NCBI GenBank assembly: GCA_029262315.1
Contig: JAJCZP010000180.1
Span: forward strand, 1-35,311
Source: Deltaproteobacteria bacterium
GTDB lineage: Bacteria; Desulfobacterota; Binatia; UTPRO1
Direction: 5' to 3'
DNA: 35,311 nt
Every line of letters begins with the position of its first letter. Position 1 is the first letter of the stretch. This document shows, piece by piece, positions 1-35,311 of this stretch. Made by a program: the position numbers and the translations under genes. A model generated the notes under the pieces. That model had not been told where the DNA came from, made no database searches, and saw only the letters and a program-made list of their open reading frames with translations.

Positions 1-660
1 ACCGAGCTGTTCGGAAACCGGGGCTCGGTCGTCGGCAATCCGGGACTCGATCCCGAGCGCGGTGTGAATGCGGACATCGGGTTCGTCGCCGAGACCGGCG
101 AGTTGGGGCCGCTGCGGCGCGCTCGGCTCGAGGTCGCCGGCTTCTACAGCGATGTCGATGATCAGATCGTTTTGGTGCAGAACTCGCAGCGCACGTCGGT
201 GCCCCGCAATGTCGGTAGTGCGCAGGTCCTGGGGCTAGAAGTCTCGGGGCGGATGCGTGCGTGGGAGCGTTTCGCGCTCAGCGTCAACTACACGCTCCAG
301 GACGCGCGCGATGAGAGTGGTATCCCGGGACGTGATGGCAACAAGCTTCCCGGCCGGCCGAAGCACGAGGTCTACGCTCGGACAGATGTGGACGTCGGGC
401 CAGTGCGACCGTTCTACGAGCTGAACTTCATCGCCGAGAATTTCCTCGACCAGGCGAATTTCCGGGAAGTGTCGAGTCGTACGATCCATACGCTCGGTCT
501 GCATTTCGATGTGCCGAAGTTTCCGCTCGAGCTCACCTTCGAGGCGCGGAATGTCGGCGACGAGCAGATCGAGGACGTTGCGGGATTTCCGCTCCCGGGG
601 CGCTCGTATTTTGGAACCCTCGCCTGGCGCTGGGCGCCGGCGGGAGAGGAGCCGTCATGA
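1..660 (+). CDS. TonB-dependent outer-membrane receptor, C-terminal part (5' end outside window)
   Basis: Frame 1 is open from the first base to the TGA at 658-660, giving about 219 residues, so the gene is cut by the window edge. The translation carries typical TonB-receptor barrel features: an ELFG...VGNPGLDPERG segment at the start, alternating amphipathic strands (AGFYSDVDDQIVL, VNYTLQDARDES), and an EARNVGDEQIED-type penultimate hairpin followed by a final strand ending in LAWRW. These receptors import scarce ligands (metal chelates, cobalamin, glycans) across the outer membrane using TonB energy; the ligand cannot be told because plug and N-terminus are missing. The stop overlaps the start of the next gene (ATGA), so the two are very likely co-transcribed and translationally coupled. 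Family assignment is firm, substrate unknown. Confidence 0.9.
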   Translation, partial: TELFGNRGSVVGNPGLDPERGVNADIGFVAETGELGPLRRARLEVAGFYSDVDDQIVLVQNSQRTSVPRNVGSAQVLGLEVSGRMRAWERFALSVNYTLQDARDESGIPGRDGNKLPGRPKHEVYARTDVDVGPVRPFYELNFIAENFLDQANFREVSSRTIHTLGLHFDVPKFPLELTFEARNVGDEQIEDVAGFPLPGRSYFGTLAWRWAPAGEEPS

Positions 661-2588
661 TGCGTAGACTCGCGATCCTTGGCTTGGTGACTGTCCTGCT
701 CGCCCCACTCGCCGGTTGCGGCTCCGGTGGTGGTTCTGGCGGCGATGATTCGTCGATGGAGACCCCGGATCAGAACCCAACAACGACGCCGGTCGTCATT
801 TCTCCTTCGCCGACGCCGCTCGCGCCCCCGCAGGCGACGGTGTCGCCAACGCCAACGCCGGGGCCGAGCGTTCCAACCCCACTGCCGTCCGGCAATCTGC
901 CGGGCTCGATCAACACCAGCGCATTCGTGATCACGTCCGACTTTCAGACGGGCTCGTTTGCCACCTTTCCGTTGAGCGACCCGACACGTGTGACCAGCAA
1001 CATCGCCGAGATACACAGCGACGCGGTGGCGCGGAGCCACGATGGCCTGGTGTACGTCGTGAATCGCCTCGGCGCCGACAACATTCAGGCGCTCGATCCG
1101 AGTGCGGGATTCGTGACCCGCTGGCAGTGCTCGGTCGGCAACGGCGCCAATCCCCACGACATCATCTTTGCCGCGCCCGACAAGGCGTACGTGACGCTCT
1201 ACGGCCGAACGACATTGGCGATCGTCGATCCCTCGACCGGGCCGACCTGTGACGGCTTCCTTCGCGGGACCATCGATCTTGCGTCGTTCGCGGATGCCGA
1301 CGGTCTCCCGGAGATGGACCAGGGCATCATCGTCGGCGGCCGCCTGTACGTGACGGTGCAGCGACTCAATCGCGGCAATTTCTTTCGGCCGACCGATCGG
1401 AGCGAGGTCGTCGTGATCGACGTGGCCACGGATACGGTCATCGACGTCGACCCCGCGACGAGTGCCGTGGACGGGATCGTGCTCTCGGCGCCGAATCCGT
1501 TCTCCGGGGCCCACGGTCTCGCGCTCGACCCCCAGACGGGGAAGATCCTGGTCGGTGTAGTGGGTGCGTTCGAGACGTCAGGTGACGGTGGCATCGAGCG
1601 CGTCGATCCGGCGACCAACCGTGCGGAGGGGTTCTTCGCAACCGAGACCGGGCTCGGTGGCAATATTACCGACTTCGTCGTGGTCAGCGACACGCAGGCC
1701 TACGCGGTCATCTTCGCACGCAGTGGTAGCAACGAGCTCGTCCGCTTCGATCCATCCACCGGGGCACGGGGGGCGACCCTCCTGAGCTCGTCCGACTTTC
1801 TCGTTGATGTAGCCCTCGATCCTAGCGGGACGCTGCTCCTGCTCACCGACCGTACGCTCTTTGACCCGGGCATTCGCATCTTCAGCGTCACCACCGATAC
1901 GGAGGTGACCAGCGGCCCTGTCGGGACCGGGCTTCCCCCGTTCGACCTGCTGTTCCTCGGGGGAGCCTCGGCCCCCGAGCCTCCTGCCCCCATTGTGTGC
2001 GGCGACGGCGTCACCGAGGGCGACGAGGAGTGTGACGACGGAAACGTCGTGGATGAGGATGCGTGTCTCTCCAACTGCCGGGTGGCGTCGTGTGGCGATG
2101 GTGTCATCCACGGCGGTGTCGAGGAGTGCGATGGGAGTGATGACTCGTGCGCGGCTGACGACCTGTGCGCCGCGGACTGCTTCTGCGGGCCGCCCGACGA
2201 CGTCTGTACCGCAACCGTAGTGACCGTGGCACTCGACACGCCCGAGATCCTTGGTAGCGCCACGCTCGTTTTGGACTATCCGGAGGGGAGTTCGGACATT
2301 CCTGGAAGCGGTGCGGATCCGTCGGTACGTAACCGGGTCGACGTGTTGACGTCTGCGTCGTTGTTCAGCGGGGGATCCCCGAACGACGAAGACGATCAAA
2401 TCGTGTTCGCCTTGTTCTCGACCGATGGGGTGGAGACCGGTTCGCTGTTGGCCGTGACCTTCGATTGTCTTGGGGCGCCTCCGTCGCCCGCGGCGTTCAC
2501 CTGTGCGATCGAGGATGCGAGTACGTTGGGTCTGGCGCCGATCGCGGGAGTGACGTGCAGCCTCGAGGTCGTGAACGAACGTGACTGA
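657..2588 (+). CDS. Outer-surface lipoprotein: YncE-like beta-propeller, Cys-rich repeat and cohesin-like domain
   Basis: 643 residues. The ATG at 657 overlaps the receptor stop and has a GAGGAG Shine-Dalgarno just upstream; a second ATG follows directly. The N-terminus is a lipoprotein signal with lipobox LAGC (Cys about residue 21). A Pro/Thr/Ser linker covers roughly residues 34-83. Residues about 85-440 contain repeated blades of the kind DGLVYVVNRL, VVVIDVATDTVIDV and HGLALDPQTGKILVG, as in YncE/SMP-30 propellers. Residues about 445-512 are a myxobacterial-type Cys-rich repeat (CGDGVTEGDEECDDGN, then a second copy CGDGVIHGGVEECDG). The last ~125 residues form a beta-rich domain with the motif FSGGSPN that matches the C-terminus of the next protein and looks cohesin-like. 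By position it may cap or feed the TonB receptor, as BtuG does for BtuB, but that is inference. Confidence 0.85.
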   Translation: MMRRLAILGLVTVLLAPLAGCGSGGGSGGDDSSMETPDQNPTTTPVVISPSPTPLAPPQATVSPTPTPGPSVPTPLPSGNLPGSINTSAFVITSDFQTGSFATFPLSDPTRVTSNIAEIHSDAVARSHDGLVYVVNRLGADNIQALDPSAGFVTRWQCSVGNGANPHDIIFAAPDKAYVTLYGRTTLAIVDPSTGPTCDGFLRGTIDLASFADADGLPEMDQGIIVGGRLYVTVQRLNRGNFFRPTDRSEVVVIDVATDTVIDVDPATSAVDGIVLSAPNPFSGAHGLALDPQTGKILVGVVGAFETSGDGGIERVDPATNRAEGFFATETGLGGNITDFVVVSDTQAYAVIFARSGSNELVRFDPSTGARGATLLSSSDFLVDVALDPSGTLLLLTDRTLFDPGIRIFSVTTDTEVTSGPVGTGLPPFDLLFLGGASAPEPPAPIVCGDGVTEGDEECDDGNVVDEDACLSNCRVASCGDGVIHGGVEECDGSDDSCAADDLCAADCFCGPPDDVCTATVVTVALDTPEILGSATLVLDYPEGSSDIPGSGADPSVRNRVDVLTSASLFSGGSPNDEDDQIVFALFSTDGVETGSLLAVTFDCLGAPPSPAAFTCAIEDASTLGLAPIAGVTCSLEVVNERD

Positions 2589-4212
2589 CCCGCGGCGCAC
2601 ACATCGGCGCGGCGTGATGGTGCTCGCGCTGAGCGCGCTGGCGCTCGGGGCTCCAGCCTCGAGCGTCGCGGAGCCGATCAAGTGCCAGCAGGCGATCTTG
2701 AAGCAGTCCGACGCGTTGGCTCGGGCGCGGGCGAAGGTGCTTCGCCGGTGCGAAGAGAAGAAACGGAAGGGGAAGCTCGCGCCTGGCACCGTCTGCGCCA
2801 CCGAGCCGGCGATCGCTGGCAAGATCGCCAAGGCCGACGCCAAACTGGCCGCTCGGATCGCGAAGGATTGCGGAGGGAAGGACAAGGCGTGCGGCACCGG
2901 GGACGACGACTTGCTCGCCAGTATCTCGTGGCCGGCGCAATGTCCGGACTTCGCGGCGACCGGGTGCACGCAGGCCGTCGTCACCTGCGCGGACATCGCG
3001 GGCTGCATCGGTTGCGTCCAGGATGCTGCGGTCGATCGTACGGTGACGCTCGCGTACGGCGCGCTGGTGCCCACGAACAAGAGGCAGCAGCGGAAGCTCC
3101 ACAAGTGCCAGGGGGCGATCGGTGCAGAAGTCGTCAAGTTGCACGCTGCGCTTTCGAAGCCGCTCAGTCAGTGCTGGCGCAAGCGCTACAAAGGCAAACA
3201 TGGGAACGCTTGCCCCGATCCTGGGGACGGCAAGGCCGCGCTCAATATCGCCAAAGCCCGCGCCAAGTTGCAGGGGAAAGTCTGCAAGGTGTGTGGCGGG
3301 GCGGACAAGGCATGCGGCGGCGGCGATGACTTCTCACCGGCCGAGATCGGCTTCGCGGAGAGGTGTCCGGCGGTCGGCAGTTGCGGGGGGCCGGTCGGAA
3401 CACTCACCGATCTGGCGGACTGTCTGACATGCGTGGCCAACTTCGGGGTCGATTGTGCGCTCAACCTGAGCGTGCCGGGGCTCGCGTCGTATCCCCCGGC
3501 GTGTGCTGGGGGCATACCAACGCCGACGGTTTCCCCGACTGCTAGCGCGACTCCCACCCCGAACCCGTCGGCGAGTGTGACGCCGCTCGTGGCTCCGAGC
3601 GCGACCCCTACGCTCTCGACGACCCCGGTCGTGACCAGCACGGCAACAGCGACCCTGACCAACACGCCGTCGGCGACACCAACAGTGACCCCGACCACCA
3701 CGGCGACGGCGACGAGCGCGCCAGTTGCCACGACGAGCGCGACGCCGTCCGTTGCCGCGAGCGCAACACCGACGCCCGGGGCCACGCCGTGTGCCGTCAG
3801 CAGCCCCGGGGTGGAGACGAGCCTGGTGACGGTTTCGGTGACGACCGGCCAGGCCATCGGTGCGGCCAGTATGCTCATCGACTACCCAGCAGACCTCGTG
3901 CGGCTCCCGAGTGCCGGTGGCGGGGCAGCGGTCCGCGCTCGCGTGAACGATCTTACCAATGGCGAGCTGTTCGACGGCGGCTCGCCGAACAATCAGGACT
4001 CGAACGCGGATCAGGTGCCTGATCGACTCCGGCTATCACTGGTGTCGGTCACCGGCGTGACCGGTGCCGTCCTCGCGGTCGAACTCGACCGCTGCGACAG
4101 TGCGATGGCGACGCTTCCCAACGACTACCAGTGTACTCTCGCCGACGTGGTCGGGATCGATGGTGTGACGCCGATCGTCGACGCGACCTGCGCGGTAGAC
4201 CTCGCGCCGTAG
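2581..4212 (+). CDS. Secreted Cys/Lys-rich tandem-domain protein with PT linker and cohesin-like C-terminus
   Basis: 543 residues from a GTG at 2581 that overlaps the upstream stop by 8 bases; this start gives a complete signal peptide (arginines, then VMVLALSALALGAPASSVA). Residues about 34-170 and 174-295 are two copies of a Lys- and Cys-rich domain: CQ..I near the start, a KIAKA..KL (or NIAKA..KL) helix, then CGGKDKAC or CGGADKAC, then CP...C and a C..C pair. The same tandem occurs in the protein at 20220-22703. A Pro/Thr/Ser/Ala stalk follows (about 311-400). The C-terminal ~140 residues resemble the cohesin-like end of the preceding lipoprotein (shared pattern LIDYP...F(D/S)GGSPN). It is third in the TonB-receptor operon. 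I do not recognise the tandem domain as a named family; function unknown. Confidence 0.82.
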   Translation: MTDPRRTHRRGVMVLALSALALGAPASSVAEPIKCQQAILKQSDALARARAKVLRRCEEKKRKGKLAPGTVCATEPAIAGKIAKADAKLAARIAKDCGGKDKACGTGDDDLLASISWPAQCPDFAATGCTQAVVTCADIAGCIGCVQDAAVDRTVTLAYGALVPTNKRQQRKLHKCQGAIGAEVVKLHAALSKPLSQCWRKRYKGKHGNACPDPGDGKAALNIAKARAKLQGKVCKVCGGADKACGGGDDFSPAEIGFAERCPAVGSCGGPVGTLTDLADCLTCVANFGVDCALNLSVPGLASYPPACAGGIPTPTVSPTASATPTPNPSASVTPLVAPSATPTLSTTPVVTSTATATLTNTPSATPTVTPTTTATATSAPVATTSATPSVAASATPTPGATPCAVSSPGVETSLVTVSVTTGQAIGAASMLIDYPADLVRLPSAGGGAAVRARVNDLTNGELFDGGSPNNQDSNADQVPDRLRLSLVSVTGVTGAVLAVELDRCDSAMATLPNDYQCTLADVVGIDGVTPIVDATCAVDLAP

Positions 4213-4245
4213 CTGCGGCGATTCGCTTCGTCGACAGGAGCGAGA

Positions 4246-5178
4246 TCAACCGGGGGAGCGGAGTAGCTCGGGGTTGCGTGCCGTGACGAGACGCCGGATG
4301 CCGTCGCGCCACGGTGTCGTCGCCTCGCCGATCAGCGCATGCATGCGCGTGAGGTCCATGGGGAGGCTTCCCAGGGTTTGCGTCGTCGTTTCGAACTTCG
4401 GCTCGAGGCCGGTCAGCTCGCCGAGGTACTGACACCATTCGTCGATGCTGGCGAGTTCGCCGCCCCAGTTGATGGTCGTGACCGGAACGGAGGCGACGGC
4501 AAGGAGTGCCGGTATTTGTGCGATGTAGTCGTCCTCGTGGAGCAGGTTGTAGCGCGCGGGGGTTTCGGGCGGGAGGGGAATCGCCATCCCGCTGTGCATC
4601 ATCATCAGATGGAACCATGGCCAGCCGCCGTTGTCACCGTACGGGACGCTCACCCGTCCGATCGTCGTTGGGAGATCCCACTGCTGCGCGGCGAAGCGGA
4701 CGACGGTTTCGGCGGCGATCTTGGCGATACTGTAAGTGGGGAACAGGGCGCGGTGGTTGTCGCCGAGCGGCGCGGTTTCCGCGAGTGGGGTTTGCCCGGC
4801 GTATTCGTAGACGGCACCGGACGAGCAGTGCAGGAAGGCTTTCGCGCGCCGGCAGTGCGCCATCAAGCGGCCGGCGCCTTCGGCGTTGGCCGCCAGGTCG
4901 TATGCGAAGTCGCCGCTTTTCACGACGGCGAAGTTCAGCACGTACGTGAAGTCGTCAGGGACAATGCCGAGGTCACCGGTCGCGAGATCGAGTGGCAGTG
5001 GGCGAATCCCAACGGCCTCGAGCCGGTCCCGATCCTTTGCTTTGCTGAGCCGCGCCAGGCCGTGAACCTCGTTCGCTTTGGCGAGCTCGCGTACCAGGGG
5101 GAACGCGACTTGGCTGGTGGGTCCTGTGACGAGAATCTTTTCGCCTGACAGTGGTGCGGGAGCCGCAGCGTTCGGCAT
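4246..5178 (-). CDS. NAD-dependent epimerase/dehydratase (extended SDR)
   Basis: 310 residues. Start chosen at the ATG read from 5178 because an AGGAG site lies just upstream and the protein then begins 15-20 residues before the Rossmann strand KILVTG; longer in-frame starts add Arg-rich sequence without family character. The glycine motif is atypical (TGPTSQVA rather than TGxxGxxG). The extended-SDR active site is present: SSGAVYEY for the serine strand and YSIAK for the Tyr/Lys pair (Tyr near residue 148). These enzymes epimerise, dehydrate or reduce nucleotide sugars or related carbonyl compounds; the exact substrate cannot be read. It converges with the gene ending at 4212, only 33 bases away, and diverges from the GST gene at 5400. 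Confidence 0.85.
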   Translation of the reverse strand: MPNAAAPAPLSGEKILVTGPTSQVAFPLVRELAKANEVHGLARLSKAKDRDRLEAVGIRPLPLDLATGDLGIVPDDFTYVLNFAVVKSGDFAYDLAANAEGAGRLMAHCRRAKAFLHCSSGAVYEYAGQTPLAETAPLGDNHRALFPTYSIAKIAAETVVRFAAQQWDLPTTIGRVSVPYGDNGGWPWFHLMMMHSGMAIPLPPETPARYNLLHEDDYIAQIPALLAVASVPVTTINWGGELASIDEWCQYLGELTGLEPKFETTTQTLGSLPMDLTRMHALIGEATTPWRDGIRRLVTARNPELLRSPG

Positions 5179-5399
5179 GGTCGTTCTCCTCGCGCGGACG
5201 GCCCGGAGCCGCCGCATCAGTGGTGTCGCAGTGTACCCAAACGTTGCGCATCCGGGTGTGGAACGCCAGTTCTGGCGCCGGCCTGGCGCAATCCGTGAGC
5301 GCCCCCTCGGGCCGCGCTTGCTCGGGTCTCGAGGGGCTCTTGCGTAGCCCTTGCGTCTGCAAGGCGCTGGGCTAGGCTCGCATCTCGGAAGGGGACGCG

Positions 5400-6035
5400 A
5401 TGATCGATCTCTACACCTGGACCACACCGAACGGGCGGAAAGTCTCCATCATGCTGGAGGAGATCGGCCTTCCCTACAATGTCATCCCCATCGACATCGG
5501 GAACGAGGCGCAAAAGACGCCAGAGTTCACCGCCATCAATCCCAATCAGAAGATTCCGGCCATCGTCGATCACGACACGCCAGGGGGCGCGTTGCCGATC
5601 TTCGAGTCGGGCGCGATTCTCGTTCATCTGGCCGAGCGCAGCGGCCAGTTCCTCCCCACCGACGTCCGCAAGCGCGCTGAGGTGATGCAGTGGCTCATGT
5701 ACCAGATGAGCCACGTGGGCCCGATGATCGGTCAGGCCGGGCACTTCATCAACCAGGCGCCACAGAAGGTGCCATACGCGATCGAGCGCTTTATCGGTGA
5801 GTCGCTTCGGATCGTTGGAGTGCTCAATACCGGGCTCGCCAACCGGGAGTATCTCGCGGGCGAGTACTCGATTGCCGACATTGCGACGTACCCGTGGGTG
5901 ATGGCGGCCTGGGGCCCGTTCAAGCAGCTGATGCCGGAGCAGTTGGAAGAGCTCGGCAACGTACGGCAGTGGATCGATCGGGTCGGTGCGCGCCCCGCGG
6001 TGGAGCGCGGGATGGCGGTTCCTCCGGAGGCGTGA
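5400..6035 (+). CDS. yfcG: YfcG-type glutathione S-transferase / disulfide-bond oxidoreductase
   Basis: 211 residues, ATG start with an AAGGGGA site about eight bases upstream. The N-terminal thioredoxin-fold half shows TTPNGRKV (the Thr/Asn glutathione-contact motif of the Nu-class YfcG/YghU group in place of a catalytic Ser or Cys), NPNQKIPAIVDH with the cis-Pro, and FESGAIL (glutathione gamma-Glu binding). The helical half has the conserved YSIADIATYPWV N-capping box. Length and motifs agree with E. coli YfcG throughout. YfcG-like enzymes use two bound glutathiones for disulfide reductase and peroxidase activity in the cytoplasm. It overlaps the next gene by four bases and starts a same-strand run extending to 10459. 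Family is firm; the symbol is by similarity. Confidence 0.9.
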   Translation: MIDLYTWTTPNGRKVSIMLEEIGLPYNVIPIDIGNEAQKTPEFTAINPNQKIPAIVDHDTPGGALPIFESGAILVHLAERSGQFLPTDVRKRAEVMQWLMYQMSHVGPMIGQAGHFINQAPQKVPYAIERFIGESLRIVGVLNTGLANREYLAGEYSIADIATYPWVMAAWGPFKQLMPEQLEELGNVRQWIDRVGARPAVERGMAVPPEA

Positions 6036-6982
6036 GCGCTCTGGCCGTGCCGAAGCCGTTGCAGAACCGCGTCACCGATCTTCTTGGCGTCGCCTATCCG
6101 ATCGTTCAGGCGCCGATGGGCTGGATTGCACGTGCGCAGCTCGCATCGGCGGTCTCCAACGCGGGCGGGCTCGGCATCATCGAGACGTCTTCCGGCGAGC
6201 TGGATGCGATCCGCGGTGAGATCCGCAAGATGCGGGAACTCACCGACAAGCCGTTCGGCGTGAATATCGCGCAGCTCTTCGTTCGCGATCCGACCATCGT
6301 CGACTTCGTCGTCGAACAGGGCGTACGCTTTGTCACGACGTCTGCCGGCGATCCCCGGAAGTACACGGCGACGCTCAAGGCCGCAGGGCTCACGGTGTTT
6401 CATGTCGTGCCGAACCTGCGTGGAGCGTTGACGGCCGTCGAGGCTGGCGTCGATGGCCTCGTCGTCGAGGGTGGTGAGGGCGGCGGCTTCAAGAGTCCAC
6501 GCGACGTGGCAACGATGGTCCTCCTGCCGCTCATTCGCTCGAAGGTCGACGTGCCGATCATCGCCGCGGGTGGGATATGCGACGGCGCGACGATGGCGGC
6601 GGCGTTCGCTCTCGGCGCCGAGGGCGTGCAGATGGGGTCGCGCATGGTGTCGGCCGCCGAATCCCCGGTGCACGCGAATTGGAAACAGGCGATTCTCGAC
6701 GCTGGCGAGACCGACACGGTCTTCTTGAACCGCTTCAGCAAGCCTGGGTTGCGCGCCATCAAGACCGAGAAGAGCCTGCAGCTGGAGAAGCAGGCCCACG
6801 TGGGTTTCGAGGTCTTCGAGCGCGTTCTTGATTTGTACTTCGGTGGTGACATGGAAGCGTCGATCGCGCTCGGCGGCCAAGTGGTTGGGCGCATCGACGT
6901 GGTGAAGCCCGTGGCGCAGATTCTCGAGGAAACCATGGACGGCTTTCGCGAGACGGTGGCGCGGTTGTCTAACAGCGTCTGA
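6032..6982 (+). CDS. NAD(P)H-dependent flavin oxidoreductase, nitronate monooxygenase/FabK family
   Basis: About 316 residues from the GTG at 6032, which overlaps the GST stop (GTGA). The GGAGG at 6026-6030 is unusually close to that codon, so the GTG at 6047 is an alternative start; the family core PIVQAPMGWI is intact either way. The TIM-barrel FMN signature is clear: APMG near the N-terminus, GGLGII, KPFGVNI, VVEGGEGGG, VPIIAAGGICDG and ALGAEGVQMGSR. Classical nitronate monooxygenases and FabK have a histidine after the central glycines (GGH); here it is Phe (GGGFKSP). The enzyme may therefore belong to a subgroup reducing enoyl thioesters or other enones rather than oxidising nitronates. 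Close downstream KAS III, ACP and SDR genes make an acyl-chain role plausible. Confidence 0.85.
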   Translation: MSALAVPKPLQNRVTDLLGVAYPIVQAPMGWIARAQLASAVSNAGGLGIIETSSGELDAIRGEIRKMRELTDKPFGVNIAQLFVRDPTIVDFVVEQGVRFVTTSAGDPRKYTATLKAAGLTVFHVVPNLRGALTAVEAGVDGLVVEGGEGGGFKSPRDVATMVLLPLIRSKVDVPIIAAGGICDGATMAAAFALGAEGVQMGSRMVSAAESPVHANWKQAILDAGETDTVFLNRFSKPGLRAIKTEKSLQLEKQAHVGFEVFERVLDLYFGGDMEASIALGGQVVGRIDVVKPVAQILEETMDGFRETVARLSNSV

Positions 6983-7058
6983 CGGCATCTACGGGACGGT
7001 GCGCTCGGCTCGCGCGAGTCGGTGCGGTGCTCGTCCAACGACGACAGGGGGGGAATCG

Positions 7059-7466
7059 ATGAGTCCATCTGGGGTTGCGCTACTCGGGTACGTTGCCTGG
7101 ACGTTCGTCTTGATCATCATCACCGCAGTGCTCCGCACCACGCTGACGATGCGTGGAGAACGGGAAGCGAACCAGTTCAGCCCGACCGGAGAGGATGTGT
7201 CCCCGTTCGCGAAGCGGCTTGCCCGTGCCCATGCCAACTGCTTCGAGAATCTTCCGATGTTCGCGGCTCTGGTGCTTCTGGCGATGGCCAGCGGCCATGG
7301 CGAGGTGACGGACGGCCTCGCGATGTGGGCGCTCGGCGCGCGCGTCGCGCAGTCGACGATCCATCTCATCTCGACGAGCCCACAGGCCGTCACGGTCCGT
7401 TTCGGATTCTACATCGTCCAACTGGTCATCCAGATTGGGTGGATTCGCCAACTGTTCTTTGCCTGA
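7059..7466 (+). CDS. MAPEG-family small integral membrane protein
   Basis: 135 residues. ATG at 7059 is preceded by an AGGGGGGA site. Four hydrophobic helices are visible: residues about 5-25 (LLGYVAWTFVLIIITAVL), 65-82 (NLPMFAALVLLAMA), 88-105 and 112-132 ending in QIGWIRQLFF. The loop RLARAHANCFENLPMF is the MAPEG signature (R..RAHxNxxENLP), whose Arg/Asn/Glu residues contact glutathione in eukaryotic members. MAPEG proteins are membrane-bound glutathione-dependent transferases or isomerases acting on eicosanoids and xenobiotics; bacterial substrates are mostly unknown. Its neighbour, a cytosolic GST-type enzyme 1 kb upstream, fits a glutathione or lipid-peroxide theme. Confidence 0.88.
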   Translation: MSPSGVALLGYVAWTFVLIIITAVLRTTLTMRGEREANQFSPTGEDVSPFAKRLARAHANCFENLPMFAALVLLAMASGHGEVTDGLAMWALGARVAQSTIHLISTSPQAVTVRFGFYIVQLVIQIGWIRQLFFA

Positions 7467-7486
7467 GCCGCGGTGAGGAGGATGAA

Positions 7487-8296
7487 GTGCAGGATCTCGA
7501 CGGCCGCGTAGCGGTCATTACAGGCGGTGCCAGCGGGATCGGGCTGGCAACGGCCCGGTTGCTGGCCGGTGCCGGCATGCGGCTCGTGCTTGCCGATGTC
7601 GAGGCGCAGGCGCTCGAACGAGCCGTCGAAGAGATGCACACGCTCGGTGCCGAGGCCATCGGGGTGCCGACCGACGTTGGCGAACTCTCCGCGGTGGAGG
7701 CTCTGGCCGACAAGACCTTCGACCATTTCGGCGCGGCCCACGTGCTGTTCAACAACGCCGGCGTCGCCATCTTCGGGGCGATACAGGACATGAAGCACGA
7801 GGACTGGGAGTGGGTGCTCCGCGTCGACCTCTGGGGCGTCATCCACGGGGTCGAGACCTTTCTGCCGCGAATGATCGCGCAGAAGCAGGGTGGCCATATC
7901 GTCAACACGGCGTCGTTCGCCGGCTTGGTCGCCAACTCGGGCCTCGGGGTCTACTGCGTGGCGAAGTATGGCGTCGTCGGGCTGTCGGAGTGCCTGTATC
8001 GGGACGTGAGCTCGCACGACATCGGTGTTTCGGTTCTGTGCCCGATGATGGTTGCCACCCGGATCAACTCCTCCGAGCGCAATCGCCCGGTAGCGCTCGG
8101 TGGTGAGGCGCAGGCCCGCCCCCCGACCGGCGACGAGATCATGGCCGCCCAGGGCGACACCATCACGGCCGAAGCGGTGGCCGAGCGCGTGGTCCGCGCC
8201 ATCAGGCAGGGGGAACTCTACGTGCTCACCCATCCCGAATCGCGGACCTTCATCCGGCGGCGCTTCGAGCGCATCGATCGATCGTTCGGCGACTGA
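7487..8296 (+). CDS. Classical short-chain dehydrogenase/reductase
   Basis: 269 residues from the GTG at 7487, preceded by a strong GAGGAGGA site with a short spacer; the open frame continues far upstream but that part is only the shadow of the MAPEG gene. Cofactor motif TGGASGIG at residues 12-19, NNAG at 89-92, catalytic Ser about 143 (NTASFAGL), Tyr156 and Lys160 in YCVAK, then a PMMVATR segment after the active site. An Asp at the end of the second strand (LADV) predicts preference for NAD(H). The C-terminal third (EAVAERVVRAIRQGELYVLTHPE) is common in SDRs annotated as fatty-acyl or steroid-type oxidoreductases. Located between MAPEG and KAS III genes on the same strand; a ketoacyl or alcohol substrate is plausible but unproven. 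Confidence 0.9.
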   Translation: MQDLDGRVAVITGGASGIGLATARLLAGAGMRLVLADVEAQALERAVEEMHTLGAEAIGVPTDVGELSAVEALADKTFDHFGAAHVLFNNAGVAIFGAIQDMKHEDWEWVLRVDLWGVIHGVETFLPRMIAQKQGGHIVNTASFAGLVANSGLGVYCVAKYGVVGLSECLYRDVSSHDIGVSVLCPMMVATRINSSERNRPVALGGEAQARPPTGDEIMAAQGDTITAEAVAERVVRAIRQGELYVLTHPESRTFIRRRFERIDRSFGD

Positions 8297-8304
8297 GGCA
8301 TGCG

Positions 8305-9282
8305 ATGGCCGGCATGATTCGGGCCCGTTTCGTTGGCGTCGGTGCGGCATTGCCCGACACCATCATCCCGAATGGGTTCCTCGAAGCGCAGCTAGGGCTC
8401 GAGCCAGGGTGGATCGAGCGCACCGGCATCCGCGAACGTCGCGTGCTCGGCCGTGACGAATCGTTGGTAGATCTGGCGGAGCACGCGGCACGTGCGGCGT
8501 TGGCCCAAGCGGAGCTGGCGCCAGCCGCGATCGACAGCGTGGTGGTGGCGACGACCTCGGGCGACTATCGCTTTCCGTCGCTTGCGTGCCAGGTGCACGA
8601 GCGGCTCGGACTGCACCACGCGCCCGCGTTCGACGTCGCGGCTGCGTGCGCCGGGTTTCCCTATGCCTTGTCCGTCGCCGATCAGAGTATACGCGCCGGT
8701 GACGTCCAGACGGTGCTGGTCCTCGGCGCCGATGCACTTACGAAGTTCGTCGATCCGGCCGACCGTGGCACCGCGGTCTTGTTCGGCGATGGTGCGGGCG
8801 CGGTAGTGCTGGTGGCAGAACCCGCGGGCGAGCTGGGTATTCTCTCGTGTCGCCTGCGCGCGTTGGGCGCGCTCGGCTCGATTCTGACGGCGCCTGCCGG
8901 CGTCCACCACCCGGATGACCTAGCCGGTGCGGATCTCTGCATGCGCATGGATGGACGGGAAGTGTTTCGCGCGGCCGTGGAGCATCTCGTCGATCTGACG
9001 CGGGCCGCGCTCGGTGACGCCGGCGTCGCGGCCGAGGCCGTACGCCTGTTCGTCCCCCATCAAGCCAACGTCCGTATCATCCGGATGATGGAGCAGCTGC
9101 TCGGTATCGATGAGGCGCGCGTCGCCATCAACCTCGACCGCTATGGCAACACGTCGGCCGCGTCCATCCCCATCGCCCTTGCGGAGGCTGTCGCGGCGGG
9201 ACGCCTCGACGCCGGCGACGCTTTCGTCATGAACGCGGTCGGGGGCGGGCTCGCCGCGGGTGCCGTCGTCGCCCGGTGGTAG
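8305..9282 (+). CDS. fabH: 3-oxoacyl-ACP synthase III (KAS III, FabH-like)
   Basis: 325 residues; ATG at 8305, nine bases after the SDR stop, with Met4 as an alternative start. All catalytic residues are present: Cys115 in VAAACAGF, His in the PHQAN motif, and Asn in RYGNTSAASIP. Further signatures are WIERTGIRERR near residues 36-46, GTAVLFGDGAGAVVL and a C-terminal MNAVGGGLAAGAVVARW. KAS III enzymes condense acyl-CoA with malonyl-ACP to start fatty-acid chains; related enzymes make alkylquinolones, olefins or head-to-head products. A free ACP gene lies 43 bases downstream and an acyltransferase after it, while fabD, fabG and fabF are absent from the neighbourhood, so a dedicated pathway enzyme is as likely as housekeeping FabH. 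Confidence 0.92.
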   Translation: MAGMIRARFVGVGAALPDTIIPNGFLEAQLGLEPGWIERTGIRERRVLGRDESLVDLAEHAARAALAQAELAPAAIDSVVVATTSGDYRFPSLACQVHERLGLHHAPAFDVAAACAGFPYALSVADQSIRAGDVQTVLVLGADALTKFVDPADRGTAVLFGDGAGAVVLVAEPAGELGILSCRLRALGALGSILTAPAGVHHPDDLAGADLCMRMDGREVFRAAVEHLVDLTRAALGDAGVAAEAVRLFVPHQANVRIIRMMEQLLGIDEARVAINLDRYGNTSAASIPIALAEAVAAGRLDAGDAFVMNAVGGGLAAGAVVARW

Positions 9283-9325
9283 GCGGGCGATTGACACTTT
9301 CGGAGCCTCACGGTTAGGTGCTCCC

Positions 9326-9562
9326 ATGAGTACCACTGCGCGGGTGACGAAGATCGTGGCCGAGATCCTGCACGTGCCGATCGAGAAGGTCGAGCCGCAC
9401 ACACCACTCTATCAGGTGGCGGATTTCGACTCGATGCACCTCGCCGAGATCGCCGCGGCCATCGACGACGAGTTCGAGATGCGGCTTCCTGGCGATCAAC
9501 TCGACGTCGTGCAGTCGGTCGAGGATCTCGTTCGACTGGTCGAAGCCGCGCCGGGCCGATAG
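9326..9562 (+). CDS. Acyl carrier protein
   Basis: 78 residues, ATG at 9326. The four-helix ACP pattern is clear: VTKIVAEILHVPIEKVEPHTPLY, then FDSMHLAEIAAAIDDEFEMRLP, then a final helix with SVEDLVRLVE. The serine of DSMHL (about residue 37) is the phosphopantetheine attachment site; DSM instead of the usual DSL is a conservative change. It carries acyl intermediates as thioesters in the cytoplasm. Its place between a KAS III gene and an LpxL-like acyltransferase suggests that the three act on one acyl-ACP pool: synthase, carrier, then transfer to an acceptor. No good Shine-Dalgarno is visible in the bases directly before the start. Confidence 0.93.
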   Translation: MSTTARVTKIVAEILHVPIEKVEPHTPLYQVADFDSMHLAEIAAAIDDEFEMRLPGDQLDVVQSVEDLVRLVEAAPGR

Positions 9563-9592
9563 GTCCACGAAGCTCCGACTCGGGATTTCGGT

Positions 9593-10459
9593 ATGGTGAC
9601 CTCCGAGGCCTGGGCGCGACTGCGGTACGACGGATTGCTGCGTGCGGCGAGTCGAAGCCGGGTGCTTGGGCAGGTCTATGCGGAACTGGTGAGCGCGGTC
9701 GAGTATCGTGCCGATCCCGAGCGGCGGCGCGTGGCGAGTGTTCGCGCCGCGCGCTGGCTGGGTGGCACGAGCAATGATGGCGCCCGCGTCTTTCAGCGCA
9801 GTCTGGCTTCCGAGGCTCTCGAGGAGGCTGACTCGGCGTTTTTCATGCGGCACGAAGGCACGCCCAGCGCCGGCTTCCGGGCGGTCGGACATGAGCCCGC
9901 CCTTGGCGAGGGGATCGTCTACGCGACGCTCCACTTCGGTAGTCCGATTCTGGCCTACATCTATCTCCGCTGTGTTCGCGGGATCGATCTCACCATCATC
10001 GGACGTCGGCTCGACGACGACAATCCGATGCCGGTCCCGAAGCGGCGGTTCGGGATGCGAAAGGTCGCCTGGCTGGAGCGGGTTACGGGGCGCCCGCTGC
10101 TGGGGGTGGACGGACGTGCCATCGCGCGGGCGCGGGGAGAACTGCTCGACGGCCGGTCCCTCTATGCCGCCGTCGATGTTCCCGGCAACGTTGCGGCTCG
10201 CGCCCAAACCGTGTCGATCCTGGGCGAATCAGTGCGGCTCTCGTCGGGAATCTTCGGGCTCGCGACGCTGACCGGGGCGCCGATCCAACCCGTCGTCGCG
10301 ATTCACGAGGGCGGATCGATCGTGCTTCACTATGGAGACCGCATTGAAGGAGCGCGCGGCGGCGCCGTACTCGAAGAGGGCGCCAGGGCGATTGGTGATC
10401 TCGTGCGACGTTTCCCGAGTCAGTGGTGGCTCTGGCCGTACGTGACGCCTGCCGAGTAG
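9593..10459 (+). CDS. LpxL/HtrB-like lysophospholipid acyltransferase
   Basis: 288 residues, ATG at 9593, 30 bases after the ACP stop. The pattern matches the LpxL/LPLAT family: LHFGSPILAY at the position of the HFGNWE active-site block, a VDVPG block after GRSLYAA, LSSGIFGLATLTGAPIQPVV, and a C-terminal FPSQWWLWPYV (family FPEQWLW). These enzymes transfer acyl chains from acyl-ACP to lipid A precursors or other lipids at the inner membrane. The usual HxxxxD/E acid is not where expected: the histidine is followed by FGSPI. The protein has no clear N-terminal membrane anchor. With the neighbouring KAS III and ACP it suggests a specialised acyl lipid. Family assignment is good, activity uncertain. 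Confidence 0.78.
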   Translation: MVTSEAWARLRYDGLLRAASRSRVLGQVYAELVSAVEYRADPERRRVASVRAARWLGGTSNDGARVFQRSLASEALEEADSAFFMRHEGTPSAGFRAVGHEPALGEGIVYATLHFGSPILAYIYLRCVRGIDLTIIGRRLDDDNPMPVPKRRFGMRKVAWLERVTGRPLLGVDGRAIARARGELLDGRSLYAAVDVPGNVAARAQTVSILGESVRLSSGIFGLATLTGAPIQPVVAIHEGGSIVLHYGDRIEGARGGAVLEEGARAIGDLVRRFPSQWWLWPYVTPAE

Positions 10460-10535
10460 CGGAAGCTCGAGAGGTGCGCCGCGTTCTCCCATGGGCGGAG
10501 GTCTGGACTCGCCCTGGCCCAGCGTACGCCGCGGT

Positions 10536-11216
10536 CTACTCCGTGATGAAGACGGCGTTCGAGTCGATGGGTTCGCGCGGCTGCCGACTGCTGTTTGCCG
10601 GTACCGACGTGTCCTCGTAGCCAAACGAGACTCCGCACAAGATGCGCAGGTCAACCGGAATGCCGAGCGTGTCGCGCACCACGGTGGAATACGTGCGGAG
10701 ACTCGCCTGCGCACAACTGCCGATGCCGCGCTCGGTCAGTGCCAGCATCAGCGTCTGCAGCCAGATGCCGATGTCGAGCGCGACGCCGACGCCGAAGCCT
10801 TCGCGCATGCACACGATGGCGCACTGCGGGGCATCGAATAGCTCGAAGTTGCGTCTGAGTGCCCCGAAACGCGCCGGCTTGTCGGTGCGGGCGACGCCCA
10901 TCGCGTCGTAGAGGTTCATCGCGCATTCGACCTGCAGCCGCTTATATTCTCCCGGAAACGTGTCGACCGGATCCTCGGGATTCGGAAGCGTTCCGGCATC
11001 GATCGTGGCACACAGGGCCTCGCGCAGCCGGTCGCAGGCGGCACCCTGCGCGATGTACACGCGCCACGGCTGAACATTGCAGTTCGAGGGCGCATGCTGC
11101 GCGAGGGCGAGTGCTTCTCGGATCTCCTCCTGGGGCACGAGTCGATCGCGGAGGAACCCACGGACGGAGCGTCGCGTCCGGACGATATCTTCGAGCGAAG
11201 CGTTGCGGGAGGTCAT
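10536..11216 (-). CDS. Nitroreductase-family FMN oxidoreductase
   Basis: 226 residues, ATG read from 11216. Nitroreductase landmarks are in order: TRRSVRGF (Arg-rich FMN phosphate contact, residues about 14-21), ALAQHAPSNCNVQPWRVYI (FMN contact and substrate loop), a middle insertion with NLYDAMGVARTDKPAR, DIGIWLQTLMLALTERGIGSC and a C-terminal LRILCGVSFGYED followed by an Arg (Gly-Tyr/Phe-rich end). These dimeric flavoenzymes use NAD(P)H to reduce nitro groups, quinones, enones or halogenated aromatics. The gene is convergent with the acyltransferase gene (76-base gap with no clear terminator) and divergent from the DUF35-thiolase pair. Confidence 0.9.
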   Translation of the reverse strand: MTSRNASLEDIVRTRRSVRGFLRDRLVPQEEIREALALAQHAPSNCNVQPWRVYIAQGAACDRLREALCATIDAGTLPNPEDPVDTFPGEYKRLQVECAMNLYDAMGVARTDKPARFGALRRNFELFDAPQCAIVCMREGFGVGVALDIGIWLQTLMLALTERGIGSCAQASLRTYSTVVRDTLGIPVDLRILCGVSFGYEDTSVPANSSRQPREPIDSNAVFITE

Positions 11217-11414
11217 TGAGGGCCCGAGTCTGCCAGACGCCCCGGGTCAGGCAAGCGCCCGGATTCGAGGCGCTTCCGGGGCTTCATCTGCCGGTTGGCA
11301 TCGGCGGCGCCGCTTCACTATGCTGCATCGGTCTCGATCCATAGCGGCGACCGCGGGGCCTGGCCTCCGGGTACGCGCGACCCCGGCGCCGACTTCAAAG
11401 GAGGGCCAATCACC

Positions 11415-11849
11415 ATGGCAGAGAACGGCAAAGCGGCAGGTCCGCTGCCCGTTGTCCCCTATCTGAAGCTTCCCGAGGGCGGCCAGCCCTATCTCGAGGG
11501 GCACAAGTGCGGGGCCTGCGGGACGATATTCATCGGTGCCCGGGCGACGTGCTCGAAGTGTGGCGCCCGCGACAAGATGAGCGCCACCAAACTCGCCGAC
11601 AAGGGGAACCTCTACACATTCTCGATCGTGTATCGATCGTTTCCGGGGATCGACGTGCCGTACGTATCGGCCATCGTCGACCTCGAGAACGGTGGCACGG
11701 TGAAGGGCAACCTGATCAACATCGAGCCCGATCCAGCGAAGATCAAATTCGGGATGCCCGTCGAGGTCGTCTATCAGGACGCACTCGGCCGGAAGGACAA
11801 AGACGGTAACTCCTACATCAGCTACTTTTTTCAGCCGCAGGGCGCGTGA
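11415..11849 (+). CDS. DUF35 OB-fold/zinc-ribbon acyl-CoA-associated protein
   Basis: 144 residues, ATG at 11415 with a strong AAGGAGG site ten bases upstream. The N-terminal part has a zinc ribbon: CGAC about residue 33, then CSKCG about residue 52 (two CxxC pairs). The C-terminal OB fold runs from LYTFSIVYRSFPG through VPYVSAIVDLENGGTVKGNLI to GMPVEVVYQD. DUF35 proteins pair with SCP2-type thiolases or hydratases and help them bind CoA thioesters, as shown for sterol side-chain enzymes in actinobacteria and for archaeal acetoacetyl-CoA thiolase/HMG-CoA synthase. The thiolase gene follows after 12 bases, the classic arrangement, so a two-subunit complex is very likely. Confidence 0.92.
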   Translation: MAENGKAAGPLPVVPYLKLPEGGQPYLEGHKCGACGTIFIGARATCSKCGARDKMSATKLADKGNLYTFSIVYRSFPGIDVPYVSAIVDLENGGTVKGNLINIEPDPAKIKFGMPVEVVYQDALGRKDKDGNSYISYFFQPQGA

Positions 11850-11861
11850 CGGAGGCAGACC

Positions 11862-13004
11862 ATGAGTGACGTTTATATTCTCGGTACGGACATGATTCGC
11901 TTCGGCCGGTTTCCTGATCGGACCGTTCCTCAGATCGGCGCCGAGTCGGCGCTGTTGGCGCTCGACGATGCGGGCCTGACAATTCAGGATATGCAGGCGC
12001 TCTATTGCGGCAATCTTTTCCAGGCGAACGCGATGGTTGGCCAGCGTATCCTGCAGGAGATCGGTCAGACTGGGGTGGCGGTCGTGAACACCTCCAATGC
12101 GTGCGCGACCGGCGCGACCGCGTTCCGCGAGGCCTGGATGGCAATCAAAGCCGGCGTCTACGATCTCGTGCTGGCGGTGGGCGTGGAGCAGATGGGGAAG
12201 GGCCTCATCGGCGGCACCGGCGCGGGGAAGGGCATTCCGAAGGAAGGCCTTCTCGGCTCGGGCACCATGCCGGCGGTTTTCGCCGAAGCTGGCATGGAAC
12301 ACGCCAGCAAGTACGGTACCACCTTCGAGCAGTTCGCAAAGATCTCGGTGAAGAACCACCATCACTCGACGCTCAATCCGAAGGCCATGTACCAGAAGGA
12401 GACGCCCCTCGAGGACGTCATGAACGCCGAGATGATCGCCTATCCGAACACCAAGCTCATGTGCTCGGTGAACGTCGACGGCTCGGCCGCCGCGGTTCTC
12501 GCGTCGGAGAAGAAGGCCAAAGAGCTCGGGCTCGGCCGCGCGGTCCGGGTGCGGGCTTCGATGCTGACCAGCGACCCGTGGCAGGAGCGCGATCTGGTCA
12601 TGCCGGACGTCAATAGCTGCACGCGGAATGCGGCCAAGGCCGCCTACGAGATGGCGGGCGTCGGGCCGAAGGATGTGAACCTGGTCGAGCTTCACGACTG
12701 TTTTGCCACGGCCGAAATGCTGCACTACGAAAACCTCGGCCTGTGTGGTGATGGCGAGGCCGGGATGATGATCGACGAGGGACACACGGCCCTTGGAGGG
12801 AAGATCCCCGTCAACGTCTCGGGGGGCCTGCTCTCGAAAGGTCATCCGCTCGGCGCGACCGGCATCGCCAACATCTACGAGGTGAGTACGCACCTCCGCG
12901 GTGAGGCCGGTAAGCGTCAGGTCGAAGGGGCCAAGATCGGTCTCACGCATGTCATCGGTCTGGGCAGTGCGTGCGCGATCCACGTCCTGGAAAAAGCCAA
13001 CTAG
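11862..13004 (+). CDS. SCP2-type (SCP-x) thiolase
   Basis: 380 residues, ATG at 11862 with a GGAGG site upstream. Non-decarboxylating thiolase landmarks of the SCP-x branch: nucleophilic Cys81 in NTSNACATGA, VELHDCFATAE (His replacing the NEAF motif of degradative thiolases), and SGGLLSKGHPLGATG near the C-terminus. The N-terminus DVYILGTDMIRFGRF is also typical. Such enzymes cleave branched or cyclic 3-ketoacyl-CoA, such as sterol side chains, and require a DUF35 partner; that partner is directly upstream. Transcription probably ends at the strong hairpin 24 bases after the stop. The true substrate is not readable from sequence. Confidence 0.92.
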   Translation: MSDVYILGTDMIRFGRFPDRTVPQIGAESALLALDDAGLTIQDMQALYCGNLFQANAMVGQRILQEIGQTGVAVVNTSNACATGATAFREAWMAIKAGVYDLVLAVGVEQMGKGLIGGTGAGKGIPKEGLLGSGTMPAVFAEAGMEHASKYGTTFEQFAKISVKNHHHSTLNPKAMYQKETPLEDVMNAEMIAYPNTKLMCSVNVDGSAAAVLASEKKAKELGLGRAVRVRASMLTSDPWQERDLVMPDVNSCTRNAAKAAYEMAGVGPKDVNLVELHDCFATAEMLHYENLGLCGDGEAGMMIDEGHTALGGKIPVNVSGGLLSKGHPLGATGIANIYEVSTHLRGEAGKRQVEGAKIGLTHVIGLGSACAIHVLEKAN

Positions 13005-13027
13005 GCGCGACTCTCGCGTCCGGATGA

Positions 13028-13058
13028 CGGGCGGTGCCGCGGCGTGCGGCACCGCCCG
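13028..13058 (+). terminator. Rho-independent-like terminator after the DUF35-thiolase operon
   Basis: A perfect 13-bp inverted repeat (arms 13028-13040 and 13046-13058, loop GGCGT) lies 24 bases after the thiolase stop and 18 bases before the next start. Only a short T-rich stretch (TGTTGT) follows, so it is a GC-rich, weak-tail terminator typical of high-GC genomes. Confidence 0.75.
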
Positions 13059-13075
13059 TGTTGTATCCAGCCATC

Positions 13076-13561
13076 ATGCGAATCGGCGTTGTCAGCGACA
13101 CCCACAACAACCTCACGAACGTTGCCCGCATCGTCGAGCTGTTCAATGAGGCCGGCGTCGAGCGCGTGGTCCACACCGGTGACATCACGCAGGCGAAGAC
13201 GCTTGATGTCCTCGGTGGTCTCCGCGCGCCGCTCGTCGGCGTCTATGGCAACAACGACCTCGAGCGAGAGTCTCTCGCCGCGGCCGCCATCGAGCGCGGC
13301 TTTCAGTTCGTCGATCCTCCGCTTCGGCTCGTGTGGGCCGAGCGCCGAATCGTGGTCGTCCACGACCCGAAGGAACTCGGGGCCGACCTCCGCGACGCGC
13401 ACGAAATTGCGCTCTTCGGGCATGTGCACAGTCGGGTCATCGAGCGCGATGCCGGTCGTCTCAGCTTCAACCCCGGCGAGTGCGCCGGCCAGATGCACGG
13501 CTACAACGCCGTGGGCGTTGTCGACCTGGCGACGCTCGAGACCGAGCTGCTGCGCTTCTGA
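13076..13561 (+). CDS. YfcE/MJ0936-type metallophosphoesterase
   Basis: 161 residues, ATG at 13076. Calcineurin-like motifs are complete: DTH at residues 8-10 (SDTHNN), GD in VVHTGDI, GNND in VYGNNDLE, a histidine in VVVHD, and GHVH in ALFGHVHSR. The C-terminal FNPGECAG...GVVDL is the YfcE-family ending (usually NPGS). These small cytosolic enzymes bind two metal ions (often Mn) and hydrolyse phosphodiesters; physiological substrates are mostly unknown. No strong Shine-Dalgarno is visible. It stands alone after the terminator hairpin at 13028-13058. Confidence 0.9.
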   Translation: MRIGVVSDTHNNLTNVARIVELFNEAGVERVVHTGDITQAKTLDVLGGLRAPLVGVYGNNDLERESLAAAAIERGFQFVDPPLRLVWAERRIVVVHDPKELGADLRDAHEIALFGHVHSRVIERDAGRLSFNPGECAGQMHGYNAVGVVDLATLETELLRF

Positions 13562-13851
13562 GCCGCGAGCAGTTCGCCGGGTGGAGATAGCCCGACTCGT
13601 TCGCCCCGTGTCATTCGCTTTCGGAGCAAGGGCGAGCTCCACGGCGCACTCGACCATGACGAGCGAACGGTATGCGATGTGATGGGGTGCTGGGGTGCGC
13701 GAACGGTCTCAGTATGCGGCACCGGTACTTTTGTTGCTGTCCGCTGCTACTGAGTTCTCCCATGCAAACGACTATCGATCGTGATTCTACGAGGGTTGTC
13801 GCCGAGGTACGGCGATTGCTTCTCCGCGTGGATTACCAAAGGAGGAAGCCC

Positions 13852-14514
13852 ATGATGAGACGAATCGGAGTGAGCGCCATGCTTGCGGCCGTGATCCTGC
13901 TGTGCGCCGGAGCGCAGGCCGAGGCTGCCTCGTGTAAGAGCATTTGCGGGCAGGGTCGTGGTGTCTGCAAGCGCGCAGCGAAGCTCGTGCGGGATGCGGC
14001 ACGCGTCCAGTGCGACGAGGACCGCGACGCCTGCCTCGCCGGCTGTCCGACGTGCGAGGCCGACTGCGTTACGGCCGGGGACACCTGCCGCACCGCGTGC
14101 GCCAACGAGATCGATGAGCCGGCATGCCTCGATGGATGCGACGCGACGCAGGGCGAGTGCACGGTAGGCTGCGCGACTTGCGAGGACGACTGCAAGGATA
14201 CCCGCGGCGTCTGCCGCGCGGATGCGCAGGCTGGCTTCAGGGACGCCAACGACGCGTGCAAGTTGACCAAGGTGCTCTGTCGCGACGGTTGCGCCGCAGC
14301 CACCGACGAGCAGTGCTCCGCGCGCTGCACCCGTGACGCGGGCCAGTGCCTAAAGAGCACGAAGCGCGACGAGCGCAACTGTGCGCGTGCCTGTCCGACC
14401 GGACGGGATCGCCGCGACTGTCGCCACGGTTGCAAGGACGAGCGCTACACGAGCGACGCCCTATGCGTCGCCGATTTCGCGGTCTGCATGCAGGATTGTA
14501 TCCCGGCTGACTGA
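13852..14514 (+). CDS. Secreted protein with about 30 cysteines in a C-x3-C pattern
   Basis: 220 residues; ATG at 13852 (a second Met follows) preceded by an excellent AAAGGAGG site. The in-frame extension upstream is Cys- and Arg-rich and lacks the signal peptide pattern, so it was not used. The signal peptide MMRRIGVSAMLAAVILLCAGAQAEA is followed by about 30 cysteines in under 200 residues. They recur as CK..CG...GVC, CLAGCPTCEADC, CLDGCDATQGEC, CATCEDDC and similar units, suggesting internal duplication of a C-x3-C-x6-C-like helical hairpin. No catalytic motif is present. An extracytoplasmic disulfide-rich or metal-binding structural protein is plausible. It precedes two more secreted Cys-containing proteins on the same strand. 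Function unknown. Confidence 0.8.
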   Translation: MMRRIGVSAMLAAVILLCAGAQAEAASCKSICGQGRGVCKRAAKLVRDAARVQCDEDRDACLAGCPTCEADCVTAGDTCRTACANEIDEPACLDGCDATQGECTVGCATCEDDCKDTRGVCRADAQAGFRDANDACKLTKVLCRDGCAAATDEQCSARCTRDAGQCLKSTKRDERNCARACPTGRDRRDCRHGCKDERYTSDALCVADFAVCMQDCIPAD

Positions 14515-14565
14515 GCCCGCCGTGCTCGCTTTGTCGGCCACACCAGCAGAAAGAGGGAGGAACAC

Positions 14566-14871
14566 ATGCGCCATCTACTACGTTCGTTGAGCCTGTCATT
14601 GCTGATCGGCGGCCTCGTCGCCGCACCGGTCTCAACGTGGGCTTTCGGAGACGGAACCCCGGACGAAGAGCCACCCGCCGAGGAGCAGCCGTGCGACACG
14701 GCCGGGCTCTTCGGTGCCGCCTACGGCCTGTGCATCGCGTACTGCGAGGCCAACGATTGCGAGATCCAGCCCGACAAGCATGCGTGTGACGTGTTGCGTG
14801 CCAACTATGCGCGCATGACGGGCTTGGCGGATTTCCCCTGCGACGCCACCTTTCCCGAAGATCCGATGTAG
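14566..14871 (+). CDS. Small secreted Cys-containing protein of unknown function
   Basis: 101 residues, ATG at 14566 with a GAGGGAGGA site upstream. Signal peptide through about residue 26 (SLSLLIGGLVAAPVSTWA), an acidic Pro/Glu spacer (DEEPPAEEQ), then a compact motif: CDTAGLFGAAYGLCIAYCEANDC, later ACDVLRANYARMTG and a final FPCD. I recall similar C-x-A-Y-C-E-A-x-D-C motifs in secreted hypothetical proteins of deltaproteobacteria-like genomes, without assigned function. The six cysteines could form three disulfides. It sits 51 bases after the 30-Cys protein and is followed by a hairpin. Confidence 0.75.
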   Translation: MRHLLRSLSLSLLIGGLVAAPVSTWAFGDGTPDEEPPAEEQPCDTAGLFGAAYGLCIAYCEANDCEIQPDKHACDVLRANYARMTGLADFPCDATFPEDPM

Positions 14872-15189
14872 AATCGTGGCCGGTTTCCCCGGGCGGTTCG
14901 TCCAGGGGCAACCGGCCACCAGCCGTCGCCGATGTCCTTCGGCGCTGCGTCACGGTGGCATCACGCACTTGGACGAGCCCCCAGAAGAGCTGCCGGAATC
15001 CTCGGCTGACCGAGTATAACGCAGTGCGACATCCGGCTGAGCAGTATGACGCGGCCTGGCCCTCCGCGCTTGCTCGCCCGCCCCTTGCGGCGAGCACTCC
15101 CTGTGGTGTAACCGCTCATATTCGCACGTGTCTCGAATGGTTTGGCTCGAGACGCTGGCCTTGGCGGACAGCATACGAGGGGGAATCCC
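14872..15189 (+). other. 318-base intergenic leader of the SGNH hydrolase gene
   Basis: No convincing gene here. Besides the hairpin at 14877-14918 it holds two further perfect inverted repeats: 15071-15078 with 15089-15096 (8 bp, arm TGCTCGCC) and 15130-15136 with 15147-15153 (7 bp, arm GTCTCGA). The last lies about 37 bases before the start codon, so the transcript leader may be folded. No known riboswitch pattern was recognised. Confidence 0.4.
14877..14918 (+). terminator. Hairpin after the small Cys protein, likely terminator
   Basis: Arms 14877-14890 and 14905-14918 form a 14-bp stem with one mismatch (a T opposite a C) around a 14-base loop, starting 5 bases after the stop codon. No T-tract follows, so termination efficiency is uncertain. 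Confidence 0.55.
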
Positions 15190-16782
15190 ATGATCGTGGC
15201 ATTACCTGGTTTCCGGAGAGTAGTTTCGGTGGGTGTGGCGCTGTTCATCCTCGCACTCGGCACCAGTGCCCGTGCGAATACGGTGACGCAGAACACGTCG
15301 TGGACTATCGACCGCGCAGGTACGAACACAACCTACCGGGTCGTCGCTTACGGAGACTCGATCTACGCGGGCTACTACGGATCGATCTCGAACGTCGCGG
15401 TCCGCGCCGCGCCCTGGGTCGAGGGCGAGTACCTCTCCGCCCATTGGAACGCTGACGTCGAGGTCATCCGCCGGACGAAGTCGGGCGCCGTGGCCTCGGA
15501 CGTCTATCAGAATAAGATCGTCGCCGAGGACTCGTACATGCAGACGGCGAATACGCGCGTCGTCACCTTCGAGATGTGCGGTAATGACGGCCTGCAAGCG
15601 CGCTCGGATCTCGCGGGACAGTCGGGAACGTGCAACTACGGCGTGCTCGATACAGCACTCGCCAATTGCACCACCTACCTCGCGCTCGCGATGCAGCACG
15701 TCAACGCCAATGCCCACGCGAATACCGAGCTCAAAGTCGTGGCGAACCTCTACTACCCCGGCTACGACGCCGACGATGGCCCCGCCAACTGCAACGACCC
15801 GACGACCGGTCAGCCTCCGAATCGCCAGGATGCGATGATGCCGTATCTGGTGCGGATGAACTGGCGCACCTGCGACTTTGCCAATACCTACGGTTTCGAG
15901 TGCGCCGACAGTTTCGCCGAGTATATGGGCGCCGATTATGACAGCAACGGCGATTCCCTGATCGACTCGGAGGCGCTGCGCTACGTCCAGGGTGAGAGCG
16001 AAGAGGACTACGTGACGCGCCTGACGCAGACACTCCGCTCGACCGTCCGCGACGCCAACTTTCATTTCGTCAACAACACGACGAGCTTCGACTACATCCT
16101 CTCCGATGACACGCATCCGACCTACTCGGGTGGAACGGTCTTTGTTGGGCTTCTGGGGGGCACCGGATCGGGATCGAGCGCTCCTGACTATCCGACGATC
16201 ACTGGTGGTAAGAATCCGATCTGGAACGAGTACGGCCACGAGCAGATGGGGTGGTCCCTCTGGACGTTCAGCCAGGCACCGGTGGCGACGGCCACTCCGA
16301 CGCCCGTCGCGACCCCGACGTTGACGGTCACTGCGACGGCGACCCCGATCGCTACCGCGACAGCAACGCCCATCGCGACGGTGACCGCGACGCCCGTGGT
16401 CCCGACGGCAACGCCGACTCCCTCGAGCTGCGTCGCCGACGGGACGGGCGCTCCCTGCACGTCGTCCACGAACTGCTGCTCGGGCGTGGGTAATTGCACG
16501 GGTGGTAAACCGTCCAACCGTGTGTGTGACACGGCCCCCGCGATTTGCGGCGACGGTGTGGTGGAAGGCGGCGAGGAGTGCGAGGCCGGCGTGCCGCTTG
16601 CGGATACCTGCGAGAGCCTCGGCTTTACCGGTGGCAGCCTCGCCTGTAACGGCGGGAGCTGCCAATACGACACGAGCGCCTGTACCACCGGCGGTGGCTG
16701 CGGCCAGCACCGGGATGCCTGCACCATCGATGCGGACTGCTGCTCGCTCGACTGTAAACCGAACGGCACCTGCGCGAAGTAG
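15190..16782 (+). CDS. Secreted SGNH/GDSL hydrolase with PT linker and Cys-rich C-terminus
   Basis: 530 residues from the ATG at 15190, preceded by GAGGGGGA; this start gives a clean signal peptide (VVSVGVALFILALGTSARA). SGNH blocks: GDS at residues 55-57 (VVAYGDSIYAGY), GND in FEMCGNDG, and DDTHPTY near residues 306-312 supplying the catalytic Asp/His. These enzymes are Ser-His-Asp esterases or deacetylases acting on polysaccharides or lipids. A short Ca-site-like DYDSNGDSLIDSEAL segment is inserted in the catalytic domain. After it comes a Pro/Thr/Ala stalk (about 360-415), then a Cys-rich end with CGDGVVEGGEECEAG and several CxxxxCC units. A cell-surface or secreted esterase is likely. Transcription ends at a strong hairpin shared with the converging lnt gene. 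Confidence 0.87.
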   Translation: MIVALPGFRRVVSVGVALFILALGTSARANTVTQNTSWTIDRAGTNTTYRVVAYGDSIYAGYYGSISNVAVRAAPWVEGEYLSAHWNADVEVIRRTKSGAVASDVYQNKIVAEDSYMQTANTRVVTFEMCGNDGLQARSDLAGQSGTCNYGVLDTALANCTTYLALAMQHVNANAHANTELKVVANLYYPGYDADDGPANCNDPTTGQPPNRQDAMMPYLVRMNWRTCDFANTYGFECADSFAEYMGADYDSNGDSLIDSEALRYVQGESEEDYVTRLTQTLRSTVRDANFHFVNNTTSFDYILSDDTHPTYSGGTVFVGLLGGTGSGSSAPDYPTITGGKNPIWNEYGHEQMGWSLWTFSQAPVATATPTPVATPTLTVTATATPIATATATPIATVTATPVVPTATPTPSSCVADGTGAPCTSSTNCCSGVGNCTGGKPSNRVCDTAPAICGDGVVEGGEECEAGVPLADTCESLGFTGGSLACNGGSCQYDTSACTTGGGCGQHRDACTIDADCCSLDCKPNGTCAK

Positions 16783-16812
16783 AGTTGCTTCGCCGCTAGC
16801 CTCGTGATGCAC

Positions 16813-16849
16813 AAACGCCCCGCCCGATGACAGATCGGGCGGGGCGTTT
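16813..16849. terminator. Bidirectional intrinsic terminator between the SGNH hydrolase and lnt
   Basis: A perfect 16-bp inverted repeat (arms 16813-16828 and 16834-16849, loop GACAG) with AAA at the left outer end and TTT at the right. It lies 30 bases after the SGNH stop and 2 bases from the lnt stop on the other strand, so it can serve both converging genes. Confidence 0.9.
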
Positions 16850-16851
16850 CG

Positions 16852-18462
16852 TCATCGTGGGTGGCTGATTGCGCGTGGCCTGCGCCGCACGCGATCAGCG
16901 AGCAGCCAGAGCAGCGGTGCGAGGAAGCACGTTGCTGGTCCGAGCCAGGCGCCCCAGCGCGTCATGAGAGTGGGGCGTTGCTGGCCGGGATGTATCGTTG
17001 CGGTGACGATTGTCGACTGTCCGACGTTCGCATGCGCGGTGATCGCGCCGCCGGCGTCGATCACCGCCGTGATGCCGGAGTTCGTCGCGCGAAGCTGGGG
17101 AAGGCGCGTCTCGATGCTGCGAAACGTCGATACCGCCAGGTGGAGGCGTGCCCCAAGCCCCTCGGCAAACCAGCCGTCGTTCGAGAGCGTCAGGATCAGA
17201 TCGGCGCCTGCCCGGGCCGCGTCTAGCGCCAGTTCTGGGCTGACGGCATCAAGACAGATGAGCGGGGCCAGTGCCAGGTCGCCGCTGGTTCTGCGGAGCG
17301 TCAGCAGTGGGGGGCCGGCGCCCGGCTGCCACGTGCCGAGCCAGGGCAGGTGGGTTCGAAGCCAGGGCGACTCGAGCCAGGACGGGACTGTCTCCGTCAG
17401 CGGAAAGAGCCGGCGCTTGCGATAGATGTTGCGCGCTGCAGAGCTTCGCATCGTCGGCGTTATCAGAACGGCGGCATTGTATTCCCCGCCGGCATCTCGG
17501 TCGTAGGTGCCAAACAGCAGGGGAACCGCGCTCTCTTCCACGAAGCGAACGATCTCGGTGTCTAGCTCCGCGCCGGCCGGGCTCTTCGGCTTGCCGAACG
17601 TCGTTGGGTATACCGTTTCGGGCCAGACGAGGAGTTCCACTGGACGTACAGCCGCCGCGCGATCCAGCGCCACGCGCGACAGGCTCATGTGAGCTTCGAG
17701 GATCTCGCGTACGGCCGCGAACGTACCGGCTCGGTCGCGGATCTCGTCGTAGTCACCGAGACTCGCTTGCACGAGTACGGCGGTGAGTGGCGTGCGCCCG
17801 GAGGTGAAGGTGCTGGCCTGATGCAGCCGGAGCGTTCCGTAGCCCGCAAGCGCGCACAATAGCGCCAGCGCCGACGTGAGTGCGACGAGTGCCCGCCGTC
17901 CCGAGTTGCGCTTGAACGTCCCCGCAGCGAGGAGCTGCTGATTCACGATCAGGATCACGAGAGTCAAGCCAGGCGCGCCTGCCAGATCCGCGCCCTGGCG
18001 AAATGTCGCGAACGGGAGCAGTCCGTGTCCGAGCGTGTGGCCCAGGGGCTGTGGCCATATCCACTCGGTGCCGACCCAGACGCAGGCGGCAGCCGTGCTC
18101 GCTATCAGTCCGGACGCGCCGCGAACCGCGAGCCGATGGCGCACGGCGGCGAATACCATGAACTGCGGTTGCAGAAGAGGTGCCGCGACAAGGATGAGAC
18201 CGTACGCCACGCCAAGCGGCGCGTGCGTATAGCGCGCGACCGCCTCGGCAAACCAGCTGAACACACCGACCGTGAACGCCATCGACATGGCGGCGCCGCT
18301 CGCGACGGCGGCTCCCGTCGTGCGTTCGCGGTCGAGTGTGGCGAGCCACGGGATCAGGGCGATCCAGCCAAGCCAGGCCCACGGCAGTTCGACGCGAGCG
18401 TACAACGCGAACAGTACTGCGCTCGCTAGGATCGCGCTGAAGCGGAACACGCCGGTGCTCAT
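16852..18462 (-). CDS. lnt: Apolipoprotein N-acyltransferase
   Basis: 536 residues, ATG read from 18462. The N-terminal third has several membrane helices (AILASAVLFALYA, WLGWIALIPWLA, and on to TLVILIVNQQLLAAG and a last one near 195-212). The nitrilase-like periplasmic domain follows with the catalytic set in the E. coli spacing: Glu282 in LLVWPET, Lys349 in IYRKRRLFPLTE (with Glu357), and Cys403 in LICLDAV. LILTLSNDGWF and a C-terminal helix complete the family pattern. Lnt adds the third acyl chain to the N-terminal Cys of lipoproteins, consistent with the lipobox protein encoded at 657-2588. It is 13 bases downstream of the unknown gene at 18476 and probably co-transcribed with it. Confidence 0.95.
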   Translation of the reverse strand: MSTGVFRFSAILASAVLFALYARVELPWAWLGWIALIPWLATLDRERTTGAAVASGAAMSMAFTVGVFSWFAEAVARYTHAPLGVAYGLILVAAPLLQPQFMVFAAVRHRLAVRGASGLIASTAAACVWVGTEWIWPQPLGHTLGHGLLPFATFRQGADLAGAPGLTLVILIVNQQLLAAGTFKRNSGRRALVALTSALALLCALAGYGTLRLHQASTFTSGRTPLTAVLVQASLGDYDEIRDRAGTFAAVREILEAHMSLSRVALDRAAAVRPVELLVWPETVYPTTFGKPKSPAGAELDTEIVRFVEESAVPLLFGTYDRDAGGEYNAAVLITPTMRSSAARNIYRKRRLFPLTETVPSWLESPWLRTHLPWLGTWQPGAGPPLLTLRRTSGDLALAPLICLDAVSPELALDAARAGADLILTLSNDGWFAEGLGARLHLAVSTFRSIETRLPQLRATNSGITAVIDAGGAITAHANVGQSTIVTATIHPGQQRPTLMTRWGAWLGPATCFLAPLLWLLADRVRRRPRAISHPR

Positions 18463-18475
18463 GTCGCTCGCTCGA

Positions 18476-19159
18476 TCAGCGGCTCCCGGACGGGATCTCG
18501 AGCACCCGCACCGGGAGATCCGGTGGGGCGAATTCGGGCGGCACGATGCGCTTGTCGATCAGGGGCACGGGATCGCCCGCGTCGTCGAGGAGCTCGTAGC
18601 CCGGTGCCAGCGCGAGGATCGGTTCGAGGCGCTGGCCGTCGTCGGTGCTCTGGTAGTGTCGAGCGAAGCCCTCGGGCAGCACGTAGTCCGCGGGGACGAT
18701 GATGCCCGAACGCGGGGGGCGGGTGCCAGGCGGTGGAAACGCGGCCAGACCGGCGGTCTCGCCCTCGTCGCGGAGCGCCTCGATGTACTCGCCGGCATGG
18801 AGGTCGAGGGGCGCCTCATCGTGCTCGGAGGCCGCGTCGCGTTCGTGGGCCGTGGGGCGTGCGGCCACGCCTGCGGGGACGCGCCGGACCGTGAAGGGTT
18901 GCGGCATCGGTGTCGGCCGCGCGTGGATCGGTCGTGCGGCCTGCGCCCGAGCAGGCTCTTTGGCGCTCGCTCCTTCGGGCACGCTAGTCGGTCGGAGGGG
19001 CGAGGGGCGGTCGGTGCCCGTGAAGAGAAGCAGTGCTGCCGCCGAGCCAGTGAGGGCGACGAGGATCAACGGCAATCCGCGGCGCAATGCCGTGCGCTTC
19101 TCGTAGACGACACGGACGCCGTCAGCGTTGGAGTCGTCTCCTCGGGGCTTTCGCTTCAA
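18476..19159 (-). CDS. Membrane-anchored periplasmic protein of unknown function, upstream of lnt
   Basis: 227 residues if translation begins at the TTG read from 19159; no ATG or GTG lies in frame near the N-terminus and no strong Shine-Dalgarno is seen, so the start is uncertain. A charged N-terminus is followed by one hydrophobic helix (residues about 30-46, LPLILVALTGSAAALLLF), then a Pro/Ala/Arg-rich low-complexity stretch. The C-terminal ~75-residue region looks folded (SGIIVPADYVLPEGF, LEPILALAPGYELLDDAGDPVPLIDKRIVPPEF). I do not recognise a family. Its coupling to lnt suggests an envelope role, but that is inference from position only. Confidence 0.65.
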   Translation of the reverse strand: MKRKPRGDDSNADGVRVVYEKRTALRRGLPLILVALTGSAAALLLFTGTDRPSPLRPTSVPEGASAKEPARAQAARPIHARPTPMPQPFTVRRVPAGVAARPTAHERDAASEHDEAPLDLHAGEYIEALRDEGETAGLAAFPPPGTRPPRSGIIVPADYVLPEGFARHYQSTDDGQRLEPILALAPGYELLDDAGDPVPLIDKRIVPPEFAPPDLPVRVLEIPSGSR

Positions 19160-19224
19160 CGAACGGAAGGCTAGTACGCGGGTTTCAGGCGTGCAAGTGA
19201 GTCTGCCCGCGTGGATACGCTCGA

Positions 19225-20112
19225 ATGACGACAGACAACATGGAGGGCGTGACGAGCATCGGCTCTGCCCTGCGGCATCGTGCCGCGCTGTACTCCGGTG
19301 CTTGGCGGATGGTTGCCGCGATGCTCAGCGCGCTCGCAGGTTCGAGCCTTCTGCTCATCTTGGCATCGCTACTCCTGTCCGACCGGCCCGTGAACCCGCT
19401 GCGGTTGTTCCGTCTCGTCGCTGGTCTCAGTCTTGTGCCGGGGCTTGCGGTCGTGATGTTGCGCCGTGCGTGTGCAGCTCGCGTACACATCGATGCAGGC
19501 GCGCTCATTGTCGAGCAGCGAGATCGCCGTCTCGAGGTTCCGATCTCCTCGATCGCTGCTATCGAGCCGTGGTGGCTTCCCCTTCCCGGCAGTGGGCTGT
19601 GGCTGCGTCTACGGTCAGGACGGCGGTGGAGCGACGGGCTCGAGATGGACGACCCGGCGGCGCTGATCGATGCGCTCGGCGCGGAGGGGCGTTCGCCCGC
19701 TCTGCGCGCGGCCGGACGCCATCCGAGTGTGGTCTACGCAGGCGCACGTGGTGCGAGACGGCGATCGTGGGCAGCAGCGCTCCTGGTTTTTCCGCTCTTC
19801 GCTCTCGTCCCGACCGTCCCGCTCTTTCGCGTGCATCAGCTCATCGCCTACGGTGGCGCTCTCGGCGAGTACTACCAGTACGGCCTCGGCGCTTATCTCG
19901 CAGGATTCGTGCTTTACTGGGCGACGCTCACCATCTACTTGCTTTTGTACGCGGCCGTGCTGCGTGTGCCCGTCGAGATCGTGACCATCGGGGTAGTACT
20001 TCTCGCGCCGCGGCACGCGGTCGCCGCGCGGCGTCTTCTCGACCGCGTGTCGGCCGTGCTGTACTTCGCCGGTGTGCCCGCAGCCGTCATCCTGCGGTTC
20101 GTGCCGTGGTGA
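19225..20112 (+). CDS. Multi-pass membrane protein of unknown function
   Basis: 295 residues, ATG at 19225. Hydrophobic helices at about 30-52 (MVAAMLSALAGSSLLLILASLLL) and 60-80, then a soluble segment about 85-150 (VHIDAGALIVEQRDRRLEVPISSIAAIEPWWLPLPGSGLWLRL) that reads like a small beta domain of the PH/YdbT-like type. It ends with three or four helices between about 180 and 290. No enzyme motif is visible. It diverges from the lnt operon (65-base gap holding both promoters) and converges on the large Cys-rich protein gene with a terminator hairpin between. Function unknown. Confidence 0.75.
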   Translation: MTTDNMEGVTSIGSALRHRAALYSGAWRMVAAMLSALAGSSLLLILASLLLSDRPVNPLRLFRLVAGLSLVPGLAVVMLRRACAARVHIDAGALIVEQRDRRLEVPISSIAAIEPWWLPLPGSGLWLRLRSGRRWSDGLEMDDPAALIDALGAEGRSPALRAAGRHPSVVYAGARGARRRSWAAALLVFPLFALVPTVPLFRVHQLIAYGGALGEYYQYGLGAYLAGFVLYWATLTIYLLLYAAVLRVPVEIVTIGVVLLAPRHAVAARRLLDRVSAVLYFAGVPAAVILRFVPW

Positions 20113-20171
20113 TGTGGCCCCCGCTTCTGGCGCGACACATCGCAACTGCGCGATAGACTTTTCGGCAGTGC

Positions 20172-20210
20172 CGATCCCCGGGCGCGCCAGTGGAGCGCGT
20201 CCGGGGATCG
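20172..20210. terminator. Terminator hairpin between converging genes
   Basis: Arms 20172-20187 and 20195-20210 make a 16-bp stem with a single G-T wobble and a 7-base loop, followed by a CGGTTCTCTTT stretch. It lies 59 bases after the + strand stop at 20112 and 9 bases from the - strand stop at 20220, so it probably serves both genes. Confidence 0.85.
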
Positions 20211-20219
20211 CGGTTCTCT

Positions 20220-22703
20220 TTACGGTGTCGGATCGCAGACGTCGCCGATGCCGTCGCTGTCGCCATCGGTCTGACTCGCGTTTGCGATCGACGGGCAGTT
20301 GTCGCACAGGTCCGGCCAACCGTCGCCATCTCCGTCGCCCGGGACGGTTACGTCGTGCGAGCCGAGGAGCGCGTTCTCCTGATTGAACGCACAGCCGAAG
20401 TTCAGCGGATTGACTGCTCCTCGGAAATTCGACTCGCCGGTGGTCGTATAGTCGAGGCCGCCAAAGCCACCGCTGCAGTCACTGTCGACTTGGGTGGCGG
20501 GCGGGAGGGCGTCGATGCCGAAGAGCAACGGATCGAATCCCCCAGGACCTCCAACGAGCGTCCAGGGTGCTCCGAACGATTGGAAATCGAGCTGCGGTAC
20601 GGGGTCGACCACCTGGGTTGTGAAGGTGGGTGGATCGATTTGCGTGAAGACGAGGCGCGGCCGAACAGGCAGCAACGAGTCGAAGGTACCGCCGTTGGGC
20701 GATGACCGGTCGATCGTCATCGAGCCCGGGATTTGCGGCTGGATCGACGAGAGCGACACCTTGATGTCCCACAGCTCGGGCGGATTGGTGCCGGTGATCA
20801 TGATCGGCTGGCTCGACTCGAGACTCAGGGCTTTGATTTCGATCGGGATCGTATCCGCATCGCCGACCAGGAGCGGTGCCGTGTCGGACTGGCGTTCGAC
20901 GATCGTATCGGTCGCACCGAGCGCATTCGGCGGATTGCTCCCGAGTGACAGACCTTGCAGTTCGACGATTCCCGCGAACGGGTCCGACCCCGCATAGAAG
21001 TAGCCCGGCGGAATCGGCGCGCCAGTGAAGTCGAGGACACTTCCAATCCCCTGGCCGGCCGGGGGCGTTTGCCAGCCGTCGTCGCCGGCAAGGATCGTGG
21101 TGGCAGGCGGTGTCGGATTGCACTCGCCCGCGACCGTCGCGAAGCTCTCGGGGATGCGGGCCGGATCCACGCAGTCGACCTTGAATTCGCTGACACAGTC
21201 CACGCAGAAGATCAGATCCGCGAGCGTGGTGATGGCCCGTGCGCAGCCGAGGGCCGGGCGTCCGGGACCCGCGGGGACAGTCACGTCGGGGCACATCGGT
21301 GAGCCCGAGGCGAGAATCTGCGCCGGGGTGAGATCACCGCCAGTGCCGTCGCCACCGAGGCTCGGGGTCAGCGGGTTCACCGTATCGACGACATCGTCGC
21401 AGAGCTTGTCCTCGCCACCGCACTTCTTGCAAAGGGCCGCGATCAACTTCGACTCGGCCTTGGCGATCTTCTCCGCGGCTTTGACAGCATCCTTGGCAAG
21501 ATCGGGATCCGCGGTCGAGTCAGGACACGTCGCAGCGTGCTTCCCCTTCAGCCGCTTGTCCCAGCACTTCTGGAGGGTCTTCTCTTTCGTGAGCAGGTAC
21601 TTGGTCGCTTCCTTGCCGAGTGCCTGCTGACATTGGTTCAGCGCCTTCTCGACGGCAGGGTCGGAATCGACGAGGTCGTCGTAGTAGACACCCACGACTT
21701 GTTCGACGGCGGCCATGTCGAGGCAGGAGATGCATTCGGCGACGCCTTCGCAACTGAGAATCTCGATGGTGTTGGTGCAGATGCCGTTTTCCAGATTCGG
21801 GCAGATGATCGGGAGGCCCATCAGGCCTCCTCCAGCCTCGTTGGCGAGGTTCGCGCCGCACACCTTGTCGTCACCGCCGCACTTCTTGCCGATCTTGGCG
21901 GCGAGTTTCGAGGAGGCTTTGGCGATCTTGTCCGCCGCTTTGCGTCCGTCGCTGCCCGCAGGGCCCGCTGGATCTGGGCAGGGATCGGTGTGCTTGTCCT
22001 TGAGTTTGGCGTCCTCGCACTTCTGCAGCGCTTTAGCTTTCTGCTTGAAGAACTTGGACGCCTCCTTGGCGATCGTGCGCTGACACTTGAGCCCGGTATC
22101 CGGATTCGGCAGGCCGGAGACACGGGCGATCTCTTGATGTGTGTCGCTCGGCGTGCCGGCCCCGTTGGTCTCGTCGGTGAAGATGCGATTGCGCTCGTTG
22201 CTCCCCGGAGGGCCCTGGTACTGTGCCAGAACGTCGCCAGCACTCGCGCCACCGGCGACCGTGATGTCGAGCTGGATGTCGACGTCGATCCCGCCGGCCA
22301 ACGCGACCCCGAGCGTTTTCTCGAGTGCGAACCACTGGGAGCCGGCATCCGCGGCTTGAATGCCCTCGATCGCGGTCGCGAGTGTTCCGCTCACCGCCCA
22401 GCCGGCTCCGAGTCCGGCTACCGGCGTGTCGGTTCCCGCCTCGACGATACGTACGTCGTCCACCGAGGCGACGACCAGCGGATCGAGCCGGAACCCACAG
22501 CCGCAGCTCTGTCCACCGCCGGCGCCGAACGTCGTGTACGAGTCGAACACGAGTGTCAGCCGGAGCGGTGATGGCTGGAGGGCGCGCACGTCGATGAGAT
22601 TAGCTCTGCTGTTGTTCGGTGGCTCGACGCATGTGGAGCCTGTGGCGGGCACGAGAAGCGAGAACGCGAGCGAGCTTAGTAGGAGCGCGGCGGCACGGTG
22701 CAT
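20220..22703 (-). CDS. Large secreted protein: tandem Cys/Lys-rich domain and thrombospondin-3-like C-terminus
   Basis: 827 residues from the ATG read from 22703, which has an AAGGAGA site and gives a signal peptide (AAALLLSSLAFSLLVPATGS); the open frame upstream was discarded. Residues about 25-200 are an unrecognised beta-rich domain. Residues about 207-345 and 357-515 are two copies of the domain found at 2581-4212: KCQRTI/QCQQAL, LQKCEDAKLK.KH/LQKCWDKRLKGKH, CPD, KIAKA..KL, KKCGGDDKVC/KKCGGEDKLC, CP, and CISC/CVDC. The region 520-780 is another beta-rich part (ELWDIKVSLSSIQPQIPGSM). The C-terminus has Ca-binding thrombospondin type-3 style DGDGDGWPDLCDNCP and TDGDSDGIGDVCD. Extracellular or outer-surface location is expected. 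Function unknown. Confidence 0.82.
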   Translation of the reverse strand: MHRAAALLLSSLAFSLLVPATGSTCVEPPNNSRANLIDVRALQPSPLRLTLVFDSYTTFGAGGGQSCGCGFRLDPLVVASVDDVRIVEAGTDTPVAGLGAGWAVSGTLATAIEGIQAADAGSQWFALEKTLGVALAGGIDVDIQLDITVAGGASAGDVLAQYQGPPGSNERNRIFTDETNGAGTPSDTHQEIARVSGLPNPDTGLKCQRTIAKEASKFFKQKAKALQKCEDAKLKDKHTDPCPDPAGPAGSDGRKAADKIAKASSKLAAKIGKKCGGDDKVCGANLANEAGGGLMGLPIICPNLENGICTNTIEILSCEGVAECISCLDMAAVEQVVGVYYDDLVDSDPAVEKALNQCQQALGKEATKYLLTKEKTLQKCWDKRLKGKHAATCPDSTADPDLAKDAVKAAEKIAKAESKLIAALCKKCGGEDKLCDDVVDTVNPLTPSLGGDGTGGDLTPAQILASGSPMCPDVTVPAGPGRPALGCARAITTLADLIFCVDCVSEFKVDCVDPARIPESFATVAGECNPTPPATTILAGDDGWQTPPAGQGIGSVLDFTGAPIPPGYFYAGSDPFAGIVELQGLSLGSNPPNALGATDTIVERQSDTAPLLVGDADTIPIEIKALSLESSQPIMITGTNPPELWDIKVSLSSIQPQIPGSMTIDRSSPNGGTFDSLLPVRPRLVFTQIDPPTFTTQVVDPVPQLDFQSFGAPWTLVGGPGGFDPLLFGIDALPPATQVDSDCSGGFGGLDYTTTGESNFRGAVNPLNFGCAFNQENALLGSHDVTVPGDGDGDGWPDLCDNCPSIANASQTDGDSDGIGDVCDPTP

Positions 22704-23071
22704 GGGGAGATCTCCTTGACGGTTATGTTGCGGCGGGCCGTCGTTGTTGCTCCGGGGCAGCGAAGTGGGTGTCTGTATCAACTGGACCAATGGGGTCAGT
22801 TCCGACGCAGGGGGCCTCGGAACGAAATCAGCCATGATGGAGTCAATGCGTACGTTACTCTACGTATAACCGTACCCCCTGCGGGGATCGAATAGCAACC
22901 CGAATCATCTGGGTTGGCTCGTGTGCCATCATCGATCCAAGGCAGCTCTCGGGCTGCGGAAGAAGCGACCGCCGAGTCGGGGGTTTCGCGGTTCTGGATT
23001 GGGGACGTGGCTGGCGTGCAATGTGAGGCGATCGCGCAGCTACAGTCGGCTCGCGAGAATGCCGCGAAGAG
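22704..23071 (-). other. 368-base intergenic region: upstream of the large Cys-rich protein and downstream of the thioredoxin-like gene
   Basis: I see no convincing gene. The promoter of the gene starting at 22703 should lie here; an AT-richer patch around 22848-22875, containing two TACGT copies in inverted and direct arrangement, is the only distinctive spot. A weak 6-bp inverted repeat (22896-22901 with 22911-22916, arm CAACCC) could belong to the end of the thioredoxin-like transcript. No clear terminator or riboswitch is visible. Confidence 0.35.
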
Positions 23072-23680
23072 CTACGCGACGCCCAGCGGATCGCAGCCGA
23101 GTCGGTCGAGGAGTTCGCCGTCACCGTAGTAGACGCCGCTTCGTCCTCGCTGGAGCCACGCGATGCCGCGCTGTTCGTCGAGCATGAAGATCGCGGGTGC
23201 AATCTGATCGGCGGCGAGAACGAGATCCGCCGCGCGGGCGATCGCGAGATCGTGATCCTCGATGAACGGATACGGAAAGCGCGAGTCGTGAGCGATCTGT
23301 CGGAGTTCTTCGGTGGGGCCGGGCGCCAGCACGATGAAGCTTGCGCCGCAGCTCTGGAAGCGCGGCAGGAGCTTCCGGAGACGCACGAGTTGCTCCTGGC
23401 AGACGGGACACCACGTTGCCTTGAGTGTGACGACGACGAGTTTCCCGGTGGCGGCAAGCGCGGCGACATCGATGGGGTTGCCATCGATGTCGGTGGACGT
23501 CTTCGGGAAGACGGCTTTGGAGGCGGGTGGGTCCGGGACAGTGGTCTCGGGTGCGACGCCGGGGGCAGCACCCGTTGCGGTCTGTGTCGTGCCGAGCACC
23601 GCCATCAGCAGCGTGGCGGCGAGCGTTGCCGCGTGCCGTCCTCTTTTCGGAACGACACGCGACCTTCGCACTTTACTCAC
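23072..23680 (-). CDS. Periplasmic TlpA/redoxin-like thioredoxin-fold protein
   Basis: 202 residues from a GTG read from 23680 that overlaps the stop of the molybdoenzyme gene by four bases (GTGA), implying translational coupling. Residues 1-38 are a basic N-terminus plus a hydrophobic signal or anchor (AATLAATLLMAVLGTTQTATGA). The fold starts at VFPKTSTDIDGNPIDV; VVVTLKATWCPVCQEQLVRLRKL carries the WCPVC redox pair near residue 90; FIVLAPGPTEEL and a cis-Pro candidate in QIAPAIFML follow. TlpA/ResA-like proteins reduce disulfides or peroxides outside the cytoplasm. Third gene of the HxlR-molybdoenzyme cassette, so it may support maturation of, or electron flow to, a partner enzyme, though the molybdoenzyme itself has no export signal. 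Confidence 0.85.
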   Translation of the reverse strand: MSKVRRSRVVPKRGRHAATLAATLLMAVLGTTQTATGAAPGVAPETTVPDPPASKAVFPKTSTDIDGNPIDVAALAATGKLVVVTLKATWCPVCQEQLVRLRKLLPRFQSCGASFIVLAPGPTEELRQIAHDSRFPYPFIEDHDLAIARAADLVLAADQIAPAIFMLDEQRGIAWLQRGRSGVYYGDGELLDRLGCDPLGVA

Positions 23681-26037
23681 GCCTCGTAGCGCTCCAGCTT
23701 CACCTGCACGTAGCGGTGGTGTGGGCAGCCCGTGATAGGGTCGCGATCTGTGGTGTCGGTGATCTCGTTCATGTTGGCGCCCTCACGCTGGACGTCCCCG
23801 TTGGTGCCCGTCGGATAGGCCCCGCCGAAGCCGTTCGGCATCGAGACGTGGCCGTCCATCATCTTGCGATCGACGTGTGCGGGTAGGGTGAATTCACCGC
23901 GGCGCGTGGAGATCCGGATCTGGTCGCCGGTCTCGACACCGATCTTCTCGGCGTCGGCCTCCGAGAGATTGAGCGTGCAATGCGGACCGCGGCCTTTGCG
24001 CCACGTGGGATCCTGCTGAATCGTGTTCGCGGTCCAACGGGTGCGGAGGCCTGATCCGAGCACGAAGGGATATTCTGGATCGTGCGCCGCGGGCGTTGCG
24101 ATCGCGCGGCGCATTTCGTCGAGCATCTTCTCTGGTGCAAGACGGACGCGCTTGTCGTCCCAGTTCACGTGTTGCTCGTAGTTCTTGTCGGGATCCATGC
24201 AGGCGATCTCGACGCCTTCCGGATGCGCGAGTACACGTCGGAAGAGCTCGGCGCCGATCTCGAACGGGTTCTTGTCCTTCCAGTCGGGGCCGAGCGTGCG
24301 GAGCACGTCCTCGCCGCGTTGCAGCGCGTTCAGGTTGCACTGGAACCAGATGCCGACGAGCGACGGCGCGGGCAGATGTTTCCCGAGAGTCCGGTACGCC
24401 CAGAAGAGCATGTGGTTCTCGCCGCCACCGGCCTCCTGCGCGAGTTGCTGCGCGGTGCCGAGGAACATCATTGCGCCGTTGGGATCGAGGGCGTTGGCCG
24501 CCAGTTCCTCGAGCTGTGCCGGGGGCGCTCCGAAGAGGTCCATCGCCTCAGCCAGGCGGACGTAGATCTCCGGCTCGGGCAACGCTTCGGATGGGCCGGG
24601 GACAACGGGTGGGCGGAGCTGCGTGTGGATTTCGGGATAGCGCTTCGGAAAGAGCGCGATCTCCCACTTCTCGTACCCAACCGGAGTTGGGAGAACGTAG
24701 TCCGCCAGACGCGCCGTATCAGTCATCGCCGGATCGATGACCACCATCAAGTCGAGCTGTTTCCGGGCCTCGCGCCACGCGTTGGCGTCGGAGAACGATA
24801 GGATCGGGTTCGAGCCCTCCACGATCATGGCGCGCATGCGCTCGGGATGGTCGATCATGATCTCTTCCGGCACGAGAGTGGGCGAGAACATTCCGAGGTT
24901 GCCGAGGGCCCGGATGGCCTCGATTCCGGAGGCGAGGGCGACCTCGGGAGCGCTGACCTTGCCCTCGTCGAGCTGCGCCGGTGCAAAGGTCTCCATGAAG
25001 ACGTTGCCGCCCTTGGTGCCGATGTTGCCTGTGATCGAGAGGATCATGTGGATGGCGTACGAGACCAGCGTGGAGAAGGGCGTCTGCTCGACACCGAGGT
25101 CGTAGAAGATCGAAGCGGTCTCTGACTTGGCGAGTTCGGTTGCCGTCTCGACCAGCGCCGCCGTTTCCAGGCCACAACGTTTGGCCATCTCGTCGACGTC
25201 GACCTGTGACAGCACCTCGCGTAGCTCTTCGTACTGGAGGGTGGTGTTCTGCACGAACTCGTAGTCGACGAGCTCCCGGCTGACGATCGTCGCCGCAATG
25301 CCGAGCAGCAAGTACGCATCGGTGCCGGGGCGGACGCGCAGGTGCCGATCGGCGGTTTGCGTGGTCTCGGTCTCGCGGGGGTCCGCGACGACGATGGTGC
25401 AATCGTTTTTCTTCGCAAGATCTTTGAAGAGGTCGGTCGCGTTGTGGCCGCGGTTGCTGATCTTCGGGTTGGTGCCCATCACCAGCATGTAGTTGGTGTG
25501 CTCAGCGTCCGCATGCATGAAAGTGGCCGGTGACGAGTTGAACATCCATTGGCCCATGAGCGCATGCTGGGTCTTCTCTTGCGCGAATGCGTTGAACCAG
25601 CGCTTGGAGCCGACCGTCCGCAGGAAGCCCAACCCGTAGGCGGCGTCCATGTGGTTGCCCTGGCCGCCGATACCGACGAGTCCGATGGCCCGTGGCGAGT
25701 GCTTGGTGCGGATATCGGAGAGCTTCGCACCGATTTCGCTGATGGCCTGGTCCCAGCCGATGCGCTCGAACGAGCCGTCTGCGGCGCGTTTCAGCGGATA
25801 CTGCACGCGATTCGCGTGCTCGACGTACTTGCCGATGCTGAAGCCCTTGTTGCAGATGTAGCCCTCGGTGATGGGGTTGTTCTCATCGGCGCGGACGGCG
25901 GTGATCTTGCCGTCGGCGACGTCGACGACGAGGCCGCAGTTGTGGCTACAGAGCACACAGATCGTTGGCTTGTTCGTGCCGTCGAGGTCGATCGGCGTAC
26001 GGGAGACCGAAGGGTCTACGGATTGCGTTCGGCTCAT
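23677..26037 (-). CDS. Molybdopterin oxidoreductase, DMSO-reductase superfamily
   Basis: 786 residues, ATG read from 26037, overlapping the HxlR stop by four bases. The N-terminal [4Fe-4S] motif is complete: Cys27, Cys30, Cys34 and Cys62 (C-x2-C-x3-C-x27-C). Then come the cofactor-binding pieces: MLVMGTNPKISNRG, VVADPRETETTQTADRHLRVRPGTDAYLL, GNIGTKGGNVF, VEGSNPILSF, DTARLADYVLPTP, and the C-terminal GDQIRISTRRGEFTLPAHV domain with the cofactor-contact end MPNGFGGAYP. No Tat signal is present, so it is probably cytoplasmic. In the segment that normally carries the Mo/W ligand (residues about 148-160, FNAFAQEKTQHAL) there is no Cys, Sec or Ser. The substrate is unknown; a formate-dehydrogenase-like or unusual non-redox member are both possible. 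Confidence 0.9.
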   Translation of the reverse strand: MSRTQSVDPSVSRTPIDLDGTNKPTICVLCSHNCGLVVDVADGKITAVRADENNPITEGYICNKGFSIGKYVEHANRVQYPLKRAADGSFERIGWDQAISEIGAKLSDIRTKHSPRAIGLVGIGGQGNHMDAAYGLGFLRTVGSKRWFNAFAQEKTQHALMGQWMFNSSPATFMHADAEHTNYMLVMGTNPKISNRGHNATDLFKDLAKKNDCTIVVADPRETETTQTADRHLRVRPGTDAYLLLGIAATIVSRELVDYEFVQNTTLQYEELREVLSQVDVDEMAKRCGLETAALVETATELAKSETASIFYDLGVEQTPFSTLVSYAIHMILSITGNIGTKGGNVFMETFAPAQLDEGKVSAPEVALASGIEAIRALGNLGMFSPTLVPEEIMIDHPERMRAMIVEGSNPILSFSDANAWREARKQLDLMVVIDPAMTDTARLADYVLPTPVGYEKWEIALFPKRYPEIHTQLRPPVVPGPSEALPEPEIYVRLAEAMDLFGAPPAQLEELAANALDPNGAMMFLGTAQQLAQEAGGGENHMLFWAYRTLGKHLPAPSLVGIWFQCNLNALQRGEDVLRTLGPDWKDKNPFEIGAELFRRVLAHPEGVEIACMDPDKNYEQHVNWDDKRVRLAPEKMLDEMRRAIATPAAHDPEYPFVLGSGLRTRWTANTIQQDPTWRKGRGPHCTLNLSEADAEKIGVETGDQIRISTRRGEFTLPAHVDRKMMDGHVSMPNGFGGAYPTGTNGDVQREGANMNEITDTTDRDPITGCPHHRYVQVKLERYEA

Positions 26038-26558
26038 CGTGTCTTCTCCTTGTCGTCTCGAGGGGCAGCACGGCGCATGCGTGCGCCGTCATCGTTGGTA
26101 AGTAGCGCACGGAGTGCGGGGCCGGGACGTGCCTCGACATTGCGAGCGTTGACGGGGCCGCCGCATTCCGGGCAGCCGAGTTCGGGGAGCATCGTATGCC
26201 CGCACTCGCGGTGCACGAGCTCGACTGGGGCGCCGTCTTCACCGGCCATCCAGCGGTCACCCCAGCGGGTGAGTCCGATGACGATCGGATAGAGGTCCAG
26301 GCCCTTTTCTGTCAGGCGGTACTCGAAGCGCGGGGGGCGGTCCTGGTAGCGGACCTTTTCGAAGACGCCCTCGTCGACCAGAGTATTCAGTCGGGCGGTG
26401 AGTACGTGCCGGGTGAGGCCGAGATGTGCGTGGAAATCGTCGAAGCGGCGGGTGCGGAGGAAAGCCTCTCGAAGGATGAGGAGCGTCCAGCGATCTCCGA
26501 TGACCGAGAGGGTTCGGGCGACCGAGCAGGTTGTCTCGCCGATTTCTCGCCAACGCAC
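26034..26558 (-). CDS. HxlR-family winged-helix transcriptional regulator
   Basis: 174 residues from the GTG read from 26558; the HxlR core begins at once (CSVARTLSVIGDRWTLLILREAFLRTRRFDDFHAHLGLTRHVLTARL), so a longer start is not needed. The wing YQDRPPRFEYRLTEKGLDLYPI is typical. The C-terminal tail has a small Cys cluster (HRECGHTML...GCPECGGPV) that could bind zinc or sense redox state and extends past the usual ~110-130 residue family length. The stop overlaps the molybdoenzyme start (ATGA). A perfect palindrome at the start of the gene is a likely autoregulatory site. HxlR proteins commonly respond to reactive electrophiles or quinones, which would fit a redox cassette. Confidence 0.93.
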   Translation of the reverse strand: MRWREIGETTCSVARTLSVIGDRWTLLILREAFLRTRRFDDFHAHLGLTRHVLTARLNTLVDEGVFEKVRYQDRPPRFEYRLTEKGLDLYPIVIGLTRWGDRWMAGEDGAPVELVHRECGHTMLPELGCPECGGPVNARNVEARPGPALRALLTNDDGARMRRAAPRDDKEKTR

Positions 26559-26560
26559 GA

Positions 26561-26583
26561 GTGAGTTCCTAATTGGAACTCAC
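26561..26583 (-). promoter_or_regulatory. Palindromic operator candidate of the HxlR-molybdoenzyme cassette
   Basis: A perfect 9-bp inverted repeat (arms GTGAGTTCC and GGAACTCAC) around a 5-base TAATT spacer lies two bases from the GTG start of the HxlR gene. The AGGA that could serve as Shine-Dalgarno is inside it. Size and position suit a dimeric winged-helix repressor acting on its own operon. Binding by this HxlR is inference. Confidence 0.7.
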
Positions 26584-26616
26584 ATCTGACGCAAGTCCTG
26601 GGTGGAGCATCCAACG

Positions 26617-26654
26617 AAAACGGGGACCTGCCCGTTCGGACCGGTCCCCGTTTT
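26617..26654 (-). terminator. Intrinsic terminator of the gene ending at 26679
   Basis: Perfect 12-bp arms 26617-26628 and 26643-26654 (AAAACGGGGACC against its complement), 24 bases after the minus-strand stop. Read on the minus strand the stem ends in TTTT, so it is a good intrinsic terminator and isolates the HxlR cassette from read-through. Confidence 0.88.
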
Positions 26655-26678
26655 GAGAGGCTTAGTGAGGAGGCGTCG

Positions 26679-27540
26679 CTAGGGGCAAGTGCATGCGTCC
26701 GGGAATCCCGGCGGGATGCACTTGCCCGGGCACGCAGGAGCATCGAGGCCATCACACTCCTCGACCGGCGTGTCGGCGATGTCGTTGCCACAGAAGGCCT
26801 GAATCGCCGAGGGGACGCATAGCTCCTTCGGGTGCGTGATCTCGACTTCGCGCGCATCGAACTGATTGTCGATGAAGATGCCGGCGATGTTCAGCCGCTT
26901 CGGCACGGTCTTGATCTGGTAGCACATCAGCGAGGTCAACGGCGCGAACAGCGGCGTGGGCGGTTCGGGCGCGATCTCCTTCGTCGCCGGGATACACAAC
27001 CGCTTTGGCTTCTTGATCTTCGCGACGAGCGTGTTCGGGTCGACACCGAGCGGGCCGAAGAACTGATCCTCGATGGTCGTGCCCTCCGACCGGTATCGGG
27101 TCTTGGCGACCTTGTAACACTTGAAGTGGTTGAAGTCCTCGGCGAGTGGGCCGGGAGGAGCGCCCAGGGCCTTGGCGCTCGGGAGCATGAGCAGGTCGGG
27201 CTTGATGAGGTCCATCAGTAGGCCGCCCGGATGGAACTGGTTGAAGACCAGGACTTCCCGTCGGCGCTCGAACTTCGGAAAGCCCGACTGGCGCTTGACC
27301 ATGTAGCCGACCAGATGCTCGTTCGCGAGGGCGGCGGTCGGATCCTCGCCGTTCTTGTTCGCCGGGCTGCACAGGCGTGAGAATTTCTTCACGCGACCCA
27401 CCCAGTTGCCGTACTTGACGTCGGTCATCATGACGTTCTCGATCTGGTCTGTCGGGAAGCGCCGGCCCTGGTGACAGATGAAGTGGCGGAGCGGCGACCG
27501 GGTCGGTACCGGCGTCGGCGTCGCCGTGAGCGTCGGCGTC
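26679..27540 (-). repeat. Long direct repeat, copy 1 (C-terminal module coding region)
   Basis: This stretch aligns with 29144-30005 at a constant offset of 2465 bases at both ends (stop codon and the stalk junction), so no net insertion or deletion has occurred. The encoded ~275 residues differ at only about 20 positions by eye. Confidence 0.85.
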
Positions 27541-28862
27541 GCGGTGACCGTCGGCGTGGGCGTGGCAGTCACCGTCGGGGTGGCTGTTGGCGTTGGCGTG
27601 GCCGTCGGCGTCGCCGTTGGTGTCGGGGTGGCTGTCGGAGTCGGGGTGGCTGTCGGAGTCGGGGTTGCGGTCGGCGTTGGGGTGGCCGTCGGTGTCGGGG
27701 TGACGGTCGGCGTCGGGGTGACCGTTGGCGTCGGGGTGACGGTGGGCGTCGGCGTCACGGTCGGGGTGACGGTGGGTGTCGGCGTCACGGTCGGGGTGAC
27801 GGTGGGCGTCGGCGTCACGGTCGGGGTGACGGTAGGCGTCGGCGTCACGGTCGGGGTGACGGTAGGCGTCGGCGTCACGGTCGGGGTGACGGTAGGCGTC
27901 GGCGTCACGGTCGGGGTGGGTGTTGGTACTGGAGCGGTCGAGGTCGGAGTCGGAATTGGTGTTGAGTCAAAGACGGGATCGCCACCCGATTTGAACGGCG
28001 AGTTGTGGATCGAGTTGGCCCCGACCAAGATTGTATTCGCCCCGCAGGCGCTCACGTCGAAGCTCATCTCGTAGACCATCGTCCATGCCCAGTCGAACGT
28101 TGCGTCGTAGAATGGGTAGTTCAGGTCGTGGGGTGTGTCGTTCGGGTCAACGAAGGGCGACTTCCACTCGGACGCGAATGTGACCGGGTTCTGATCGAGC
28201 TCGAATGTCGTGTTGTTGAAGTTCCAGGCGAGCGACGTTGCCGCCGTGTAGCTGGGTGGGGCTGTGCCGTCGTCGTTCTGGCAGTCCCCGTGCACATATG
28301 TTCCGTTGAAGGTCGCCGTCGAGGCAAGCGCGTCAGAGGGCTGGAACTCGACGGTGTCCTGCAACTCGCCTACGCCAAGAAGCGGTCCTTCGAACTCCTG
28401 CCCATTGGACGGCGTATAGCCCGCGTAGCCAGGTATCGTCTTCAGTGCATTCGGGATGCACATGTAGGACTGTCCCCACGTGTACGAGATGGCCCCGCAG
28501 GAAACAGTGACGTCGATCAGCTTCTCGCTGTTGTAGAGGACTCTAGCATTGCGGTCCTGCGTCCAACCGACGCTCGTCATGTAGCTTGAGAGGAGGCCGT
28601 CGTCGAAGACGTTGTCGTTCACCAACGGATTGGCGAGAAACGCTAGATGCAGTGTCGTCCCGTCGAGGGAAGAGTACAGCGAGCCACGGTCAGGAACCGA
28701 CGCGACCAGCGCATAGTTCGCATCGTCACCGTCGCCGTAGAAAAGACCGTTCACGGTGACTGCCGCTGCGTGTGTTGGTACCAGCGCAATCAGAGCGGCT
28801 GCGGCGATGATGGCACGGATACTGCGAGTGCGGTAACGGGCGGCAGTCTGGTGCAGGGTCAC
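26679..28862 (-). CDS. Secreted PT-stalk protein with four-repeat C-terminal module (paralogue A)
   Basis: 727 residues from a GTG read from 28862 with GAAGGGA upstream; signal peptide about residues 15-34 ([20 protein letters not shown]). Residues about 35-300 form a unique beta-rich domain ([18 protein letters not shown] ... [15 protein letters not shown]). A Pro/Thr/Val stalk of about 145 residues follows, coded by 30-bp and 18-bp DNA repeats. The last ~275 residues hold four repeats that begin around HFICHQ, HLVGYM, HFKCYK and LMCYQI and end around RLCSPA, LMLPSA, RLCIPA and ELCVPS. A Cys-rich tail ([20 protein letters not shown]) closes the protein. This C-terminal module is almost identical to that of the protein at 29144-32821. 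Probably a surface-exposed, stalk-displayed protein; function unknown. Confidence 0.8.
27619..27918 (-). repeat. In-frame minisatellite coding the PT stalk of paralogue A
   Basis: Seven imperfect 18-bp units (27619-27744, coding [12 protein letters not shown]) adjoin five full and one partial 30-bp units beginning at 27751, 27781, 27811, 27841, 27871 and 27901. The 30-bp units are nearly identical, differing mainly by single bases, which points to recent expansion. All unit lengths are multiples of three. Confidence 0.9.
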
Positions 28863-28940
28863 AGGGAGTCCCTTCTGCGATGCGTTGGAGCTGAAGTTTC
28901 GATCGGCTATTCAAGGCGCTTCGTAATAGTACGCCCGCCC

Positions 28941-28970
28941 TAATTAGCAGCGAATCCTGGCTTTGATCAA
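28941..28970 (-). promoter_or_regulatory. Possible promoter of paralogue A
   Basis: On the minus strand TTGATC (28970-28965) and TAATTA (28946-28941) are separated by 18 bases, within the only AT-rich stretch upstream of the start at 28862. The -35 element is part of the palindrome TTGATCAA. The match to sigma-70 elements is partial. Confidence 0.35.
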
Positions 28971-28997
28971 GTTTTTAGTTGCGTAGGCGGGCGCATT

Positions 28998-29040
28998 TCC
29001 CGACCTGCGGTGCGCCAGGTCGGCGCACCGCAGGTCGGGA
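28998..29040. other. Perfect 19-bp stem-loop between the two paralogues
   Basis: Arms 28998-29016 and 29022-29040 are perfectly complementary with a 5-base loop (AGGTC). No T-tract follows on either strand and a separate terminator already serves the upstream gene. The loop repeats AGGTC of the right arm, allowing alternative pairing. It may be a REP-like palindrome, a secondary terminator or a protein site; no second copy was noticed in the window. Confidence 0.8.
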
Positions 29041-29073
29041 GGATTCCTCCAGTGCGGCCGTGAGTCGAAATCC

Positions 29074-29123
29074 TCAACGAAAGGCGGGATTTGCCCGTGA
29101 AGGCAGATCCCGCCTTTCGTTGA
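29074..29123 (-). terminator. Intrinsic terminator of the gene ending at 29144
   Basis: Perfect 17-bp arms 29074-29090 and 29107-29123 with a 16-base loop that contains a further 4-bp pairing (TGCC/GGCA). It starts 20 bases after the minus-strand stop. Its stem base (CAACGAAA...) resembles the terminator at 26617-26654 after the paralogue, suggesting the terminator was duplicated with the gene end. Confidence 0.85.
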
Positions 29124-29143
29124 ATTGCAGCTTCGAGACTCGG

Positions 29144-30005
29144 CTAGTTACAGGTGCACGCGTTCGGGAGCCCTGGCGGGACGCAGTTCCCCGGACACCC
29201 TGGGGCGTCGAGCCCGTCGCATTCCTCGATCGGCGAGTCGGCCATGTCGTCGCCGCAGAAGGCGTCGATCGCGGAGGGTACGCATAGCTCCTTCGGATGT
29301 GTGATCTCGACCTCGCGGGCATCGAACTGGTTGTCGATGAAGATACCGGCGATGTTCAGCCGCTTCGGTATGGTCTTGATCTGGTAGCACATCAGCGAGG
29401 TGAGCGGTCCGAACAGCGGGGTCGGTGGCTCAGGTGCGATCTCCTTCGTCGCCGGGATGCACAAGCGCTTCGGCTTTTTGATCTTTGCGACCAGCGTGTT
29501 CGGGTCGACGCCGAACGGGCCGAAGAACTGATCCTCGATGGTCGTGCCCTCCGACCGGAATCGGGTCTTGGCGACCTTGTAACACTTGAAGTGGTTGAAG
29601 TCCTCGGCGAGCGGGCCGGGAGGTGCGCCCAGGGCCTTGGCGCTCGGGAGCATCAGCAGGTCTGGCTTGATGATGTCCATCAGCAGGCCACCTGGATGGA
29701 ACTGGTTGAAGACCAGGACCTCGCGCCGCCGCTCGAACTTGGGGAAGCCCGACTGGCGCTTCACCATGTAGCCGACCAGATGTTCGTTCGCGAGGGCGGC
29801 GGTCGGATCCTCGCCGTTCTTGTTCGCCGGGCTGCACAGGCGTGAGAATTTCTTCACGCGCCCCACCCAGTTCCCGTACTCGATGTCGTTGATCATGACG
29901 TTTTCGATCTCGACGGTCGGGAAGCGTCGGCCCTGATGGCAGATGAAGTGGCGAAGCGGCGACCGTGTTGGCACCGGCGTTGGTGTCGCTGTGAGCGTGG
30001 GTGTG
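29144..30005 (-). repeat. Long direct repeat, copy 2 (C-terminal module coding region)
   Basis: Partner of the copy at 26679-27540, same orientation. Differences cluster at the beginning of the module and in the final Cys-rich tail, while the middle is nearly invariant, as expected after gene conversion or recent duplication. Confidence 0.85.
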
Positions 30006-32821
30006 GGCGTGACCGTCGGCGTAGCCGTGGCGGTTACCGTCGGCGTTGGGGTGGCCGTCGGCGTTGGGGTGGCCGTCGGCGTTGGGGTGGCCGTTGGTGT
30101 TGGCGTGACCGTCGGTGTTGGCGTGACCGTCGGTGTGGCGGTGACGGTCGGCGTTGGGGTGACCGTTGGTGTGGCGGTGACGGTCGGCGTCGGGGTGACC
30201 GTCGGTGTGACCGTGACGGTCGGCGTCGGGGTGACCGTCGGCGTGACCGTCGGGGTCGGCGTGACCGTGGGTGTGACGGTTGGCGTTGGCGTGACCGTGG
30301 GTGTGACCGTCGGGGTCGGCGTGACCGTGGGTGTGACGGTTGGCGTCGGCGTGACCGTAGGTGTGACCGTCGCAGTCGGGGTCACGGTCGGTGTGACCGT
30401 CGGGGTTGGTGTGACCGTGGGTGTGACCGTCGCAGTCGGGGTCACGGTCGGTGTGACCGTCGGGGTTGGCGTGACCGTGGGTGTGACGGTCGCGGTCGGG
30501 GTCACGGTCGGGGTGACCGTCGGGGTAACGGTGGGCGTGACGGTCGCGGTAGCCACCAGGACTACGAAGCCGAAATCGAACGTATGGTCGTTCTGTCCGA
30601 GATCACCCGTCATCGCGCTGATTTCTGGGAAGCCCATTACCGTGGTTGCGTCGCTGTCGTGGATGTCCGAGCCCTGGTCCGCGATCGTCAAGATGAGATC
30701 CTCGAGCGGTCCGGCGACGCCGTAGTCGGCTGGATTGTCGAGTCGGATCTCGTAGGTCGTGTTCGTCATCAGGCCGCCGGTGACATTGCTGTCGTTGAAG
30801 TAGTACTCGCCATTGGCGTCGGTGACTGTGGTGCCGACGAGGACGCCGCCGTCATAGAGATTGACGGTGACGCCGACGAGCGGAGTCTCTCCGGCATCCT
30901 GGATGCCGTCGTTGTTCGTGTCGAGCCACACACGGTTGCCGATCTCGAGGGGAGCCACTTCGCAGAGCGCCTCGAGGTCGCCGAGGCCGTTGGCCTTCCC
31001 GAAGGTATCTCCCAGCCCACCGCCGTTCGTGCTGAATACGGAGTAGGAGTTCGAGTTGGTGCCATCGTCGTTGACGAACCAGAAGATACCGCCGTCGAAT
31101 GCCTCACCCGAGTCGAAGATGGGGTCGAACCCGGTCGAGACGACGTCGATGTTGCCGGGGACCTGGACGAGGCCACCGAGCGAGATCTCGTCGTGGACGG
31201 GGTGATTATCCTGGAAGTAGTACTCGCCGCCGCTCGGGCCTTCGGCGTTGTTGTCGCCTGTCGTGGTAATGCTGCCGCAGGTGCCGTTGCTCTCGAGAGT
31301 CCAGCCGCTCGATGGGTTTCCACAGGCGCGCAGCGTATCGCCCGCCACATCTCCGCGGTACAACGTGGCGTTGGTGATGTCGGTGTCGCCCTTTTCGAAG
31401 CCTGTCTGATCGCCGAAGCGGTCGCGGATACCCAGGATCATGTCGCCGCGATCGAAGACGATGTCGGTCAACCATGGCTGCGGATACGTGATCTCGTTGC
31501 CATTGAAGATCGGCGCGCCGTTGAAGGTGAAAGTGGTCGACCACGGGTTCCATTCGGCGGCTCGTGTCGCGGTGCCGCCGAACGGCGCGTTTGTTACCGC
31601 GTCGCCCCGGCCGTAGTCGAGGGGGAAGTTCAGCTCGAGGGTAAACGTGCCCGGCGCGGCGGGGTCCATCGAGTAGACCAGGGCCCGAAGATCGTTCGTG
31701 TCCTGCGTAGTTTCGGCCGTGCAGACCATTCCGACGTAGACGAGGCCGTCGTAGAAGGCGGTTGCGAAGGGGCGAACGTTGTCATTCGTACTGCCGCCAT
31801 TGCCGTCGTTGACGCAGACACCACCCGCGGTCGGCTCTGGGAGCTTGATGACCGTGACATCCCCGATCGTGATCGGCCCGGCTGTGACCGGGAAGCTGTA
31901 GAGTTCTTTGGTGAGGAGGTTCACCGTGTAGAGGGTCGACAGATCATCCGAGATGTCCATGTCGCCGAAGGCGATCTTGCCCACGGGATCCCACGAGTCC
32001 GGATCGTGAAACCAGCAATCGTCGCCAGCCACGAGGGGCGGCTCACAGCTCGTGGGCGACGACGGATGGGGGTCGGCGCCGGCGAGGCCGCTGAAATCGG
32101 CGTACTCGGTGACAGTTGGCGCGGTGCTCGCACTGGTGACCCGGTAGAGAACTCCAGTGTCGCCAAAAGTGCGAAAGCCCGAGTGGCGCTTCATGAAGGC
32201 GCCCGCGAAAAGGCTGTCGGAGATCGGCTCGTAGGCGAGGCCCCACGTCGTGCCCATTTCGTCGGCCCCGGCGAGATGGGCAGGCGTTGGCGCGGTGTAG
32301 CTGCCTGAGTCGCAGCTGCCGTTCCGGTTCAAGTCGGGGCAGCCCGCGGTGAACGGGAAACTGATGAGGACGTCGCTCATCGACAGCGATTGCTCTTCTT
32401 CGACGTAGCAACTGGTCGCGAGTGTCGGCTCGAGCTCGCAGTGCTGCCCGGGATTCGCGAGTCCGAGGTCGATGTCAGCCGCAGGGCTGATGACGAATGT
32501 GACTGTCGTCCCTGAGTCGGCGCCCTCGGGCCCTGGTTCCAGGTGACTCGGAATGCCGCTGAACTCGACGCGGTAGTCCGCACCGTTCAGGAGTCCGGCG
32601 ATCGTATAGCTGCCGTCGCTCGCCGTCGTCGTCGAGCCCGCAACTGCGCCCGCGGAATCGTACGCGGTGATGGTGATGCTCTCGACACCCGGTTCCGTGT
32701 TACCGACGCTGTTGGCGCCGTCGGCGTTGTAGTCACGAAAGACCGTGCCGCTGACCGTTTGCGCTGCGGCAGGTGCGGCGAGAGCCAGGGTGATGATCAG
32801 AGCGACGGCGAACCTTCTCAT
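29144..32821 (-). CDS. Very large secreted SdrD-B-like PT-stalk protein with four-repeat C-terminal module (paralogue B)
   Basis: 1225 residues from the ATG read from 32821, preceded by GAGGAG; this start gives a standard signal peptide (FAVALIITLALAAPAAA). Residues about 22-105 are an SdrD-B/Cna-B-like domain (VSGTVFRDYNADG ... GSYTIAGL). A region of ~500 residues (GTTWGLAYEPISDSLFAGAFMKRHSGF onward) reads like a large beta-propeller or adhesin body. A second SdrD-B domain follows (EIGNRVWLDTNNDGIQDAGE ... GEYYFND). Then comes a ~190-residue Pro/Thr/Val stalk and the same ~275-residue four-repeat module and Cys-rich tail as the protein at 26679-28862. SdrD-B domains are Ca-binding structural units of surface adhesins. 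Expected to be an extracellular stalked protein; its ligand is unknown. Divergent from the hydrolase gene at 33308. Confidence 0.83.
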   Translation of the reverse strand: MRRFAVALIITLALAAPAAAQTVSGTVFRDYNADGANSVGNTEPGVESITITAYDSAGAVAGSTTTASDGSYTIAGLLNGADYRVEFSGIPSHLEPGPEGADSGTTVTFVISPAADIDLGLANPGQHCELEPTLATSCYVEEEQSLSMSDVLISFPFTAGCPDLNRNGSCDSGSYTAPTPAHLAGADEMGTTWGLAYEPISDSLFAGAFMKRHSGFRTFGDTGVLYRVTSASTAPTVTEYADFSGLAGADPHPSSPTSCEPPLVAGDDCWFHDPDSWDPVGKIAFGDMDISDDLSTLYTVNLLTKELYSFPVTAGPITIGDVTVIKLPEPTAGGVCVNDGNGGSTNDNVRPFATAFYDGLVYVGMVCTAETTQDTNDLRALVYSMDPAAPGTFTLELNFPLDYGRGDAVTNAPFGGTATRAAEWNPWSTTFTFNGAPIFNGNEITYPQPWLTDIVFDRGDMILGIRDRFGDQTGFEKGDTDITNATLYRGDVAGDTLRACGNPSSGWTLESNGTCGSITTTGDNNAEGPSGGEYYFQDNHPVHDEISLGGLVQVPGNIDVVSTGFDPIFDSGEAFDGGIFWFVNDDGTNSNSYSVFSTNGGGLGDTFGKANGLGDLEALCEVAPLEIGNRVWLDTNNDGIQDAGETPLVGVTVNLYDGGVLVGTTVTDANGEYYFNDSNVTGGLMTNTTYEIRLDNPADYGVAGPLEDLILTIADQGSDIHDSDATTVMGFPEISAMTGDLGQNDHTFDFGFVVLVATATVTPTVTPTVTPTVTPTATVTPTVTPTPTVTPTVTPTATVTPTVTPTPTVTPTVTPTATVTPTVTPTPTVTPTVTPTPTVTPTVTPTPTVTPTVTPTPTVTPTVTPTPTVTVTPTVTPTPTVTATPTVTPTPTVTATPTVTPTPTVTPTPTATPTPTATPTPTATPTPTVTATATPTVTPTPTLTATPTPVPTRSPLRHFICHQGRRFPTVEIENVMINDIEYGNWVGRVKKFSRLCSPANKNGEDPTAALANEHLVGYMVKRQSGFPKFERRREVLVFNQFHPGGLLMDIIKPDLLMLPSAKALGAPPGPLAEDFNHFKCYKVAKTRFRSEGTTIEDQFFGPFGVDPNTLVAKIKKPKRLCIPATKEIAPEPPTPLFGPLTSLMCYQIKTIPKRLNIAGIFIDNQFDAREVEITHPKELCVPSAIDAFCGDDMADSPIEECDGLDAPGCPGNCVPPGLPNACTCN
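30241..30540 (-). repeat. 60-bp higher-order tandem repeat in the PT stalk of paralogue B
   Basis: Five consecutive 60-bp units (starting 30241, 30301, 30361, 30421, 30481) are visible, each made of degenerate 12- to 30-bp pieces coding PTVTPT-type residues. Units at 30361 and 30421 differ at only one or two bases. Less regular PT-coding repeats extend to about 30005. Confidence 0.85.
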
Positions 32822-33307
32822 GCTGGAAACTCCTCGTGCGAACGCCATCGTACCGATCGCATGGCGTGGCGGGGTGCGCCCGGGGCGAATGGTGTCTCGC
32901 AACGGCGGCGTTGGGGGGAAACGTCGGGCAATGCATCTCCTTCAGGTTCGGGCAGTGCTGCTACTTCAAGAAACGGCACAGTTGTTCTGTCGGCATGGAG
33001 ATTCCGTCGGAAGTAGCATGGCAATCCCTATAACTCCAGCAAAATCGTAAGGTCGCACGGTGACACACCGCGCCAGACTAGTGCACCCTACGGGTGGACG
33101 CGCAGGCGCGATCCCGCCGACGCTCAGCGCTTTCTTGTTCCCGTGCTCTCACAACTAGGCCACATGGCGAACGCTATGCGCTTCAGGTCTGCATCGGGGC
33201 TTCTTCGGACCGTGCGAACCTGAAGATTGCCCCATTCGAAGGGCGCGTGGTACAGCCGTACTACTTCCAGTTGCCACGAACTCAACGTTCTCGAGGAGGA
33301 TCGTCCA
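32822..33307. other. 486-base divergent intergenic region
   Basis: Upstream of both the paralogue B gene (-) and the hydrolase gene (+); no convincing gene inside. Both promoters should lie here, but no consensus pair stands out. Near the + gene an 8-bp inverted repeat (33181-33188 with 33218-33225, arm CTTCAGGT) encloses a 29-base GC-rich loop, a possible leader structure. The short frames present lack ribosome sites and family character. Confidence 0.4.
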
Positions 33308-35170
33308 ATGTACTTCCTGCGCCTTCGTTTGCCCCTAGTCGCCCTGGTGATGGTCGTAGCCTTCGCTGCCACCGCCGACGCCGGGGTCTACCCCGGCAAC
33401 AAGTGTGTCAGCAGTAAAATGAAGGAGGCAGGAAAGCTCTGTAAGGGGGCGCTCAAGGCTTGGTCTGGCTGGGACAAGTCGCAGGATGCCACTAAGCGCG
33501 ATGAGAAACTCCTGAAGATCTCGACCAAGTTCGCCGAGAAATGGAACAAGGCCGACACGAAGGCGTCTTCCAAGGGCGTCAACTGCGCCGATACCACCAT
33601 TGATGTAGCCGGGGCCCAGCTCCTGATCGACGCCGCTGTCGCCAGCGTCGTGGCCGACATCAATGCTGCGCTCACACTCACGAACCCGGACGAGGGAGCG
33701 TGCGGCAGTAAGCTCCTGGGCGAGGCCGCGAAGCGCTGCGCTGCGTACTTGAAGGCCGAGAGCAAGTTCATCAAGAAGCTCGACAAGGATCCTCAGGCGG
33801 TGAAACGCGATGAGGCGCAAGCGAAGGCCGGGGGCAAGTTCGCCGAGAAGTTCGACAAGATCCTCCTCGATGGCTGCCCGACGACCGCCTCAGCGGGAAG
33901 TGTCGGTGCGTTGCTCGACCAGGCGAACGCGGACGTCGTGCGCGACACGACAATTTCACCGAACGTACCGGACGATTCGTTCGTCGAGATTCTCCACCCG
34001 GAGGTTGGCCAGCCCGGTCACGTCGTCGAATACGAGGGTGATGACATCGGTCCGCGTTGCCAGGACTTCTCGCAGTATCGTTTCTGGGCGCGTCGTGGGA
34101 CGGTGAACAAGCTCGTGATGTACTACCAGGGCGGCGGCGCCTGCTGGAACAATTTCAGCTGCCTGCTGAATCAGTGCGATCAGGACATCGATCCCAACGG
34201 GATTGACAATCCCAACAACATTTTCATGTCTGGACTCGCGGATCTCGATGACCCGAACAATCCGCTGAAGGATTGGCACGTCGTGTTCGTGCCGTACTGT
34301 ACCTGCGACCTGCATTGGGGCGACGCCTCGCAGCAGTACATCGCGCCGGTGCTCGGGACCAAGGTGGTCGAGCATCGCGGGTACGACAATGCGAAGCTGG
34401 CTGAAAAGTATGCGCGGGAGCACTTTGTGAATCCCGATGAGGTGCTGGTGGCGGGGTCGAGCGCCGGCGGATTCGGGGCGTTGTTCCACGCCATTCCGGT
34501 GGCGCGCGTCTATGCCGCGTCGCATGTGAGTATGCTCGCCGACGCTGCGAGCGGCGTGGCGAGCGCCAGCTTCCTCGCCAACGACCTGCCGCTGTGGGGG
34601 ATCGAGGAGCATCTCGACGATCTCGATGTGCCCGGGATCAGCGATCAGACGCCTGCCGATCTGAACATCGTGCAGTTCATGACGTCGGCCGCGCGTGCGT
34701 TTCCGGACGTCGATTGGGCGCAATACTCGACCGGCTTCGATATGGTGCAATCGCTCTTCTACAACGCCCAGGTCAACGATACGGATACGGACTTCGGTCT
34801 GGTGGCGAGCGTGTGGCCCGAGTGGTGGCGCGAGAGCTGTAACTTCAACGCCATACAGGCGCAGCAGTTTGCCGACATCGAGGCGATCACCTCCAGCGAG
34901 AACGACAACTATCGTTCCTACGTGGGCACCGGTACGCGCCACATCATCTACTTCTTCGACAAAGTGTACACCGATACGACGGGTGGGGTGCCGACCGTCG
35001 CCGATTGGGTGGACGATCTTCTCACCGACGATCCCGCGTGGGTGAGCGAGGCGGCGACGCCCGACACGTTGGTGCTGCTACCGGATGACGCGGTGCCTGC
35101 GCCGCTCGTGTGTCCGTTCGAGGTGAGTGGTCCCGACACGGTGATCAACTGCGCGAGCTGCGTGCCGTAG
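33308..35170 (+). CDS. Secreted pectinacetylesterase/Notum-like hydrolase with duplicated Cys helical N-terminal domain
   Basis: 620 residues, ATG at 33308 with GAGGAGGA upstream; signal peptide LPLVALVMVVAFAATADA. Residues about 32-115 and 135-220 are two copies of a Lys/Ala-rich helical unit: C..K..EA.KLC, then FAEKWNKAD or FAEKFDKIL, a Cys, and a helical end LLIDAAVASVVADI or LLDQANADVVRD. The catalytic domain follows: LVMYYQGGGACWNNFSC (oxyanion GGGACW), VPYCTCDLHWGD, the nucleophile elbow GSSAGGFGA (Ser about 385), and a His candidate in GTRHIIYF near the end. This is the pectinacetylesterase family, alpha/beta hydrolases that remove acetyl or acyl groups from polysaccharides or, in animal Notum, from Wnt. 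Secreted or surface-bound deacylase is likely; substrate unknown. Confidence 0.87.
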   Translation: MYFLRLRLPLVALVMVVAFAATADAGVYPGNKCVSSKMKEAGKLCKGALKAWSGWDKSQDATKRDEKLLKISTKFAEKWNKADTKASSKGVNCADTTIDVAGAQLLIDAAVASVVADINAALTLTNPDEGACGSKLLGEAAKRCAAYLKAESKFIKKLDKDPQAVKRDEAQAKAGGKFAEKFDKILLDGCPTTASAGSVGALLDQANADVVRDTTISPNVPDDSFVEILHPEVGQPGHVVEYEGDDIGPRCQDFSQYRFWARRGTVNKLVMYYQGGGACWNNFSCLLNQCDQDIDPNGIDNPNNIFMSGLADLDDPNNPLKDWHVVFVPYCTCDLHWGDASQQYIAPVLGTKVVEHRGYDNAKLAEKYAREHFVNPDEVLVAGSSAGGFGALFHAIPVARVYAASHVSMLADAASGVASASFLANDLPLWGIEEHLDDLDVPGISDQTPADLNIVQFMTSAARAFPDVDWAQYSTGFDMVQSLFYNAQVNDTDTDFGLVASVWPEWWRESCNFNAIQAQQFADIEAITSSENDNYRSYVGTGTRHIIYFFDKVYTDTTGGVPTVADWVDDLLTDDPAWVSEAATPDTLVLLPDDAVPAPLVCPFEVSGPDTVINCASCVP

Positions 35171-35195
35171 CCCCGCGCGCGTCTGCCGCGGCGAA

Positions 35196-35224
35196 GGGGT
35201 GCGCGTGGGTTGCCAGCGCACCCC
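35196..35224 (+). terminator. Hairpin after the pectinacetylesterase-like gene
   Basis: Arms 35196-35204 (GGGGTGCGC) and 35216-35224 are perfectly complementary (9 bp) with an 11-base loop, 25 bases after the stop. A strong T-tract is missing. The remaining bases to the window end show nothing recognisable. Confidence 0.55.
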
Positions 35225-35311
35225 ATCTGGGTTGTGGCATCCGGATCGGGGCGCGACTAAGGGGCAACGGGATCGGGCGGGCGCTCGACCGCGTCGCATA
35301 CTGCCCAAACA

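Follow-up and report, generated by a model that had tools for sequence, protein, structure and literature searches.

Is a perfect palindrome next to the gene of an HxlR-type regulator the switch of that regulator and of the molybdopterin enzyme gene behind it, and if so, what kind of switch is it? The question is raised by a stretch of 35,311 nucleotides from a Deltaproteobacteria bacterium, called the window here. We describe the palindrome and its genes, its conservation, its position relative to promoters, the regulator and the enzyme.

The palindrome and the genes behind it

A palindrome with 9-bp arms and a TAATT spacer, as claimed in the preliminary description, is present exactly (Table 1). 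Its 9-nt arms are 100% complementary across the spacer of 5 nt, and the core of the putative operator, AGTTC-N7-GAACT, lies at 26564-26580. Only 2 nt separate the end of the palindrome from the start codon of the HxlR gene, a GTG at 26558 and the sole in-frame start found for this gene. The palindrome had also been placed over the translation-start region of the regulator; it covers the likely Shine-Dalgarno sequence but abuts the coding sequence and does not overlap it.

Table 1. Coordinates of the features discussed, in window positions.
Feature	Position	Strand	Remarks
Palindromic operator (putative)	26561..26583	.	GTGAGTTCC-TAATT-GGAACTCAC; conserved before orthologues
Likely Shine-Dalgarno AGGAA of the HxlR gene	26566..26570	-	Within the putative operator; by eye
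Hairpin, 18-nt arms	26617..26654	.	Between the upstream gene (26679-28862) and the putative operator
HxlR/DUF24 regulator, 174 aa	26034..26558	-	PF01638
Cys11 codon	26526..26528	-	Invariant, likely sensing thiol
H116-x2-C119-x9-C129-x2-C132 cluster	26163..26213	-	Probably structural zinc site, judged from the residues
MopB-type molybdopterin oxidoreductase, 786 aa	23677..26037	-	PF04879 + PF00384 + PF01568
Q153-E154-K155	25573..25581	-	Aligned position holds the metal-binding Sec/Cys in formate dehydrogenase
AhpC/TSA-redoxin, 202 aa	23072..23680	-	PF00578; weakly TlpA/ResA-like; NCBIfam under cut-off

With up to three mismatches allowed, GTGAGTTCC-N5-GGAACTCAC occurs at a single place in the source genome (5.9 Mb, 298 contigs), and the window copy is also the only exact AGTTCY-N5-RGAACT site there. 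A larger regulon in this genome was considered and set aside: at up to one mismatch 15 sites were found, compared to 11 for the reversed control pattern, and only the window's is exact. The search for perfect inverted repeats, with arms of 9 nt or longer and spacers of 3 to 8, gave 10 matches at six distinct places in the window, where 30 first-order Markov resamplings of the window gave a mean of 1.9 matches. Because such repeats are found at six window places, the palindrome alone is unremarkable, and its conservation is the real test.

The hairpin upstream of the palindrome looks terminator-like by eye, yet is absent from the terminator scan. A long hairpin-like stretch that resembles it by eye lies past the second repeat-protein gene (29066-29125). 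Both repeat proteins, encoded on the minus strand at 26679-28862 and 29144-32902, are large and contain long Thr-Pro repeats. They closely resemble each other in their C-terminal parts, apparently as the result of a duplication. DUF7450 (Pfam: PF24247) is annotated in the protein encoded at 26679-28862.

The HxlR, MopB and redoxin genes overlap by 4 nt each, as described before, and all lie on the minus strand; judged from these overlaps, joint control of the three by one switch is no more than plausible in this genome. By eye, the redoxin shows a WCPVC motif, and its N-terminus resembles a signal sequence. In a tblastn search (E up to 1e-4) over 206 loci a redoxin homologue was matched in the window's own stretch alone. 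Since the redoxin stands beside MopB in the window only, it looks like a local addition, and the general HxlR-molybdoenzyme-thioredoxin cassette proposed earlier reduces to a recurring unit of HxlR and MopB. Among the 26 close MopB loci (L007-L032, 56-100% identity) the MopB gene has an adjacent HxlR gene in 11 loci, a MarR gene in seven and neither within its 1.5-kb flanks in eight, one of which begins inside the gene.

A close HxlR gene is present in 29 of 148 genomes of the class. Relatives by HxlR protein are found in MAGs labelled Candidatus Binataceae, Deltaproteobacteria and Proteobacteria, and further in Streptomyces, Cellvibrionaceae, Tepidiforma, Bradyrhizobium and others.

Conservation of the palindrome upstream of HxlR genes

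For this comparison we used 63 distinct HxlR genes, having dropped genes with less than 90 bits, genes with less than 60 nt upstream and copies with identical first 61 bases. The set takes in neighbours of a second MopB clade (33-38% identity). The 200 nt upstream of each gene were scored with the window's own twelve bases, AGTTCC-N5-GGAACT. A score of at least 10 out of 12 was reached by 17 of the 22 distinct HxlR genes which are first in, or divergent from, the MopB unit (window included) and by none of the seven HxlR genes that follow MopB. The same score was found for nine out of 463 control genes, six of which share an intergenic region with HxlR by coordinates, and for 18 out of 4400 resampled upstream regions. 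The check proposed in the preliminary description, namely that the palindrome is kept upstream of orthologous HxlR-MopB genes, is borne out by this difference between genes and controls. All five genes that fall short (L089, L095, L097, L100 and L101) have Asn51 in the recognition helix; four of these loci carry GGTTKC-N5-GCAACC, and L095 has no site.

A stricter rule demanded a score of at least 8, five of six arm bases paired and a position within 60 nt. Six of the 463 controls pass it, all of them HxlR neighbours: those in L038 and L060 share an intergenic region with HxlR, and those in L041, L043, L044 and L047 are dehydrogenase genes right after HxlR. With the distance widened to 80 nt, 19 of the 22 HxlR genes pass, while L064 and L065 fail because their arms pair in fewer than five bases.

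Exact AGTTCY-N5-RGAACT sites number 70 in the 148 genomes of the class (hand count) compared to 68 for the reversed control, so the number as such is background. Ten of these 70 start within about 70 nt of one of the 36 close HxlR starts, where about 0.001 would be expected (hand estimate).

These results bear on the reading that the palindrome is a chance inverted repeat or the site of another regulator and lies beside HxlR by accident. It draws on the palindromes of similar size at five other places in the window, but the site is conserved across several families of the class and absent before unrelated genes, and we regard this reading as extremely improbable. Pure chance was rejected on account of the conservation, though palindromes as such are not rare.

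Nine close HxlR genes with 56-64% identity, four from Pseudoteredinibacter/Cellvibrionaceae and five from Streptomyces, have no site upstream of HxlR, and no MopB was found in their loci. In the four Pseudoteredinibacter/Cellvibrionaceae loci a site scoring 9 of 12 lies before the next gene, a dehydrogenase; the Streptomyces loci have none. Between HxlR and the following dehydrogenase gene, all four of L041, L043, L044 and L047 carry GGTTGCAAAATGGAACC, a near-palindrome of the same build. An alphaproteobacterial HxlR relative has a perfect palindrome with 14-nt arms upstream, CCCAACTTACTTGC..GCAAGTAAGTTGGG (L061:3953-3985). Among the matches listed from the HxlR literature, a partial coverage of titles and abstract beginnings, there is no such operator and no HxlR-molybdopterin gene pair.

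The site follows the front of the unit

A site that marks the front of the unit, whichever gene stands there, should shift with gene order, and this prediction was checked. In three genomes with the order MopB-HxlR (G023, G043 and G102) nothing scoring 8 or more is found before HxlR, and a variant palindrome lies 35-39 nt before MopB. These palindromes are GGTTTC-GTTTT-GAAACT, AGTCTC-ATTTC-GAAACT and GGTTTC-GTTTC-GAAACC, respectively. They score 9, 9 and 8 of 12 with 5, 5 and 6 of 6 arm bases paired, and are distinguished by symmetry and position only, as 37 of the 463 controls also reach 9 or more somewhere in 200 nt. Among four more distant loci with MopB first, L088, L093 and L094 have no site; L098 has an ambiguous candidate 45 nt before the first aligned MopB residue, which may be inside the gene.

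Position relative to promoters

No sigma-70 promoter was found in the window by scan, so the repressor geometry for the window is taken from its relatives. In nine of them (L064, L065, L127, L146 and L192-L196) the site lies between TTGACT and a TANNNT hexamer that are 18 nt apart, although in three of the nine an equal-scoring 16-nt alternative was preferred by the script. The site begins 32-68 nt before the start codon in these relatives, and its place in the -35/-10 spacer is the classic repressor position. In L063, TTGACT-17-TATAGT comes just before the site. No such promoter arrangement stands out in the other nine H-type sites compared.

The same geometry bears on whether the palindrome might act in the RNA, as a hairpin covering the Shine-Dalgarno sequence of HxlR, by translation control or attenuation. 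The 9-bp stem does enclose AGGAA, and the 61-nt stretch folds with -23.2 kcal/mol (z -3.5, with none of 200 shuffles as good). However, a site inside a likely promoter spacer, as in the nine relatives, would not be transcribed from that promoter, which makes hairpin control unlikely, and the three genomes with MopB first carry the variant before the other gene. We therefore give an RNA hairpin very little weight and prefer an operator in DNA.

Between HxlR and MopB in L127 and L193-L196, TTGACT stands before the operator and GTCAAG after it (mirrored AGTCAAG, by eye, several divergent loci). The mirrored copy after the site suggests one operator for two divergent promoters.

The HxlR regulator

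The regulator is a member of the HxlR family with 81.3 bits to PF01638 (cut-off 20.8), and its structure is predicted with a pLDDT of 87.3. The best fold match is PA1607 (2f2e); Foldseek also found HypR, HxlR, YodB and QsrR.

The predicted recognition helix varies in step with the site. Residue 51 is His in 19 regulators with TTCY..RGAA sites and Asn in 16 with GTTKC..GCAAC sites, without crossing. In these counts 28 of the 63 HxlR genes are without an assigned site, and the His51/TTCY class is favoured because sites were picked by likeness to the window's pattern. On the tree, for which two operator labels were set by hand, the pairing amounts to one supported independent contrast, or three on the best tree, which is too few for a test.

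An N-terminal cysteine, Cys11, is conserved in 63 of 63 homologues. The preliminary description had pointed instead to an extra C-terminal Cys cluster as a metal or redox sensor. C119, C129 and C132 are indeed present, together with H116. Of the 63 homologues 50 have all four, whether MopB accompanies them or not; among the other 13, 11 have none of the four, one is without the His only, and one (L137) is divergent past residue 125, perhaps by a frameshift. A pattern such as HxxC-CxxC typically marks structural zinc knuckles, and the His-Cys3 set is probably a structural zinc site. Sensing by the cluster instead of Cys11 would be compatible with the operator and is favoured by the conservation of four potential ligands. 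Yet the set is present regardless of MopB, and L089, L097, L100 and L101 are without all four residues and still stand beside MopB with a palindrome. We hold sensing by the cluster to be unlikely and Cys11, which corresponds to the sensing Cys of the family, to be the likelier sensor.

In Bacillus subtilis HxlR, an activator of hxlAB, Cys11 and Lys13 react with formaldehyde, and the Cys11 position is described as a sensor of electrophiles or oxidants elsewhere in the family (PMC7835342, in part). YodB prefers TACT[7]AGTA, comes off the DNA once its Cys6 binds quinone and uses a second Cys, Cys101 (PMC8063818, in part). No counterpart of Cys101 was identified in the window's HxlR. Residue 13, a Val in the window, is Val in 36, Ile in 12, Leu in three and Ala in one of the 52 aligned homologues and never Lys, so a formaldehyde bridge of the published kind is not possible, and formaldehyde sensing of the B. 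subtilis type was rejected.

As B. subtilis HxlR is an activator, repression cannot be read from the family name. Alternatively, the regulator could sit on the palindrome and activate the operon by bringing in RNA polymerase, in the manner of B. subtilis HxlR at hxlAB once formaldehyde has cross-linked its Cys11 and Lys13. In favour of this are the formaldehyde-triggered namesake of the family (PMC7835342, in part), the description of Binatota, the group to which the window probably belongs, as methylotrophs (PMC8262859, in part) and the invariant Cys11. It is opposed by the missing Lys13 and by the position of the site, which is that of a repressor: nine relatives have it in the -35/-10 spacer, others next to the start codon. 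Activation is thus an improbable reading, if less so than the RNA hairpin.

We prefer repression, and put at roughly 80% the probability that the palindrome is the conserved operator of the adjacent HxlR, acting as an autorepressor over hxlR-mopB that is inducible by modification of Cys11. An HxlR dimer would bind AGTTC-N7-GAACT with one recognition helix per half-site and cover the start of the hxlR-mopB transcript, which would keep the operon and its own gene off. A reactive compound would then modify Cys11 and reshape the dimer, so that the DNA is released and the operon is made. Binding by HxlR, repression and not activation, and sensing by Cys11 are what we infer from sequence comparisons; the kind of inducer (electrophile, quinone or aldehyde) is a guess.

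Apparent exchange between HxlR and MarR regulators

A MarR regulator lies directly before the orthologous MopB in seven genomes (G008, G029, G034, G035, G040, G047 and G054), none of which is among the 29 of 148 with a close HxlR. In L067, the one of the seven that was scanned, PF01047 was found with 37.4 bits (cut-off 24.6); the other six genes match the L067 gene by tblastn with 45-61% identity. All seven loci have a palindrome of the CTTGTA-N2-TACAAG or GTTGTA-N2-TACAAC type near the MarR start, with 10-12 of 12 positions. Since this palindrome lies past the first aligned residue in L067 and L075, the true MarR start there is further down. Regulator and operator seem to have been swapped jointly, with MopB retained.

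The MopB enzyme

MopB belongs to the MopB / DMSO reductase superfamily with all three of its Fe4S4, molybdopterin and dinucleotide-binding domains, and its structure is predicted with a pLDDT of 90.5. In the [4Fe-4S] motif Cys 30, 34 and 62 are conserved in 40 of 40 homologues and Cys27 in 39. No twin-arginine leader was found on MopB by eye. The nearest folds are formate dehydrogenases, NapA and acetylene hydratase, with Z scores of 35.7 for ForCE1 and 33.2 for acetylene hydratase. Homologues were matched in five of 395 genomes of the phylum, an evenly drawn sample with two candidates scored per genome listed (E up to 1e-200), and all five are in the class.

Formate dehydrogenase was rejected as the function, with no Sec/Cys aligned and the family model under its cut-off. 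The Sec (X) of 9t1s falls on K155, in a column which comes from sequence alignment and could be shifted by about one residue, and none of the 40 homologues has a Cys at residues 153-155. Q153 and E154 are found in 40 of 40 homologues and K155 in 39. The formate dehydrogenase model TIGR01591 gives 242.9 bits compared to its cut-off of 666.25, and none of the 25 NCBIfam models listed for MopB reaches its cut-off. The active site of acetylene hydratase contains Asp13 and the metal-binding Cys141. Ser31 and Glu154 of MopB stand at these places (alignment columns by eye), and acetylene hydratase was rejected as well. According to a survey of Binatota, most of the genomes have formate dehydrogenase (PMC8262859, in part).

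A more speculative proposal, which we advance tentatively and hold to be rather doubtful as a whole, is that MopB would be a new kind of Mo or W enzyme, its metal without a Cys, Sec, Ser or Asp ligand and with the invariant Gln-Glu-(Lys) instead, possibly detoxifying electrophiles. Sister lineages would have changed the regulator along with its operator (HxlR and AGTTC-N7-GAACT, or MarR and CTTGTA-N2-TACAAG) and kept the enzyme, and short-chain dehydrogenase, DsbA-like and GST genes would belong to one stress regulon.

Neighbouring genes and sites away from HxlR

Several kinds of genes recur beside the regulator. A gene for a nitrate-reductase-associated protein (Pfam: PF09655, scanned in L037) comes directly after HxlR in L037 (4508-4957), L039, L046 and L052, and short-chain dehydrogenase and DsbA-like genes adjoin HxlR or MopB in other loci. 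In L146 a gene like F420H2-dependent quinone reductases (Pfam: PF04075, scanned in this locus; 1231-1761) is found just before HxlR with a TTCY-type site, and a related gene is present in L137 (828-1304).

Sixty of the exact sites in the class genomes lie away from a close HxlR, and the surroundings of eight, chosen for their A+T-rich spacers (L183-L190), were examined. Two lie between GST and dehydrogenase genes, one lies over the start of a formate-dehydrogenase-like gene, and five are without evident link. The two GST sites are an exact AGTTCCATTTTGGAACT in G096 and G097, flanked by a GST gene on one side and a short-chain dehydrogenase/DsbA-like pair on the other, with the core AGTTCC-N5-GGAACT at L183:2252-2268 and L184:3071-3087, respectively, and no HxlR gene in the stretch; they are possible further targets in trans. 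In G146 an exact AGTTCY-N5-RGAACT (L188:3232-3248) covers the ribosome site and start codon of the formate-dehydrogenase-like gene, which may be chance. Taken together, the neighbouring genes (PF09655 protein, dehydrogenase, DsbA-like, GST) suggest, without proving it, an electrophile or xenobiotic response.

Implications

The HxlR switch itself is ordinary in kind, and its operator is very probably read correctly here. What it offers is an operator, predicted down to its sequence, for a subfamily of HxlR. Site, DNA-reading residue (His/Asn 51) and target come as one joint prediction, which makes a ready system for tests. The orthologous enzyme gene stands under two regulator-operator pairs, which would be a case of regulatory replacement. 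For the enzyme, domains alone are no ground for labelling this clade's MopB genes formate dehydrogenases, which matters for metabolic reconstructions of uncultured bacteria.

Comparison with known systems

The closest solved structures by both sequence and fold are PA1607 (2f2e) and PA1374 (4gcv) of Pseudomonas aeruginosa, titled putative transcription factors. Their alignment reaches the C-terminal extension of the window's protein, and their aligned part is without the Cys cluster. The name PA1607 in PMC11623301 (in part) is that of a fungal strain.

The HxlR/DUF24 thiol regulators, which are MarR-like and include YodB, HypR and HxlR of B. subtilis and QsrR of Staphylococcus aureus, share the PF01638 winged helix and the N-terminal Cys with the window's regulator. 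YodB has the same 7-bp gap between its half-sites, TACT[7]AGTA compared to the predicted AGTTC[7]GAACT of the window. In contrast to these regulators, the window's protein adds the C-terminal His-Cys3 extension and has a MopB enzyme as its predicted target, and compared to B. subtilis HxlR it is without Lys13.

MarR repressors with operators of the CTTGTA-N2-TACAAG type likewise stand before the orthologous MopB with a palindrome of their own, but belong to another family (Pfam: PF01047) and use another operator. The formate dehydrogenases FdhF, MeFDH1 and ForCE1 and acetylene hydratase have the same fold and [4Fe-4S] Cys motif as MopB, whereas the metal-binding Sec/Cys of the formate dehydrogenases aligns in MopB with an invariant Gln-Glu and a nearly invariant Lys.
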